DNA from: an uncultured Gemmatimonadota bacterium
GTDB taxonomy: Bacteria > Gemmatimonadota > Gemmatimonadetes > Gemmatimonadales > Gemmatimonadaceae
Assembly (NCBI GenBank): GCA_903910555.1
Contig: CAIVZZ010000013.1
Span: 124,001 to 188,000, forward strand
Length of the DNA stretch: 64,000 nucleotides
Direction of reading: 5' to 3'
Both the position numbers and the translations under genes were made by a program. The notes below the pieces were generated by a model. That model worked only from the letters and a program-made list of their open reading frames with translations. It did no database searches and was not told the DNA's origin. Shown piece by piece: positions 1 through 64,000 of this stretch. Position 1 is the first letter of the stretch. Every line of letters starts with the position of its first letter.

Positions 1-349
1 GCATCACCCACACGGGGCGAATGCTGCACTCATGTGACGCCGAGCAGCGCTCGTCGTTCACCGGATGCGTTTCGCAGTGCAGATCGAACGTTTGCAGCTC
101 GGCCGCAGAGAGAATCTCACGGACGGTGATTTCATCGGCCGGGCGTGCGAGTGCATAACCACCCTTGGCGCCGCGTGTGCTCGCCACGATTCCGGCGCGG
201 CGCAGTCTCAGCAAAATCTGCTCGACATAGTCCGCGGGAAGTTGCTCGCGCGCCGACAGATCGCGGCCGGTGACCGGCCCCTCCTCAGCACGCTTCGCGA
301 GATGAAGGGCGCAGATGACACCGTACTCGGCCCAGGTGGTAATGCGCAT
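1..349 (-). CDS. Rrf2 family transcriptional regulator, 3' end cut by window edge
   Basis: The protein starts MRITTWAEYGV at 349 and stays open to the window edge, giving about 116 residues without a stop. The N-terminal winged helix is typical of Rrf2 proteins: a leucine-rich recognition helix (LPADYVEQILLRLRRAG) followed by the wing STRGAKGGYALARP. Three cysteines follow (Cys-x9-Cys-x5-Cys, near residues 92-108), as in members that sense redox or NO through an Fe-S cluster such as IscR or NsrR; the spacing differs slightly from IscR. The start lies 8 bases after the aspartase stop, so it is the last visible gene of that minus-strand run. The regulated genes are not visible. The family is clear; the cluster and signal are inferred from the cysteines. 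Confidence 0.85.
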   Translation of the reverse strand, partial: MRITTWAEYGVICALHLAKRAEEGPVTGRDLSAREQLPADYVEQILLRLRRAGIVASTRGAKGGYALARPADEITVREILSAAELQTFDLHCETHPVNDERCSASHECSIRPVWVM

Positions 350-357
350 GCTTCAGT

Positions 358-1767
358 CTAGCCCGTCTCGCCGGGAATGCCAATCTCCGTCATCCGTCGG
401 AGGTCGAGCACCTTCGCCAACTCGTCCGGCGGCAGAATCTTCTCACGCTCCGCGAGATGCCGGATCAGCTCCCCGCTCTTCACCGATTCCTTGGCCAGCG
501 CCGCCGCCTTGGTGTATCCGATCTGAGGCGCAAGCGCCGTGGCCAGCGCGGCCGATCGCTCAACCCAATACGCGCACTGCTCTGCGTTCGCCTCGATCCC
601 GCGCACACAGAGTTCGTCCAGAGTGCGCGCCGCATTCGTGAGGATCTGCATCGAGAAGAGCACGTTGTGCGCGATCACCGGCATCATGACGTTCAGTTCG
701 AGCTGGCCGTGCTCCGTTGCCATCGCGACGGTCGCATCATTTCCAACCACCTGAAAGCAGACCTGATTCACCATCTCTGCGATCGACGGGTTGACCTTCC
801 CCGGCATGATCGACGAGCCGGGCTGCACCGCGGGGAGAATGATTTCATCGAGCCCGGTCCGTGGTCCGCTCGCAAGCAGCCGCAAATCGCTTGAAATCTT
901 CGAGAGATCCAGCGCCAGCGACCGCAGCGCGGCGCTGAACCATGAAACGTCGGTCATCGATTGCATCAGCTGAACGCGATCGCCGGCGCGCAGCTTGGGC
1001 CCAACCATCTCGCGCAGGTGCGCGATCATGCGTGCGGGATATTCCGCCTCGACGTTCACTCCGGTCCCGACCGCACTTCCACCGATGCCGAGGTCGCCAA
1101 GGAACTCCGCTGCATCGTTCAACCGGCGCGTCGCGCGTTCGATCGTGACCGACCACGCCGCGAATTCCTGTCCGAGGCGAATCGGCATCGCGTCCTGCAA
1201 ATGCGTGCGCCCGGCTTTCACGATCCCGTCGAACTCCCGTCCTTTCGCGGCGAGCGCCCCGCGCAGCGCCGCGAGCGCCGCACCGAGCGGGGCGATTTCC
1301 GAAATAATCGCGAGACGAATTGCAGTCGGGATCACGTCGTTGGTCGACTGCGCCATGTTGACGTGATCGTTCGGATGTACGGGCGAGTACGTCCCTCGCG
1401 CGGCGCCAAGGATTTCGTTTGCGCGGTTCGCGATCACCTCGTTCGCATTCATGTTGTGCGACGTGCCCGCGCCCGCCTGATAGACATCGACGACGAACTG
1501 ATCGCGATGCGCGCCGCCGAGTATCTCATCGCATGCTTCGACAATCGCGCGGGCGAGGCGCGGTTCGAGACGCCCGGTGTCCAGATGCGTCAGCGCCGCC
1601 GCGCGCTTGATGCGCACGACGGCGTCGACGAAAGCCGGAAGCGGTTTGAGGCCGCTGATCTGAAAATTCTTCACGGCGCGCATTGTTTGCACACCGTACA
1701 ACGCGTCCGCGGGGACTTCGAGCGCGCCGAGTGGATCGCGCTCTGTGCGGGTCGCCGGCCCGGTCAT
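358..1767 (-). CDS. aspA: Aspartate ammonia-lyase (aspartase/fumarase superfamily)
   Basis: This 469-residue protein should catalyse L-aspartate to fumarate plus ammonia in the cytoplasm. It has the superfamily signature GSSIMPGKVNP and the TSHNMNANEVIANRA and HPNDHVNMAQSTND blocks. The stretch after the signature (MVNQVCFQVVGND, then GQLELNVMMPVIAHN) follows aspartase rather than class II fumarase, which usually has TQCEA there. Its ATG overlaps the TAA stop of the upstream lipoprotein gene (TAATG), fixing the start at 1767; a much longer open frame upstream of that ATG is an out-of-frame shadow of the lipoprotein gene. A fumarase function cannot be fully excluded by sequence reading alone. 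Confidence 0.88.
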   Translation of the reverse strand: MTGPATRTERDPLGALEVPADALYGVQTMRAVKNFQISGLKPLPAFVDAVVRIKRAAALTHLDTGRLEPRLARAIVEACDEILGGAHRDQFVVDVYQAGAGTSHNMNANEVIANRANEILGAARGTYSPVHPNDHVNMAQSTNDVIPTAIRLAIISEIAPLGAALAALRGALAAKGREFDGIVKAGRTHLQDAMPIRLGQEFAAWSVTIERATRRLNDAAEFLGDLGIGGSAVGTGVNVEAEYPARMIAHLREMVGPKLRAGDRVQLMQSMTDVSWFSAALRSLALDLSKISSDLRLLASGPRTGLDEIILPAVQPGSSIMPGKVNPSIAEMVNQVCFQVVGNDATVAMATEHGQLELNVMMPVIAHNVLFSMQILTNAARTLDELCVRGIEANAEQCAYWVERSAALATALAPQIGYTKAAALAKESVKSGELIRHLAEREKILPPDELAKVLDLRRMTEIGIPGETG

Positions 1768-2573
1768 TACGGCGAGACTGGCGTCGGAAAGTCGAAAGTC
1801 GAGATGATGTTCAGATATCCCGTGGGCGATCCTGACGAAACGAGCAGGTTCGTGCGCACCCGCTGAGCCTGCATCACAAACGGGATTGACGACGCCGACA
1901 GCGCCGGAAGCAGGTACGCCTGCACCGTGCCCTGTCCATCGTCGTGGAAGTCGCAGAATATTTGCGCGTTCAGCGTGCTGCTGCCGTTCGCCGCGTAGAT
2001 CAGCGAGATGTACATCGCGGCGTTGTTGTCGGTTGCCGGCGTCCACTGCACGACCATCGGCTGACCGATCGGCGGGATGGTCGGGCGGATGATGGTGTAC
2101 GGCTCGGCCGTGCGACCGATCGCCTGAAGCGCCGGGAAGCCGGCTTTGTCGCCGGCGATGTCGAACCAGACCGAATCGCCCGGATTGAACGACATCCCGA
2201 CGGTGCTGGTCGGGTGATAGGTCAGATCGCTCGTTGTGGCCTTGTAGAGCGAGTCGGTATCGCCGGAGACGGCGGCAAGCATAAATGCGCCGGCGCCAAT
2301 CGGTGTCGCGTTGTTCGTCGCGACCGAAGTCGCACTGTACGCGCCGACCACGCACGTGTCCGAGACGACGGTTGAGAACGCGAACTGCGCGTTCGATACC
2401 GTATAAAAATTCACTTTCGGATATGTCGTGTAGCCAGTACCCCTCGTGCGGGCGTTCATCAGCACGATTGACACCGGCGTGCCATTTGCGCCCGAAAGCC
2501 CGGCGAGATTATCGCACGACGCGACCACTGCGATCATGCCGAGGACGAGAAGCGGAGACGAGCGACGGAGCAT
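1767..2573 (-). CDS. Hypothetical lipoprotein
   Basis: The 268-residue protein has a lipoprotein signal peptide: MLRRSS, a hydrophobic stretch, then a lipobox ending VVASC with the cysteine near residue 20. The mature part is rich in Thr, Ser, Asn and Ala and looks beta-rich, with no motif I recognise. It is translationally coupled to aspA through a TAATG junction. A role in the cell envelope is inferred only from the signal; no enzyme activity is evident. Confidence 0.7.
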   Translation of the reverse strand: MLRRSSPLLVLGMIAVVASCDNLAGLSGANGTPVSIVLMNARTRGTGYTTYPKVNFYTVSNAQFAFSTVVSDTCVVGAYSATSVATNNATPIGAGAFMLAAVSGDTDSLYKATTSDLTYHPTSTVGMSFNPGDSVWFDIAGDKAGFPALQAIGRTAEPYTIIRPTIPPIGQPMVVQWTPATDNNAAMYISLIYAANGSSTLNAQIFCDFHDDGQGTVQAYLLPALSASSIPFVMQAQRVRTNLLVSSGSPTGYLNIISTFDFPTPVSP

Positions 2574-2609
2574 ATGAGATTCCGGTCGAGTGGGGAAAAG
2601 CGAAAGACG

Positions 2610-3068
2610 TCAGTTGCGCGGGCGCAATGCGACCAGCAAAAACCAGAGACAGACGGCCGCAGCAATCATCGCGGTGCCCAGCCCTGCCACGTTATACCCA
2701 TGAAGCACACCAAATGCCACGCGGCGGGCGTCGCCGGGGGGCAGGACGTCCACCGGACCGGCGATTTCTGCTCTCAAACGGTCCAATTTGGGGGTAATCA
2801 CGAATTGGGATACGCCGCACGATACGGCGGCGACGAGGGCGGCTACGGAGGCCCGGCGCGGCGCGCCGGCAACGGCAACTGCGAGGCCGATCACGATCCC
2901 CGCAACGAAGAGCGACGGGAGCACGCGGCCAACCATCGCCCCCGCAATCGTCCTCGACGGCAGCACATCGAACGCGCCCGGCGCGACCACCGCGACCGTA
3001 ATCAGTGCCGCACCGAGCCACGCCGCCAGCAGCAGCGCGGCCGCCTGCAGACGCGCGGGCCGGCTCAT
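2610..3068 (-). CDS. DUF4149-like integral membrane protein
   Basis: The 152-residue protein has four predicted membrane segments: near residues 8-28, 42-66, 72-90 and 125-147. The pattern of a first helix followed by a VVAPGAFDVLPSR loop and a helix with PSLFVAG resembles DUF4149/TMEM205-like proteins (usually 140-170 residues). Function is unknown. Its ATG overlaps the stop of the MBL hydrolase gene by 4 bases (ATGA), so it belongs to the trxB run. Confidence 0.65.
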   Translation of the reverse strand: MSRPARLQAAALLLAAWLGAALITVAVVAPGAFDVLPSRTIAGAMVGRVLPSLFVAGIVIGLAVAVAGAPRRASVAALVAAVSCGVSQFVITPKLDRLRAEIAGPVDVLPPGDARRVAFGVLHGYNVAGLGTAMIAAAVCLWFLLVALRPRN

Positions 3069-3706
3069 CGACGCACCACTCGGGCAACGCCGTTGAGGAA
3101 CGGATTCGTCCTGAGTTCGGCGCCGATGGTCGTTTCGCCGCCGTGCCCGGAATAGACCTGCGTTTCCGGTGGCAGCGCGGCAAATCGCTCGAGCGACTGT
3201 TCGAAATGCGCGGGGTTCGAATGGTCAAAATCCGTGCGGCCAACGGAGCCGGCGAAGAGCACATCTCCGCCGAAGATCACACCTTCCCCATAAAAGGCGA
3301 CGTGACCCGGCGCATGGCCCGGCACGTGCATCACGGAAAAACGGTGCGAGCCCAGCGTGAGTTCATCGCCTTCGGCGAGTTCGCGATCGGGAGCGGGCGG
3401 CATTTCAAACGGGACACCGTACGCCGCGGCGTGCTTCGGTCCGTCGTTGTACAGCGCCTGGTCGAGCGGATGCAGATACACCGGCACCTTCCACGCGCGC
3501 AACACGGCGGCGATTCCGCCAATGTGATCGAGATGCCCGTGCGTGAGCCAGATGGCGCGCAGCGTGGCACCCGATGCTTTGACTTCGCTCACGATCAGGT
3601 CGCCTTCGTCGCCGGGATCCACGAGCACGGCGTCGCGCGTGTCTTCGTCGACGAGGAGATAACAATTCTCCTCGAACGGCCCGACCGTGAACGACGAAAC
3701 GATCAT
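3065..3706 (-). CDS. MBL-fold metallo-hydrolase, glyoxalase II-like
   Basis: The 213-residue protein has all metal motifs of the glyoxalase II/persulfide dioxygenase-type beta-lactamase fold. These are THGHLDHIGG (HxHxDH, near residue 55), a His in HVPGHAPGHV, the bridging Asp in FGGDVLFAGSVGR and a terminal His in YSGHGGETTIG. Such short forms (about 210 residues) hydrolyse thioesters or act on related small substrates in the cytoplasm; the substrate cannot be read here. It overlaps trxB upstream and the DUF4149 gene downstream by 4 bases each, suggesting coupling with thiol-redox metabolism. Confidence 0.85.
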   Translation of the reverse strand: MIVSSFTVGPFEENCYLLVDEDTRDAVLVDPGDEGDLIVSEVKASGATLRAIWLTHGHLDHIGGIAAVLRAWKVPVYLHPLDQALYNDGPKHAAAYGVPFEMPPAPDRELAEGDELTLGSHRFSVMHVPGHAPGHVAFYGEGVIFGGDVLFAGSVGRTDFDHSNPAHFEQSLERFAALPPETQVYSGHGGETTIGAELRTNPFLNGVARVVRR

Positions 3707-4689
3707 CCGGCCTTCCGCATGAGCATCGGCATTGGCGCCGGCGCCGCATGGCCGTTCTTCCGCGCGGTCAAATATTTCTCGACCGCGATTGCCGCCGTGG
3801 TCGCATCACCGACTGCGGTCGTGACCTGGCGGGTGAGCTGCACCCGCACATCGCCGGCGGAAAAGAGGCCGGGGATCGAGGTCTGCATGTTCGCGTCGGT
3901 CAGGAGATAGCCGGCGGCGTCGTGCTCGACGTGTCCTTCAATCACGCCGGTGTTCGGCGTGAATCCAACGAAAATAAAGATTCCCGTCGAAGGCAGATCG
4001 CGGCGCTCACCGGTTTTCGTGTGGTGCAATGATGCGTGCGTCATCAAGCCATCCGCGCCGATGATCTTCTCGACGACGGTATCCCAAATGACTTCGATTT
4101 TCGGATTCGCAAAGAGGCGCTGCTGCACGATTTTCGACGCGCGGAATTCGTTGCGGCGGTGGATCAGCCACACCTTGTCCGCGTAGCGCGTGAGGAAATC
4201 CGCTTCCTCGCACGCCGCATCACCACCGCCAACCACGGCAATCGTGTGACCCTTGAAAAACGCACCGTCGCAGATCGCGCAATACGAAACGCCCTTTCCG
4301 GCGTATTCGATCTCACCGGGAACTTCGAGCTTTACCGGCGTGCCGCCCGCGGTGACGATCACGGCGGGCGAACGATAGACATCACCGTTCTCGACCGTCG
4401 TCTCGAATGTACCGTCGGCAATTTTCCGGACTTTTTCGACGCGCACGGATGTCAGAATCTCGGCGCCGAATTTCACCGCATGCGCGTTGAACTTCTCGGC
4501 GAGTTCCCAGCCGAGGATGTGTTCGAACCCGATGTAATCTTCGATGACTTCGGTGTTGAGCAGTTCGCCACCCGGGAGCCCCTGCTCGAGCACGACCGTC
4601 TTGAGCATCGAACGGCCTGCGTACATTCCCGCGCACATTCCGGCGGGACCGGCGCCGATGATCACGACGTCGTAGTCAAAACTCGCCAC
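3703..4689 (-). CDS. trxB: Thioredoxin-disulfide reductase
   Basis: The 328-residue flavoprotein transfers electrons from NADPH through FAD to thioredoxin. It shows the FAD motif GAGPAG (residues 12-17), the redox-active CAIC (Cys137/Cys140), the NADPH motif GGGDAACEEADFL and the C-terminal GLFSAGDVR. Length fits bacterial TrxB. The start is GTG (VASFDYDVVIIG) with AAAGGAC about 6 bases upstream. A partial inverted repeat at 4753-4772 lies near the stop of the upstream gene. It leads a coupled set with an MBL hydrolase and a DUF4149-like protein. Confidence 0.95.
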   Translation of the reverse strand: MASFDYDVVIIGAGPAGMCAGMYAGRSMLKTVVLEQGLPGGELLNTEVIEDYIGFEHILGWELAEKFNAHAVKFGAEILTSVRVEKVRKIADGTFETTVENGDVYRSPAVIVTAGGTPVKLEVPGEIEYAGKGVSYCAICDGAFFKGHTIAVVGGGDAACEEADFLTRYADKVWLIHRRNEFRASKIVQQRLFANPKIEVIWDTVVEKIIGADGLMTHASLHHTKTGERRDLPSTGIFIFVGFTPNTGVIEGHVEHDAAGYLLTDANMQTSIPGLFSAGDVRVQLTRQVTTAVGDATTAAIAVEKYLTARKNGHAAPAPMPMLMRKAG

Positions 4690-4758
4690 GTTTTTGTCCT
4701 TTATCTAGTTAGCGGCAATTTCGCCTAGTTGTGAGCTTGAAGCAATGAACAACCGACG

Positions 4759-5535
4759 TCATCTGATGTCGGGCGATTTCTCAACGCGCAGCACTCCAAG
4801 CGCTCCGTGGCAATGCGAAACCGTGCCGACCAATAGTCTCCCCGATCCAGCCTGAACGCACTGTCCTAACAAGCGCTCGGACGCCATCACATCCCGCACG
4901 TCAATCATCCCCACCCCGTACGCCCGATGCGTACAGTGGAATATCGCCGGGCCGTCAAGCTGCTCGCCGGTGGCTCGCACTGCTTCGACATGCGCCGCGA
5001 TCGACGGCGGCAGACTCCAATTTCGAATCTCGCGAGTATGCGGACAGATCCGCGGCTCGATGCAGTTCACCGGACACATCCACTCGGCGAAACTCACATA
5101 TCGAGTCGACTCCCCGCCCTCTTTCTGCCAGGGGACTCCGCCGACCGCAGACGGCATCTCGATCGTTACCCGCCGCTCGGGCCAGCGCTCGCGCGCACGC
5201 TGCTCAAGCCACTGGAATAACAGGTGCGGCATCAGCGGCGATGGCACGACTGCGTCCGAATCGCGCGGCCGGCCGGCGAGATATGCAGCGAAGTACTCCG
5301 ACCAATCGGAGATTACGACTTCGATGTCCGATGCATTCTCGCGCGCGACTGCACAGTTCTCATCGTGATCGACGATGACGAGCCGCTCGAACGTGATCGC
5401 GTTCTTGTCCCGCGCGCGCCGCAGCTGCCGCACGTAGTAGCCACCATAACAGCCGCCGCCGACAACGATGATCGTGCCGTAGTGCTGCGATCCCGCGCTC
5501 TGTTCGTCCGGTTCTGCCGCGCTAGCGAGCGTCAT
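4759..5535 (-). CDS. Unknown protein with Rossmann-like N-terminus and Cys-rich centre
   Basis: I do not recognise this roughly 258-residue protein. The N-terminus holds IIVVGGGCYGGYYVRQL followed by a strand ending LVIVDHD, which looks like a dinucleotide-binding Rossmann turn. The centre has WMCPVNCIEPRICPHT (CPxxC-x5-CPH), a possible metal or Fe-S site, and further Cys/His residues (HCTHRAYG, SHCHG). The start is uncertain: ATG at 5547 or 5535, both inside the 3' end of the SDR gene, so the two genes overlap by 14 to 26 bases and are probably translated together. An NAD(P)- or metal-dependent role is inference. Confidence 0.6.
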   Translation of the reverse strand: MTLASAAEPDEQSAGSQHYGTIIVVGGGCYGGYYVRQLRRARDKNAITFERLVIVDHDENCAVARENASDIEVVISDWSEYFAAYLAGRPRDSDAVVPSPLMPHLLFQWLEQRARERWPERRVTIEMPSAVGGVPWQKEGGESTRYVSFAEWMCPVNCIEPRICPHTREIRNWSLPPSIAAHVEAVRATGEQLDGPAIFHCTHRAYGVGMIDVRDVMASERLLGQCVQAGSGRLLVGTVSHCHGALGVLRVEKSPDIR

Positions 5536-6256
5536 GGCGACCGCCATCGACGAACAGTGTTTCGCCGGTCACATATTCCGCGCCGATCAAATAATGAATC
5601 GCGCCGACGACATCCGCAGGTGAGCCGACGCGCGCGAGCGGAGTCGCCTTCGTGTACCGCTCCTGTTCCGCGGCCGGCCACGTTGCCGGTGCAAGCACTG
5701 CGCCCGGTGCGATCGCATTCACCCGCACTCTCGGAGCGAGTGCTCCAGCGAGCAGGTGCGTCATCGCCGATACGCCGGCTTTGCTCACCCCGTGCGGAAC
5801 AAAGCCCACCCACGACTCAAAACCCATGTGATCGGAAATATTCACGATCACCCCGCCTTTCTCTCCCATCACACGCGCCGCAGCAATCGAAAGAAAAAAT
5901 GGCGCGCGCAAATTCAGCGCGAACACTTCATCCCACTGCGCGGGCGTCACGGTCTCGATCGGCGTTCGCATCATCGACGCTGCGGAGTTCACGAGCACGT
6001 CGAGGCGACCGCAAGACGCACAAACATCGTCTGCGAGTTTCGCCGCTGCCGACGCATCCCGCAGATCGGCCTTGAACAACGACGCGGCGCCGCCAGCTGC
6101 TTCAATTGTCTGGATTGTCTCGCGCGCAGCCGCTTCAGATCCGTTGTAGTGAACGGCGACATGTGCGCCATCTTCGCCAAGGGCGACCGCGATCGCACGA
6201 CCGACCCGGTGTCCCGCGCCCGTCACGAGCGCGACGCGACCAGTAAGCACGCTCAT
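5522..6256 (-). CDS. SDR family oxidoreductase, pteridine-reductase-like, catalytic Tyr replaced by His
   Basis: The 244-residue protein has the SDR cofactor motif TGAGHRVG, NSAA in place of NNAG, LNLRAPFF, the catalytic Ser in VNISD (Ser141) and the Lys of the YxxxK motif (Lys159). The tyrosine position is His155 (HGVSK), with the usual 14-residue spacing from Ser141. GRVALVTGAGHRVGRAIA and the FVDGG end resemble FolM/PTR1-like pteridine reductases. The loss of Tyr suggests altered or absent oxidoreductase activity. The ATG is the last of four 11-bp tandem repeats (6247-6290). Confidence 0.85.
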   Translation of the reverse strand: MSVLTGRVALVTGAGHRVGRAIAVALGEDGAHVAVHYNGSEAAARETIQTIEAAGGAASLFKADLRDASAAAKLADDVCASCGRLDVLVNSAASMMRTPIETVTPAQWDEVFALNLRAPFFLSIAAARVMGEKGGVIVNISDHMGFESWVGFVPHGVSKAGVSAMTHLLAGALAPRVRVNAIAPGAVLAPATWPAAEQERYTKATPLARVGSPADVVGAIHYLIGAEYVTGETLFVDGGRHDAR

Positions 6257-6290
6257 CGCACGCTCATCGCACGCTCATCGCAAACTCATC
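6247..6290 (-). repeat. Four 11-bp tandem repeats forming a ladder of four-codon ORFs before the SDR gene
   Basis: On the minus strand GATGAGCGTGC occurs three times in tandem, preceded by a variant GATGAGTTTGC. Because the unit is 11 bases, each ATG is followed after four codons by TGA, and that TGA overlaps the ATG of the next unit. The result is MSLR-stop, MSVR-stop, MSVR-stop and then the SDR start MSVLTG. The ladder fills the 40-base gap after the PHP gene stop (6297). Confidence 0.85.
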
Positions 6291-6296
6291 TCGAGC

Positions 6297-7181
6297 TCAC
6301 GCGATGGCGGCGGCGCGGCGCTGCTCCAGTCGCGCGTCCTGAAGATCGAGCCACGCCTCGGGAACCTGCATTCCGCCGAGTACGCGCGGTCCGCTCGATG
6401 CGCCATGCCAGTCGGATCCGCCGCTCTTCACCAGACCGAAATGATCGGCGAGCGCGCCGATGCGCAGCGTATCCTCGCCCGAGTGACCGGGATGCTTGAC
6501 CTCGAGTCCGTCGAGTCCGAGCGCGACCAACGGTTCGACGCGCTCGCGTCGGCCGTCGCCGCCGGGATGTGCGATCACCGCGATGCCGCCGCATTCGTGA
6601 ATCAGACGGATCCCATCGCCAATGGTGATGCGGTGCTTCTCGACATTCGCAGGACGCCCCGCGCCAAGGTAGCGGTCGAACGCCTCGCGCTGGTCGCGCA
6701 CCCAGCCACCGGCAATCAGCGCGCGTGCGATATGCGGCCGGCCGACTGCGCCGCCTGCGGCCTCGGCGAACACCGCGTCGATCGTCACGGGCACGCCAAG
6801 CGTGTTCAACTTTGCAACGATCTGCTCGGCGCGCGACTTTCGCGAATCACGCACCGCCTCGAGCTCGGCCTGCAGCGCGTCGACGCGTGCGATGTGAAGC
6901 CCGAGCATGTGCACTTCTTTCTCGCCATCCATCAAGCTCAGCTCGACGCCGGCCACGATGCGAACCCCGAGCCGTTCGCCCGCATCTTTCGCCGCTGCGA
7001 CGCCGGCGAGCGTGTCGTGATCGGTGAGCGCGAGCGCGGCGAGTCCTGCGCGCGCTGCGGTCTCGACGACTTCGGCTGGCGCGAGTGCGCCGTCCGAGGC
7101 CGTGGAATGCGAGTGGAGATCTACGAAGCCCTGCGCAGACGGGTTAGCGCCGCCCGCTTCGGCTCCTGCCGGCGCGGTCAC
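6297..7181 (-). CDS. PHP domain phosphoesterase (RNase AM/YciV-like)
   Basis: The 294-residue protein carries the polymerase-and-histidinol-phosphatase metal motifs: DLHSHSTASDG near residue 22, TDHDTLAG near 52, GVELS near 80, VIAHPGG near 207 and SGGSDWHG near 263. The order and length match the YciV/TrpH family, where characterised members are 5'-3' exoribonucleases or 3',5'-nucleotide phosphatases. It is cytoplasmic, with no signal peptide. It overlaps the 88-residue gene upstream by 4 bases. The precise substrate is not readable. Confidence 0.87.
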   Translation of the reverse strand: MTAPAGAEAGGANPSAQGFVDLHSHSTASDGALAPAEVVETAARAGLAALALTDHDTLAGVAAAKDAGERLGVRIVAGVELSLMDGEKEVHMLGLHIARVDALQAELEAVRDSRKSRAEQIVAKLNTLGVPVTIDAVFAEAAGGAVGRPHIARALIAGGWVRDQREAFDRYLGAGRPANVEKHRITIGDGIRLIHECGGIAVIAHPGGDGRRERVEPLVALGLDGLEVKHPGHSGEDTLRIGALADHFGLVKSGGSDWHGASSGPRVLGGMQVPEAWLDLQDARLEQRRAAAIA

Positions 7182-7444
7182 GGTGCGTAACCGGCCTCTG
7201 GCGAGGTGAAGCTGGGCTGCGACTGCGCGAACAACGTCCGCACTTCGACGTCGCTGAGTGCGGCGAGCGACTGCTCGCGCGAGTGCGCGCCCTGGGGCGA
7301 GTAGCGCGTGATGCGCACCACGCGACGGTCTCCACTGCCCTGCACGAAGAGCACGCCGAACTCGTCGGCGTCATACTGCGTCGTGTAGCCGGACGGAAAG
7401 ACGTTCCAGCGTGCGCCGTCGATATCTATGCTGCGCGTTGGCAT
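7178..7444 (-). CDS. Small conserved-type hypothetical protein (88 aa)
   Basis: The protein begins MPTRSIDIDGARWNVFPSG and contains the short stranded segments FGVLFVQGSGDRRVVRITRYSPQG, with no signal peptide or membrane segment. It looks like a small single-domain beta-rich protein. It lies 1 base after the 86-residue gene and overlaps the PHP gene by 4 bases (ATGA), which supports it being real. Function unknown. Confidence 0.65.
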   Translation of the reverse strand: MPTRSIDIDGARWNVFPSGYTTQYDADEFGVLFVQGSGDRRVVRITRYSPQGAHSREQSLAALSDVEVRTLFAQSQPSFTSPEAGYAP

Positions 7445-7445
7445 G

Positions 7446-7706
7446 TCAGCTCAACTCCACTTCAGTGTAGATGCGGGCCGGATCGAGCACCGGCTCCGGA
7501 GCGGCAGAGTGCGCGGCTTCGAGCGTGTCGGCGTCAGCCGCCTCGACGAACTCGATGAATGCGCCGGTCAGTGCCGCTTCTTCGAAAACCCAAAACTCAC
7601 AGGTCGCGCGCTTGTAATACTCCTTTCGCGCCTTCAAACGTTCCAAATACTTTGTGCGCTCGTTGAGCGGCACGATCGAACGCTTGATGGAGAGCGCGCG
7701 CGGCAT
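7446..7706 (-). CDS. Small hypothetical protein (86 aa)
   Basis: The protein has a basic N-terminal half (KRSIVPLNERTKYLERLKARKEYY) and then CEFWVFEEAALTGAFIEFVEAADADTLEAAH, which reads like a ferredoxin-fold ABM-type or EthD-like small domain. No signal peptide is present. It sits 3 bases after the E2 gene start region and 1 base before the next small gene, in the same operon. Function unknown; the fold comment is a guess from strand pattern. Confidence 0.6.
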   Translation of the reverse strand: MPRALSIKRSIVPLNERTKYLERLKARKEYYKRATCEFWVFEEAALTGAFIEFVEAADADTLEAAHSAAPEPVLDPARIYTEVELS

Positions 7707-7709
7707 CGG

Positions 7710-9044
7710 TTAGAACCCTTTCTCCGGGATCGACTCGAGCGTGCGCTTGAGGTCGCCCATGAACCGGTCGGCGTCGGCGCCGTCGACAACCTTGTGGTCG
7801 AACGAGAGGAAGAAGTACGCGCAGGTGCGGATCGCGATCGTGTCCTCGCCGTCTGCGCCCGTGATGACCTTCGGACGCTTCTCGATCGTGCCAAGTCCGA
7901 GGATCGACGTCGTGCCGACTGGAATGATCGGCGTTCCCATCAGCGAGCCGAACACGCCGGGGTTCGTGATGGTGAAGGTGGCGTCCTGCGCGTCTGCCGG
8001 CCCGAGTTTCTTCGAGCGCGCGCGGCTCGCCAAATCATTCGCGGCCTTCGCGATGCCGGAGAGTGACAGATCTTCGGCGTGCTTGATGACCGGAACAATC
8101 AGGCCGGTCGGTTCGAGCGCCACGGCGAGTCCGATGTTGTAGCGCTTGCGGAAAATCACTTCGTTTCCGTTCACTGCGGCATTCACGATCGGATGGCGCT
8201 TGAGCGTCGCGACAACCGCCTGAATGATGAACGGCAGATAGGTGAGCTTCTGCCCGGTCTGCGATTCAAATTCTGCGCGCATCGCCGTGCGAACACGCGC
8301 GACGCGGGTGAGATCGATTTCAAAGAACGTCGTGACATGCGTCGCGACTCGAATCGCCATCCCCATGTGATCGGAGGTCAGGCGGCGGAGCTTCGACATC
8401 GGCTCGACGAGATCGCCGGGCCATGCGACGGCGGTCGATGTCGCGTGTGATTCGTGTGAGGGTACGGTGACTGCGCCGTTCCCGCCGTTCGATGGAGCAG
8501 CCGCCGGAACTGCGGCGCCGCTCTCGAGGAATCCAACCAGATCGCGCTTCGTCACGCGGCCGGCGATCCCGCTCCCGGTCAGCTGCGAAATCTCCACACC
8601 ATGTTCGGCGGCGATACGGCGAACGAGCGGCGAACTCTTCGTGCGAACGCGCTCTTCAAAACTGCCCGCCGCCGCGCGGGGCGCGGCAACCATCGGGGCA
8701 GCTGCGGCTGCGGCGCGAACCGGCGCGCTCGGCGCGGCGGCAACCGGAGCCTGTGCGGGAGCCGCCGGAGCAGCAACCGGAGCGGCCGTCAGCGCGGCAC
8801 CCTTCTCTGTTTCGATGCGCGCGACGACCGTCTGCACGCTGACCGTCTTGCCTTCGCCGACAATAATTTCCGCGAGCACGCCGGCGGACGGCGACGGAAT
8901 CTCCGCGTCCACCTTGTCCGTCGATATTTCGAAGATCGGTTCGTCGCGCTTCACCTCGTCGCCGACTTTCTTCAGCCACCGCGACACGGTTCCTTCAGCG
9001 ATCGATTCCCCCATCTGGGGCATGATTACATCAACTCGAGCCAC
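7710..9044 (-). CDS. 2-oxo acid dehydrogenase E2, dihydrolipoamide acyltransferase (branched-chain or 2-oxoglutarate type)
   Basis: E2 carries the acyl group from E1 on a swinging lipoyl arm to coenzyme A. Domains in order: lipoyl domain with IMPQMGESIAEG and the lipoyl lysine in ISTDKVDAEI; an Ala/Pro-rich linker; a peripheral-subunit-binding domain (SSPLVRRIAAEHGVEISQL); a second linker; and the catalytic domain ending SFDHKVVDGADADRFM with the catalytic His and Asp. The start is placed at GTG 9044 because GGGGG lies 8 bases upstream; the longer reading from 9080 has no such site. It is split from E1beta by one small membrane protein gene. No E3 gene is in the window. Confidence 0.92.
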   Translation of the reverse strand: MARVDVIMPQMGESIAEGTVSRWLKKVGDEVKRDEPIFEISTDKVDAEIPSPSAGVLAEIIVGEGKTVSVQTVVARIETEKGAALTAAPVAAPAAPAQAPVAAAPSAPVRAAAAAAPMVAAPRAAAGSFEERVRTKSSPLVRRIAAEHGVEISQLTGSGIAGRVTKRDLVGFLESGAAVPAAAPSNGGNGAVTVPSHESHATSTAVAWPGDLVEPMSKLRRLTSDHMGMAIRVATHVTTFFEIDLTRVARVRTAMRAEFESQTGQKLTYLPFIIQAVVATLKRHPIVNAAVNGNEVIFRKRYNIGLAVALEPTGLIVPVIKHAEDLSLSGIAKAANDLASRARSKKLGPADAQDATFTITNPGVFGSLMGTPIIPVGTTSILGLGTIEKRPKVITGADGEDTIAIRTCAYFFLSFDHKVVDGADADRFMGDLKRTLESIPEKGF

Positions 9045-9089
9045 TCGCACATCCCCCAATAAGAGTCCCGTATCCCGCATCCCGCATCA

Positions 9090-9413
9090 TTAAAACTCGT
9101 CTTTTACACTGACCGGCTCTGCCGGCGCCGGCTTCCCGAGCACCCAGAGCACCAATACCGGCAGCGTGACCGCGCCAACCACCCCGCCATACAATGCCCA
9201 AATGTACCAGTTGCACGATGGAATCCCATCACAATCACGGGACTTTGTAATAAAAGCCGTGAACTTCGACAGGAGCGCAGCCACCATCGCGCCGCTCACG
9301 AGCCCCAGCCATGAAGTGAAGCACCCGATCGCGACTTTTCTTACGGTCGAGACCTTGGGCGGGCTCTCGGTCTTCGGCCCTCGGTCCCCGGTCTTCAGTC
9401 CTCGTTCTTCCAT
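9090..9413 (-). CDS. Hypothetical two-helix membrane protein
   Basis: The 107-residue protein has two predicted membrane helices (IGCFTSWLGLVSGAMVAALL and YIWALYGGVVGAVTLPVLVLWVLG) separated by a loop with two cysteines (RDCDGIPSCNW). Its first 18 codons are written in a low-complexity GAAGACCGGGGACCGAG-type repeat, so the true start may differ, but no later good start is visible. It sits between E1beta and E2 in the same orientation. Function unknown. Confidence 0.55.
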   Translation of the reverse strand: MEERGLKTGDRGPKTESPPKVSTVRKVAIGCFTSWLGLVSGAMVAALLSKFTAFITKSRDCDGIPSCNWYIWALYGGVVGAVTLPVLVLWVLGKPAPAEPVSVKDEF

Positions 9414-9422
9414 CCCTCAATT

Positions 9423-10397
9423 CTAGTAGGTCAACAGCCGCTGCGCCGCTGCCACGATATCCGCCGTCTGCGGCAGCACAAAGTCTTCCAATGAAGGGGC
9501 GTTGGGGAGCGGGACGTCGTGTGCGGTCACCCGAAGCACGGGCGCATCCAGCCACTCCCAGCACTGTTCGTTGATTCGCGCGGTGATCTCGCCGGCGATT
9601 CCGCCGGTGCGGGTATCCTCATGCACGATCACGACGCGGTTCGTCTTCTTGACGGTCGCATTGATCGCCTCGTCGTCGAGCGGCGAAAGCGTTCGGAGAT
9701 CGATCACTTCAACGGATACGTTCGCTTTGGCGAGTTCGTCCGCCGCCTCGAGCGCTCTCCAAACTGTCGCGCCATAGGTGATGATCGAGACGTCGGTGCC
9801 CGCGCGCGCGGTGCGAGCTTTGCCGATCGGCGTGAGATGATCGCCCGCCGGCATCACGCCCTTGATGCGGCGATACAAATATTTGTGCTCGAAGTAGAGC
9901 ACACAGTCGTCGTCACGGATTGCGGACTTGAGCAGCCCTTTCGCGTCTTCGGCTGTCGACGGGCAGACGATCTTGAGACCCGGCGTATGAATGAACGCCG
10001 CCTCTGGATTCTGCGAATGGAACGGGCCGCCCCGCACATACCCACCACTCGGCCCGCGCACGACCATCGGGCACGCGAGGCCCGTGCGATAGCGCGATGT
10101 CGCGACATAGTTCGTGAGCAGGTCGTAGCCGCAGGCGATGAAATCCGCGAACTGCATCTCGGCGACCGGCCGCATCCCCATGTGCGCCGCACCCGCCGCG
10201 GCACCGATAATTGCGATCTCTGAAATCGGCGTGTCGATCACGCGATTCACGCCGAAGCGAGCCTGCAAGCCCTCTGTCACCTTGAACGCGCCGCCGAACA
10301 CGCCGACATCTTCGCCGAGGCAGAAGACGTTCGGATCGCGCTCCATTTCCTCGGTGAGCGCCTCGCGAATGGCGTCGAGGTAGGTGATCTCCGTCAT
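9423..10397 (-). CDS. 2-oxo acid dehydrogenase E1 component, beta subunit
   Basis: The 324-residue subunit pairs with E1alpha to decarboxylate a 2-oxo acid with thiamine diphosphate. It has the E1beta hallmarks LGEDVGVFGGAFKVT, DTPISE with the conserved Glu that activates TPP, MQFADF, RGPSGGYVRGGPFHSQ and EHKYLYR. These are typical of branched-chain and pyruvate dehydrogenases of the heterotetrameric type. It overlaps E1alpha by 4 bases (ATGA at 10397). Branched-chain specificity is likely but not proven by these motifs. Confidence 0.93.
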   Translation of the reverse strand: MTEITYLDAIREALTEEMERDPNVFCLGEDVGVFGGAFKVTEGLQARFGVNRVIDTPISEIAIIGAAAGAAHMGMRPVAEMQFADFIACGYDLLTNYVATSRYRTGLACPMVVRGPSGGYVRGGPFHSQNPEAAFIHTPGLKIVCPSTAEDAKGLLKSAIRDDDCVLYFEHKYLYRRIKGVMPAGDHLTPIGKARTARAGTDVSIITYGATVWRALEAADELAKANVSVEVIDLRTLSPLDDEAINATVKKTNRVVIVHEDTRTGGIAGEITARINEQCWEWLDAPVLRVTAHDVPLPNAPSLEDFVLPQTADIVAAAQRLLTY

Positions 10398-11416
10398 TTG
10401 TTTCGGTACCAGTGCGCCGCGACGCGCGACGGGTTCGCGTACACATCCGAGAGCGCGTCAGCACCAGCCGGCTGAGGAGACGCGAGCGCCGCATCGGTTG
10501 CCGCGTCGACTTCCGCCAGAGCGCGCGCGTCGATCGCGTCAATTTCAGCGCGCTCGACTTTCTCGCGGTCGATCAACACGCGAACGTAGCGATCGATCGG
10601 ATCATTCTCCGTCGCCCAGCGCTCGACCTCGCCATCGGGCACGTAAGACTGATTGTCGTGCTCCGCGTGCCCGCGACGGCGATACGTCACGAGCTCGATC
10701 AGCGTCACGCCTTCACCCGACCGTGCGCGATCCACCGCCCGCTTGGTGACGTCGTACACGGCGAGCACATCGTTGCCGTCTGCGCGATCGCCCGCTACGC
10801 CATACCCGGCGGCTTTGTCGGAGAACTGCGTCGCGGCGCTCTGCTTTGCGATAGGCGTTGAATACGCGTAGCCGTTGTTCTCGACGATCACCACGAGCGG
10901 GCAGCGCTGCACCGCGGCGAAATTAATTCCTTCGTGGAAGGCGCCGGTGCTCGTCGCGCCATCGCCGAGGTAGACGAGCCCGACACGAGCCTCGCCGCGG
11001 AGTTTGAAGGAGAGCGTGACACCGGCCATCACCGCGACCATATCGCCGAGCGGCGAGATGTGGCCGATGAAACCGCGGTCGATATCGGCGAAGTGCAAAC
11101 CGAGGTCGCGACCTCGCGTGGGCGAGTCGGCGGTGGCCATGTGCTGGCGGATGACCTCGACCGGCGTCGCTCCTTTTATCAGCAGCGAGCCGAGATTTCG
11201 CGTGAGCGACGATAGAACGTCAGTCGGTTGGATCGCGAACGCGGAGCCGACCGCGTCCGCCTCCTGGCCGAGCGAGCGGAACAGCCCGCCGACGAGCTTG
11301 TTCTGCCGGTGAAGATTCACGAGCCGCTCTTCGAGCGTGCGCGTGAGCTTCATCCAGTAATACAGCTCGAGTTTTTTTGCGTGTGGGAGTTTAGCGGCGA
11401 CGCCCGTTGCCGCCAC
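10394..11416 (-). CDS. 2-oxo acid dehydrogenase E1 component, alpha subunit
   Basis: The 340-residue subunit contains the thiamine diphosphate motif from GDG (residues 151-153) to NN (180-181), with phosphorylation-loop-like YRRRGHAEHDNQSY near residue 245. The N-terminal region (YYWMKLTRTLEERLVNLHRQNK, then GLGQEA-like SLGQEADAVG) matches branched-chain and related E1alpha subunits. It starts 2 bases after the 103-residue gene and is coupled to E1beta. Confidence 0.93.
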   Translation of the reverse strand: MAATGVAAKLPHAKKLELYYWMKLTRTLEERLVNLHRQNKLVGGLFRSLGQEADAVGSAFAIQPTDVLSSLTRNLGSLLIKGATPVEVIRQHMATADSPTRGRDLGLHFADIDRGFIGHISPLGDMVAVMAGVTLSFKLRGEARVGLVYLGDGATSTGAFHEGINFAAVQRCPLVVIVENNGYAYSTPIAKQSAATQFSDKAAGYGVAGDRADGNDVLAVYDVTKRAVDRARSGEGVTLIELVTYRRRGHAEHDNQSYVPDGEVERWATENDPIDRYVRVLIDREKVERAEIDAIDARALAEVDAATDAALASPQPAGADALSDVYANPSRVAAHWYRNK

Positions 11417-11418
11417 GC

Positions 11419-11730
11419 TCAGTACGACGCGCTCAGCGCGTGCCTGGGGTCCGCCATTTTGTGCAGGCGTGTGAAATAATTCTTCACGCCGCGGTCGAGG
11501 CGACTTTCGCCCTGCGCAGAAGTCTGCGCTTCGACGAACGTGTAATGACCGCCTTCCATCTTGACGGTGAGCGTCAGCGTGACGTGATCGCCGGGTTCGC
11601 CGACTGTTCCTTCGTACGTACGCGTGCGCGCGCCGGACGCGGTCTGTTTCATGCCGATCGTCGGGAAGAACAGGTCTGCCTCGGCGATCGCGGCATCAGG
11701 AAGAACGGTCGTGCGATGGAAATGCTTCAT
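11419..11730 (-). CDS. Hypothetical protein (103 aa) upstream of E1alpha
   Basis: The chosen ATG (MKHFHRTTVLPDAA) overlaps the stop of the YtkA-like lipoprotein gene by 4 bases, the junction type seen throughout this operon. A start 48 bases upstream would fall deep inside that gene. The protein is cytoplasmic, predicted beta-strand rich (GDHVTLTLTVKMEGGHYTFVEAQTSA) with no known motif. Function unknown; the tight position suggests a role linked to its neighbours. Confidence 0.62.
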   Translation of the reverse strand: MKHFHRTTVLPDAAIAEADLFFPTIGMKQTASGARTRTYEGTVGEPGDHVTLTLTVKMEGGHYTFVEAQTSAQGESRLDRGVKNYFTRLHKMADPRHALSASY

Positions 11731-12227
11731 GGTTTCGTGCTCCCGGGTTCCTCGGCGACGTTGACGGTCTGGCGCCAATCGTTGTCGGGTTTCTGGAGGG
11801 CTTTGGTTGAGTCGCGGCGGAACTGGACATTCATGGCCCAGTCGCCTGCGGTAACGAACATCAGCTTTGCGTGATAGACGCCGACCTCGGGCCCGTACGC
11901 AAAGCCGTCATAGATCGAATGGCCATCGGCGTTGGTCGCGAAAATTCTTCCCTCGCCGTTCGCGATCGGCTCGTGGGTTTTGTTATCGCGGATGGTGATG
12001 GTGTAATGGATCTGCTCGAGCGCACGCGGCGGGACGACATCCGCGGCGATACGGAATTCGAATTCGGGCGTCCAGGCGCGCATATCGGATGCGTTTGGGC
12101 CGGGGCCGCAGCCGCACAAGCATGCTGCAGCAATCAAGAGGAGCGCCGGACGGCGGGCGGCCGACGGCGGACGGCGGCGCGCCGCTATCTGCCGTCTGCC
12201 GTCTGCCAACTGGCGTCTGTCATTCAT
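11727..12227 (-). CDS. YtkA/FixH-like lipoprotein
   Basis: This 166-residue protein has a late lipoprotein signal: a basic N-terminal extension, LLLIAAACL and a lipobox ending CGC near residue 41. The mature part is a single immunoglobulin-like domain ending in YHAKLMFVTAGDWAMNVQF, which resembles the YtkA/FixH family signature (Y-x-a-x-l-x-x-x-G-x-W). The first 26 codons lie in a GGCAGAC/GGCGGAC low-complexity repeat, so the N-terminus is uncertain. It overlaps ino1 and the next gene by 4 bases each. An envelope role is inferred. Confidence 0.62.
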   Translation of the reverse strand: MNDRRQLADGRRQIAARRRPPSAARRPALLLIAAACLCGCGPGPNASDMRAWTPEFEFRIAADVVPPRALEQIHYTITIRDNKTHEPIANGEGRIFATNADGHSIYDGFAYGPEVGVYHAKLMFVTAGDWAMNVQFRRDSTKALQKPDNDWRQTVNVAEEPGSTKP

Positions 12228-13555
12228 GCGTAGTACTCCAGTCCCAAATGGGTGATCTGCTCTTCCCCCATCAAATGCCTCAACGTGTTCTTGAGTTTGG
12301 TCTGCTGGATAAAAAGATCATGCTCCGGCTGCAGTCCCGCAGCGGCCATCGGCGATTTGTAATAGAAGCTTAACCATTCCTGAATCCCCTTCATTCCCGC
12401 GCGGTGCGCGAAGTCCGAGAAGAGGGCCAGGTCGAGCACGATCGGCGCGGCGAGGATCGAATCGCGGCAGAGGAAATTAATTTTGATCTGCATCGGATAG
12501 TTCATCCACCCGACGATATCGATGTTGTCCCACCCTTCCTTGTTGTCGCCGCGCGGCGGGTAATAGTTGATGCGCACGACGTGCGAAAAATCTTTGTAGA
12601 GGTCGGGATATTTATCGGGCTGCAAAATCGTGTGCAGCACGGAGAGCTTGGACTCTTCTTTGGTCTTGAATGACGCAGGATCGTCGAGCACCTCGCCGTC
12701 GCGATTGCCGAGGATGTTGGTCGAATACCATCCCTTCAGTCCAAGCATGCGCGCTTTGATTCCGGGCGCGATGACCGTCTTGAGCCAGGTCTGTCCGGTC
12801 TTGAAATCTTTTCCGGAAATCGGAACGCCTTTCTCGTTCGCAAGTTCGAGCAGCGCGGGGATATCGACACTGAGATTCGGAGCGCCGTTGCAGAACGGCA
12901 CGCCCTCCATCAGCGCGGCCCACGCGTAGAGCATCGACGGCGCGATCTGATCGTCGTTCTCGTCCATCGCCTTTTCGAACGCGGTGAGTGTTGCGTGCGA
13001 GGGACCAGGCTTGAGGTAGATCTCGGTCGACGCGCACCATACGACCACAAGCCGATCAAGCTTGTGCTGCGCCTTGAAATCGCGAATGTCTTTTCGCAGT
13101 GCTTCGCCAAGCTCGCGTTTATTCTTTCCTGTCTTCACGTTCGCGCCGTTGATGCGCGTGACGTAATGATTGTCGAACACGGCGGGCATCGGCTTGATCG
13201 CCTCGAGGAAGGCGGCGATGGGCGCGAGATCGCGCTCGTCCAATACGCCGGCCTTTCTCGCTGCGGTCAGCGCGTCGTCGGGAATCGGATCCCACGCGCC
13301 GAAGACGATATCGTCGAGCGACGCGAGCGGAATGAAATCCTTGATCAGTGGCGAGCGATTATCGGTGCGCTTGCCGAGGCGGATCGTCGCCATCTGCGTG
13401 AGCGATCCGATCGGCTTGCTGTGTCCGCGGCGGATGCTCTCGACTCCGGCCATGAACGTGGTCGCAACTGCACCAAGTCCCGGCGTGAGAATCCCGAGGC
13501 GGCCTGTGGCCGGACGAACTCCGCTATTGGATTTTTCCGTTTGCTTCGACGTCAT
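12224..13555 (-). CDS. ino1: Inositol-3-phosphate synthase
   Basis: The 443-residue enzyme converts glucose 6-phosphate to 1L-myo-inositol 3-phosphate with NAD. The N-terminal nucleotide-binding turn is LTPGLGAVATTF, and later blocks include VVWCASTE, FCNGAPN, SGKDFKTGQTWLKTVIAPG and STNILGNRDG. These are the conserved Ino1 core, in the length range of prokaryotic enzymes. Start ATG at 13555 overlaps the stop of the CDP-alcohol phosphatidyltransferase gene; a longer open frame upstream is out-of-frame shadow. With its neighbour it provides inositol phosphate for a phosphatidylinositol-type lipid. Confidence 0.93.
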   Translation of the reverse strand: MTSKQTEKSNSGVRPATGRLGILTPGLGAVATTFMAGVESIRRGHSKPIGSLTQMATIRLGKRTDNRSPLIKDFIPLASLDDIVFGAWDPIPDDALTAARKAGVLDERDLAPIAAFLEAIKPMPAVFDNHYVTRINGANVKTGKNKRELGEALRKDIRDFKAQHKLDRLVVVWCASTEIYLKPGPSHATLTAFEKAMDENDDQIAPSMLYAWAALMEGVPFCNGAPNLSVDIPALLELANEKGVPISGKDFKTGQTWLKTVIAPGIKARMLGLKGWYSTNILGNRDGEVLDDPASFKTKEESKLSVLHTILQPDKYPDLYKDFSHVVRINYYPPRGDNKEGWDNIDIVGWMNYPMQIKINFLCRDSILAAPIVLDLALFSDFAHRAGMKGIQEWLSFYYKSPMAAAGLQPEHDLFIQQTKLKNTLRHLMGEEQITHLGLEYYA

Positions 13556-14259
13556 GGCCGGGGGGAGGGCGCGTGCACCGGGGCGCGCGTGCCGTCCGGT
13601 GCGGCGTTCGTTGGGTGTTCTACCGAAATTTCCGGGCGTACAGGGCGCGGTGTTGTCGCCGCATAGACGAACGCGATGCGCTGCACCGCCGTGATCCACG
13701 ATGTTACCGCGAGCACCGATACGATGATGCCGAGGACGAGCCCGTTGAACGCGAGGCCGAAGAACGCCTGCGGCGCGGAGAGCAGCACGACGCGCTCGGG
13801 GCGCTGCAGCATGCCGACTTTCGCGTCGATGCCGAGCGCGTCGGCGCGGGCGCGGGTGTACGACGTGAGGAACGTGCCGATGATCGCGAGCAGACAGATG
13901 ATGACCATCTGCACGCTGTGGCGCGGCGTGTCTGTGGCGTAGAAGACGGCGAGGCCGGCGAGGATCATCCCGTCGGAAACGCGGTCGAGGGTCGAATCAT
14001 AGAAGGCGCCGAACTTCGTCTCACGGCCGGTGCGACGTGCGACGATCCCGTCGAGCACGTCGAACAGCGCGGTGAGCCCGAGGATCCAGCCTCCGATGCT
14101 GATGTGGCCGAACGCGTACGTGACGGCCGCCGCGATTGTGCACAGTGTTCCGATCGTCGTGATGACGTTCGGATTCACCCGCCGGCGGACGAGGTAGTTG
14201 GCCACGGGCTCGATCAGCCGGAGGTATCCTTTTTTGATCGAGTCCCAGAGAGATTTCAT
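13552..14259 (-). CDS. CDP-alcohol phosphatidyltransferase, probable phosphatidylinositol phosphate synthase
   Basis: The 235-residue membrane enzyme has the complete family motif D-x2-D-G-x2-A-R-x8-G-x3-D-x3-D at residues 67-92 (DVLDGIVAR ... GAFYDSTLD). About six hydrophobic helices flank it. The overlap with ino1 argues that the acceptor alcohol is inositol phosphate, as in actinobacterial PIP synthases; the motif alone would also fit PgsA or other members. The C-terminal tail is Pro-rich and disordered. It is the first gene of the long minus-strand run and is preceded by a 21-bp tandem repeat (14278-14364). Confidence 0.87.
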   Translation of the reverse strand: MKSLWDSIKKGYLRLIEPVANYLVRRRVNPNVITTIGTLCTIAAAVTYAFGHISIGGWILGLTALFDVLDGIVARRTGRETKFGAFYDSTLDRVSDGMILAGLAVFYATDTPRHSVQMVIICLLAIIGTFLTSYTRARADALGIDAKVGMLQRPERVVLLSAPQAFFGLAFNGLVLGIIVSVLAVTSWITAVQRIAFVYAATTPRPVRPEISVEHPTNAAPDGTRAPVHAPSPRP

Positions 14260-14277
14260 ACTGCGGCAAAGTTACGG

Positions 14278-14364
14278 GGGCGACGGAACAGCGGCAACGG
14301 GCGACGGAACAACGGCGACTGGCGACGGAGCAACGGCGACTGGCGACCGGCGACGGGCGACGGA
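14278..14364. repeat. Imperfect 21-bp tandem repeat of the GGCGACTGGCGAC type
   Basis: The unit AACGGCGACTGGCGACGGAGC is repeated at 14311 and 14332 with flanking degenerate copies (GGGCGACGGAAC, GGGCGACGGACC). It lies between the phospholipid gene start (14259) and the namZ stop (14373), both on the minus strand. Similar GGCGACTGGCGAC text is found in the inverted repeat at 59936-60067. Confidence 0.8.
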
Positions 14365-14372
14365 CCTGCGGT

Positions 14373-15662
14373 CTAACGATACAGCAGATAGGGTTTTATC
14401 GATTCCCTGAATGCAATCATCGCCGGCAGCTCGCGGTCGATGACCGTATCGGGATCATCGCCGCGCAGGAGTGCCTCGCGAATGCGCGCGGCGCCGAAGC
14501 GCTCGTCGAAAGTGCGAGTCTGAATTTTGAGCGAGTCGGGGGAGGTCTTGATGATTGCGGCGAGCAACGCCGCACCGAGTCGTGCCGCGCTCACCCGGTC
14601 ACGATCCGTGACAATAAACTTGACACCGGGGATCGACTGAGACGGATACTTGCCGTCGGTCGGCGCGTTTGGTGTGAATCGTTCGGCTTCGACTTTGATC
14701 CCCGGAGTGCCGCGTTCCTGCAGAAGGTCGACGACCTCGCGCGCCTTGAGCCAGGGCGCGCCAATGTGCTGAAACGCGTCTGTAGTCCCCCGCCCCACAG
14801 AGACGTTCGTCCCCTCGAACGCCACGAGCGCAGGATAAATCAGCGCGCTCATGAGCGTCGGCAGATTTGGCGACGGCCGAATCCATTTGAGTCCGGTTTC
14901 GTCGAACCAGGTCGACCGCTTCCACCCTTCCATCGGAATAACCGTCAGTTCGGCGCCGATCTTCAGCCGGTCGTTGAACATGAGTGCCATCTCGCCCATC
15001 GTCATGCCGTGTCTGAGCGGAACAGGATAGAGCGCGAACGCCTTTCCGGGTTTTCCCGGCGCGGGGTCGTCGGAGTTGGCGAGCGCGGAATCGAGCAGCG
15101 GGCCTTCTGTGCGCGTGCCGGTAATCGGGTTCGGGCGATCGAGCACAAGAATGGGGATGTGATTTCGCGCCGCCGCACGCAGTGAGTAGAGCATCACGCC
15201 GGTGAAGGTCCACGTACGCGTGCCGATGTCCGGCAAATCGACGATGAGCGTTTCTACTCCGGCCAGCAGCGAATCAGGCGGTCCAATGGACTGTGCGCCG
15301 AAGAGCGAGTGCACCACGAGTCCGCTCTTCGCGTCGACTTCGACCGCGACGTTGCTGTGGTCCTCAGTCCCACGTATCCCGTGCTCGGGCGCGAAGAGCG
15401 CGACGAGCCGGACCCCCGAGTTCACGGCGCGCGGATCATCGTGGAGGAGGTCGATATCCGACTTTCCTTTTTCGTCTTGCCCGGCCTGATTCGTGACGAG
15501 GGCGATCCGGCGATGCTGGATGGTCCCGAGTCGCTTCTCTAGCAGAACGGTGATCCCCGGCTTCACTTTCTCGATCGTGAGCCGGTCGGGTTCGGGGCCA
15601 CGCTGTGCATGGCCCAAGGATGCACACACCGCCAAGAGCGCTGCGATACGATGAAGATTCAA
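14373..15662 (-). CDS. namZ: NamZ-like exo-beta-N-acetylmuramidase (DUF1343)
   Basis: The 429-residue exported protein has a signal peptide ending GHAQ near residue 19. It carries DUF1343 blocks: ALVTNQAG, LFAPEHGIRG, VDLPDIGTRTWT, VLDRPNPITG, PLRHGMTMGEMA and SPNLPT. B. subtilis NamZ (GH171) of this family removes terminal N-acetylmuramic acid from peptidoglycan fragments. The start is TTG at 15662 with GGGAG 7 bases upstream. Its first codons overlap, head to head, the 5' end of the divergent beta-lactamase-fold gene. Neighbours (beta-lactamase-like hydrolase, sodium symporters, sugar kinase) support wall-sugar salvage. Confidence 0.88.
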   Translation of the reverse strand: MNLHRIAALLAVCASLGHAQRGPEPDRLTIEKVKPGITVLLEKRLGTIQHRRIALVTNQAGQDEKGKSDIDLLHDDPRAVNSGVRLVALFAPEHGIRGTEDHSNVAVEVDAKSGLVVHSLFGAQSIGPPDSLLAGVETLIVDLPDIGTRTWTFTGVMLYSLRAAARNHIPILVLDRPNPITGTRTEGPLLDSALANSDDPAPGKPGKAFALYPVPLRHGMTMGEMALMFNDRLKIGAELTVIPMEGWKRSTWFDETGLKWIRPSPNLPTLMSALIYPALVAFEGTNVSVGRGTTDAFQHIGAPWLKAREVVDLLQERGTPGIKVEAERFTPNAPTDGKYPSQSIPGVKFIVTDRDRVSAARLGAALLAAIIKTSPDSLKIQTRTFDERFGAARIREALLRGDDPDTVIDRELPAMIAFRESIKPYLLYR

Positions 15663-16784
15663 CGTCTGCTCCCGTCGTTATTCATGGTCTGTGTCGCGTC
15701 GGCGTTCGTTCCGATGAACGTAGCGCGCGACGCGTCGCTGTACGACTCGATTCGCACAACGCTCGATCGCGCCGTCGCCGACAGCGCCTTCCCCGGCGCG
15801 TATGTGATCGTCGGGACGCACGACCGCGTTCTCGCCAGGTACGGCGCCGGCCATCTGGACTGGGCACCGTCGCCGGTGCCGAACGACAGCACGCTGTGGG
15901 ACATGGCCTCGCTCACGAAAGTCATCGCGATGACGTCATCGATGATGCAACTGGTGGAGCTGCACAAAGTCGAGCTCGACGCACCGGTACAGCGCTACCT
16001 GCCGTCATGGAAGGGCCCAAACAAGGAGAAGGTGACCGTCCGTCATCTGCTGACACATTCGTCCGGCCTTCCTGCGTGGCGCCCGCTCTACAAAGAAACA
16101 TCCGACGCGGATGCCGCTCTGAAACTTGCGTACGCCACACCGCTCGACACGCTCCCTGGAATCCGCATGGTGTACTCCGACATCGGCGGCATTCTCATGG
16201 GCGAAATTGTGCGCGCGGTGAGCGGCGAGCGTCTTGATACGTACTTCGCCACACACATTGCGGTTCCGCTGAACCTGCATGAAACGATGTTTCTCCCGCC
16301 TGCTTCACTGCTGGCGCGGATCGCCCCGACTGAAATAGACCCGTGGCGGCAGCGGCAGCTGCGCGGCGAGGTGCACGACGAAAACGCAGCAGCGCTCGGC
16401 GGCGTTTCCGGCCACGCAGGACTGTTCAGCAGCGCGCGCGATCTCGCGCGGATCGCACAGCTCTATCTCAGCCATGGCGCGCTGAACGGCGTGCGCATTT
16501 GGAAGCCGGCAACGATCGTGCAGTTCGGCACGGTGCAGGACTCGACGTTTTCAAATCGCGCGCTCGGATGGGAAACGCCGACCGGTACCAACTCCGCCGG
16601 CCATCTGATGAAACGCCCTGCGTTCGGGCACACCGGGTTTACGGGAACATCGATTTGGATCGACCCGGCGCACGATCTGTTCATCGTCATGCTGACGAAT
16701 CGCGTGAATCCAACCCGCGCGAACACGAAGCTCACCGCGGTACGGCAGGCGCTGGCTGATTCGATTGTCACTCACACCCGCTGA
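15651..16784 (+). CDS. Serine hydrolase, beta-lactamase/class C fold (AmlB/EstB-like)
   Basis: The 377-residue exported protein has a signal peptide (MKIQRLLPSLFMVCVASAFV). It has the catalytic SLTK (SxxK) in MASLTKVI, YSD at the YxN position and the third motif in FGHTGFTG. This pattern fits class C-like esterases and peptidoglycan-linked hydrolases such as B. subtilis AmlB rather than resistance beta-lactamases. An upstream ATG at 15609 in the same frame gives no good signal peptide, so 15651 is preferred. It is divergent from namZ, with overlapping 5' ends, and is followed 5 bases later by a symporter. Confidence 0.86.
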   Translation: MKIQRLLPSLFMVCVASAFVPMNVARDASLYDSIRTTLDRAVADSAFPGAYVIVGTHDRVLARYGAGHLDWAPSPVPNDSTLWDMASLTKVIAMTSSMMQLVELHKVELDAPVQRYLPSWKGPNKEKVTVRHLLTHSSGLPAWRPLYKETSDADAALKLAYATPLDTLPGIRMVYSDIGGILMGEIVRAVSGERLDTYFATHIAVPLNLHETMFLPPASLLARIAPTEIDPWRQRQLRGEVHDENAAALGGVSGHAGLFSSARDLARIAQLYLSHGALNGVRIWKPATIVQFGTVQDSTFSNRALGWETPTGTNSAGHLMKRPAFGHTGFTGTSIWIDPAHDLFIVMLTNRVNPTRANTKLTAVRQALADSIVTHTR

Positions 16785-16789
16785 GACTC

Positions 16790-18628
16790 GTGCACATTTC
16801 TCCTATTGATTGGGCCATCGTCGCCGCGTACTTCGCGCTCAGCACCGGCATCGGCCTCTATTTCACCAAACGCGGCGGCGAGTCACTCGACCAGTATTTT
16901 CTGAGCGGCCGCCAGGTTCCGTGGTGGCTCGCCGGCGCTGCGATGGTCGCCACGACATTTGCCGCCGACACGCCGCTCGTCGTCACCGGACTCGTCGCGA
17001 CGAAGGGTGTCGCCGGGAACTGGCTCTGGTGGAACTTCGTGATGAGCGGAATGCTCACGGTGTTCTTCTTCGCGCGCTTGTGGCGGAGAGCGAAGGTGAT
17101 GACGGACGTCGAGCTCGCCGAAGTGCGCTACAGCGGGAAACCCGCTGCATTTCTGCGCGGCTTTCGCGCCGTGTATCTCGCGATCCCGATCAACCTGATC
17201 ATCCTCGGCTGGGTCACGCGCGCGATGATCAAGATCCTCACGATCTCGCTCGGGCTGCACAGCGTAGACATCGCCGGGATGACGGTGAACGGCGAAGTGA
17301 TCGCGGTTGGAATTTGCTTTGTGATCACGGTGGCGTACGCCGTCGCCGCGGGAATGTGGGCGGTGCTCTGGACCGACCTCGTCCAGTTCGTCATCAAGAT
17401 GAGCGCGGTCATCATTCTTGCCGTCTACTCGGTGCGGGCGGTCGGCGGCATTGACGTCATGAAAATGAAACTCGCCGAGCATTTTGGAAGCGAGAAAGCC
17501 GCGCTCTCCGTGCTGCCGGTGAGCGTCGGGCCGCTCGGCTTGCATGCGTACGCGTGGATGCCGTTGCTCACGCTTGGCGTGTATCTCAGCGTGCAGTGGT
17601 GGGCGGCGTGGTATCCCGGCGCTGAACCCGGCGGCGGCGGGTATATCGCACAGCGAATTTTCTCTGCGAAGACGGAACGCGACGGCGTGCTTGCGACGTT
17701 GTTTTTCAATATTGCACACTACGCACTGCGTCCATGGCCGTGGATCGTGACGGGATTGGCGACGGTGATCCTGTATCCGCACCTGCAGGACAAAGAGGCC
17801 GGCTACGTGCAGGCGTTCGTCGATTTGCTGCCGACGCCGTGGCGGGGATTCATGCTCGCGGGTTTTGCGGCGGCGTACATGAGCACGGTCGGGACCCATC
17901 TCAATTGGGGCGCGTCGTACCTGGTGAACGACGTGTACAAACGATTTCTGCGGACGAACGAGTCCGAGAAGCATTATGTCGGCGTGAGCAGGCTGACGAC
18001 CGTGCTGCTCTTTCTCGCGTCGATTGGCGTCACGAGCCAATTGTCGAGCGTTGAGAAAGCGTGGGAGCTGCTGCTGGCACTTGGCGCGGGAACCGGGCTC
18101 GTGCTGATCCTGCGCTGGTACTGGTGGCGGATCAACGCATGGAGTGAAATCTCCGCGATGACGGCGAGCTTTATCGTGAGCGTGCTGAGCTTCATCTATG
18201 TGAAGCCAATGTTCGCGCCGGACGACCCTAACGCGACGGCAACGATCATGCTGCTGACCGTCGTGATCAGCACCATCGTCTGGGTATCCGTGACATTCAT
18301 GACGAAGCCCGAACCCGACGAGAAGCTCGACTCGTTCTACCTGCGCGTTCGCCCGGGTGGCCGCGGGTGGGCGACGGTTTCGACGCGGCTCGGCTTTGGC
18401 GTGGAATCAACTCCGGGCGGCGCGCTTGCGTGGACGAACTGGATCGCCGGAATTATCGCCGTGTACGCGACGCTCTTTGGCATCGGCAAAATAATCTTCG
18501 GCTACACCGGCACGGGGCTCACGATGCTCGCAGTCGCGGCGGCGAGCTTCTACTGGATTTCGCGCTCGTTCAGGGACGAACAACCACCGGCGCCGTCCGC
18601 TGCGACGCACCTTCAGGGGCCACAATAA
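16790..18628 (+). CDS. Sodium:solute symporter (SSS family), 612 aa
   Basis: The protein has about 14 hydrophobic segments and the SSS N-terminal pattern: a first helix, then FTKRGGESLDQYFLSGRQVPWWLAGAAM in which the SGR-x-PWW block is typical. GAEPGGGGYIAQRIFSAKTERD matches the helix-7/8 loop. The start is GTG at 16790, 5 bases after the preceding stop, so it is co-transcribed with the beta-lactamase-like gene. Transport of a peptidoglycan-derived sugar or muropeptide is inferred from context. Its last 59 bases overlap the 3' end of an opposite-strand gene. Confidence 0.9.
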   Translation: MHISPIDWAIVAAYFALSTGIGLYFTKRGGESLDQYFLSGRQVPWWLAGAAMVATTFAADTPLVVTGLVATKGVAGNWLWWNFVMSGMLTVFFFARLWRRAKVMTDVELAEVRYSGKPAAFLRGFRAVYLAIPINLIILGWVTRAMIKILTISLGLHSVDIAGMTVNGEVIAVGICFVITVAYAVAAGMWAVLWTDLVQFVIKMSAVIILAVYSVRAVGGIDVMKMKLAEHFGSEKAALSVLPVSVGPLGLHAYAWMPLLTLGVYLSVQWWAAWYPGAEPGGGGYIAQRIFSAKTERDGVLATLFFNIAHYALRPWPWIVTGLATVILYPHLQDKEAGYVQAFVDLLPTPWRGFMLAGFAAAYMSTVGTHLNWGASYLVNDVYKRFLRTNESEKHYVGVSRLTTVLLFLASIGVTSQLSSVEKAWELLLALGAGTGLVLILRWYWWRINAWSEISAMTASFIVSVLSFIYVKPMFAPDDPNATATIMLLTVVISTIVWVSVTFMTKPEPDEKLDSFYLRVRPGGRGWATVSTRLGFGVESTPGGALAWTNWIAGIIAVYATLFGIGKIIFGYTGTGLTMLAVAAASFYWISRSFRDEQPPAPSAATHLQGPQ

Positions 18629-19145
18629 CCGAGAACTCCACCGTCTGCCGCGGCTGCACCGTGATGCCGATGCTTGTCGCGCCCGAGCGCGTGAAGGTGC
18701 TGCCGGTCCAGCCGACTGTAATTGTTTCGCCGCGAAGATCCGGCGAGGTCACGCGCAATTTGTAATCGCCCCAGACGGGGTTCTGCATGGTTATGGTCGC
18801 GGTGCATTCGGTGTCGTCCTGCTTGCCGGATCCGAAGCCGGCGCAGTCGACGCGGCCTTCAACGCCGGGCGACGGGGTAATCGATGTATCGGATCGCGAC
18901 GCGGTGTGTACGCGGCGGCCGTCGGGCGCAATGAGCTCGAGATCGACTGCCGCGACGGCGACGGTGAGTACGCCCGGGCCGAGTCGATCGGTTTGGACGA
19001 TGACCTGTTTGGGCCGTGCCTGGGGCTTTGTGAGTGCTTTCCATGCGAGCGCGGCGCTGCCTGCGAGCACGCCGAGCAGGACCACAAATCGGAGCGCCAT
19101 CCCGGCGCGCCGGAGTGCCCGTTTTCCTTGAGATTCGATTTCCAT
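18570..19145 (-). CDS. Hypothetical membrane-anchored protein with beta-rich exterior
   Basis: The 191-residue protein has one membrane helix (residues about 15-36, MALRFVVLLGVLAGSAALAWKAL) and then an exported domain with many short strands and two cysteines (VDCAGFGSGKQDDTEC) likely disulfide bonded. No family recognised. Its 3' end overlaps the symporter's 3' end by 59 bases on the other strand. The start lies only 66 bases from the divergent erpA start. Confidence 0.65.
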   Translation of the reverse strand: MEIESQGKRALRRAGMALRFVVLLGVLAGSAALAWKALTKPQARPKQVIVQTDRLGPGVLTVAVAAVDLELIAPDGRRVHTASRSDTSITPSPGVEGRVDCAGFGSGKQDDTECTATITMQNPVWGDYKLRVTSPDLRGETITVGWTGSTFTRSGATSIGITVQPRQTVEFSVIVAPEGASQRTAPVVVRP

Positions 19146-19156
19146 TGGTGTATAAT
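19128..19156 (+). promoter_or_regulatory. Sigma70-type promoter for the erpA-like gene
   Basis: TTGAGA at 19128-19133 and a perfect TATAAT at 19151-19156 are separated by exactly 17 bases. Transcription would begin near 19163, giving a leader of about 49 bases. The leader contains AAGGAGGA at 19196-19203, a strong ribosome binding site 8 bases before the ATG at 19212. Confidence 0.75.
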
Positions 19157-19211
19157 TACGGCGTAGTGCGCAGAAGCGCTCGCTAAAGATGCATTAAGGA
19201 GGAATTGCGAT

Positions 19212-19568
19212 ATGAGCACGATGAATCAGACCGAAGTCCAGCTGGTGATGACCCCCGCTGCGGCCGTCGAAGTCCAGAAGTTCATGGTGGCGGAAAATGT
19301 TTCGCCGGATGTCGGCGGACTGCGTGTTTCGGTACAGCCCGGCGGTTGCTCGGGCTTCAAATACAGCCTGTTGATCGAAGACAAGCCGGCGGACGATGAT
19401 ACGATCGTCCCGCAGGACGGGTTCAACGTGTTCGTTGATCCGTTCTCGATGCAGTACCTGGGCGGCATGACGGTGGATTACGTCACGTCGATGCAGGGTT
19501 CGGGCTTCACCTTCAAGAACCCGAATGCGACCGGCGGCTGCGGTTGCGGCAGTTCTTTCTCGGCATAA
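19212..19568 (+). CDS. erpA: Iron-sulfur cluster assembly accessory protein (IscA/ErpA/SufA type)
   Basis: The 118-residue A-type carrier binds and delivers Fe-S clusters. It shows the three conserved cysteines: Cys in QPGGCSGFKY (near residue 46) and the C-terminal GCGCGSSF pair, together with VDPFSMQYLGGMTVDYV. Length fits the family. It has its own strong promoter and Shine-Dalgarno site, unlike its coupled neighbours. It precedes a second symporter gene by 15 bases, so it may be expressed with it. Assignment to ErpA rather than SufA or IscA is a choice by similarity. Confidence 0.92.
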   Translation: MSTMNQTEVQLVMTPAAAVEVQKFMVAENVSPDVGGLRVSVQPGGCSGFKYSLLIEDKPADDDTIVPQDGFNVFVDPFSMQYLGGMTVDYVTSMQGSGFTFKNPNATGGCGCGSSFSA

Positions 19569-19583
19569 GCCGGAAATAAGAGC

Positions 19584-21095
19584 TTGCCGGCGAGCGGGTT
19601 TGGCGCCGTAGACTTCGCGGTCCTCGTCGCATACCTCGCCGGCACCACTCTTCTCGGAGTGTGGCTGGGCAGAAATCAAAAAAGCTCGCAACAATATTTT
19701 ATAGCTGACCGCTCACTGCCATGGTGGGCGGTCATGTTTTCTATAGTGGCCTCCGAGACGAGCGCGCTCACGTTCATCTCGATTCCGGGGCTCGCGTACA
19801 CCGGCAACCTCGGATTTCTGCAGGTCGCCGCCGGATACATCGTCGGCCGGATTGTGGTCGCGCGCGTGTTATTGCCGCGCTATTTCGCGGGCGATCTCGT
19901 CACCGCGTACACGCTGCTCGAGACGCGCTTCGGACCCGAGACGCGGCGGTTCGCATCGATTGTGTTCATGGCGACGCGTGCGATGGCGGACTCGGTTCGC
20001 GTGTTTGCCACCGCGATTCCGATCGCGTTGATCATGGGGCCGGTGCTGCCGCGCGAGTATCTCATGCCGGCGGCGATTCTCGTGCTTGGCGCGCTCACGA
20101 TTTTCTATACGTGGCGCGGAGGGATGCGCGCAGTCGTGTGGACGGAGCTGCTGCAGGCGGCGATTTATGTGACCGGCGGCATTTGCGCGGTCGTGCTGCT
20201 CGGCAATGCTGTGCGCGGCGGATGGGGCGCGATTTTGTCGTCGGCGGACGCGGCCGGGAAATTGAAAGCGGTGAGTTTGTACACCGGATTCGATCAACCG
20301 CATACGATATTCGCCGGACTAATTGGCGGCGGATTTCTTGCGATGGCATCGCACGGCACCGATCAGCTGATTGTGCAGCGGCTGCTCTGCGCGAAGTCGC
20401 TCAAGGATGCGCAGCGCGCGATCATCGGCAGCGGCATCGCGGTGTTTGTGCAGTTCACACTTTTTCTCGCGGTGGGACTCGGGCTCTGGGCCCTGTATGC
20501 CGGGCGGACGTTCACAACGCCCGACGCGATTTTCCCGACGTTCATCGTCGAGCGGATGCCGCATGGGCTGCTCGGTTTGATTGTCGCGGCGATCGTCGCG
20601 GCAACGATGAGCACGCACTCGGGAGCTATCAACTCGCTCGCCGCGGCGACGACAATGGACATCTGGGTGCCGCTCACGCGCCGCACGCCCGGCGATGCGG
20701 CCACCTACCGCGCCGGACGGCTGTTCGCCCTCATGTGGGGCGTTGTGCTGACCGGTGGCGCCCTGCTCTACCCCGAGAGCCGCACACCGGTGGTGGTGGT
20801 CGCACTTTCGATTGCGTCGTTCACCTACGGCGCGCTGCTCGGCGCGTTTTTTCTCGGGATTTACAACGTGCGCGCGAAGCAGCGCGACGCGATACTGGGG
20901 ATGTCGATCGGCATCGTCGTCATGGCGGCGGTGGTGTTCGCAAAGCAACTGTCAGAGGGGTTTCCCGCGCTCGCTCCGGTGCTCGGCCCGCTCGCCAACA
21001 TCGCGTGGCCGTGGTATGTACTTATCGGTACGACGATCACACTCTTTGCGGGCACGCTGTCCGCGATGCGGAATCCTGTAATCAGGCTGAGCTGA
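19584..21095 (+). CDS. Sodium:solute symporter (SSS family), 503 aa
   Basis: The protein has about 13 hydrophobic segments and the SSS pattern SSQQYFIADRSLPWWAVMFSIVASETSALTF followed by PGLAYTGNLGF. GTDQLIVQRLLCAKSLKDAQRA is the conserved mid-protein block. The start is TTG at 19584 (LPASGFGAVDF) after erpA. It is not a duplicate of the 612-residue symporter: the length and C-terminus differ. Substrate unknown; nearby sugar kinase and muramidase genes suggest an amino sugar. Confidence 0.88.
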   Translation: MPASGFGAVDFAVLVAYLAGTTLLGVWLGRNQKSSQQYFIADRSLPWWAVMFSIVASETSALTFISIPGLAYTGNLGFLQVAAGYIVGRIVVARVLLPRYFAGDLVTAYTLLETRFGPETRRFASIVFMATRAMADSVRVFATAIPIALIMGPVLPREYLMPAAILVLGALTIFYTWRGGMRAVVWTELLQAAIYVTGGICAVVLLGNAVRGGWGAILSSADAAGKLKAVSLYTGFDQPHTIFAGLIGGGFLAMASHGTDQLIVQRLLCAKSLKDAQRAIIGSGIAVFVQFTLFLAVGLGLWALYAGRTFTTPDAIFPTFIVERMPHGLLGLIVAAIVAATMSTHSGAINSLAAATTMDIWVPLTRRTPGDAATYRAGRLFALMWGVVLTGGALLYPESRTPVVVVALSIASFTYGALLGAFFLGIYNVRAKQRDAILGMSIGIVVMAAVVFAKQLSEGFPALAPVLGPLANIAWPWYVLIGTTITLFAGTLSAMRNPVIRLS

Positions 21096-21096
21096 C

Positions 21097-21996
21097 ATGT
21101 CACTCCGAGAGTGGCTGGGCTGGAAGCTTGTTGGGTCGGCGGGGCGGCGTGAGCTGCTCGAAGCGCGCCTCCCACAGGGGCGGATGCAATCGGAATCGAA
21201 CGCCGCGAAGCCGGTGTCCGACCTGAACGCATGCGAGTTCAAAGTCTTCTCCCAGTTTGGCGAAGACGGAATTATTCAGCGATTGGTTCGATACCTGCCG
21301 GTTGAACACCGGACGTTCATCGAGTTTGGTGTCGAGAATTTCGCAGAATCGAACTGCCGGTTTTTGATGATGAACGACAATTGGCGCGGCTTCGTGATGG
21401 ACGGATCGGCGAAGCAGATCGAGCGCATCCATCGCCTCCCCGACATTTGGAAGTACGATCTCAGCACGAAGGCCGCGTTCATCACGAGCGAGAATGTGAA
21501 CGACCTGCTGACGTCCAGCGGGTTCGATTCGGATCTCGGGATTCTCTCGATCGATGTCGACGGGAACGACTGCCGCATCCTCGAGGCCGTCGACGCGATG
21601 CGCCCGCGGATTTTGATCGTCGAGTACAACGCGCTGTTCGGCGCAGCGCGAAATATCACCGTGCCGTATGACGCCGCGTTCGAAAAGTTCGGCGCGCATT
21701 ATTCGGGGCTGTACTTTGGCGCATCGCTCGGTGCGCTCGCGGCCGTTGCCGCAAAGAAAGGCTACTCGCTCGTCGCGACGGAGAGCTCCGGCGTGAACGC
21801 ATTCTTCGTTCGCAATGACCTCATGGACGCGGCGTTGACGGCGTGCACCGTTGCCGACGGCTTTCACGAGACGAACGTGCGACAGAGCCGCGGCCGCGAT
21901 GGGAAGCTCGACTATCTCAACCGCAAGGGGCAATCGACGGCAATCCGCGGGATGCCGGTGCTGAACATCGACACCGGCGCGGTCGAAGGATTCTGA
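21097..21996 (+). CDS. FkbM-like methyltransferase-fold protein
   Basis: The 299-residue protein begins 1 base after the symporter stop. It has TFIEFGVENFAESNCRFL and WRGFVMDGSAKQIERI at the position of SAM-binding motif I and the acidic strand. LGILSIDVDGNDCRILEAVDAMRPRILIVEYN matches the FkbM/class I methyltransferase core (DIDGxD, then IEYN). No signal peptide or membrane helix is seen. A methyl acceptor cannot be inferred; activity itself is inference from the fold motifs. Confidence 0.6.
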   Translation: MSLREWLGWKLVGSAGRRELLEARLPQGRMQSESNAAKPVSDLNACEFKVFSQFGEDGIIQRLVRYLPVEHRTFIEFGVENFAESNCRFLMMNDNWRGFVMDGSAKQIERIHRLPDIWKYDLSTKAAFITSENVNDLLTSSGFDSDLGILSIDVDGNDCRILEAVDAMRPRILIVEYNALFGAARNITVPYDAAFEKFGAHYSGLYFGASLGALAAVAAKKGYSLVATESSGVNAFFVRNDLMDAALTACTVADGFHETNVRQSRGRDGKLDYLNRKGQSTAIRGMPVLNIDTGAVEGF

Positions 21997-22040
21997 ATCG
22001 CGTTGCAAAAACGCCCGCACCCATTTTGCTTTCTTCGCAC

Positions 22041-22967
22041 ATGACAAACATCGTGGTGGGAGTCGACGGCGGCGCATCGAAGACGCGCGTCATCGTGGCG
22101 GACGGAACGGGCGCTGAACTCGCGTCGGTGATTGGTGCGGCGAGTGCCGTGCGTCCCGGCGAGGCAGATCAGTCCGCAGAGATCATCGCACAGCTCGTGG
22201 CCGAGGCGCTCGCGGCATGCGAGATGAGTGAGGAAATGCCGTCGGCGCTCTGTGTCGGCGTGGCCGGGGTCGGACGCGACGACGAGTACTCCGCATTCGA
22301 AGACGCGATGTCGAAGCGCTCGCTGGCAGACGAACTCGTTGTTCTTCCCGACGCCGTTATCGCGTTGAACGATGCGTTCGGCGAGGAGGCCGGCATCGTG
22401 CTGATTTCCGGCACTGGTTCGATGGCGTATGGTCGCGGGCCGAGCCAGAAGATGGCGCGCTGCGGCGGATGGGGTCCTGTGTGCGGCGACGAGGGGAGCG
22501 GTGCGTGGATCGGCCGTAAGACCTTGAGCGTGATCACCGGCTCGGCGGACGGTCGTGAGCCGGAGACCGGCTTGCTCGGCGCGATTCTCACGCATCTCGA
22601 GCTGGAGAGCCCGGACGAGCTGATCCCGTGGGCCGCGGCTGCGACGTCGCGCGATTTCGCGCAGCTCGCACTGCCGGTGATGACTGTTGCGGCGACGGGC
22701 GATATGCGCGCGAACGCACTCTGCACGCTCGCGACAGAAGAGTTGGTGGTGCATGTGCGCACGCTGGCGCGGCAGCTGTTCACGGATGAGCGCGCAGCCG
22801 TTCCGGTGGCGCTCGCGGGTGGAATGCTCGGTCGCGGCAGCTGGCTCAGGAAGCTGGTTGAGCTGCGGCTCAAGAGCGCCGTGCCGGGGATGGTGCTGCA
22901 CGCCGATGAGGTTGTACCGGCGCGTGGCGCGGTGAAGACTGCGCTGGGGTTGCTCGCGCGCGCTTAG
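22041..22967 (+). CDS. BadF/BadG/BcrA/BcrD-type sugar kinase (N-acetylglucosamine or MurNAc kinase-like)
   Basis: The 308-residue ASKHA-fold kinase has phosphate-1 VGVDGGASKTR, a phosphate-2/GTGS segment LISGTGSMAYGR, and CGGWGPVCGDEGSGAWIGRK, the block typical of NagK and of the amino sugar kinase MurK. The ATG at 22041 is chosen because it begins the conserved strand; a longer open frame upstream overlaps the previous gene out of frame. It should phosphorylate an amino sugar with ATP in the cytoplasm. Placement near namZ and two symporters suggests salvage of GlcNAc or MurNAc; no MurQ is seen in the window. Confidence 0.83.
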   Translation: MTNIVVGVDGGASKTRVIVADGTGAELASVIGAASAVRPGEADQSAEIIAQLVAEALAACEMSEEMPSALCVGVAGVGRDDEYSAFEDAMSKRSLADELVVLPDAVIALNDAFGEEAGIVLISGTGSMAYGRGPSQKMARCGGWGPVCGDEGSGAWIGRKTLSVITGSADGREPETGLLGAILTHLELESPDELIPWAAAATSRDFAQLALPVMTVAATGDMRANALCTLATEELVVHVRTLARQLFTDERAAVPVALAGGMLGRGSWLRKLVELRLKSAVPGMVLHADEVVPARGAVKTALGLLARA

Positions 22968-23386
22968 CGCTTGCTTAGGCTGAGGTGGTCGTCATCGGCC
23001 CAACGGTCGACGCATCTCGTCCCCGCTTTTGCCGAAATGCCCACGTCCCACTTCTTCTCGTCGTGTAGGTAACGCACCGTCAGGTCGCATGTTCCCATCA
23101 CGAGCGTGCGCGGTTTGCCGCTGGGAAGATCCTCGGCCTCGCACTCCACGACCCAGATGTTGTTGGTGCTCGAGTTGAGATGGCAGTAGACCCTCTCGAG
23201 GTCCATCACGTCCGTCCCGACTTGCATCGCGTAGCCCGTGATCGTGAGGATGCGTTCGCTCGTCCCGACGTGCGCTGTTCCCGGAAGCTGAACGACCGGG
23301 GGCTTTGCTCGCGTGGATTGCGCGGCGAGAGGAACGGCGACCGGAGTGGCTGCGCCGATAACGAGTAGCAGCAGTGCAATTCGCAT
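22964..23386 (-). CDS. Hypothetical exported protein
   Basis: The roughly 140-residue protein has a signal peptide (MRIALLLLVIGAATPVAVPLAAQ) and a mature domain with four cysteines (VYCHLN, VVECEA, GTCDLTV, TRCVDRW) that could form two disulfides. ATG at 23386 is preferred over one 15 bases earlier because it begins the signal sequence directly. Its stop codon overlaps the stop of the convergent kinase gene. Function unknown. Confidence 0.62.
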   Translation of the reverse strand: MRIALLLLVIGAATPVAVPLAAQSTRAKPPVVQLPGTAHVGTSERILTITGYAMQVGTDVMDLERVYCHLNSSTNNIWVVECEAEDLPSGKPRTLVMGTCDLTVRYLHDEKKWDVGISAKAGTRCVDRWADDDHLSLSKR

Positions 23387-23406
23387 CGGCGCGGCCTCCA
23401 TGATCG

Positions 23407-24837
23407 CTACGGTTCGGGAACCACCGGAAGTGTGTACACCTTCTTCAGCGCTTCCTGATACTCACCAAAGAGCGCGTGGATCCCTTCGAATTCTTTCTTG
23501 ACGGCGACACGGTAATCCGGATGAGTCGCGAAATCGAATAGCAGCGATGCCATTGCCTGCGCGTCGACCACGAAACCCTTGTGGCCAACATCGGTGAGCG
23601 CGTCGGCGAGCATCTCGTAGGTGTGATTCGGGTTGTTCGACGTTTGCGCGTCGAACCCGACTCCCGGCATCGCGCTGGCGACCATGCCTGTCTCCTCAAA
23701 TCCCGCGGCCTTGCTCGGCTCGGCGAGCACATTCGTCGCGCCGAATTTTTTGAGATAGGCAAATGCAACTTCGGAGAGCGTCGCCTCGGACACGCCGTCG
23801 CGCATCTCGCCGTAGTGGTCGATTTTCACTTTTGTGCCGGTGCCGAGGGCTGCGGCGCGCGCGGCGTCGTCGATCATTTTGGTGAGCTGGTCGAGATAGA
23901 CCGCGTCGGGATAGCGAATGTAGAAGTCTGCGACGGCGTGATCGGGCACGACGTTCGGCGCCGCTCCGCCCTCCGGGATGATTCCCTGCACCCGTGATTC
24001 CGGCCGGATGTTGCTGCGCAATCCGTCAATGTTATCGAACAAGTGAATCGCGGCGGTGAGCGCGTTGCGCCCGTTCCACGCCGTCATCTGATGCGCCGGC
24101 GCGCCGCTGAAGGTGTACTTGGTGCCGTTGATGTTGAGACAGCAGCTGCCGAATCCTGCCGCGGCGCGCGACGTGGCCGCGCTCGAGTGCGAGCGGACAA
24201 TGATGTCGGCGTCCTTGAATACGCCCGCCTTGAACATTTGAACTTTTGCCGCCGGCGGCATCATCTCTTCGCCCGGCGTGCCGTACATGATGACGCTGCC
24301 CGGGAGATGATTCTTCGATAGGTATTCCGCCATCGCGATTCCGGCCGCCATGCCGATCGGGCCTTGCGTGGAATGCTGGTCGCCGTGGAAGGCGCCCTTC
24401 GTTCCGCGCAGCGCATCGTATTCGAGAATGATTCCGAGGTTGGGGCCGCCGTTGTTCTTATTGTAGCGCGCGATGAAAGCCGTCTTGAGGCCGGCGACGC
24501 CCATCTCGACGGTGAAGTCGTGCGCCTTGAGATAGTCGGTGAGTTTCTTGATTGACTCGTATTCGACGAAACCGATTTCAGGATGCTTGGTGATATCGTC
24601 GCCCATCGCGAGGAGCTCTTTGTCCATGAGCTCTTTGGCGCGCGCTGCGACCTGATCGCGCGCGGGATTTGGCGCGGTAAGCTTGGTGACCCATCCCGGA
24701 ACGTCGAGCGACTGCTCGAGCGTTCCCATTTTTCTGAGGACGTCTTTGGCGGCCTCGCGCTCGGTTGGTGTTTCCTGGGCGGCCGCTGACGCCGCGGCTG
24801 CGATGGACATGACGGCTGCAATTGCGAACGAGCGCAT
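23407..24837 (-). CDS. Exported M20 family amidohydrolase (AbgB-like)
   Basis: The 476-residue protein has a signal peptide (MRSFAIAAVMSIAAAASAAAQ), then the M20D fold: ILEYDALRG, PGEEMMP with the catalytic Glu pair, a His in VRSHSSAA and a terminal His in NPNHTYEML. The first metal block is HGDQH (residues 151-155) where relatives such as AbgB have HACGH, so the usual Cys ligand is Asp. Relatives cleave acyl- or aminoacyl-amide bonds, for example p-aminobenzoyl-glutamate; the substrate here is unknown. The start at 24837 begins the signal peptide; longer readings run into the divergent gene. Confidence 0.85.
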   Translation of the reverse strand: MRSFAIAAVMSIAAAASAAAQETPTEREAAKDVLRKMGTLEQSLDVPGWVTKLTAPNPARDQVAARAKELMDKELLAMGDDITKHPEIGFVEYESIKKLTDYLKAHDFTVEMGVAGLKTAFIARYNKNNGGPNLGIILEYDALRGTKGAFHGDQHSTQGPIGMAAGIAMAEYLSKNHLPGSVIMYGTPGEEMMPPAAKVQMFKAGVFKDADIIVRSHSSAATSRAAAGFGSCCLNINGTKYTFSGAPAHQMTAWNGRNALTAAIHLFDNIDGLRSNIRPESRVQGIIPEGGAAPNVVPDHAVADFYIRYPDAVYLDQLTKMIDDAARAAALGTGTKVKIDHYGEMRDGVSEATLSEVAFAYLKKFGATNVLAEPSKAAGFEETGMVASAMPGVGFDAQTSNNPNHTYEMLADALTDVGHKGFVVDAQAMASLLFDFATHPDYRVAVKKEFEGIHALFGEYQEALKKVYTLPVVPEP

Positions 24838-24895
24838 GAAGAACGACCGTGGTAGGGGAATCCCAAAATCTGGCTGACGGCGTGTATTATTGGCA

Positions 24896-25885
24896 ATGTT
24901 TCCCGGCCTCGCGCTCGTGATTGCGGTGTCCGCGGTGGCGTGGGGCGCCGAGTTGGTGCTGACCGCCATCGTGGGCCATCCGACGCTCGAAGCCATCGTA
25001 CTCGCGATTTTGATCGGCGCGGTGGTGCGAACTTTCTGGGCGCCGCCCGCCCGGTTCGCGCCCGGGATCGCGTTCGCGGCGGGGATGCTGCTCGAGATTG
25101 CGATCGTGCTGCTCGGATTTGGCGCTGATCTTCAGCAGTTCATTCGCGCGGGGCTGCCGCTGGTGGCGTCGATTGTCGGCGTGGTGATCGCAGCGATTGC
25201 GACGGGCGTCGCAATCGGCCGTGCGCTTGGCCTCACGCCCGTGCATGCGCTGCTGGTGGCATGCGGCAACGCGATCTGCGGCAACTCGGCGATCGCCGCG
25301 ATCGCACCTGTCGTCGGCGCAAAGAAAGAAGAAGTCGCTTCAGCGATCGCGTACACCGCGGTGCTCGGCGTAGTGGTGATTCTTGGCTTGCCCTATTTGG
25401 CGCCGCTGTTTGGACTGAATGACTATCAGTACGGAATTCTTGCCGGACTGACCGTGTACGCGGTGCCGCAGGTGATCGCGGCGGCGTATCCGGTGAGCAT
25501 TCTCGCCGGTCAGACTGCGACGCTGGTGAAGCTGGTACGCGTCCTGATGCTTGGGCCGCTAGTGGTGGTGCTTTCGCTCTGGAGTCGGCGCAAAGGCGCA
25601 GGACGCACGGCCGAAGCGGGATTCGGACAGCTCGTGCCCTGGTTCGTGATTGGATTCGTCATTGCCGGCGCGCTGCGCTCTGCCGGCGCGGTGAACGTTC
25701 CATTTGCTGATTTTGCGCGTGATTCTGCGCGAGTGCTCACCGTGCTCGCGATGGCTGCGCTCGGCTTGAACGTCGATATTCAGGCGATTCGCAAAGTTGG
25801 TGCGAAGGTCGCGCTCACGGTTACCGGATCACTTGCCGTGATGGTCACGATTGCATTGGCGATCGTGAAGTGGCTGCCGCGCTAA
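24896..25885 (+). CDS. YeiH family putative sulfate exporter (UPF0324)
   Basis: The 329-residue protein has about ten membrane helices and the family blocks LLGFGADL, GNAICGNSAIAAIAPVV (with the CGNSAI motif) and GLAVYAVPQVIAAA-like GLTVYAVPQVIAAAYPVS. ATG at 24896 is used; TTG at 24890 is in the same frame. TATTAT at 24885-24890 stands 5 bases before the ATG, so the transcript may be leaderless. It is divergent from the amidohydrolase gene, with a 58-base gap. Its last 57 bases overlap the opposite-strand ParE-like gene. Confidence 0.82.
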   Translation: MFPGLALVIAVSAVAWGAELVLTAIVGHPTLEAIVLAILIGAVVRTFWAPPARFAPGIAFAAGMLLEIAIVLLGFGADLQQFIRAGLPLVASIVGVVIAAIATGVAIGRALGLTPVHALLVACGNAICGNSAIAAIAPVVGAKKEEVASAIAYTAVLGVVVILGLPYLAPLFGLNDYQYGILAGLTVYAVPQVIAAAYPVSILAGQTATLVKLVRVLMLGPLVVVLSLWSRRKGAGRTAEAGFGQLVPWFVIGFVIAGALRSAGAVNVPFADFARDSARVLTVLAMAALGLNVDIQAIRKVGAKVALTVTGSLAVMVTIALAIVKWLPR

Positions 25886-26170
25886 TCGGATTGTGAGAAT
25901 CACGACCTGATCCTCGTCGACCCTGTAGATCACGCGGCACGGCTCGATCAGGATTTCGCCAACTCGAACGCGGCGATCCAACTCCCGGACGCCGTGTCCG
26001 CGCAACGAGCGGCGAGCGAGGCCAGCGACGAGCGCGAGCAGGCGCTGCGTCCAGCGCCACGCGGTGCCGCGATTTTGCAGGCGAATGCGTTCAATGAACC
26101 GCGCGGCCTGAGCCTCTGCGATCGGAGACCAAACAACTTCCCGGGCAGACTTATCGACCGTGGATAGCAC
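25829..26170 (-). CDS. ParE/RelE-family type II toxin
   Basis: The roughly 113-residue basic protein matches the ParE toxin pattern: VVWSPIAEAQAARFIERI, an Arg-rich middle, then RVRVGEILIEPCRVIYRVDEDQVVILTI near the end. The start is taken as GTG at 26170 (VLSTVDKSAR), which overlaps the antitoxin 3' end by 20 bases; no ATG is available nearby. Toxins of this fold poison gyrase (ParE) or cleave mRNA on the ribosome (RelE); which applies is not readable. The 3' end overlaps the YeiH gene by 57 bases. Confidence 0.78.
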   Translation of the reverse strand: MLSTVDKSAREVVWSPIAEAQAARFIERIRLQNRGTAWRWTQRLLALVAGLARRSLRGHGVRELDRRVRVGEILIEPCRVIYRVDEDQVVILTIRLARQPLHDRQCNRDHHGK

Positions 26171-26414
26171 GCAGGCGCGTCTCCACTGACGTTTGCGCCG
26201 AAAGAGTTCGCGCGGCTGCCGTGTCCTCGGCGTCGCGCACGTCACGCAGAATGGCGAACTCCTCAACGAGCGCATTGTACGCGTCGACGCCTATCACGAC
26301 CGCCGCGGCGCGCCCGTGCTGCGTGAGAATCATCGGCTGATTCGTCGCCCGGATTCGCGCGACCATCCTCGCCGCATTCGCCCTGAACTCGGTCATCGGG
26401 CACACATCAGGCAC
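26151..26414 (-). CDS. Phd/YefM-family antitoxin
   Basis: The Phd/YefM DNA-binding domain reads MTEFRANAARMVARIRATNQP, then MILTQHGRAAAVVIGVDAYNAL, followed by a toxin-binding tail. The start is unsure. An ATG at 26519 would add 35 codons, but those codons contain the four-site GTAC operator (26452-26493), so a GTG at 26414 or 26405, or the ATG at 26396, is more likely; GTG 26414 is used here. The antitoxin should neutralise the ParE-like toxin and repress its own operon. Confidence 0.82.
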   Translation of the reverse strand: MPDVCPMTEFRANAARMVARIRATNQPMILTQHGRAAAVVIGVDAYNALVEEFAILRDVRDAEDTAAARTLSAQTSVETRLRAIHGR

Positions 26415-26451
26415 GAGTCGGCCTACTGTCTCCGCCGCGGCCTCTACGATT

Positions 26452-26493
26452 TGTACGTCAGAACGTACGTTTTTCTGTACAAAATTCGGTACA
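26452..26493. promoter_or_regulatory. Four-copy GTAC operator array with 12-bp period
   Basis: GTAC cores lie at 26453, 26465, 26477 and 26489, exactly 12 bases apart. Flanked cores are TGTACG, CGTACG, TGTACA and GGTACA. The E. coli yefM-yoeB operator has two TGTACA-core palindromes with 12-bp centre spacing; this locus has the same geometry with four cores, directly upstream of the predicted antitoxin start. Confidence 0.8.
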
Positions 26494-26688
26494 GAGAGAA
26501 AAGCTGGGGGAAACGACATAGGGGCTCGCGGGCTAGCGGGGTGACAGGACGACGCGGATAACGACGATAACGCGTGCGAACCCGAAAACCGCCATCGTTA
26601 CACCGCATACAAAATCAAAACGACGCGGCCTCCTCCAATACGACGCCGGTGGTGTCAGCTTCGCAGCGGCGGCAGCGCCAGGAGATCA

Positions 26689-27054
26689 CTAACCTTTTCG
26701 ATAGCTCGCGCGCCAAACCCACCAGATCAACACCGGCTGAAGCGGCAGGCGCAGCCAGAGGGCGGCCTGCGCAACGAACGGCGCGCCCGCATCAATCGAC
26801 TGCCGCAACATCTCGACGTTCGCCGGGAAAACGGCAATCAACAGCGCGATCAAGCCGATTCCCGCCGCGCGCCGCGTTTGAGGCAACAGCACTCCGATGC
26901 CGCCAAGCAGCTCGGCCACACCGCTGAGTTGCACGATGAGATGCGCGTTCGGAAGCCACGCCGGCACAATGTGCTCGTACGAACCGGGAATCACGAAATG
27001 CATCGCGCCCGCGAATACGAAGAACAATCCGAGGATGACCGTCGAGACTTTCAT
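26689..27054 (-). CDS. DoxX-like small membrane protein
   Basis: The 121-residue protein has four membrane helices (near residues 4-20, 39-61, 67-85 and 100-115). The layout VILGLFFVFAGAMHF, then LVQLSGVAELLGGIGVLLPQTRRAAGIGLIALLIAVFPAN is typical of the DoxX/MauE-like quinone-associated family. The ATG at 27054 is divergent from and only 16 bases from the esterase start at 27071. Function unknown. Confidence 0.7.
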   Translation of the reverse strand: MKVSTVILGLFFVFAGAMHFVIPGSYEHIVPAWLPNAHLIVQLSGVAELLGGIGVLLPQTRRAAGIGLIALLIAVFPANVEMLRQSIDAGAPFVAQAALWLRLPLQPVLIWWVWRASYRKG

Positions 27055-27064
27055 GTCGTATAAT
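27035..27064 (+). promoter_or_regulatory. Promoter for a probably leaderless esterase mRNA
   Basis: A perfect TATAAT at 27059-27064 is followed by six bases and then the ATG at 27071, the expected transcription start. ATGACC at 27035-27040 is a 4/6 match to the -35 consensus with an 18-base spacer. The -35 lies inside the 5' end of the divergent DoxX-like gene. Confidence 0.6.
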
Positions 27065-27070
27065 TGCACC

Positions 27071-27937
27071 ATGTCACGCCTCGCGACGATTTCATTGATC
27101 CTCGGCCTCGCGCATTTGGCCGCACCGGTCGCCGCCGACGCGCAAATTCGCGTCGAGCACGACATCAAGTACACCTCTGGCGCGGCATACGCCGACAACA
27201 AAGACAAACTCGACGTCTTTATACCGCAGGGCGCAAAGAACGCGCCCGTGATCATCTCGCTCTACGGCGGCGCGCTAACGGCCGGCGACAAATCCGAGCA
27301 GCCGTACGTCGGCGAGCGACTTGCGGAAGCCGGGAACGTGACGGTTCTTATCAACTACAGACTCTCGCCGACTGTCGCGCACCCCGCGCACGTGCAAGAC
27401 GCGGCGCTGGCCGTTGCGTGGGTAAGAAAGAACATCGCGAAGTACGGCGGCGACCCGAACAAGATCGTGCTCACGGGCCACTCCGCCGGAGGCTATCTCA
27501 TCGCACTGTTGCTGCTCGACCCGCGCTACCTCGCGGCAGTCGGGATGAAGCCGTCGGACATTCGCGGCGCGGCGCCGGTGAGCGGCTTCTACTATGTCGA
27601 AGGAACGGGAGTCGGACCGGACCGGCCGAAATACATCTGGGGTGCCGATCCAAAGGCGTGGCCCGCTGCGTCGCCGGCGTCATACGTCCGCGCGGACCTG
27701 CCGCCGATACTGCTCCTCTACGCCGACGGAGACGATGCGTGGCGGCGCCAGCAGAACGTCGATTTCGCCGCCGCACTCCGCGCGGCGGGCGACAAGAATA
27801 TCGAAACCCACATGATACCGGGCCGCTCACATCTCACCGTCTGGTACACGATGGAGCACGGCCAGGACGAAACGTCGCGCGCGATCGAAGACTTCGCGAC
27901 GAGAGTCCTCAGCTCAGGATCTTCCTCAAGAAAGTAA
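27071..27937 (+). CDS. Exported alpha/beta hydrolase (HSL/kynurenine formamidase-like esterase)
   Basis: The 288-residue protein has a signal peptide (MSRLATISLILGLAHLAAPVAADAQ). It has ISLYGGALTAGDK at the oxyanion position (HGG is YGG here), the nucleophile elbow GHSAGGYLIA, Asp in LLYADGDD and His in GRSHLT. It should hydrolyse a small carboxylic ester or amide in the periplasm. The last 29 bases overlap the 3' end of the opposite-strand dienelactone hydrolase gene. The upstream ATG codons of a longer frame are ignored because the signal peptide begins at 27071. Confidence 0.84.
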   Translation: MSRLATISLILGLAHLAAPVAADAQIRVEHDIKYTSGAAYADNKDKLDVFIPQGAKNAPVIISLYGGALTAGDKSEQPYVGERLAEAGNVTVLINYRLSPTVAHPAHVQDAALAVAWVRKNIAKYGGDPNKIVLTGHSAGGYLIALLLLDPRYLAAVGMKPSDIRGAAPVSGFYYVEGTGVGPDRPKYIWGADPKAWPAASPASYVRADLPPILLLYADGDDAWRRQQNVDFAAALRAAGDKNIETHMIPGRSHLTVWYTMEHGQDETSRAIEDFATRVLSSGSSSRK

Positions 27938-28589
27938 GCGTCCTCGAAAACGCGAGCGAGGCCGCGGCCGCATCGTAAACCGTCGGCCGCGTGTCGTTGA
28001 AGAAGGCGTGATCGGCATCGTACTCGAACACGTCGAAACTTCCACCGCTCGCCTTCACGCCTTCTGCCAGCGCGTGCACTGACTCGAGCGGCACGCCCTT
28101 GTCGCGAGTCGCGAAGTGCCCGAGCACCGGCACCTTAACTCGCGCCGGCACGATCTCGACCTTCGGATGGATGCCGTAGAAATCCACCGCAGCATCGATC
28201 ACGTCCGGGTGCTCCTGCGCCGCGAACAGCGCGAGCTGCCCGCCCATACAAAATCCAAGCGTGGCGACGCGCTTCGGTTTCACCGACCCGTTCGCGCGCA
28301 AATATTCCGCCGCGCCGCGCATGTCCTTCCCCGCCTGCTCGATGTTCAGCGCCATCAAGAGTTTTCCCGCCTGATCAGGGCTCGTCGTACGCTCGCCGTG
28401 ATACAAATCCGGCGCGAGTGCGACAAATCCCTCGGCCGCAAATCGATCAGCAAGTGTCTTGATGTGATCAACGAGTCCCCACCACTCCTGAATCACGATC
28501 AATCCAGGACCGGTGCCCTTTGGCGGGAGCGAGAGATATCCCTCGCACGTGTGACCATTTGCCGGGAACTGCACCATGGATCCGCTCAC
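27909..28589 (-). CDS. Dienelactone hydrolase family protein
   Basis: The 226-residue cytoplasmic alpha/beta hydrolase has the Cys nucleophile elbow GFCMGGQLALF, an acid Glu in VIQEWWGL and the terminal His in DADHAFFND. This is the Cys-His-Asp triad of dienelactone hydrolases. It overlaps the DAACS transporter gene by 4 bases (ATGA at 28589) and the esterase gene tail to tail by 29 bases. The natural substrate is unknown. Confidence 0.9.
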   Translation of the reverse strand: MSGSMVQFPANGHTCEGYLSLPPKGTGPGLIVIQEWWGLVDHIKTLADRFAAEGFVALAPDLYHGERTTSPDQAGKLLMALNIEQAGKDMRGAAEYLRANGSVKPKRVATLGFCMGGQLALFAAQEHPDVIDAAVDFYGIHPKVEIVPARVKVPVLGHFATRDKGVPLESVHALAEGVKASGGSFDVFEYDADHAFFNDTRPTVYDAAAASLAFSRTLTFLRKILS

Positions 28590-29827
28590 GCCGCTACCTC
28601 ACCGATTTTATCGGGGAACTCGCCTTCCCACCGCGCCATCACGGCAGTCGCCAGGCAGTTCCCCAGAAGATTCACAACAGTGCGCGCCATGTCGAGCAGC
28701 GCGTCTACACCGAGCAGCACCGCCACGACCTGGAGCGGCAGGCCAAACATCGTCAGCGCACCGGACAGAATCACCAGCGCCGCGCGCGGCACCGCTGCCA
28801 CCCCTTTCGACGTGAGCATGAGCGTCAGCATCATCACCAGCTGCTGACTGATCGGCATGTTGATGCCGGCAGCCTGCGCCGCGAACACGCTGGCCACGGC
28901 GAGATACAAAGTCGATCCGGCGAGGTTGAACGAATACCCCGTCGGCAATACGAACGCGATGATGCGCTTGGGAAGTCCGAACTCCTCGAGCCGCTCCATC
29001 GCCAACGGAAGCGCGGCCTCACCCGAGGCGGTGGAAAACGCGATCAGCGCCGGCTCTTTCACGGCACCCCAAAACTTCCGCACGGGAATCCGCGAGAGAA
29101 TCGCAATCGGCAGATACACGAGCAGCACGCACACAATGCACGCGCCATACAGCGTTCCGACAAGCACCGCGAGATTGCGCAGCACGGACAGCCCGCTCGA
29201 ACTCACGGTCATCGCGATCGCCGCACCAATACCAAATGGCGCAAATCCCATCACGAGCGCCGTGAACTTGAACATCACCTCGGTCAACGATTCGCAGAAA
29301 TCGAGCATCACCTGCTTCGGCCTGCCCTGCACTCGCGCGAGCGCAACGGCAAACAAGATCGCAAAAAACACGACCTGCAAAACCTGATTCGTCGCCGCAG
29401 ACTCAAAAAAGCTCTGCGGCACCGTGTGCTCCACCACGCTCGTGAAGCTCACTTCGGTCTTGGCAAACTCGGCGCCCTTGTCGGCGGTCGCCGCCGCGAG
29501 GCTCACGCCCACCCCCGGCTTCACGAGATTCACCGCGACCAATCCGATCACGAGTGCGATCGTCGTCACGACCTCGAAATAAATGATCGATCGAAACGCC
29601 AAGCGCCCGACACGCTTCATGTCGTCGCCATGCCCGGCGATTCCCACCACCAATGTGCCGAAAATCAGCGGCACGATCAGCGACTTGATCATCCGGAGAA
29701 ACACGGACGAAACGGCCTTCTCGGCGATCGCCAGCGCAGGATACTGCGCGGCGGGGAAGAAATACCCGAGCGCGATGCCCACGATCATGGAAATCGCGAT
29801 CCACTGGGTCGAACTGATCTTCTTCAT
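28586..29827 (-). CDS. Dicarboxylate/amino acid:cation symporter (DAACS, GltP/DctA type)
   Basis: The 413-residue membrane protein has the DAACS blocks: MIKSLIVPLIFGTLVVGIAGHGD; SSSGLSVLRN; the HP1 serine-rich AFSTASGEAALPLAMERLEEFGLP; LPTGYSFNLAGSTLYLAVASVFAAQA; and LTSKGVAAVPRAALVILSG. These bind substrate and Na+ or H+. It imports glutamate, aspartate or C4-dicarboxylates. It overlaps the APC permease by 4 bases, and DLH by 4 bases. Specificity is not readable. Confidence 0.93.
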   Translation of the reverse strand: MKKISSTQWIAISMIVGIALGYFFPAAQYPALAIAEKAVSSVFLRMIKSLIVPLIFGTLVVGIAGHGDDMKRVGRLAFRSIIYFEVVTTIALVIGLVAVNLVKPGVGVSLAAATADKGAEFAKTEVSFTSVVEHTVPQSFFESAATNQVLQVVFFAILFAVALARVQGRPKQVMLDFCESLTEVMFKFTALVMGFAPFGIGAAIAMTVSSSGLSVLRNLAVLVGTLYGACIVCVLLVYLPIAILSRIPVRKFWGAVKEPALIAFSTASGEAALPLAMERLEEFGLPKRIIAFVLPTGYSFNLAGSTLYLAVASVFAAQAAGINMPISQQLVMMLTLMLTSKGVAAVPRAALVILSGALTMFGLPLQVVAVLLGVDALLDMARTVVNLLGNCLATAVMARWEGEFPDKIGEVAA

Positions 29828-31323
29828 CGCTGTGAAGTCCCGTTACGCAGCGTCGAATTCTTGTAACCGTAGGTGAAATAGAGCGCGAGGCCGATCACGA
29901 GCCACACGCCGAACCGCAGCCACGCCGTGCCGGGCAGGCCAAACATCGTGTACACACACGCGAGCGCGCCTCCGATGCAAACCGGCCACGCAAACGGCAC
30001 GCGGAACGGACGTACACGATCGGGATCGGTGTGTCGCAAGACGAGTACGCCAATGCAAACGAGCACGAACGCAAACAACGTCCCGATGTTCGTGAGATCG
30101 TACGTCTCGCCCGCATCGCCGATCAACGCCCACGTCGCAACAAAAACACCGGTGATAATGGTCGTGATATGCGGCGTGCGGTACTTGGGGTGAATCTTCG
30201 CTGCAAAGCGCGGAAGCAAACCGTCGCGCGCCATTGCCATGAAAATGCGCGGCTGGCCATACTGGAACACGAGCAGCACGGCGCTCATTGAAATAATCGC
30301 GCCAAGCGAAATGAACCAACTGAACCGCTGAAGACCGGCCTGATCAAACGCCGCAGCGAGGGGATCGTTCGCGAGCAGTTTCTGGTAGGGCACGATGCCG
30401 GTCGCCACTGCGCCGACGATGACGTAGATCACCGTACACACCGCCAAGCCGATCATGATCCCGCGCGGCATCGTCCGCTGCGGATCCTTCGCCTCTTCAG
30501 CCGCAGTCGAAATCGAGTCGAAGCCGATGTAAGCGAAAAACGCGATCGCGGCGCCCTGGTGAATACCCTTCCACCCGTTCGGCGCGAACGGATGATAGTT
30601 CGCCATGTTGATGTGCTGGCCGCCAATGATCACGAACACGGCGAGCACGAGCAACTTCACGCCGACCATCACATTGTTGACCCGCGCGCTCTCGCGGACG
30701 CCGATCACCAGCAGCCAGGTAATCAGCCCGACGATCACGAACGACGGCACGTTGATCAGGATGGGAATTCCGAGCAGATGCGGTGCTGTTTGCATCAACG
30801 GCTTCAACTCCGAACCGGGTGCGGCGAGCAGCACTTCGCGGTACCCGTGTACCATCCACGGAGGTATCGTGATGCCGAATCCGCTGAGCAGCGACACGAA
30901 ATAACCGCTCCACGCGATCGCGACCGCAACGTTGCCGACCGCGTACTCGAGAATCAAATCCCAGCCGATGATCCATGCGACAATCTCGCCGAGCGTCGCG
31001 TACGAATACGCGTAAGCGCTGCCGGCCTGCGGGATCATCGAGGCGAGTTCGGAATAACAGAGCGCCGCGAGTGCGCAGACTCCGCCGAGCAGCACAAACG
31101 AAATGATCAGCGCCGGCCCGGCGCCGACACGCACGAAGTGGATGCCGTCCGGCCCTAGCTCGCCCGCAGCCGCCTGACCCAGGGTGGAAAAAATACCGGC
31201 GCCAATTACGGCGCCGATACTGAGCATCACAAGATCCTTAACGCCGAGCTCGCGGCGCAGACCGGTCCCCTCGCTCTCGGCCATCAACTCAGCAATGGGT
31301 TTCCGGCCGAAGAGCTTTCTCAT
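29824..31323 (-). CDS. APC superfamily amino acid permease (CAT type)
   Basis: The 499-residue protein has about 12-14 membrane helices. LSIGAVIGAGIFSTLGQ is the unwound helix-1 substrate motif, with YSELASMIPQAGSAYAYSYATLGE and FFAYIGFDSISTAAEEAKDPQRTMPRGI typical of cationic amino acid transporters. It is coupled to the DAACS gene by a 4-base overlap. The substrate is probably an amino acid; which one is not readable. Confidence 0.92.
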   Translation of the reverse strand: MRKLFGRKPIAELMAESEGTGLRRELGVKDLVMLSIGAVIGAGIFSTLGQAAAGELGPDGIHFVRVGAGPALIISFVLLGGVCALAALCYSELASMIPQAGSAYAYSYATLGEIVAWIIGWDLILEYAVGNVAVAIAWSGYFVSLLSGFGITIPPWMVHGYREVLLAAPGSELKPLMQTAPHLLGIPILINVPSFVIVGLITWLLVIGVRESARVNNVMVGVKLLVLAVFVIIGGQHINMANYHPFAPNGWKGIHQGAAIAFFAYIGFDSISTAAEEAKDPQRTMPRGIMIGLAVCTVIYVIVGAVATGIVPYQKLLANDPLAAAFDQAGLQRFSWFISLGAIISMSAVLLVFQYGQPRIFMAMARDGLLPRFAAKIHPKYRTPHITTIITGVFVATWALIGDAGETYDLTNIGTLFAFVLVCIGVLVLRHTDPDRVRPFRVPFAWPVCIGGALACVYTMFGLPGTAWLRFGVWLVIGLALYFTYGYKNSTLRNGTSQR

Positions 31324-31335
31324 GAGGGTCGTCTC

Positions 31336-33519
31336 TTAGATAAAGAGCGGCGCAAGCACCAGCGTGATCGTCGAGAGCAGCTTGATCAACACGTGCAGCG
31401 ACGGACCCGCCGTGTCCTTGAACGGATCGCCGACCGTGTCGCCAACAACTGCGGCCTTGTGTGCGTCAGACTTCTTGCCGCCGTACACGCCGGTCTCGAT
31501 GTACTTCTTCGCGTTGTCCCATGCACCGCCGCCGTTATTCAGGAAGCCGGCCATCAGGATTCCGGTCGTGGTAGCGATCATCAGGAAGCCGGCCACGGCC
31601 TCAGCGCCGAGCCTGGTATCAGCACCGCCGATCGCCTTGAAGATCAAACCCACGGCAATCGGAAAGACGAGCACCAGCGCACCCGGGAGCACCATCGCCT
31701 TCAGCGCGCCAACGGTCACGATGTCAACGCACGCGGCGTAGTCAGGCTGCTCCGTGCCCTGCATGATGCCGGGACGCTCCTTGAACTGACGGCGCACTTC
31801 TGTGATCACGCTCTGCGCGGCCTTCGAAACAGCGGTGAGCGCGAGCGACGAGAACCAGAACACGAGCATGCCGCCGAGCAGCGCCGCGCCGAACACCTGC
31901 GGCTTGCTCAGGTCGACGTGCAGCCGAGTACCGGTGTAGTTGCGAACTTCGTCGAGGTATGCCGAGAACAGCAGGAAGGCGGCGAGTGCGGCAGAACCGA
32001 TCGCGTATCCCTTCGTAAGCGCCTTGGTCGTGTTGCCGACCGAATCGAGGCGGTCGGTCTTGTCGCGAATGCTCTCCGGCTGCTTCGACATCTCAACAAT
32101 GCCGCCGGCGTTGTCCGTGATCGGTCCGAACACGTCCATCGCGAGGATGTAGCCGCAGGTGCCGAGCATGCCCATCGTGGCGACGGCAGTACCGAAGAGA
32201 CCGCCGGCCGCTTCGCCGTCGATCGTAATCCCGCTCGCGCGGCCGATCATGAAGCTCGCGACCAGCGCGATGACGATCGTGATCACCGGCATGACGGTCG
32301 ACTCCATGCCGACCGACAAGCCCATGATGATGTTCGTCGCCGGACCCGTGCGCGACGCATCAGCAATCGTCTGCACAGGGCGATAACGGTACTCGGTGTA
32401 GTACTGCGTGATGAAGACGAACGCGATCGACGTTGCAACGCCGACGAGCGCGCAGAGGAAGAAGTGCCACCACGCGTCCGGCGCGGCATCGGTCTGCAGC
32501 AGCCACTTGCACGCGAAGAAAATTCCGATCGAGACGAGGAACGCCGTGAGGTAGTAGCCGCGGTTCAGCGCGTCCATCGGGTCCGCGTCTTCCTTCGTGC
32601 TCACCGACATGATGCCGATGATCGAAGCGACGAGACCGAACGACATGATCACGAGCGGCAAAAGAATACCGGCAACCCCGAACTGCTTGAACAGGACCAC
32701 GCCAAGAATCATCGCGCCGATGTTTTCAGCAGCGGTGCTCTCGAACAGGTCGGCGCCGCGGCCTGCGCAATCGCCGACGTTGTCGCCGACGAGATCTGCG
32801 ATAACTGCCGGATTGCGCGGGTCATCTTCAGGAATGCCAGCTTCGACCTTGCCGACAAGATCCGCACCGACGTCAGCAGCCTTCGTGTAGATACCGCCGC
32901 CGAGCTGTGCGAAGAGCGCGACGAACGACGCGCCGAATCCGTAGCCGACGATCAGGAACGGGATCTTCGTGGCCCACACCGCGGCGTCCATGCCGGACGG
33001 GGCGAGCATCGAGAGGATCGCAAACAGGCCGCCGACACCGAGCAGCGACATCGCTACGGTGAACAACCCGGACACCGCACCACCACGAAGCGCCGTCTGC
33101 AGCGCGGCGTTCAGCGAGGTCGTCGCGGCCGCCGCAACGCGAATGTTTGCGCGGATCGACACCCACATCCCCATGAAGCCCGCAATGCCGGAGCTGAGCG
33201 CGCCGAGCAGAAACGAGAGCGTGATGTAGATCGCGAGCGCCGTGCGGTCGCTGACCGGATCGGTCGGCGCGCTCGTGCGCAGCACGCCGTAGCCAACCGC
33301 GAGCAGCGCGGCGACCGCGACTGCGAGCACCGAGATCGTCTTGTACTGACGCGCGAGGTAGGCCTCAGCGCCTTCCTGAATCGCGTCAGAGATCTTCCGC
33401 ATCTCGGGTGTGCCGGTCGGGCGCGCGAGAACCCACTTCGCGAGGGCGACGGCAAAGACGAGCGCACCGATTGACGCGCCGAGGATGATCGTGATGAGAG
33501 TGGACTGCGACGGCTGCAT
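31336..33519 (-). CDS. hppA: Membrane-bound H+-translocating pyrophosphatase (K+-independent type)
   Basis: The 727-residue protein has the core motif DVGADLVGKVEAGIPEDDPRNPAVIADLVGDNVGDCAG and the C-terminal acidic block GDTVGDPFKDTAGPSLHVLIKLL, with about 16 helices. It couples PPi hydrolysis to ion pumping. The GNTTKALTKGYAIGSA segment has Lys where K+-dependent enzymes have Ala, pointing to the K+-independent proton-pumping class. ATG at 33519 is 1 base after the upstream permease stop. Confidence 0.94.
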   Translation of the reverse strand: MQPSQSTLITIILGASIGALVFAVALAKWVLARPTGTPEMRKISDAIQEGAEAYLARQYKTISVLAVAVAALLAVGYGVLRTSAPTDPVSDRTALAIYITLSFLLGALSSGIAGFMGMWVSIRANIRVAAAATTSLNAALQTALRGGAVSGLFTVAMSLLGVGGLFAILSMLAPSGMDAAVWATKIPFLIVGYGFGASFVALFAQLGGGIYTKAADVGADLVGKVEAGIPEDDPRNPAVIADLVGDNVGDCAGRGADLFESTAAENIGAMILGVVLFKQFGVAGILLPLVIMSFGLVASIIGIMSVSTKEDADPMDALNRGYYLTAFLVSIGIFFACKWLLQTDAAPDAWWHFFLCALVGVATSIAFVFITQYYTEYRYRPVQTIADASRTGPATNIIMGLSVGMESTVMPVITIVIALVASFMIGRASGITIDGEAAGGLFGTAVATMGMLGTCGYILAMDVFGPITDNAGGIVEMSKQPESIRDKTDRLDSVGNTTKALTKGYAIGSAALAAFLLFSAYLDEVRNYTGTRLHVDLSKPQVFGAALLGGMLVFWFSSLALTAVSKAAQSVITEVRRQFKERPGIMQGTEQPDYAACVDIVTVGALKAMVLPGALVLVFPIAVGLIFKAIGGADTRLGAEAVAGFLMIATTTGILMAGFLNNGGGAWDNAKKYIETGVYGGKKSDAHKAAVVGDTVGDPFKDTAGPSLHVLIKLLSTITLVLAPLFI

Positions 33520-33520
33520 G

Positions 33521-34981
33521 TTATTTGGTTTTTGCCAGAGTGGAGTAATAGACCGGAACGCCCAGCAACACGAGTGCGAGGCCTGAGAGGGCCTGAACGC
33601 GGGTCTTGTCTGCCATGAGCAGCGTGACGGCGATGCCGCTCGCAAGCAGGATGTACAACGCCGGGAGCACTGGATAGCCCACGGCGCGATACGGCCTCGG
33701 CTCATCCGGCCGCTTCACGCGGAGAATGAACAGGCCGATCGTCGTCAGCGCGTAAAATAGCAGCGCTGCAAATACCACGTAATCGAGAAGCTGGTTGTAG
33801 GTGCCGGTGAGGCAGAGGATGCTCGTCCAGATGGACTGCGCGATCAGTGCGAACGCCGGAACCGCGTTCGGGCTGAGCTCGCCGGCGCGTTTGAAAAACA
33901 AACCGTCACGGGCCATCGCGTAGTACACGCGCGCGCCCGACAGGATGAGTCCGTTGTTGCAGCCGAACGTCGAGATGAGAATCGCCGCCGCCATAATCGC
34001 GGCGCCGCTCGGGCCGAACATGTATTCAACCACTGCGGTCGCGACGCGATCGTTGGTGGCGTGATCGATGCCGCGCGCGATGACCGTCGCGCCGTCGGCA
34101 GCGCCGTGCAACGGGAGTACGCTGAGGTAACCCAGGTTCGCGAGGATGTAGAGCGCCGACACGAGCACCGTGCCCAGCAGCAGCGCGCGAGGAAGATTCT
34201 TCTGCGGATTCTGAACTTCCGCGGCCGCGAACGTCGGCGCGTGCCACGAATCCGCTGAGAAGAGCGAACCAACCATCGTCGCGCCGAACGTCAGGACGAA
34301 GAGCGAACTCCACGGTGGCGATCCGGCGAACCAGTTCGAGCCGAAGTTTGCAGCGGCGGCCTCGGGACTGCGCCCGATCGTGAGCGAGAGCAGCACGATA
34401 CCGGCGAGCGACAGCATCTTGAGGATCGTCAGCGTCGTCTGAACCAGCTTCCCTTCTTTGACGCCGCGGAGATTGATCCACGTGATCACCCAGATCGTGA
34501 CGAGTGCGGCGAGTCGCTGCGGTGAGAGTCCGAGTTCGATCGTTGACGCGCCTGACAGCTGCACGGTCATGTGCGGGAACCACGAATAGATCGCGGGCGT
34601 CACCGCGGGCCAGAGCACTCCCAGAAACTTGCCGAAGCCGACCGCAACAGCGGCGATCGTTCCGGTTTGAATGACGACGAATAGCGTCCATCCGTAGAGA
34701 AAGCCCATCAACGGGCTCATCGATTCACGGAGGAACGTGTACATGCCGCCAGCGCGCGGGTACATCGCGGCGAGTTCGCCGTAGGACAGTGCGCCGAGGA
34801 CGGTCATGAAGCCGGTGAGGATCCAGGCGATGAGGAGCCAGCCTGGCGAGCCGATGATCCGGCCCATGTCCGCCGCGACGATGAAAACGCCAGATCCGAC
34901 CATGCTGCCGGCCACCAGCATCGTGGCGTCGGTCAGGGTCAGCGCTTTGACGAATTCCGGCTTGGCGGCGGGGGTGGACAT
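33521..34981 (-). CDS. APC superfamily amino acid permease
   Basis: The 486-residue protein has about 12 helices with LTDATMLVAGSMVGSGVFIVAADMGR at helix 1, SYGELAAMYPRAGGMYTFLRE after helix 2 and SADSWHAPTFAAAEVQNPQKNLPRALLLGT later, all APC-family blocks. It differs from the other permease in the window by its helix-1 sequence. It stands 1 base before hppA, so expression is probably shared. Substrate unknown. Confidence 0.9.
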   Translation of the reverse strand: MSTPAAKPEFVKALTLTDATMLVAGSMVGSGVFIVAADMGRIIGSPGWLLIAWILTGFMTVLGALSYGELAAMYPRAGGMYTFLRESMSPLMGFLYGWTLFVVIQTGTIAAVAVGFGKFLGVLWPAVTPAIYSWFPHMTVQLSGASTIELGLSPQRLAALVTIWVITWINLRGVKEGKLVQTTLTILKMLSLAGIVLLSLTIGRSPEAAAANFGSNWFAGSPPWSSLFVLTFGATMVGSLFSADSWHAPTFAAAEVQNPQKNLPRALLLGTVLVSALYILANLGYLSVLPLHGAADGATVIARGIDHATNDRVATAVVEYMFGPSGAAIMAAAILISTFGCNNGLILSGARVYYAMARDGLFFKRAGELSPNAVPAFALIAQSIWTSILCLTGTYNQLLDYVVFAALLFYALTTIGLFILRVKRPDEPRPYRAVGYPVLPALYILLASGIAVTLLMADKTRVQALSGLALVLLGVPVYYSTLAKTK

Positions 34982-35069
34982 TAGCCACCAAAGTTACTGG
35001 CCCGACTGAGCTTACGGAAGAGAAACGGCCAATTTTCGCACGTCGGTTAACCAACCAACGAGAAACGAG

Positions 35070-35085
35070 TTAACGCGCTGTTAGG
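35070..35085 (+). promoter_or_regulatory. TTAACGCGnnGTTAGG motif, copy 1
   Basis: TTAACGCGCTGTTAGG at 35070-35085 is matched at 14 of 16 bases by the copy at 38480-38495. It abuts the stop codon of the TonB-like gene and lies about 90 bases upstream of the permease start at 34981. See the finding on the pair. Confidence 0.35.
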
Positions 35086-35893
35086 GCGCCTCGGCCGTGA
35101 TCCACGTCGTATCCCGAACCGGCGTTCCGTCGAACTTCACCGCCGGCCGGAATTTCACTTCCTTCAGCATGGCCTCGATCTTCTTGTTGTAGTCCCGATC
35201 CTTTGACTCGTTCCAGCGCAGCAGCGTCGTATTCCCCTTCTCATCGACGTCGAAATACGCGGTGAGTTTGTAGGGGCGGACCTTCGAGGGAACCGGGATC
35301 GGAAGGATCGCCAGGTTTGTAACCGTCGGCGGGTAGGTGCGACCCGCGCCGCCGCCCGTGCCGGGGCCATTTGCTGTTCCGCGCCCGGTGCCGTCACCGG
35401 AACCGACGCCGCCTCCGGTGCCCGGGCCACTGCCGGCGGTTCCGTCGTGTCCCGTTCCACCGCCCGTGCCGATCACCTGCGACGCGTCCTTCGTTGCCTC
35501 AGGCGCAGGTGTGGCTTTCGGCGGTTCGGCCTTCTGTGGTTCCGGCGGCGGTGGCTTCACCACCGGCGGCACCACGAGCTGCGGCTGCTTGTCTTTCGGC
35601 GGAGGAGGCGGTGGCTGAACCTGCACGAACCGCGTGCGCTCCTGCAAGACGCCGCCTGAGCCGTTGTTGCCGCCGCCACCGCCGCCCGCGGGGCCGGGGC
35701 CACCGCCGCCCATCTTCTGTTGCAGCACGGTCGACGCCCACCACGGACCGATGAGCAGCAGAATGATGATCAAGTGCACGAGGAACGAGCCTACCGTTCC
35801 CCCCACACTCGACTGTTTTGGGAGCGGCATTCCAACCGGCCCCCGGTACCGCGGCTTTTCGCGGGTCTCGCGATCAAACTTTCCTGGTGTCAT
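35081..35893 (-). CDS. TonB-like protein with Pro- and Gly-rich spacer
   Basis: The 270-residue protein has one N-terminal membrane helix (LVHLIIILLLIGPWW), a Gly-rich stretch, a Pro-rich spacer (QPPPPPPKDK, VKPPPPEPQK) and a second Gly-rich region, then a C-terminal TonB/TolA-like domain (VDEKGNTTLLRWNESKDRDYNKKIEAML). It should span the periplasm and transmit force from ExbB/ExbD to an outer-membrane partner. It follows exbD2 with an 87-base gap holding a strong hairpin. The C-terminal assignment is by pattern, not a clear family signature. Confidence 0.72.
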   Translation of the reverse strand: MTPGKFDRETREKPRYRGPVGMPLPKQSSVGGTVGSFLVHLIIILLLIGPWWASTVLQQKMGGGGPGPAGGGGGGNNGSGGVLQERTRFVQVQPPPPPPKDKQPQLVVPPVVKPPPPEPQKAEPPKATPAPEATKDASQVIGTGGGTGHDGTAGSGPGTGGGVGSGDGTGRGTANGPGTGGGAGRTYPPTVTNLAILPIPVPSKVRPYKLTAYFDVDEKGNTTLLRWNESKDRDYNKKIEAMLKEVKFRPAVKFDGTPVRDTTWITAEAP

Positions 35894-35906
35894 GTCCTGT
35901 AATGAT

Positions 35907-35940
35907 ACGACGGACGAACCCCAAAAGGTTCGTCCGTCGT
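35907..35940. repeat. Perfect 14-bp hairpin between exbD2 and the TonB-like gene
   Basis: Arms ACGACGGACGAACC (35907-35920) and its exact complement (35927-35940) enclose the six-base loop CCAAAA. On the transcribed minus strand no U-run follows, so it is not a classic intrinsic terminator. It may be an mRNA processing or stability element that sets the expression of the last gene apart. Confidence 0.8.
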
Positions 35941-35980
35941 GTCACTTCTGAAAAAGACTTTTCGCTGCTTTGCGTCGCGG

Positions 35981-36400
35981 TTACTTCGCCGCCGGCGGTT
36001 TCGGCGTCGCGCCGATGACTTTCACTCCGCCGCCGCGCGCCTGATCCATCGCGAAAATCACATCCTGATAGGTGACGTCCGGATCACCTTTCAGGAACAT
36101 GATCTTCTCCGGGCGTTCAGCGTAAATCTCCTTGATCCGAGCGCCAAGGCGGTCCTTATCGACCGGAGCCTTGTTGATCTGGAACGTCGGTCCCGGCAGC
36201 ACTTCGAGCACGATCTGGTCGGGCTTCGAGTTTGGCGGTTCCTTCGTCGGTGTCGGATCGGGGAGTTGCACGTCGATGGCTTTCCGGCTCAGCGGGATGA
36301 TCATCATGAAGATGATGAGCAGCACGAGGAGCACGTCGATCATTGGCGTGACGTTTGGCTCGTTTGTGAGCCCTTTGTCGGAACCTCCGCCCATAGCCAT
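35981..36400 (-). CDS. exbD: ExbD/TolR biopolymer transporter (second copy)
   Basis: The 139-residue protein has one membrane helix carrying the catalytic Asp: TPMIDVLLVLLIIFMM, after the cytoplasmic NEPNV lead. The periplasmic domain ends in VKVIGATPKPP. It starts on the last base of the previous exbD stop (TAATG at 36400). With ExbB it uses the proton gradient to drive TonB. Two different exbD genes side by side are known in several phyla. Confidence 0.92.
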   Translation of the reverse strand: MAMGGGSDKGLTNEPNVTPMIDVLLVLLIIFMMIIPLSRKAIDVQLPDPTPTKEPPNSKPDQIVLEVLPGPTFQINKAPVDKDRLGARIKEIYAERPEKIMFLKGDPDVTYQDVIFAMDQARGGGVKVIGATPKPPAAK

Positions 36401-36876
36401 TACGGTTTCCCTCCCTTCTTGAACCCTTCCGTGAGCGCGTTGTCGCCTTCAACCGTCGACTTCGTGCCCGGGATCGGATCCGAGATCATGCCGGTCACGC
36501 GGACACCCGCGTGCGCGGCAACATCGATCGCGTCGAGAACTTTGGAATACTTCAGTTCTTTATGCGCCTTGAGGTACATGACCTTGTCCACCTGGCGCGT
36601 ATCGTAGATCGCTTTCAGCCGCGACTCGAGATCAGCGTTCGGCAGCGGCTTCTTGTTCAAATAGTACTGGCCGTCCTTGTCGATTCCGAGCACTTGATCC
36701 TGCTCTTCCTCGGGGTGCGGCTTGAGATTCTGCGCCTGCGGGGGAATCGCGTTGAAGCCGGCGTTCAGTGCGGGAATGACGATCATGAAAATGATCAGCA
36801 GCACGAGCATCACGTCGATCATAGGCGTGACGTTCGGCTCCGCCTTTACACCGCCCCCTCCCATAGACATCGCCAT
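36400..36876 (-). CDS. exbD: ExbD/TolR biopolymer transporter (first copy)
   Basis: The 158-residue protein has the ExbD helix TPMIDVMLVLLIIFMIVIPAL with its key Asp and the lead AEPNV. Its periplasmic domain has a distinct acidic segment (HPEEEQDQVLGIDKDG) and a longer C-terminus than the second copy (about 40% likely identity by eye in the helix only). It lies 34 bases after exbB. Confidence 0.92.
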   Translation of the reverse strand: MAMSMGGGGVKAEPNVTPMIDVMLVLLIIFMIVIPALNAGFNAIPPQAQNLKPHPEEEQDQVLGIDKDGQYYLNKKPLPNADLESRLKAIYDTRQVDKVMYLKAHKELKYSKVLDAIDVAAHAGVRVTGMISDPIPGTKSTVEGDNALTEGFKKGGKP

Positions 36877-36910
36877 CGGAAGTGCTCCTTATGCAGCGAG
36901 GGGGGTCAGC

Positions 36911-37648
36911 TTAGACCGCAGACTTGCCGGCGTTCTGCGCGGCCGTGTTGAACTCACGCGTGAAGCGCGAGCGGCCGAACTCACCCGACACACCCTTGAT
37001 CAGATAGTCGATCATTTCCTTCGACGAATACGTCATTTCGGCCGTGATGTTGTCGACCTTCGTCTGGAAGTAGTTGTACGACCACACTGCCGGGATTGCG
37101 ACGAGCAGACCGAACGCCGTCGTGATCAGTGCTTCTGCAACGCCTGCGCCGATCGAGGAGATCGAGCCGCCGCCGCCTGCCGCCATGCCTTCGAACGCGT
37201 TGACGATACCCATCGTCGTTCCGAGCAGACCGACGAACGGTGCCGTTGCGCCGACTGTCGCGAGCACGCCCAGGCCGCGCTTGATGAGAACGATCGTCAT
37301 CAGCATTTCACGCTCGACTGCGCGCTCTGCCGAGTTGATGTCTGCAACCGTGACCGAGCCGTCCTGAATCAGCGGCTTGATCTCGGCGAGTGCGTTGCCG
37401 AGCACGCGTGCGACATGCGACTTCTTGTAGCTCTGCGCGAGGTTGATCGCTTCGGTGAGGTTGTCTTCCTCGAGGAACTGCGAGAACTCAGGCGCGAACT
37501 TGCGCGTCTGGGCCTGCGCGGCGCGGAGGTAGAACCACTTCGAGATCATGATCGTGAGCGAATAGAGCGACATCAAGAGCAGCGTGTACACGATGCCCTT
37601 CGCAAAACCGCCCATCGACGAGAACATCTGGGTCAATGAAATCTGCAT
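36911..37648 (-). CDS. exbB: MotA/TolQ/ExbB proton channel family protein
   Basis: The 245-residue protein has three membrane helices: near residues 14-36, 132-152 with LGTTMGIVNAFEGM, and 170-195. The family signature PFVGLLGTTMGIVNAF is clear. It forms the proton channel with ExbD that energises TonB. It follows the tonB gene by 37 bases. TolQ-like use in cell division is possible, but the tonB and exbD context favours ExbB. Confidence 0.93.
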   Translation of the reverse strand: MQISLTQMFSSMGGFAKGIVYTLLLMSLYSLTIMISKWFYLRAAQAQTRKFAPEFSQFLEEDNLTEAINLAQSYKKSHVARVLGNALAEIKPLIQDGSVTVADINSAERAVEREMLMTIVLIKRGLGVLATVGATAPFVGLLGTTMGIVNAFEGMAAGGGGSISSIGAGVAEALITTAFGLLVAIPAVWSYNYFQTKVDNITAEMTYSSKEMIDYLIKGVSGEFGRSRFTREFNTAAQNAGKSAV

Positions 37649-37685
37649 TTCTCAGCTCCTGACGCGTGAAATGAAAGGCGTGGGG

Positions 37686-38375
37686 TTACTTCACGATGTT
37701 GAACACGAACGGCTGCTGTACCTGCTGCTTCACCTTCTTGCCGCCGATTTCTGCAGGGAGAAAGCGCATTCCAGGCAGCGCCGTCTTCACTGCGGCAGCG
37801 AACAGTTCGTGCGTCGACTTGAGGATCTTGAGCGATCCCACATCGGCGCGGCCCGTCGTATCAACGACGAACGCGACGACCACTTCGCCCTCAACACCCG
37901 CGGACTTCAGAATGTCGGGGTAACGCGGCTGCGGTGAGCCCGGCACGGACATAACCGGCTTCTCGACCTGATACTCGAAGTACGTCTGGTTCTCGACGGG
38001 AGCGGCACCGACGACACCCTTGTCGCGGCCACCGGCCTGACCCTTACCCGTAAAGTCCGCCTCGTTCGTGACCTTCTTCGTGAGGTCAATGTCCGGGAGA
38101 ACGTCCGGGATGTTCACCGGCGCGGTCAGCGTCTGGAACCCCTTCGGCGGAGGCGCCACCACGACTTCGGGCGGCTTCTCCTTTGGTGGAGGCGGCTCGT
38201 CTTTCTTGACTTCGACGAAATCCACCTTCTCTTCCCGCTTTTCCTTCTTCTGGCCCGCGTTCAGCGTGGCCTGAATTGCGAGGAAGATGATGAGCACGTG
38301 CAGCATCGCACTGACGGCCATGCCGCCGGGCGATTTCTGCTTTTTAGCCTTGGACTCGAGCAGGTTGTTGAACAA
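37686..38375 (-). CDS. tonB: TonB family energy transducer
   Basis: The 229-residue protein has one N-terminal membrane helix (MLHVLIIFLAIQATLNA), a charged Pro-rich spacer (KKDEPPPPKEKPPEVVV) and a C-terminal TonB domain with RYPDILKSAGVEGEVVVAFVVDTTGRADV and the final VQQPFVFNIVK. The last two residues match TonB domain endings. The start is TTG at 38375 (LFNNLLESK). Its upstream region holds 11-bp direct repeats. Confidence 0.9.
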   Translation of the reverse strand: MFNNLLESKAKKQKSPGGMAVSAMLHVLIIFLAIQATLNAGQKKEKREEKVDFVEVKKDEPPPPKEKPPEVVVAPPPKGFQTLTAPVNIPDVLPDIDLTKKVTNEADFTGKGQAGGRDKGVVGAAPVENQTYFEYQVEKPVMSVPGSPQPRYPDILKSAGVEGEVVVAFVVDTTGRADVGSLKILKSTHELFAAAVKTALPGMRFLPAEIGGKKVKQQVQQPFVFNIVK

Positions 38376-38468
38376 TGTCCGTACCCCTTCTGACGGTGGA
38401 CTCTGACTGCAGAGGGTGCGATGGGAGCTAACCTACGGGCGGAATCAGGCCACGGATAGGGATTTTTA

Positions 38469-38495
38469 TTAAGATTTGCTTAACGCGAAGTTAGG
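38469..38495 (+). promoter_or_regulatory. Three TTAA-type direct repeats, 11 bases apart, upstream of tonB
   Basis: TTAA occurs at 38469 and 38480 and TTAG at 38491, each 11 bases apart, forming TTAAG, TTAAC and TTAGG cores. OmpR/PhoB-family regulators bind such 11-bp direct repeats. The stretch TTAACGCGAAGTTAGG also recurs at 35070. It lies about 95-105 bases upstream of the tonB start and overlaps the stop of the sensor kinase gene. Confidence 0.4.
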
Positions 38496-39942
38496 AGTCG
38501 ACTGAGGGGAGAGCTGGAATCGTCACCGCAAAACTGCTCCCTCTTCCGAGCCGCGAGCTCACATTGATCGAGCCGCCATGCGCTTGCGCGATCCACTGTG
38601 AGATCGCCAAGCCCAGTCCGACGCCACCGCGCTCACCGCCGCGCGATCGCACACGATCCACGCGCCAGAAGCGATCGAATATGAACGGCAAATCTGCGCC
38701 GGCGATCCCAATCCCGGTGTCCTTCACGGTGAATACCGCGGCGCCATCGGTGGCCTCGAGCGTCAGTTCCACCGCACCGCCCTTGGCCGTGTACTTGATC
38801 GCATTCGTGACGAGGTTCAAGAACAGCTGGCGCAGGCGGGTGCGATCGCCGAGCACCGTGATCGACTGCAGTGCGGGCATAGACACGCGCAGACCCGCCG
38901 CCTCGCCGAGAATATTCGCGGTCTCGGCCACGTCGCGCACCAGCGGCTCCATCTCCACCGGCTCGCGGTGCAAATCAAAGCGTCCTTCGTCCGCACGCGC
39001 GAGCGTGAGCAGCGACTCCACCAGGTCCGCCATGCGCGCGGTTTCCTGAAGACCCTCCTCGAGCGCGACGAGCTGATCCGTGCTGCCCTGCGCCGTGGTC
39101 ATCGCCCGTTCTATATCAGCGCGCAGCACGGTGAGCGGAGTCTTGAGTTCGTGGCTCGCATCCGCGGTGAATCGACGGAGCGCGGCAAAGCTCGTCTCGA
39201 GCCGGCTGATCATGGCGTTGAGCGTCGTGCCGAGCCGGCCGAACTCGTCGCCCAGATCTTCGACCGGTATGCGGCGATGCAGTGAGCGGCCGTCGCTGAT
39301 CGCTTCGACGTCGTTCACCATCTGCTCGATCGGCTGCAGCATGCGGCCGGCGAGCGTCCAGGCCGTACCCGCGGAAATCAGCAGGATGAGGGGCGCCACA
39401 ACGAGCGCGAGAAAGAGCACCTGCGCGCCGGCGACGTCGAGTGGCGCGGTCGGTACGCCGGCGACGACCCAGCGCACGGGCGAACTCGCCGACGCCCGTT
39501 CGGCGCGCGCGACGAGCAGAAGTTCAAGCCGCGCGGAGTCGAGCGTGATCACCGAGTCCGCGCCATTCTGGAGTTTGAAGCTGGCGCTCGAGAGCTGCGT
39601 CTGGTCTTTGTCGCCGAGCGAGCTCACCAGCGGCGACAGATACAGCACGTGCGCAGAGTCGGCGATGAGCACGTATCCCGGCAGCACATCGAGCGACGTC
39701 TTGAAGCGCGGCGTGAGCTCGCGGCCGGTGAGCGACGTCGTGTCGATCGTCATCGCCTCGCTGCCGACGCCGCTGAGCCGAAGCATGCGGATGCCGAGGT
39801 CGGCCACGTTCGCCGCGCTCTTGCGAAGATCGTCGAACGCGACGGCGCGCCGTTCCGCCCAGACGACAGCCGAGAACGCGAACATCGTCGCCGCGAATGC
39901 CAGCGCGTAACTGACGGTGATGCGTGTACGAATCGACGCCAT
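38491..39942 (-). CDS. Sensor histidine kinase (HAMP, class I)
   Basis: The 483-residue protein has two membrane helices (near residues 10-28 and 173-200) around a periplasmic domain. HAMP follows (LAGRMLQPIEQMVNDV), then HisKA with ADASHELKTPLTVLRADIE, the N box LFLNLVTNAIKYTA, G1 DTGIGI, F box FDRFWRVD and G2 GVGLGLAISQ. It should phosphorylate the adjacent OmpR-family regulator, 14 bases upstream. The signal is unknown. It is the last of four coupled signalling genes. Confidence 0.93.
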   Translation of the reverse strand: MASIRTRITVSYALAFAATMFAFSAVVWAERRAVAFDDLRKSAANVADLGIRMLRLSGVGSEAMTIDTTSLTGRELTPRFKTSLDVLPGYVLIADSAHVLYLSPLVSSLGDKDQTQLSSASFKLQNGADSVITLDSARLELLLVARAERASASSPVRWVVAGVPTAPLDVAGAQVLFLALVVAPLILLISAGTAWTLAGRMLQPIEQMVNDVEAISDGRSLHRRIPVEDLGDEFGRLGTTLNAMISRLETSFAALRRFTADASHELKTPLTVLRADIERAMTTAQGSTDQLVALEEGLQETARMADLVESLLTLARADEGRFDLHREPVEMEPLVRDVAETANILGEAAGLRVSMPALQSITVLGDRTRLRQLFLNLVTNAIKYTAKGGAVELTLEATDGAAVFTVKDTGIGIAGADLPFIFDRFWRVDRVRSRGGERGGVGLGLAISQWIAQAHGGSINVSSRLGRGSSFAVTIPALPSVDS

Positions 39943-39956
39943 ACGGCGGCCTCCCG

Positions 39957-40625
39957 CTACTCCTTGATCACGTAGCCCACGCCGCGCACCGTCGTGATCA
40001 GCTTCTTTCCTTTGCCGGAATCAATTTTCTTGCGCAGATGGTTGATCACGACGTCGACGATGTTCGTGCCCGGATCGAAGTGATAGCCCCATGCGTACTC
40101 GGTGATCAGCGTGCGGCTCATCACCTTCCCTTTGTGCCTGCAGAGATACTCGAGCACGAGGAACTCTTTGGGCGTAAGCTCGAACAGCACGCCGCCGCGC
40201 TTCACCTCGCGCGCGTCGAGGTCGACTTCCAAATCGGCGACCTTCAACACCGGCGTTGCAAGATTCCGCGGCCGCCGCGCGAGCGCTTCAACACGCGCGA
40301 GCAGTTCTTCAAATGCAAACGGTTTGGTGACGTAATCGTCCGCACCCGCGCGGAGCGTTTCTACTTTCGCGTCGACGGCGTCCTGCGCCGTGAGCACGAG
40401 CACCGGGCGTTCGAATCCGCGCGCACGAAGATTGCGCAGCACGTCGAGGCCGTTCCTGCCCGGCAGCCGCATGTCGAGTACGACGAGATCGTAGGGCTGG
40501 CTGCGCGCGAGCATCTCGCCTTCTTCACCGTCCGCGACGAGATCGACGTTCCAGCGCTGCTCTTCGAGGCCGCGCTTTACGAACTGCCCGACCGTTGGGT
40601 CGTCCTCGATGACGAGGACCCTCAC
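39957..40625 (-). CDS. OmpR/PhoB-family response regulator
   Basis: The 222-residue protein has an intact receiver (VIEDDP, phosphoacceptor Asp in VVLDMRLPG, Thr in LTAQD, Lys in VTKPF) and a winged-helix DNA-binding domain (LTPKEFLVLEYLCRHKGKVMSRT, then VVINHLRKKI and TVRGVGYV). It is encoded just before its likely kinase partner and overlaps the NtrC-like gene by 4 bases. OmpR-type proteins bind 11-bp direct repeats, and such repeats lie upstream of the tonB operon. Confidence 0.93.
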   Translation of the reverse strand: MRVLVIEDDPTVGQFVKRGLEEQRWNVDLVADGEEGEMLARSQPYDLVVLDMRLPGRNGLDVLRNLRARGFERPVLVLTAQDAVDAKVETLRAGADDYVTKPFAFEELLARVEALARRPRNLATPVLKVADLEVDLDAREVKRGGVLFELTPKEFLVLEYLCRHKGKVMSRTLITEYAWGYHFDPGTNIVDVVINHLRKKIDSGKGKKLITTVRGVGYVIKE

Positions 40626-41998
40626 GGCGCGCCGACGCCAGCCGGCCTCTCGAAGCCGAACTCGCGAATTTTCCGATAGAGCGTCTTCGCGGAAATGCCG
40701 AGCAGGCCGGCGGCCTTCCCCTGATGCCAGTTCGTCCGCTGCAGCACGGCGGCAATGTGCCGGCGCTCGACTTCCTGCAGCGCAAGCGGAGCATCGTCCG
40801 CAGACGACACCGATCGCACCGCAGCCGGGAGCGGCAAATCATGCGCGTGAATAATTCCGCCGCCCGCGAGCAGCACCGCGCGCTCGAGCACGTTGCGCAG
40901 TTCACGAAGATTTCCCGGCCAGGAATAATTTTGCAGCGCGTCTATCGCCTCGGAGGCGAGTGACGGACCGCGGAGTCCACCGAACTCGCGCACAAACGCC
41001 TGCGCAAGAATCGCGATGTCAACCGAGCGCTCGCGCAGCGGCGGAAGCGCGATGCTCACATGGCCGAGCGAATCAAACAGATCTGCGCGAAACGAACCGG
41101 CGCGCACGGCCGCGGGGAGCTCCACACCACCCGTCGCCACAAATCGCGCTTCTGTCTCGATCCGAACCTTTGAGCCCACCCTGCGGAACGAACCTTCCGA
41201 GAGCGTCTCCGCGAGCGCGGCCTGCGCGAGCGGCTCGAGCAGATGCACGTCGTCGAGCACGAGCGTTCCGCCGGCGGCCGACTCGACCAATCCAATCGCA
41301 GCGGTCACGCCGCCAGACGGTTCGTCGTCGACCGGCCGTTCCATGCCGAAAAGATCAACGGCCGCGTGACCGGCGCTCATCGCCGCGCAGACGGCATCGA
41401 CGATCGGGCCGTTCGAACGCGATGAATGCGCATGGATATAGCGCGCGAGCTCGCTCTTTCCCGTGCCAGGCTCACCAGTGATCAACACCGGTGCATCGCC
41501 CGGTGCCGCATGCCGCGCGAGCGCGAGCACGGCCTGCATCGGCGCGTACACGGAAGTGAAATCGCGCGCGGCATCGACACGCGAGAGGCGCGTATTCAAA
41601 CGCAGATTGTCACTCGTCAGCCTGCGCTTCTCCCACGCGCGCCGCACGAGCACGTCGATCTCGGCGAGGCGATACGGCTTTGACACGTAGTCGTACGCGC
41701 CGAGCTTCATCGCGGCGATCGCCGTGTCGATCGTGCCATTGCCGGTGATGATGATGCACTCCGGCGGCGCGGGGTTCTCGCGCACCTGCCTCAGCACTTC
41801 GAGGCCGTCGAGCTTCGGCATCACGATGTCGAGCAGCGCCACGTCAAACGGCTGCGAATGCAGCGCGTCGAGTGCGGCGCGCCCATCGAGCGTCACGGTG
41901 ACACGATGTCCGCGGCCGGCGAGGTAACTCTGGAGCAGTTCGCCGAGGTTGGCTTCATCCTCGGCGATCAGAACGCGTATCGGCTGATCGCTGTTCAT
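40622..41998 (-). CDS. NtrC-like response regulator with decayed sigma54-activation domain
   Basis: The 458-residue protein has an intact receiver (EDE, Asp57 in LLDIVMP, Lys in VSKPY), an AAA+ domain and a Fis-type helix-turn-helix (WHQGKAAGLLGISAKTLYRKIREF). Walker A GEPGTGKS is kept at residues 175-182. The GAFTGA loop, expected near 222-229, is replaced by RPVDDEPSGGVTAA. Walker B is VLDDV rather than FLDEI, and the second arginine finger (HRL) is DSL. It should bind DNA but probably cannot activate sigma54 RNA polymerase. It overlaps neighbours by 4 bases. Confidence 0.9.
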   Translation of the reverse strand: MNSDQPIRVLIAEDEANLGELLQSYLAGRGHRVTVTLDGRAALDALHSQPFDVALLDIVMPKLDGLEVLRQVRENPAPPECIIITGNGTIDTAIAAMKLGAYDYVSKPYRLAEIDVLVRRAWEKRRLTSDNLRLNTRLSRVDAARDFTSVYAPMQAVLALARHAAPGDAPVLITGEPGTGKSELARYIHAHSSRSNGPIVDAVCAAMSAGHAAVDLFGMERPVDDEPSGGVTAAIGLVESAAGGTLVLDDVHLLEPLAQAALAETLSEGSFRRVGSKVRIETEARFVATGGVELPAAVRAGSFRADLFDSLGHVSIALPPLRERSVDIAILAQAFVREFGGLRGPSLASEAIDALQNYSWPGNLRELRNVLERAVLLAGGGIIHAHDLPLPAAVRSVSSADDAPLALQEVERRHIAAVLQRTNWHQGKAAGLLGISAKTLYRKIREFGFERPAGVGAP

Positions 41999-43601
41999 CG
42001 GTGCTCCACCGTCGGCAACAGCACGCGGAACGTGCTTCCCTGCCCGAGCGCGCTGTCGACCTCGATGCGCCCGCCATGTTCCTGAATGATGCCGTAACAG
42101 ATCGACAGGCCGAGGCCGGTGCCGCGGCCCGGCGCTTTGGTCGTATAGAACGGCTCGAAGATTTTCGAAAGCTCGGAGCGCGCGATGCCGTGGCCCTGAT
42201 CGACGACCTCGGCGACAACGCCCTCCTCCGCGTTCGTGCCGCGACGCGTGCGCACGGTGATCGTCCCGCGATCGCCGACGGCATCCATCGCGTTCAGCAG
42301 CAGCGCCATGAACACCTGCACGAGCTGCTCGCCGTTGGCCTGCGGCACGCGCGCGAGGTCGGCGTCGAATTCCGGAATGACCGTGAGCTTCTTGAAACGC
42401 ACATGGTGCTTGAGCAGCAGCAGGGTGCGCTCGATGACTTCATTGAGACTCACGCGCTCCTTCAGCGCCTGCTTGGGCCGGCTGAAGTCCAGCAGACCGT
42501 CGACGATCTGCTTGCAGCGCGAGACTTCGTTGTCGATGATCTGGAGATATTCGTTCGCGTCGGCGGGGATAGCGCTGCCGGCTTTTTTCACATCTTCAAG
42601 CTTGAAGCCGAGGCTTTCGGCGCACGCGGCAATCGTCGCGAGCGGATTATTAATTTCGTGCATCACACCGGCGGCGAGCTGGCCGATCGCCGCGAGCTTC
42701 TCGGCCTGCGCGAAACGCTGCTGTGCTTCCTTCCAGTCGGTGACGTCTTCGCCGATCGTGATGACGTGCGTGACGGCCGAATCGCCGAGGCGCATCGGAA
42801 TTTTCGTGATGCGATAGGTGCGCAGCTCGCCGGTGGCGAGCGACTCCATCTGATATTCCTGAATGCGGCCCGTCGTGAAGACGTCGTCGAACTCGCGCCG
42901 CAGCATTTCGGGCGGCTGACGATGGAGGATCTCGAAGATCGTCCGGCCGATCGCTTCCTCGCGCGAGACACCCTGCATTCCGGTTTCGCGTTTGCGATTC
43001 CATGCTTGAATGCGATACTCGCGATCGATCACGTACAGTCCGAGCGGGAGCGAGTCGATGATCTTCTCGGTGAAGATCCGTTCGCGATTGATCTCCGCGG
43101 TGCGCGCTTCGACTTCAACTTCGAGCTGCCGATTTTTTCGGCGTGCGCGAGTTCGGGGCCGAGCAAGTTCGCGACCGCAGTGACGAGCAATAACTCTTCG
43201 TCATCGAGCTCGCGAATGACGTGAACCGCGAGGGCCCCCGCCTGGCCGGCACCCGAGCCGATTCCCGTGACGACGATTGAATCCTGGACCGGTTCTTCGT
43301 GCGCCAGCCGCGCGATCACCTGCGACGCGGTTATCGATTGATTTCCGGTGCCCCATGAACGAACGAGTCCGTCTTTGGAGTGCAGCCAGATCGCGCATTC
43401 GGCCGCGTCAAGCGTGATGCGGAGCGACTCGAGCGACCGCGCGACACTCTCCTCGAGCGGTTGGCTCGATGCGAGTTCGGCGATGATCGACGCGAGCGCG
43501 GCCAGCCCCCGCGAAGGCGGAGACGGCGGTGAACCAGCAGGTGACGAAGCGAGAGAGGAACTCACAGCCCAGAAGGTACGTGTAGGACGTTCGGCGGACA
43601 A
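41995..43601 (-). CDS. GAF/PAS sensor histidine kinase, reading frame broken at a run of six A
   Basis: Two frames make one protein. Frame 1 (43601 to about 43138) encodes a GAF-like domain (LEESVARSLESLRITLDAAECAIW to LLVTAVANLLGPELAHAEK). Frame 2 (to stop 41995) encodes a coiled linker, PAS (VIDREYRIQAWNRK ... VSREEAIGRT), HisKA with MHEINNPLA, and HATPase with GLGLSICYGIIQEHGG. A -1 shift, or one extra A in the AAAAAA run (43133-43138, T on plus), restores EVEVEARTAEINRERIFTEK. It may be a true frameshift, programmed or transcriptional slippage, or an assembly error. The start is TTG 43601 or GTG 43565. Confidence 0.82.
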
Positions 43602-43682
43602 GATGACCGAACGCGGAAGATTTTCGATGGTGGATGGCAGAGGTCAGACAGTAGCCGCTTTTGCGACCGACAGGTTGGGCTG

Positions 43683-45761
43683 TCAGCCCGCTGACGGTGT
43701 CGCGAAAACCATCGGGCTGCCTATCGTGCCACTGGAGATTTCGCCGTTCACGGTCGCGGTGATCGACGTTCCCTCAATAAGAACGTCAACAGTTTTTCCG
43801 CGCACGCGAACTCCGGTGATCTCGGCATACTCGAGCCCAAACGGAAGCGGGTCGATTGTCATAGCCGCGTCATTCGCGTCGATCCCGATGACGTGACGAA
43901 TGATGAGGTCGTTGATCCACGCGTGCTGCACATCGTCGGCACCGCGATACACAGATGCGTGACCGGTGAGCGGATTGTAGTGCTCATGCGAGTTCACACG
44001 GTGCAGTTCGCCATCGTGGAACATCATGCGAATGAATCGGCGCAGCATCACCGCCGCCGGCTCGCGAAGCTGCGGGGCGTGCGTGCGCGCCATATGCGCG
44101 AGTGCATCGAGAACTTCCGCGGCGGCCTCCGGTCGCGTGCGGCCATTCCACGGCTCTGCGGCGCGGCGCGATTTCCAGTCACCTTCGGCACTGAAGCGCG
44201 GATCATCCACGGAGAGCGACGGAACTGGAAATGCCGTGAAGAAGCTCGCGGGATCGAGCAGGTGCTTTTCAAGTCCGGCAACGTGCGCGTCTGTCACGAT
44301 GTCGGTCGCGTATGGCATGAAGCAGCGCGCGTGCTTCACATTGGTCTGCGTGAGCTTCTTCGCTTCAACATCGGTGAAGAGCGCGGCGGATTTATTCCAC
44401 ATCTTCTCGCGCATGACTTTGCGCGTCTTGTCCGCCATCGTTTGCCAGCGCGCTCCGTCCGCCTCGGAACCGCTCACGATTGGCGCCGCGCGCTCAAGCC
44501 AGCGGAAGAGCGAGTACGCGTACACCGTGGGCTCGATCCCTTTGATGCGCGTCGAACGCGCGTTTGGCGCACGCAGTTCCAACGACGGATTGTCGCGCGC
44601 GAGATCGTACAAGCCACTTCCCTCGCGATCGCGCTCGGCTGCGAGCCATTCTGCGGCGGCGACGACCAGCGGATACACGTCACGCACGAACTGCGCATCC
44701 GGCCAGACTTCGTCGAGCGCGCGCAGCGCGGTGCCCCAGTCGGCGGCCGACGGCTTTCGCAGGAACTCTTTCACCGTTTCACGAGCGCGCACCTCGTCGC
44801 CACTCCAGCGCAGTTCGCGAGCCGCGCTCCCGGCGTTCGACGCGTTCACCGCCGGCCCGTTGGCATTCACACGCAGCACATACCAGCGATACCAGTACAT
44901 CGACTCGATGTATGGATCGGAGCATCGGAACCGCGGCAGTGCCGCGAAGTAATCCGCCCAGCGCTTGCGGCTCGTTCCGCCGAACGTTCCCTGACGCGTC
45001 GTTTGCGCGGCAGGTTCTGGTGGCCGCGCGCTTTCGTCTTCGGGAACCACGCGCATCGCAAAAGTCGCGGACGCGCCGGCGTATTCCACTTCGAGCGTGC
45101 GATGCACGGCCGCGAAAAAGGTGCCGCCGTCGGGCGTGTCGGCATCGTCGCGCACAACGCGCGGCAGCGCGGCAGCGCGCCACTGCTCGACGAACGGGGT
45201 GAGCCGCCACGCAGGCTCGGGCACTTTCCCTTCACTGCGCATCGCGCTCCACGATACCGCGCCGCCAACGCACGCGAGCTCGGCGCGCGCGCGCAGCGGC
45301 GACTTGTCATCTTCGTCGAGCTTCGCGGCGACGACAAACTGAAGTGCGCCGGTCCATTTGGCCGATCCGCGCTCGACGCGCGAGGCGCGCTGCGCCGTCC
45401 ACGCCACCAGGTGAATACGCTCGGGCCGGTACGCAGCGAACCGCCACTCGGAAACAAAAATTCCGCCGGGATGTACGGTGCGAACTTCGGTTGCCGTGAT
45501 CCCCTGGCCGAGGCGGTACTGCAGGGTCAGCTCGGAGGGTGTCCACCGGCGCGCAGTGACGCGAACAGCGATCTCGCGGCCGTCATCGTCGAGCGCGGTG
45601 ATCGTGAACAGCGGCGCAACGCTGCGCCGCAGGACCGTCGCGCTATCCCAGAAACCCGGGACATCGAGCCAGCGCGGGAACGCGGGCGCGAACAACGTCC
45701 CGTCGCCCGCGCCCAACTGCCATTTGTCGTCGCGGGCGAGCTGCTCGACCGGATCGATCAA
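43683..45761 (-). CDS. Glycoside hydrolase-like protein, (alpha/alpha)6 barrel (GH63/MGH1-like)
   Basis: The 692-residue protein is cytoplasmic (no signal peptide). An N-terminal beta-rich region is followed by a helical barrel. Late blocks [20 protein letters not shown], then [31 protein letters not shown], resemble glucosidases and trehalase-like or mannosylglycerate hydrolases of clan GH-G. An acid/base pair cannot be assigned with certainty. Its start overlaps the peroxiredoxin stop by 4 bases. It is 692 residues, in the usual range. The substrate is unknown. Confidence 0.65.
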
Positions 45762-46228
45762 GCGGGCAGCTTTTCGATCTCGGCGATGATCTCGGAGTTC
45801 TCGCGCTTCTCGAGATTCACCTTCTCGACATGCTCCCAGCGAATGATCCCCTGCTTGTCGATCAGAAAGTACGCGCGGTTCGAAAAGAATTTTTCATCGT
45901 TCAGCACACCGTACGCGCGTGAGGTATCGCGACGGAAGTCGCTCGCCATGTCCGGTCCGATGCTGAGTTTCTCCTTGAACGCCTTGAGGCTCGGCACCGC
46001 ATCGACGCTGATCGGAATGACAACGACGCCTTTCGATTCGAACGAGGTGTAGTCCTCGGTGAAACTGCAGAGTTCAGCGGTGCAGGTACTCGTGAACGCG
46101 AGCGGAAAGAACGCGAGCAGCACGTTCTTGTTGCCGCGGAAGCTCGAGAGTGTGACCGGCTGGCCGGTGGTGGTGACGAGGGTGAAGTCGGGTGCGGTCT
46201 CGCCGATTGCGGGGATACGTGAAGGCAT
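45758..46228 (-). CDS. Peroxiredoxin (AhpC/TSA, BCP-like)
   Basis: The 156-residue thioredoxin-fold peroxidase has the active site [13 protein letters not shown]: peroxidatic Cys49 and a nearby Cys54 (C-x4-C), as in BCP/PrxQ types. Arg in [13 protein letters not shown] is the usual active-site arginine region. It reduces hydrogen peroxide and organic peroxides with thiol donors, and no signal peptide is present. It follows ccmH by 6 bases, so it is in the ccm operon. Confidence 0.9.
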
Positions 46229-46234
46229 GGAGAG

Positions 46235-46624
46235 TCAGGTCGAGGTTGGCGTTTGAGTCCACTTTCGTACGGCCAGAACAATTACACCGAGTCCAGCGGC
46301 AATCAGTATCACCGGCAAGGCGTACACCAAAAGATTGAATCCGTGCGCTTTCGGCTCGAGCAGAATCCACTCGCCGTACTTGGAAATAAAATATGCTTTC
46401 ACTTCTTCGGGCGTCTTCCCCGCCCTGAGCTGATCCTTTACCACGGCACGCATCTGCTGCGAAAGTTCGGACGGCGAATCCTGAATGGAGAGACCCTGAC
46501 AGACCGGGCAGCGCAGCTGCGACGCAACTTCGGCCGTGCGCGCCTCGAGAATTGAATCAGCAGGCATCATCTGCTGCGCGGAGGCAACTCCCGCGAATAG
46601 CAGCGCGACAAGAACGCGGATCAC
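46235..46624 (-). CDS. ccmH: Cytochrome c-type biogenesis protein CcmH
   Basis: The 129-residue protein has a signal peptide (MIRVLVALLFAGVASAQ), the thiol motif LRCPVCQGLSI that reduces the apocytochrome CXXCH cysteines, and one C-terminal membrane helix (LLVYALPVILIAAGLGVIVLAV). This is the short CcmH without a TPR (CcmI) domain. It overlaps ccmG by 4 bases. Confidence 0.93.
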   Translation of the reverse strand: MIRVLVALLFAGVASAQQMMPADSILEARTAEVASQLRCPVCQGLSIQDSPSELSQQMRAVVKDQLRAGKTPEEVKAYFISKYGEWILLEPKAHGFNLLVYALPVILIAAGLGVIVLAVRKWTQTPTST

Positions 46625-47184
46625 TTTGCAGCGACCGCCATGAGCGAATCAACCAGATAGCGAATGATTCGCTCGTTCACCGGGCCGGTGGCTTTGTACG
46701 CGATTCGCCCGTTCGCATCGAGAAAATATGTCTCCGGCACGCCGTAGAGGCCGTAATCGATTGCCGTGCGCGCACCGGGATCGGTGACCGACGGATAACT
46801 CTGTCCGCCCATCTGCTCGATCCACTTCGTGCCGTTGGCCGGCTCGTCGTTGTAGAGCACGCCAACGAAGTGCACCGGCTTGCCCACATAGTCCAGCGCT
46901 GTCTGGGATAAAATCTGATGCTCATCCCGACACGAAAGGCACCACGAAGCCCAGAAGTTCAGCACCACCACCTGCCCTTTCAAATCGGCGAGCTTGACGG
47001 TGTCGCCGGGCGCGCGCGCGAGCGGCGCCTGACCGGGCGCGAACACCGTGAGCGCGAACGGCGACGCGTCGTGTCCCGGCAGCGGCGACGGAATTTCTTT
47101 TGGATCGCGCGTGAGGCCGTAGCCGAAGAGAATGATGAGCGGCACTACGCATAGCGCCGCAATCCCCGCGCGTTTCCAGTTCAT
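46621..47184 (-). CDS. ccmG: Thiol:disulfide interchange protein CcmG/DsbE
   Basis: The 187-residue thioredoxin-fold protein has an N-terminal anchor (IAALCVVPLIILFGYGL) and the active site WASWCLSCRDEH. The cis-proline segment GVPETYF follows. It keeps CcmH or apocytochrome cysteines reduced in the periplasm. The ATG at 47184 overlaps the ccmF stop by 4 bases, which decides against the longer frame starting 90 bases upstream. Confidence 0.93.
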   Translation of the reverse strand: MNWKRAGIAALCVVPLIILFGYGLTRDPKEIPSPLPGHDASPFALTVFAPGQAPLARAPGDTVKLADLKGQVVVLNFWASWCLSCRDEHQILSQTALDYVGKPVHFVGVLYNDEPANGTKWIEQMGGQSYPSVTDPGARTAIDYGLYGVPETYFLDANGRIAYKATGPVNERIIRYLVDSLMAVAAK

Positions 47185-49151
47185 GCTTCGCTCCGCCTCC
47201 CGGTCAGCACGCCGGCCGGGAAGATCGCGATCAGTGCGCCGAACACCACGACGCCGCCACCGAACCAAATCCACGGCACGAGCGGCTCATAGATAATTCG
47301 AATCGTCGCGTTGGAGCCATCAGGACGAAACGCCTGAAGGTTCACGTACAAGTCGCCGAGGAATCCGCTGCGCACCGCCGGAGTAGGAACCGGCGACTGC
47401 GACATCGGATAGAAATTCATCCGCGGCTCCATCGTGCCGTTCACCGCCGCGCCGTTCATCACCTCGAGCGTCGCGCCGACAACAGAACGCTGCGGTTCTT
47501 CCCGCCCCCACATGCTCTTCAGGCGAAGCGTGTGCCCCGCGAGTGAGATCGTCTCGCCCGGCTTAATCGTGGCTTCGTGCTCCGTCCTAAACGTCGACGA
47601 GGCGGCGATGCCGAGCGCGACGAGAATAATGCCAAGGTGCGCGGTGTAGCCGCCGTAACGATGGCGATTGCCGCCGATGAGCCGGAACAGCGCCGTGCCC
47701 CATCCCTCGCCGTGCGCGGTGTGCCGCGCGCGCATACCGATCCAATACTCGCGAAGGTTTGCGAACGCCGCGTATCCGGCAAAGGTGAACGCGAGCAGTG
47801 CGTACACATTCCGCGCGCCGGCCAGCAGTCCGCCGACAAGAAAGAGTGACGCACCGATCCCCGGCGGCAGGAGCTTTGCCTTCACTTCTTCTTTCGACGC
47901 AGCCTTCCACGGCAACGCCGGCCCGACGCCCATCAAAAAGAGGAGCGTCACGATAATCGGCAGCGACATCCTATTGAAGAACGGCTCGCCTACGCTGACC
48001 TTCACTCCCTTGATCGCTTCCGCGGCGAGCGGGAAAAGCGTGCCGGTCAGAACCGTAAACATGAACGCGGTGAGAAACAGGTTGTTCAACAGGAACACCG
48101 TTTCTCGCGACATCGGCGAATCGAACCGTCCGACGCTGCGCAGCCGCTCCGAGTTGCCCGCCACGAGCGCCAGCGACGCGAGCATCACAACGGCAATGAA
48201 CGCGAGGAAGTAGTAGCCGATCGTTCCGGTGGTGAACGCGTGCACGGACGAAACAATTCCCGAGCGCGTAAGAAACGTTCCGAGAATCGTGAGCAGGAAC
48301 GTTCCAACCACGAGGTTGAGATTCCAGAGGCGCAGCATCCCGCGGCGTTCCTGGACCATGGCCGAGTGCAGAAACGCGGTCGCCGTAAGCCATGGAATGA
48401 ACGACGCGTTCTCTACCGGATCCCATGCCCAGTAGCCGCCCCAACCGAGCACTTCGTACGACCACCACATTCCGGCGATGATCGCGGCGGAAAGGAGCGC
48501 CCATGCTGACAGCGTCCAGCGGCGGGTGATGCGCATCCAGTCGTCGTTCTCCACTTCGCCGGAAAGCATCGCGCCAACGGCAAACGAGAACGGCACCGAC
48601 ATCCCGACGTAGCCCAGATAGAGCAGCGGCGGATGGATCGCCATCAGGATGTGATTCTGCAGCAGCGGGTTCGGGCCGGGCCCGTCAGGCTGAACATTCT
48701 TAACAACGCCGAACGGATCAGCGGGGCCGATGAGCAGAATCGCAAAGAAGAACGAGACGAACAGCAGCGTCGCCGCGGCGTACGGCACGAGGTTTCCGGG
48801 ACGGCGGCTGTTCACCCACACCACCACCGCCGCGTACATCGAGAGCACCCACGCCCAAAACAGGATCGATCCCTCGAGCGCGCCCCAGAGCGAAATCACC
48901 GTATAAAAGAGCGGCGTCTCGCGGCTGCCGACCTGCGCGACGTACGACACGGAGAAATCGTGCGTAACGAGCGCATACACCATCGAGAGTGCTGCGACGG
49001 TGATCAACAGAAAGTTCGTGTAGACCGCCGCGAACGCGTACGGAATCAGATCGCGGCGCCCGCGGCGCACGGCGACCGGAACCGCGATCATTCCAAACAG
49101 CACCACCGCCATCGAGACGAGGATCGAGTCATGCGCCAGCAGTCCGGTCAC
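47181..49151 (-). CDS. ccmF: Heme lyase CcmF/NrfE family protein
   Basis: The 656-residue membrane protein has about 15 helices and the WWD tryptophan-rich motif WGGYWAWDPVENASFIPWL, with conserved histidines nearby (HPPLLYLGYVG). It attaches heme to apocytochromes together with CcmH. It overlaps ccmE and ccmG by 4 bases each. Length fits CcmF. Confidence 0.95.
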   Translation of the reverse strand: MTGLLAHDSILVSMAVVLFGMIAVPVAVRRGRRDLIPYAFAAVYTNFLLITVAALSMVYALVTHDFSVSYVAQVGSRETPLFYTVISLWGALEGSILFWAWVLSMYAAVVVWVNSRRPGNLVPYAAATLLFVSFFFAILLIGPADPFGVVKNVQPDGPGPNPLLQNHILMAIHPPLLYLGYVGMSVPFSFAVGAMLSGEVENDDWMRITRRWTLSAWALLSAAIIAGMWWSYEVLGWGGYWAWDPVENASFIPWLTATAFLHSAMVQERRGMLRLWNLNLVVGTFLLTILGTFLTRSGIVSSVHAFTTGTIGYYFLAFIAVVMLASLALVAGNSERLRSVGRFDSPMSRETVFLLNNLFLTAFMFTVLTGTLFPLAAEAIKGVKVSVGEPFFNRMSLPIIVTLLFLMGVGPALPWKAASKEEVKAKLLPPGIGASLFLVGGLLAGARNVYALLAFTFAGYAAFANLREYWIGMRARHTAHGEGWGTALFRLIGGNRHRYGGYTAHLGIILVALGIAASSTFRTEHEATIKPGETISLAGHTLRLKSMWGREEPQRSVVGATLEVMNGAAVNGTMEPRMNFYPMSQSPVPTPAVRSGFLGDLYVNLQAFRPDGSNATIRIIYEPLVPWIWFGGGVVVFGALIAIFPAGVLTGRRSEA

Positions 49152-49630
49152 GCGCCCGATCCTTTGATCAGCGTCTTGTACATCTCTTGCGGCTTCTCGC
49201 CTGCTTTCGGCGGACGGTATTCGTTTGAGTGCTTGATCATCAGTCCGGTCGAGTTGAACACATGATCGCGGCCGAAACGGCCTTCGACCACCACGCCCTG
49301 TCCGTCGCGGAACATCTGCGGCGGTGCGCCTGAACTTTGCACGGCGATGTCGCTCTGGCCGTCGGTGACGTCAAAGGTGAGGCGCAGTGTTTTGTCGTCC
49401 CACTTCACGGTGCCGGGCTTCACCTGGCCGCCGAGGCGAACGGGCACATCGTAGCCGCTGGTGCCCTTGGCGAGCAGTTCCTGCGGCGTGAGAAAGAAGA
49501 CGACGTTTTTGTCGAGGCCACCGTAGAGCAGCCAGCCGAAGACGCCGACGACGACCACCACCGCTGCAATCGCGATTGGCCGCCGCTTGGTTGCCTTCGC
49601 TGGCGTCACAGCACTTTCATCAATATTCAC
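49148..49630 (-). CDS. ccmE: Cytochrome c maturation protein CcmE, heme chaperone
   Basis: The 160-residue protein has an N-terminal membrane anchor (IAIAAVVVVVGVFGWLLYGGL) and an OB-fold domain. The heme-binding histidine lies in MIKHSNEYRPP near the C-terminus, matching KHDExYxPP of relatives. The start GTG at 49630 has GGAGGG 9 bases upstream and overlaps the ccmD stop (GTGA). It receives heme from CcmC. Confidence 0.92.
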   Translation of the reverse strand: MNIDESAVTPAKATKRRPIAIAAVVVVVGVFGWLLYGGLDKNVVFFLTPQELLAKGTSGYDVPVRLGGQVKPGTVKWDDKTLRLTFDVTDGQSDIAVQSSGAPPQMFRDGQGVVVEGRFGRDHVFNSTGLMIKHSNEYRPPKAGEKPQEMYKTLIKGSGA

Positions 49631-49794
49631 TTGGACGTTCCCTCCGATTTCGCAGCGGCGCTGACAGCCTGATCGTACTGCGCGCGCGCCTGGCGTACCG
49701 CGCGATGCACGAACAGCCAGTATCCGCCGAGCGTCACCCACGCGATCACATACGCCGCGATGACAAAGTTCCAGTTATTCGCCGTCGGTGGCAT
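49627..49794 (-). CDS. ccmD: CcmD-like small membrane protein
   Basis: A 55-residue protein with one membrane helix (FVIAAYVIAWVTLGGYWLFVHRAVRQ) followed by a basic, charged tail, the size and layout of CcmD, which releases holo-CcmE. It lies between ccmC and ccmE: its start is 2 bases after the ccmC stop and its stop overlaps the ccmE start. Sequence conservation of CcmD is low, so the call rests on size, helix and position. Confidence 0.82.
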   Translation of the reverse strand: MPPTANNWNFVIAAYVIAWVTLGGYWLFVHRAVRQARAQYDQAVSAAAKSEGTSK

Positions 49795-49796
49795 AG

Positions 49797-50504
49797 TTAA
49801 GCCCCCCGCAGCGCTGCGGCTTCCGCTGCATGATCGGCCGCACGCACAAGGCAGAGCGACTCGTAGCGGCGCCGGACGAAATAGATCATGAGAAAAAGAA
49901 ATGCGAATGCGTTGACGCGCAGCGCGAGCACGTAGGTCGCGTCTACGGTTTCCGGGCTCGACTGCATCTGATGCAACGTGCGCCACCAGCGGACCGACAT
50001 GTACACGATTCCAACGTTGATCGCGCCGAGGATTCCCACGGCTGCGCTCCACTGCGCGCGCCGCTCAGGGTCGTCGACGAATTCACGAAGCGACAAGTAG
50101 CCGATAAAAATCAAAAAGAGCACAAGCGTGGATGTAAGCCGCGCATCCCACGCCCACCACACGCCCCACGTCGGCTTTCCGAAAATCATTCCGAGCGCGA
50201 GCGTCAGCCCGTTGAGCAGCGTGCCAACTTCTGCGGCGGCAGCGGCGGCGAGATCGTCGCGCTCGTCGCGCTTCCACAAATAGCGCAGACTGTAGAACAT
50301 CACGATCGCGAACGTCACCGACATGACCCACGCGGCCGGCACGTGTACGTAGATAATTTTCTCGAGATCACCCATATCGCGATCTGCCGGCGATTGCGTG
50401 AGCCCGAGCACCTGCCCTGCGATGAGAAAGAGAATCGTGAACGCGCCAAACAACGGCCAACGGCCGGCGCGAGGCGGAACCCACGATGTACTCTGTGTCG
50501 ACAT
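49797..50504 (-). CDS. ccmC: Heme ABC exporter permease CcmC
   Basis: The 235-residue protein has six helices and the WWD domain GVWWAWDARLTSTLVLFLIFIGYL, with histidines in YVHVPAAWVM. It hands heme to CcmE with CcmA/B. It lies 6 bases after ccmB. This subunit is well conserved and diagnostic. Confidence 0.95.
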   Translation of the reverse strand: MSTQSTSWVPPRAGRWPLFGAFTILFLIAGQVLGLTQSPADRDMGDLEKIIYVHVPAAWVMSVTFAIVMFYSLRYLWKRDERDDLAAAAAAEVGTLLNGLTLALGMIFGKPTWGVWWAWDARLTSTLVLFLIFIGYLSLREFVDDPERRAQWSAAVGILGAINVGIVYMSVRWWRTLHQMQSSPETVDATYVLALRVNAFAFLFLMIYFVRRRYESLCLVRAADHAAEAAALRGA

Positions 50505-50510
50505 ATCTGT

Positions 50511-51197
50511 TCAGGCCTCGATCACATGTTCGAAGGCAAGATGTGTGGCAATCAGAAAGATGACGTCATACGCGATCAGAAGCTTGATCCAGGCGTCCGC
50601 CTCGTGCATCAAGTCGCCGCCCAGCAGCGCTTTCGACGCCTGCATCGCGGCCAGGAGCGCCGGGACGAGCATCGGGAAGAGCAACAGCGGCAGCAAGACT
50701 TCACGCGCCCGGCTCCGGCTCGCCATCGAGGCGTAGAACGTTCCGAGCGTACAGATCCCGATCGCGCCCAGCACCAGCACGCCAATCAGGGCCGGCCACG
50801 CCGCCGGGATCGTCACCTGAAAGAGCACGATCCCAACGAGCACCACAATCACCAGCATCAACCCGACAAACGAAAGGTTCGCGAGCAGCTTCCCCGAAAA
50901 AATCGCCCAGCGCGAACCCGGATACAGCAGCAGCGGATCGAGCGCACCACTCTCGAGCTCCACCTGATACGACCGGTTGAACGCGAGCACCGCGGCAAAG
51001 AGCGCGGCAAGCCACAGCGCACCGGCGGCTGCGTCGCGAATCGCCTGCGTATCCGGTCCGAGCGCGAAGCCAAACAGCATCAATATTGTCACGCCCAGCG
51101 CGACGACTCCGTTGAATCCTGCCTTGGAACGGCGTTCCGTCGTGAGATCCTTCCACGCGATCGCGCGCACTCGGCGCCAATCATCTGCGAATGCCAC
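50511..51197 (-). CDS. ccmB: Heme exporter protein CcmB
   Basis: The 228-residue membrane protein has six helices and the typical start RRVRAIAWKDLTTERRSKAGFNG, followed by LYPGSRWAIFSGKLLAN. It forms the permease partner of CcmA. The start is GTG at 51197, overlapping the TAG stop of ccmA by one base (TAGTG). Confidence 0.92.
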   Translation of the reverse strand: MAFADDWRRVRAIAWKDLTTERRSKAGFNGVVALGVTILMLFGFALGPDTQAIRDAAAGALWLAALFAAVLAFNRSYQVELESGALDPLLLYPGSRWAIFSGKLLANLSFVGLMLVIVVLVGIVLFQVTIPAAWPALIGVLVLGAIGICTLGTFYASMASRSRAREVLLPLLLFPMLVPALLAAMQASKALLGGDLMHEADAWIKLLIAYDVIFLIATHLAFEHVIEA

Positions 51198-51856
51198 TAT
51201 GCGCGACCGTCGCGAAGCGTGAGCGTCCGCGAGAGTATCCCGGCCGCCGGCGCGAGCTCGTGCAACACGACGAGCGCTGCGCCTCCTCGCTGCACGATTT
51301 CCGTAATCACGCCGCTCATCATCGCGATCCCTTCAGCGTCGAGATTGCTGTACGGTTCGTCGAGCAGCAAAAGCTGCGGACGGCCGAGCAGGAGCCGTGC
51401 GACCGCGAGACGCCGCGCCATGCCGGCCGAGAAACCACGCACCCGCTCGCGCGCCGCATGCGTGAGCCCGACTCGCGCGAGTGCGGCGTTGATCTCCGTG
51501 GCCGCGGTGCCCGCGCCCTGGGAACCAAGCATGGTCGCGGCGAAACGGAGATTCTCCTCCGCCGTGAGATCTTCATACAAGCCCGGCTCGTGCGCGAGAA
51601 AGCCGATTCGCGCACGAACTTCATCGGGCGCGCGCACGATGTCGTGACCATAGATGCTCGCCGATCCGGCGTTCGGCCGGAGCAGCGTCGCAAGGATGCG
51701 GAGCAACGTGCTCTTCCCACTGCCGTTCGAGCCGAGCAGGCCGACCGTCTCTCCTGACCGGACCTGCAGCGTCACGCCACGCAAAACCCAGCGCGTGCCG
51801 AACCGGCGGGCCACGCCCGTGGCGTCAATCGCGAAGTCGGACGTGGGTTCCGCCAT
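51197..51856 (-). CDS. ccmA: Heme ABC exporter ATP-binding protein CcmA
   Basis: The 219-residue ATPase has Walker A GSNGSGKST, signature VRGFSAGMARRLAVA and Walker B LLLLDEPYSNLD. ATP hydrolysis drives release of holo-CcmE. The ATG at 51856 is only 18 bases downstream of the tRNA-Ala 3' end and has no strong ribosome binding site, suggesting dicistronic origin with the tRNA. It is the first gene of ccmABCDEFGH. Confidence 0.94.
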   Translation of the reverse strand: MAEPTSDFAIDATGVARRFGTRWVLRGVTLQVRSGETVGLLGSNGSGKSTLLRILATLLRPNAGSASIYGHDIVRAPDEVRARIGFLAHEPGLYEDLTAEENLRFAATMLGSQGAGTAATEINAALARVGLTHAARERVRGFSAGMARRLAVARLLLGRPQLLLLDEPYSNLDAEGIAMMSGVITEIVQRGGAALVVLHELAPAAGILSRTLTLRDGRA

Positions 51857-51874
51857 GCCGGGGGAGAAGTGAAG

Positions 51875-51947
51875 TGGAGCGTGTGGGGATCGAACCCACG
51901 ACCTCTGCCTTGCAAAGGCAGCGCTCTCCCAGCTGAGCTAACGCCCC
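51875..51947 (-). tRNA. tRNA-Ala (anticodon TGC)
   Basis: The 73-base minus-strand sequence folds into a full cloverleaf: acceptor GGGGCGT pairs with ACGCTCC, the D arm is GCTC-AGCTGGGA-GAGC, the anticodon arm CTGCC-TTTGCAA-GGCAG has the TGC anticodon, and the T arm is GTGGG-TTCGATC-CCCAC. The discriminator is A and the 3' CCA is not encoded. TATATT at 51979-51984 (minus strand) is a possible -10 box upstream. It precedes ccmA by 18 bases. Confidence 0.97.
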
Positions 51948-52040
51948 GATAAAAAATCCCGCATCCTGCATCGCAGGGAATATAACCCATAGAGCGGCCG
52001 CGATAGCGACCGCGATATGGCCGAACGCGGTTTCTGACAG

Positions 52041-53369
52041 TTACTCGTGCGCCGGCAGCGGCTCCATCGTCCGCGGATCCACCGGAACCTGCACCTCGTC
52101 CCTATACGGCGACGTCAGCAGGAACACACGGAACTTCGGGAACGCGTCCATGAAGCTCGTATAGCAGAAGCCCCACACGCCGAGGAACCCGAGGAAGATT
52201 CCAATCTCCCAGACGCCGAACGGTGCGTTCTCCGTCACGCCATACACCGAGGGATAGACCTCGACGTAGCGCACAATCCAAAGGCCGATGAAACTGCACG
52301 CCGCAAAGAAGAACATCGTCGGCGCCCACATCTTCGGCTTCACACCGATCAGACCGAAGAACGGCAACAGGAACGTCAACACGGCGCCCGTCATCGTCCA
52401 GTTCGTCCACGCATGCGTCAGGCGCAGCGTGAAGAAATGCGTTTCCTCGGACACGTTTCCGTACCAGATCACCAGGAACTGCGCGAACGTCAGATAGCCC
52501 CAGAACGCCGTGAAAGCGAAGCAGAGCTTGCCAACGTCGTGATAGTGCGCATCCGTGATGATGTCGTCGGCGCCGAGATGCTTCTTATAGAAGCGCAGCA
52601 GGACCGACAGCACCATGAGCGACACGATCCAGCCGCCCATGAATACCTGCCAGCCGTACATCGTGCTGAAGAAATGCGGATCGAGCGTCATCGACTGGTC
52701 CCAGGCGAGCACCACCCAGCCGAATCCGAAAATGATCGTCATGAAGACGGCGAGCTTGCCCTGCAGCGAATGCGTGCTGTGCAGTTCGCGGCGTTCTTCA
52801 CCAAAGCCCGCGCGCATTTTCGCGCGGAGACCGGTCGCCCATTTGGCGCCGCCTTCCGGCGACACACCAACGTCCAGACGCACCGACGTCCACACATACC
52901 AAAGCTGCAGCGCGGTGATGATCGCGAACACACCGATCGAGCGGATCGCGAAGAACTGATGAGCGAGATAGACCTGCTTCTCGTGCTGAAGCGATGGCAG
53001 CTGCTTCCACCACGGATAGACATGGCTCTTGCCGAACACGACCATCACGATCAGACCGATCAGCGCGAACGGCAGGAACGAGACGAACCCTTCCGAGAAG
53101 CGGATGATTCCGCGCGACCAGCGTGCGGTGGTGATGCGCTGCACCGCGACGAACATCACCGCAGCCGACGAGATCGTCGTGAAGAACAGCCAGTTCACCT
53201 GAAACGCATGCCACGCGCGATCGTTGCCGGACGCGATGCCCACGGCGAACAGCGCCATGCCAAGCAGCGCGAGCACGAGTGACAGCTGCCGGATCATCGG
53301 CGGCAGCGGTTTCGCGCCGGCACTGATGACGCGCTCGCGCGAAATCACGGGGGACTGAGTCGCACTCAT
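52041..53369 (-). CDS. actF: Alternative complex III, ActF membrane subunit
   Basis: The 442-residue protein has about ten membrane helices and the start SPVISRERVISAGAKPLPPMI. Blocks HAFQVNWLFFTT, WSRGIIRFSEG and HQFFAIRSIGVF are typical of ActF, which belongs to the NrfD-like quinol-binding superfamily. It is the last of actABCDEF and overlaps actE by 4 bases. The complex oxidises quinol and reduces cytochrome c or an oxidase. Confidence 0.9.
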   Translation of the reverse strand: MSATQSPVISRERVISAGAKPLPPMIRQLSLVLALLGMALFAVGIASGNDRAWHAFQVNWLFFTTISSAAVMFVAVQRITTARWSRGIIRFSEGFVSFLPFALIGLIVMVVFGKSHVYPWWKQLPSLQHEKQVYLAHQFFAIRSIGVFAIITALQLWYVWTSVRLDVGVSPEGGAKWATGLRAKMRAGFGEERRELHSTHSLQGKLAVFMTIIFGFGWVVLAWDQSMTLDPHFFSTMYGWQVFMGGWIVSLMVLSVLLRFYKKHLGADDIITDAHYHDVGKLCFAFTAFWGYLTFAQFLVIWYGNVSEETHFFTLRLTHAWTNWTMTGAVLTFLLPFFGLIGVKPKMWAPTMFFFAACSFIGLWIVRYVEVYPSVYGVTENAPFGVWEIGIFLGFLGVWGFCYTSFMDAFPKFRVFLLTSPYRDEVQVPVDPRTMEPLPAHE

Positions 53370-54097
53370 GGCTTGATCTCCGACTTCTTAGCCTCGCCTT
53401 CGGCCGCTGCAGCATGTGCGGCGTGCGCGACGACGACCGGATGGAAGTATTTGGCAGGAACTGTCGGACCGAGACGCGTTACGCCGGGAAGCTTGTCGCC
53501 CGTTTCGCCTGGGCGGCCGACCGGACCAACGACCACGGGATACTTCCCCTGCAGGCCGCGCACGTAGTTCACGACGTCCCAGCGATCGGCTTCTTCAATA
53601 CGATTGTACGGCGGCATCAACCCGCGGCCGTTGCGAATCATTCCCCACAGATAGCCGTCGCTTCGCGCCTTGGCCTGATCCGTGAGAAGGCTCGGCGGGA
53701 ATCCATACGCCGGATTCAGCTGCTTGAGGGCACCGTTGGCGTCACCAGCTTCGCCGTGGCAAACCGCGCAGTTGATCTGAAAATACTTGCGGCCGTTGAG
53801 CAACGAGCGATCGTCAACAGCAACCGGGTTCGGCAGGAACGACATCGAGTCGACCGTACCGGGCATCGGCTGTCCCGAAATCTGATAGATCGACACGAGC
53901 GTTCCGTTCGTGCCGACCGATCCGGCGGGCTGCCCGCGGAAGCCCTTCAGCTCGCCGCTGTCCGCGGAGAACTCGCCCCAGGGGTGGATCGACGGCTGCT
54001 GCTTGAAATCGGTGAACCAGTCGCACGCGCCCAAGCTGAGCGTTGCGCCGAGGAACACCGCGGCGTGAATGCTTCGCGCGAAAGTGTTACTGCGCAC
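53366..54097 (-). CDS. actE: Alternative complex III, ActE cytochrome c lipoprotein
   Basis: The 243-residue protein has a lipobox ending LGAC in its signal sequence, then one heme c site CAVCH (residues about 114-118) and an axial Met candidate in GRGLMPPYNRI. It is a monoheme periplasmic electron carrier. The start GTG at 54097 has GGAGG 6 bases upstream and overlaps the actD stop by 11 bases; an ATG 45 bases earlier is less likely. Confidence 0.88.
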   Translation of the reverse strand: MRSNTFARSIHAAVFLGATLSLGACDWFTDFKQQPSIHPWGEFSADSGELKGFRGQPAGSVGTNGTLVSIYQISGQPMPGTVDSMSFLPNPVAVDDRSLLNGRKYFQINCAVCHGEAGDANGALKQLNPAYGFPPSLLTDQAKARSDGYLWGMIRNGRGLMPPYNRIEEADRWDVVNYVRGLQGKYPVVVGPVGRPGETGDKLPGVTRLGPTVPAKYFHPVVVAHAAHAAAAEGEAKKSEIKP

Positions 54098-54590
54098 CGT
54101 GCACCTCCACCGCGCCGCAGCGACGCAGAATGGCTTCAGCATCTTTCAGTTTTTCGGGAGCACATTGGACCCAGACGCCATAGTCGCCATGACTAAAGCG
54201 GCCGTCGTAGCCGACCGTCATGGTAAGGCGCGGGATACCGGCGCAGATGAACAAGCCGGCGACCGTCGACAAACCGCCGACGAGCACCATCAGTTCGAAC
54301 GAGAACACCGTGAACGGAATCCAGGTGGAGATCGCCTTGCCGCCGACAACAAGCGGCCAGTAGTTCGAGCACCAAATCGCGATCCAGTATCCGGCGCACG
54401 CGCCGAAGAGACCGCCGGCGAGCGTGAACTTGCGCACCGGACTCACAGCCGGATGAACCGCGTGCTCGAGCTCGTGACGCGGCGTCGGCGTGTACACCGT
54501 GATTTCGCCCGTCCGATCCTTCTTCAGCGCCTCGATGGCGTCGACCGTCGCGTCCAATTCCTTGAACGCGCCAAGCATGCCTTGAATCAT
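54087..54590 (-). CDS. actD: Alternative complex III, ActD (DUF3341)
   Basis: The 167-residue protein has two membrane helices (LAGGLFGACAGYWIAIW and FTVFSFELMVLVGGLSTVAGLFI) with the N-terminal start MIQGMLGAFKELDATVDAIEAL, typical of DUF3341/ActD. It overlaps actC by 4 bases. Its role is structural. Confidence 0.88.
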   Translation of the reverse strand: MIQGMLGAFKELDATVDAIEALKKDRTGEITVYTPTPRHELEHAVHPAVSPVRKFTLAGGLFGACAGYWIAIWCSNYWPLVVGGKAISTWIPFTVFSFELMVLVGGLSTVAGLFICAGIPRLTMTVGYDGRFSHGDYGVWVQCAPEKLKDAEAILRRCGAVEVHGAQ

Positions 54591-56016
54591 GCGTGGTCTC
54601 CCGGTGTGTCAGCGTGGAAGTCGGCGCCCGGATGTGCGCGCTTGAGCTTCGGCGGCACGATTTCCTTGATTTCAGAAATCGCGAGCACCGGCAACTGACG
54701 GATGAACAGCAGGAACCACATGAAGAACCAGCCGAACGATCCGATCAGAATCGAATAGTCGACAAACGTCGGCGTGTAGCTCGTCCACTGCCACGGCTCG
54801 TACTCGTGCGAGAGACCCGGCACGATGATGACGAACCGCTCGAACCACATCCCGATGTTGATGAAGAACGAAAGGAAGAACAGCCAGCTCGGGTTGCGGC
54901 GCAGGCTCTGCGAGAAGAGCGAGAGCGGCAGAATCATGTTGCACGTCAGCATGATCCACGCGGCCCACCACCACTGACCGAACACGCGGTTCCACCAGTA
55001 CTGCTGCTCGACCGGCGATCCGCCATACCAGCCGATGAAGAACTCGACCAGGTACGCGCAGCCGACGACCATCGACGTAAAGAGGCAGAGCTTTGCGCCT
55101 GCGTCGAGATGGTTGAGCGTGACGTAGTGCTGGAGCTTGAACAGTTTGCGAATCGGGATGATGATCGTGAAGACCATTCCCATGCCGGAGAAGATTGCGC
55201 CGGCAACGAAGTACGGTGCGAAAATCGTCGTATGCCAGCCGGGCACCAGCGACATCGCGAAGTCGAACGACACGATCGAGTGCACCGAGAGCACCAGCGG
55301 CGTCGAGAACGCGGCCAGGAACAGATATGCGCGTGCGAAGTGGCGCCACTCGGCTTCCGAGTTACGCCAGCCGAACGAGAGCGCCGACAAAATCTGCTTC
55401 TTGATCGGGTTCTTCTCGGCATCGCGCAGCGTCGCGACGTCCGGAATCAGGCCGATGAAGAGGAAGGTCGTCGAGATCGTCAGATACGTCGAAATGGCGA
55501 ACACGTCCCACACGAGCGGACTCTTGAAGTTCGGCCAAATCAAGCGCCAGTTCGGATACGGGATCAGCCAGAAGAACTTCCACGGCCGGCCTAGGTGCAG
55601 AATCGGGAAAAGGCCTGCCGTCATGACGGCGAAGACCGTCATTGCTTCTGCGCAGCGGTAGATCGTCGTGCGGAAGCCGGCGCGGAACAGATATAGAATG
55701 GCCGAGATCAGCGTGCCTGCGTGCCCGATACCGATCCAGAACACGAAGGTGACGATGTACACGCCCCACATGACGGGCGGGTTGTAGCCGGCGACGCCGA
55801 GGCCCTCGTGGATTTGATACGTCCACGCCAAGCCGCCGATGATCAGGCAGAAAATCGCGACGAGCAGGCAGAGGAACCACCCCTTGCTCGGGCGGAGCGT
55901 CGCCATGATTTCGCGATCGACTTGCTCGTAGTCCTTCACCGCAGGCAGCTGGAGCCCAGCCTTGGCGATGTTCGGCCGCGCCGGCATGTCGTTGTCGGGA
56001 TGCGCCATGGTCGCCA

Positions 56017-56017
<1 letters not shown>
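54587..56017 (-). CDS. actC: Alternative complex III, ActC (NrfD-like quinol-binding subunit)
   Basis: The 476-residue protein has about ten helices. NPPVMWGVYIVTFVFWIGIGHAGTLISAILYLFR and FPILHLGRPWKFFWLIPYPN are NrfD/PsrC-type blocks, with FINIGMWFERFVIIV near the end. It binds quinol on the periplasmic side. The ATG overlaps the actB TAA stop by one base (TAATG at 56017), so the longer frame upstream is discounted. Confidence 0.93.
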
Positions 56018-59076
<3,059 letters not shown>

Positions 59077-59086
59077 CTCGCGATTC

Positions 59087-59812
59087 CTAGTAGTGGCAGT
59101 TCGAGCAATCGTACGACGCCTTTTTGCGCGGCATCGCGATCGTCGCTGAATCAGGCACGTAGCCGGCGGCCTTTACGCCCTCGGCTGGCGAGTATCCCTG
59201 CACGTGACAGCTGACGCACCAGCCCATGTTGAGCGATGCGTACTGGAAAACCTGGGGCATGTTGTTGATCTGACCGTGGCACGTCTGGCAGGTGACGCCG
59301 GCATTCACGTGGCGCATGTGCGGGAAATGCACGTACTCGGGAACCTTATGCACGCGCACCCACGGCACCGGCTGCTTCGAGCCGGCGAACTTGGCGAGCT
59401 TCTGAATTTCCGGCCGATCTAGGCCGACGACCGTATGGCAGCCCATGCAGGTTCCCACGGCGGGGAGACCCGGATCAGGCGATTTGAAAGCTGAGAAGTG
59501 GCAGTACACGCAGTTGAGCTTCAGCCCGTTCACGTGCACCGGGTGCGGAAACTTGATCGGCTGCACGGGCGAACGGCCGGTGCCCTGTCCGATATAGTGC
59601 GTGTAACCAGAGGCTCCACTGTACGCCCACGGACCCGGAACGGCTTTGCCGCTGGCTTCGCGGTTGGCGGTTTCGGTGGCGGTTTCCTTTTTGCCAGTGG
59701 GAGCGGGAGTAGCGGCGCCCTGTTGAGCGCCCGCATACGCGGACATCATCGTGGCTGTGACAGCGATGGCAGCCACACCGGCAATGGCGGCCCACTTCCT
59801 GAGTCCGGTCAT
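59087..59812 (-). CDS. actA: Alternative complex III, ActA pentaheme cytochrome c
   Basis: The 241-residue protein has an N-terminal signal or anchor and five CXXCH heme sites: CVYCH, CMGCH, CQTCH, CVSCH and CSNCH (the last ends the protein). Five hemes are typical of ActA. It accepts quinol electrons from ActB/C and passes them on. As the first gene of the operon it is preceded by a CRP-type palindrome and a long inverted repeat. Maturation needs the adjacent Ccm system. Confidence 0.94.
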   Translation of the reverse strand: MTGLRKWAAIAGVAAIAVTATMMSAYAGAQQGAATPAPTGKKETATETANREASGKAVPGPWAYSGASGYTHYIGQGTGRSPVQPIKFPHPVHVNGLKLNCVYCHFSAFKSPDPGLPAVGTCMGCHTVVGLDRPEIQKLAKFAGSKQPVPWVRVHKVPEYVHFPHMRHVNAGVTCQTCHGQINNMPQVFQYASLNMGWCVSCHVQGYSPAEGVKAAGYVPDSATIAMPRKKASYDCSNCHY

Positions 59813-59854
59813 TAACTATCCGGGGAAATACGGAGGAGACTGGGGTAAACGGCT

Positions 59855-59874
59855 CTTGTGAAAAGAATCACAAG
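59855..59874. promoter_or_regulatory. Perfect CRP/FNR-family palindrome upstream of actA
   Basis: CTTGTGA-N6-TCACAAG at 59855-59874 contains the exact CRP core TGTGA-N6-TCACA. Its centre is 52 bases upstream of the actA start. It lies between the actA start and the long inverted repeat at 59936. Confidence 0.65.
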
Positions 59875-59935
59875 GGTCGTTGGGACAAGTTAAAATGCAT
59901 ACGCGGCTGGGAGTTGCGCAACCCTTTGTTAACTG

Positions 59936-60067
59936 CGGCGACTGGCGACTGGTAAATGGCGATCTGGCGCATCGCGAGCGGCACGGAGTGAGTAGACAAA
60001 CGTTGTTCTACGCGCTGCTCGCGAGTCGCGATGCACCAGATCGCCATTTACGAGTCGCCAGTCGCCG
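59936..60067. repeat. Long near-perfect inverted repeat upstream of actA
   Basis: A 42-base left arm (59936-59977) matches the complement of the right arm (60026-60067) at 40 of 42 positions, with a 48-base spacer. The arms carry GGCGACTGGCGAC text also seen in the repeat at 14278. The right arm reaches to within 2 bases of the TrmJ stop. It could be a terminator-like RNA stem or a mobile palindromic element. Confidence 0.85.
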
Positions 60068-60069
60068 TT

Positions 60070-60819
60070 TCAGTCCGGCAACCCTCTTCGAATACGATCG
60101 ATTGTCCGGAGCACTTCGATTCCCATCGCTCTCACGAGCATCAGTTCCCTGCCGTCGGGTTCCGCTCTCGCGAGCAAAGAGCGAACTGAGCGCATCACAT
60201 TCGCTTGATTTCTCGTGCGGAAAAACCGGATTTCTTCGAGAGCCCGCTCGAGATCGACATACGTCTGATCCCAATCGCTCTGCTCTGCGGGTGCCGCTTC
60301 CTTCTTTGGTGGAGCGAGGACGCGCGTGGCGTCGCCGGCGGTCAGATGCAGCTCGTACAGTGCGATCATCACGGCCTGCGCGAGATTGAGCGAACTGTGT
60401 TCGGTCGTCGGAATGTGGATGAGCAGCTGCGCGAGATCGAGCGCCTCATTCGGCAGACCGTGATCTTCCTGTCCGAAGAGCAGCGCGACTTTTCCCTCCG
60501 CGGCGCTCTCAATAAGCTGCGCGGCCATCTCGCGCGGCGTTGCAACGGCCCAGCGCACCTTTCTGCGTTTTCCCGCAAACGCGGCGACCTTCACGCAATC
60601 GGCGAGCGCGCTTTGCAGTGAATCGAAGTGCACGATTTGATCGACGAGATCGCGCGTGCCGTGCGCGACTCCTTCAATTCGCCAGGGATCGTACTGCACC
60701 GGCTTCACCAATCGCAGGTGACGCACACCCATGTTTTTCATCGCGCGGATTGTCGCGGCGATATTGATCGGGTCCTGGGGTTCGTTCAGGACGATGACGA
60801 CGCTGTCGAGGACTGACAT
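60070..60819 (-). CDS. trmJ: TrmJ-like tRNA/rRNA methyltransferase (SPOUT, TrmH family)
   Basis: The 249-residue protein has the SPOUT knot motifs: VIVLNEPQDPINIAATIRAMKNMG (motif 1), LLFGQEDHGLPNEAL (motif 2) and IHIPTTEHSSLNLAQAV (motif 3), and a C-terminal helical extension of TrmJ type. Such enzymes 2'-O-methylate tRNA position 32. It is followed on the minus strand by the inverted repeat and actA, and its start at 60819 lies 17 bases after the preceding hypothetical gene. TrmJ versus other TrmH members is by length. Confidence 0.88.
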   Translation of the reverse strand: MSVLDSVVIVLNEPQDPINIAATIRAMKNMGVRHLRLVKPVQYDPWRIEGVAHGTRDLVDQIVHFDSLQSALADCVKVAAFAGKRRKVRWAVATPREMAAQLIESAAEGKVALLFGQEDHGLPNEALDLAQLLIHIPTTEHSSLNLAQAVMIALYELHLTAGDATRVLAPPKKEAAPAEQSDWDQTYVDLERALEEIRFFRTRNQANVMRSVRSLLARAEPDGRELMLVRAMGIEVLRTIDRIRRGLPD

Positions 60820-60836
60820 GAACGGCGGTCGCGCGG

Positions 60837-61496
60837 TTACTTCGGCGGCAACGCTTTCGCGTACGCCTTCGAGAGCGCGGCTGCGACATCGCGTTCAATA
60901 ATCAGGCTGCCGAGTGCGAGACGGAGATGGCTCTTCACATCCTCGAGCTCAGCCACCGACGCTCTCTGAAAGTTGAGCGCATGCCCGAGCGAAAACGCGG
61001 CCATCGCGCTGTTGAACGCCTGATCCTGCACACGATCGTAGAGTTCCTGACGATGGTACGCCGCCGTAAATTTCTGCACTTCGGCGTAGCTCATCAGGCC
61101 GAACGCGCCGGTCATTTCCGCCGTGGTGCGGCTCGCGGAATTCAGCTCGACGAGATCGTACGAGTAAATCACGCTCGACGTGTCCGAGCCGAACAATGCG
61201 GCGGCCTCGCCGGCCCGCTGTCTGTCGGCCGAAACGGCGTCGAGCACGGTGATCCCGTGCTCAAGATGCTGTTGCATGACGCCGAGCTCGCCAATCAAGT
61301 GCTCGAGTTCGGTCCGATTGCTCTGCACCTCGGCGGTCAGCGTGGCCCGCGCCTCGCGGACAAGCGCGCGATGACGTACGCTCTCGAGGATTCCGTCGAG
61401 TGAGAGTGCGATCAGGATGCCGACCGTGACGATGCACAGGTGGACGACAGCTTCCTTCCACGAGAGAATCGGTTTGTTCGGTGCATGCACTTCCAT
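60837..61496 (-). CDS. Hypothetical membrane-anchored protein
   Basis: The protein of about 219 residues has one membrane helix near the N-terminus (AVVHLCIVTVGILIALSLDGI), then a long, mostly helical domain with charged heptads (REARATLTAEVQSNRTELEHLIGELGVMQQHLEHG) suggesting a coiled coil. ATG at 61496 has GAGG 8 bases upstream; a GTG at 61565 in the same frame would add 23 residues. Function unknown. Confidence 0.65.
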   Translation of the reverse strand: MEVHAPNKPILSWKEAVVHLCIVTVGILIALSLDGILESVRHRALVREARATLTAEVQSNRTELEHLIGELGVMQQHLEHGITVLDAVSADRQRAGEAAALFGSDTSSVIYSYDLVELNSASRTTAEMTGAFGLMSYAEVQKFTAAYHRQELYDRVQDQAFNSAMAAFSLGHALNFQRASVAELEDVKSHLRLALGSLIIERDVAAALSKAYAKALPPK

Positions 61497-61597
61497 GACG
61501 ACAGCCTCGGCCTTTGATGTGGGCGCGGAATGACCGCGCGGAAGCGAAGCTATAGTATTCTTCACACATTCACCATCCGAACCACCGAACCGACTGA

Positions 61598-62233
61598 ATG
61601 CATTCGCTTACCGATCTTCTGCACACCCTGCGCGACCCGTCCGCGCTGATCACCGCCGTCGGGATGATTGGAATCCCGATCATCATTTTTATCGAGACCG
61701 GCCTGCTCTTTCCAATGCTCCCGGGTGATTCGCTGCTCGTCACCGCGGGACTGCTCGCATCGCAGGCCGATGGACCGGTGAAGCTCAACGTTTGGGTGCT
61801 CGCGGTCTCCTGCTCTATTGCGGCGATCCTTGGAAATACGAGCGGATATTTCATCGGGAACCGCGCGGGGCGCGCGCTGTTCACGCGCGAGGACTCGCGA
61901 TTCTTCAAGCGCGCGCATCTCGTCCGCGCGCACGAGTTCTATGAGAAGCACGGCGGCAAGACGATCATCATGGCGCAGTTCATGCCGATCGTCCGGACGT
62001 TTGCGCCGGTCGTCGCCGGAGCAGCCGACATGAGTTACGCGACGTTCATCACGTTCAATATTGTCGGCGCGCTTGGCTGGATCTGGTCGATGCTGCTGCT
62101 CGGATATTTTATCGCTAAGCAGTTTCCGGTCGTTGGCAATCACATAGAAGGATTAGTCGCCGTTGTAATCCTTTTGTCTATCTCGCCGCCCGTTATTACC
62201 TGGCTTAGATCTCGTAGGACTCAGCCGCTGTAA
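61598..62233 (+). CDS. DedA family membrane protein
   Basis: The 211-residue protein has four to five helices and the DedA blocks FIETGLLFPMLPGDSLLVTAG, GNTSGYFIGNRAGR, FYEKHGGKTIIMAQFMPIVRTFAPVVAGAADM and FNIVGALGWIW. The R in FMPIVRTF and the E in FIETG are conserved residues important in relatives. DedA proteins act as flippases for undecaprenyl phosphate or lipids, and are proton-linked. TATAGT at 61551 may be its promoter. Confidence 0.92.
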   Translation: MHSLTDLLHTLRDPSALITAVGMIGIPIIIFIETGLLFPMLPGDSLLVTAGLLASQADGPVKLNVWVLAVSCSIAAILGNTSGYFIGNRAGRALFTREDSRFFKRAHLVRAHEFYEKHGGKTIIMAQFMPIVRTFAPVVAGAADMSYATFITFNIVGALGWIWSMLLLGYFIAKQFPVVGNHIEGLVAVVILLSISPPVITWLRSRRTQPL

Positions 62234-62258
62234 CCCGCGATGGCAGAGCGGGTATATT
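62233..62258 (+). promoter_or_regulatory. Small stem followed by TATATT before sod
   Basis: ACCCGC (62233-62238) pairs with GCGGGT (62248-62253) to form a 6-bp stem that starts on the dedA stop. ATATTTT follows, reading as a weak dedA terminator and also as a -10 box (TATATT 62253-62258) for sod, 25 bases before its ATG. Confidence 0.4.
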
Positions 62259-62283
62259 TTGAGAGAACCCACTGGAGAATCGC

Positions 62284-62892
62284 ATGGCTTTCACACTTCC
62301 CGCTCTTCCGTACGCTCCCGAGGCGCTCGAACCGCATATCGACGCGGAAACGATGAAGATCCATCACGGCAAGCATCATCAGGCGTATGTGAACAACCTG
62401 AATGCCGCGGTCGAAAAAGCGCCGGAACTCGCGAGCTGGTCGCTCGACGACATCTGCAAGAACATCGCGAAAGTTCCCGAAGCGGTCCGTGGCGCCGTAC
62501 GCAACAACGGCGGCGGACATTGGAATCACTCGCTCTTCTGGACGCTGATGCACAAGGCGGACGGCAGCGAGCCGACTGGTGCACTGGCTGACGCGATCAA
62601 GAGCGCGTTCGGCGACCTCGCGCAGTTCAAAGAGAAGTTCGCAGCGGCCGGGGTCGGGCGCTTCGGTTCAGGCTGGGCCTGGCTCGTCGCGGCGAAAGAC
62701 GGGAAGCTCTCGATCGAGAGCACGCCCAATCAGGACAATCCGCTGATGGACGGAAAGCACGCGGTGCTCGGGCTCGATGTGTGGGAGCATGCGTACTATC
62801 TGAAGTATCAGAACAAGCGGCCGGATTACATCGCGGCTTGGTGGAATGTGGTGAACTGGGGCGCGGTCGAAAAGCTCTACGCGGCGAAGTAA
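62284..62892 (+). CDS. sodB: Superoxide dismutase, Fe/Mn family
   Basis: The 202-residue enzyme converts superoxide to hydrogen peroxide and oxygen. Metal ligands are visible: His in [16 protein letters not shown], His in GHWNHSLFW, Asp in [15 protein letters not shown] and the following His. GSGWAWLVA is the conserved active-site block. Fe or Mn use is not resolved by sequence reading. GGAGAA lies 9 bases upstream of the ATG. Its stop TAA is the outer edge of a long inverted repeat. Confidence 0.95.
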
Positions 62893-63044
62893 CTGCAACT
62901 GCCCGACGTCAGACGTTAGCCATGAGTTTACAGCTGTAAGACAACGACTTCATTACCGTCCGGCGCGCGGAATGGTGATGAAGTCGTCGTCTTACAGCTA
63001 ATAACTCCAGAGCTATCGCCTGACGTCGGGCAGTTCCGCAGTTA
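62890..63044. repeat. 155-bp near-palindrome between sod and the antiporter, supplying both stop codons
   Basis: Outer arms AACTGCCCGACGTCAG (62897-62912) and CTGACGTCGGGCAGTT (63020-63035) are perfect complements. Inner arms at 62932-62957 and 62974-62999 match at 24 of 26. The edges TAACTGC (62890) and its complement (63044) are the TAA stop codons of the two convergent genes. Confidence 0.9.
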
Positions 63045-64000
63045 GTGCCTTCTCCCGATTGTTGTAACCCGCCGTCCGTCGGGCGCGAGGACCTCGGGCC
63101 CCTGCGAATGCTCGCGATCGAGTGATTCATCGCGCGCGATCACGAGATTGAGCAGCGGTGGCGTCACGAACGTCGTCACGACAACGACGAGCATGATCGC
63201 ACCGAACAGCTCCGGTGAAATCGCCCCCGTCGCGAGTCCCATCTGCGCGAAGATTAATCCGACCTCGCCGCGCGGAACCATAGCGACTCCGACCAGCAGT
63301 TTGTTTCCGCGAAAATTCCAAGCGGCAAACCCCGCTGCGATTTTACCGAGCACACCGACGACGATCAGCGCGGCGCCCATGCCCAGCGCCTGATTGCTGA
63401 ACAGCGCGACGACATTGATCGACGCGCCGATCACCGCAAAGAAAATCGGCACAAAAAAATGTCCGATCTGCACCGTGGTGCGCTCGATCTCCTGTCGCTG
63501 TGGCGTCGGATGCAAAATCACGCCGGCCACGAACGCGCCGATGATCAGCGACGTCCCGCTCTGCAACGCTATCGCGGCGAGGAGCAGTCCGAACGCCATG
63601 CCGAACATCCCGAGCGATCCCTTCGCGCGGATTCCGTCGATCGCGCGAAAGAGCGGCGGGACGGCGTAGCTGCCAATCGCGAGCGCAAGCACGATGAACC
63701 CGATCGAGAGCGCGCTGATTCTTGCGACGACGCCGAACCCCACTCTCTCATCCGCGACGACGGCCACGATCACCGAGAGCAAGATCAGTCCGATCACATC
63801 GTCCGCGAGCGCCGCGCCGAGGACGACCTGCCCTTCCCTCGTGTGCTGCACTCCTTTGTCGGCGAGAACGCGCGCGGAGATCGCCATCGATGTCGCAGTG
63901 AGTGCCGCGCCGGCGATCAGCGCGGCAAGATTGCCGGCGCCGAGTAATCTGGCAACGGCGAATCCGCCGAGCAGCGGCAGCAACACACCGGCAAACGCCA
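63042..64000 (-). CDS. Cation:proton antiporter (CPA2/KefB-like), 5' end beyond window
   Basis: At least 319 residues are visible, with eight or more membrane helices and no ATG before the window edge; a GTG at 63986 may be internal. LTATSMAISARVLADKGV, LGAALADDVIGLILLSVIVAVVA (the ion-binding DD in LADDV) and VAMVPRGEVGLIFAQMG are CPA2 antiporter blocks. The C-terminus is short (no TrkA-N domain). It exchanges Na+ or K+ for H+. It is convergent with sod. Confidence 0.88.
   Translation of the reverse strand, partial: AFAGVLLPLLGGFAVARLLGAGNLAALIAGAALTATSMAISARVLADKGVQHTREGQVVLGAALADDVIGLILLSVIVAVVADERVGFGVVARISALSIGFIVLALAIGSYAVPPLFRAIDGIRAKGSLGMFGMAFGLLLAAIALQSGTSLIIGAFVAGVILHPTPQRQEIERTTVQIGHFFVPIFFAVIGASINVVALFSNQALGMGAALIVVGVLGKIAAGFAAWNFRGNKLLVGVAMVPRGEVGLIFAQMGLATGAISPELFGAIMLVVVVTTFVTPPLLNLVIARDESLDREHSQGPEVLAPDGRRVTTIGRRH

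Follow-up and report, generated by a model that had tools for sequence, protein, structure and literature searches.

The window analysed here, a 64-kb (64,000-nucleotide) stretch of DNA from an uncultured Gemmatimonadota bacterium, carries on its minus strand a pair of adjoining genes preceded by a periodic array of short palindromic cores (Table 1). The first gene was assigned to the Phd/YefM antitoxins in the initial annotation, and its product does exceed the gathering score of PF02604 (52.6 bits against a cut-off of 29.8, E-value: 3.8e-14) as well as the cut-off of TIGR01552 (31.0 against 20.8). The second open reading frame lies 3' of the antitoxin gene on the same strand, overlaps it by 20 bp and likewise encodes a protein that exceeds its family cut-off. 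The sole Pfam match of this protein is PF05016 (ParE_toxin), so that the partner is ParE-like instead of the YoeB-type toxin expected of a yefM-yoeB module. The toxin gene converges on a YeiH-type gene (Cons_hypoth698 in Pfam; plus strand, 24890-25885), and the two overlap by 57 bp (25829-25885). Upstream of the array is a DoxX-like gene with a weak Pfam match. In G096, a genome of the same genus, the YeiH-type gene is directly followed by a dienelactone-hydrolase-like gene (L106:2300-3250); the window's toxin-antitoxin, DoxX-like and esterase-like genes (about 25886-27908) are missing from between the two.

Table 1. Features of the antitoxin-toxin locus and its upstream GTAC array (window positions; flanks as read on the plus strand)
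Feature	Position	Strand	Remarks
Phd/YefM antitoxin (87 aa), read from the favoured GTG start	26151..26414	-	PF02604, TIGR01552; codon statistics fall upstream; predicted start
Open-frame extension from ATG 26519, contains the array	26415..26519	-	GC3 0.46; coding LLR -0.10 per codon
ParE-type toxin (113 aa), start GTG 26170	25829..26170	-	PF05016, E-value 7.3e-10; homologous toxins follow the relatives' antitoxins
GTAC core 1 (gene order; farthest from antitoxin domain)	26489..26492	-	flank GGTACA; palindrome GTAC only
GTAC core 2	26477..26480	-	TGTACA palindrome
GTAC core 3	26465..26468	-	flank CGTACG; within AACGTACGTT, a 10-bp perfect palindrome
GTAC core 4 (nearest antitoxin domain)	26453..26456	-	flank TGTACG; palindrome GTAC only

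The four GTAC cores follow one another at an exact period of 12 bp, with the positions and flanks that the initial annotation had read. Palindromy extends beyond 4 bp at two of them (26465 and 26477) and is confined to GTAC at the outer two. The window contains 186 GTAC sequences, a frequency at which 4.6e-6 four-core arrays would be expected at period 12 and 2.6e-4 if every period from 5 to 60 is admitted. Of the four GTAC-N8-GTAC matches in the window, where shuffling gives a mean of 0.09, three belong to the array and the fourth is found at 32389-32404. A chance origin is ruled out by the shuffles and the expected counts (~5e-6). No other place in the 3.2-Mb genome has three GTAC cores at 12-bp spacing; a second Phd-like gene of the genome, which falls short of the family cut-off (C6:68023), has no 12-bp ladder upstream. 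The 40 bp of the array have a GC content of 40%, compared to 62.5% for the window, and fall in the lowest 0.5% of 40-bp windows. A plus-strand transcription terminator at 26452-26469 was rejected, as the scan gives one site against 1.8 by chance; this match is probably a by-product of the palindromic cores.

Operators with this geometry are known from other toxin-antitoxin modules. In E. coli yefM-yoeB, TGTACA cores are spaced 12 bp centre to centre, with the L palindrome over the -10 box and the S palindrome around the start (PMC7730913, PMC4803016), and altering the 12-bp spacing abolishes the cooperative binding of YefM (PMC4803016, PMC3920265). The likeness to yefM-yoeB that had been proposed from the letters is borne out for the core geometry: a YefM-type operator has at least two GTAC/TGTACA cores at 12 bp upstream of the antitoxin gene, and the window's Phd/YefM gene is preceded by four at exactly the published spacing (PMC7730913), of which one is a complete TGTACA. 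Unlike yefM-yoeB, which has two sites, the window combines four sites with a ParE-like toxin and no visible consensus promoter. Enterococcus axe-txe also has two TGTACA cores at 12 bp and a YefM-family antitoxin (PMC7730913), but it differs in having only two sites, in the placement of L in the -35/-10 linker and of S partly over the -10 box, and in its Txe toxin. Because the antitoxin HipB of hipBA is known to bind four operator sites cooperatively (PMC3920265), the presence of four sites is not in itself a new principle; HipB, however, is a helix-turn-helix protein with the consensus TATCCN8GGATA and an unrelated toxin. In ccdAB, a multi-copy antitoxin-toxin complex spreads over the promoter and the 5' end of the gene (PMC3920265), but here a ribbon-helix-helix antitoxin nucleates from one hexamer and there is no ladder of defined cores.

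Homologues of the antitoxin were gathered across the order and the phylum and the DNA upstream of each was read, giving a locus table of 68 rows and, as L251 duplicates L039, 67 loci. The periodic array that the initial annotation had expected relatives to share was found in 45 of the 67, where at least two GTAC cores precede the gene in 12-bp register. Counted as the longest 12-bp series of exact GTAC, the number of cores is zero in 8 loci, one in 14, two in 27, three in 17 and four in one, the window, which surpasses every other locus found by one exact site. Upstream GTAC pairs are spaced by 12 bp in 64 cases and by 24 bp in 20, with no other spacing in more than three, and near-cores with one mismatch outside the runs are enriched at a distance of 12 alone (12 cases compared to 2 to 5 elsewhere). 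In the window 48 bp separate the last core from the antitoxin domain model, compared to 33-58 bp in relatives, whose ladders sit upstream of the ATG in differing frames. Relatives have a common spacer, (A/G)TTATTCT, from which the window spacers differ. Although related loci are non-independent samples, the ladder is found across many genera, and sequence comparison indicates that it is a conserved operator-like feature of these antitoxins. An antitoxin search of genome contigs gave just two distant relatives (in Anaerolineae and Deltaproteobacteria assemblies), both without the ladder.

The ladder also has a preferred position relative to a putative promoter. Among the 45 loci with at least two cores, 17 have a TTG placed exactly 17 bp upstream of the core 1 TAC, and no other spacing occurs in more than two. 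This suggests that in relatives TTG is the -35 box, that core 1 lies on the -10 box (TACRTT) and that core 2 lies near the transcription start, an arrangement like that of E. coli yefM-yoeB. The full layout, in which TTG is followed after 17 bp by a TACRTT that shares its TAC with core 1, is common to many relatives (L034-L061, L237-L245). In the window array no TTG is found 17 bp before any core, and a sigma-70 consensus scan of the array strand gave no recognisable promoter there.

The antitoxins of relatives start, usually with ATG, approximately six codons before the conserved domain and downstream of the ladder. Because the codon at this position in the window is GAG, the start appears to have moved. 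The initial annotation placed it downstream, and the codon statistics favour this placement, at GTG 26414 and downstream of the array, which we regard as the probable start. Codons 1-35 of the extension have a GC3 of 0.46 and an LLR of -0.10 per codon, compared to 0.76 and +0.21 for the body of the gene; among coding segments only 1.6% have a GC3, and 4.4% a likelihood, as low as this. The region 26415..26519 is then probably a leader with the operator, or possibly a 35-residue N-terminal extension. If translation began at ATG 26519, as we think rather unlikely, the array would be coding, either as an intragenic operator or as a partly coding coincidence, and its 12-bp period would correspond to four codons, with valine (GTA) at every fourth residue. 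The frame is indeed open, and the nearest relative (G120) conserves the ATG at the position equivalent to 26519, together with an alignable in-frame extension that has a one-codon gap; GTG 26414, by contrast, is not conserved in G120. The dN/dS against G120 is about 0.45 for the extension, which is below 1, and 0.18 for the body. However, changes in the extension relative to G120 show a weak third-position excess (11, 14 and 18 at codon positions 1-3), and its 17 identical residues in frame are similar to the 14 and 13 of the other frames. No Shine-Dalgarno sequence is visible before 26519, and in the other relatives the ladder precedes the ATG in differing frames.

We are fairly confident that the four cores form the operator through which a Phd/YefM-ParE type II toxin-antitoxin operon regulates itself, because relatives carry the 12-bp ladder, with two to four sites, at a similar distance from the domain. 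The array is far beyond chance and unique in the genome, the codon statistics of the extension are unlike those of window genes and the array is AT-rich, all of which support an operator; the absence of a recognisable window promoter, the spacers unlike those of relatives, the moved start and the decay of the ladder in G120 count against it. Autorepression is normal in this antitoxin family, and the array is most likely an unusually long version of the family's autorepression operator, which is of a known kind. In such an operator, with a putative higher-order repressor assembly as the initial annotation proposed, each core would take one antitoxin dimer and the 12-bp spacing would allow neighbouring dimers to bind cooperatively, as in YefM, with the toxin adding to repression as in YefM-YoeB. 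Basic repression would come from the first two sites, which in relatives appear to cover the -10 box (core 1) and the start (core 2), while sites 3 and 4 would extend the occupied stretch toward the leader and ribosome-binding region and make repression tighter or steeper.

How the operator came to have four sites was also considered. The initial annotation proposed that it had been doubled, but the four 12-bp units (GTACCGAATTTT, GTACAGAAAAAC, GTACGTTCTGAC and GTACAAATCGTA), compared by eye, have the core alone in common, and relatives have three cores as well as two. A recent doubling of a two-core unit is consequently without sequence support. A tandem or coding repeat was rejected because the spacers are mutually unrelated, unlike those of the repetitive coding four-core arrays elsewhere. 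Stepwise gain or loss of sites would fit the series of two, three and four sites better than doubling does. The geometry of the operator is believed to govern how a toxin-antitoxin module reads the ratio of antitoxin to toxin. It is a speculative extension that site number acts as an evolvable dial, moving in 12-bp steps from two to four, and that an array of four sites seeds a longer filament of antitoxin and toxin reaching into the leader, with steeper conditional cooperativity than in any two-site module. The feature itself is real, as a longer form of a known operator, and its useful part is the series: homologous modules whose operators have two, three or four identically spaced sites form a natural set in which the effect of site number on repression and conditional cooperativity could be tested directly.

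The G120 locus (L065, G120:C58:7451-7762) bears on whether the module is still in use. Its antitoxin frame is fused to a toxin remnant (residues 64-113) and its ladder reads GTAT, GGAC, GTAC and GTGC, with three of the four cores decayed by one base; this module is a relict. Comparison of the two loci suggests that the four-site ladder is older than the split between the window and G120 and decayed upon loss of the toxin. The coincidence of ladder decay with toxin loss is mild evidence that the ladder serves the module. As G120 has three decayed cores and a truncated toxin, the lineage may be losing the function of the module. The window array could by extension be a relict operator that drives no working promoter, in a module losing its function in this genus; the lack of a consensus promoter at the array, the loss of the canonical start codon, the state of G120 and the module-free syntenic site in G096 are all consistent with this. 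We nevertheless consider it improbable, as all four window cores are intact and both the antitoxin and the toxin are above their family cut-offs, whereas under neutral decay broken cores would be expected, like those of G120.

It is very improbable that the cores are bound by a different regulator sharing this motif and period, even though AT-rich four-core TGTAC arrays with a 12-bp period are also present where no Phd gene is near, such as those close to an endonuclease IV-like gene in the genus g83: the ladder accompanies the antitoxin family in many genera, and self-repression is the norm for that family.

Four-core arrays were found in 15 of 345 genomes of the class, the window's included. 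All except the window's either are repeats in coding sequence or have no Phd gene nearby, so that the 345 genomes contain no second four-core Phd operator, and fuller searches of two families (21 and 121 genomes, some of them shared) also gave no other. No Phd operator was found among the viral four-core loci listed (at least 120) with a profile specific to this antitoxin subfamily. In three species of the genus g83 (1500-1540 in each of L100, L101 and L102), four TGTAC cores at a 12-bp period form an AT-rich array reading MSTVDELGAHVSVAGGVDRAPGRA. These arrays lie near a gene named by eye as endonuclease IV-like, not a Phd/YefM gene, and are probably the operator of another regulator.
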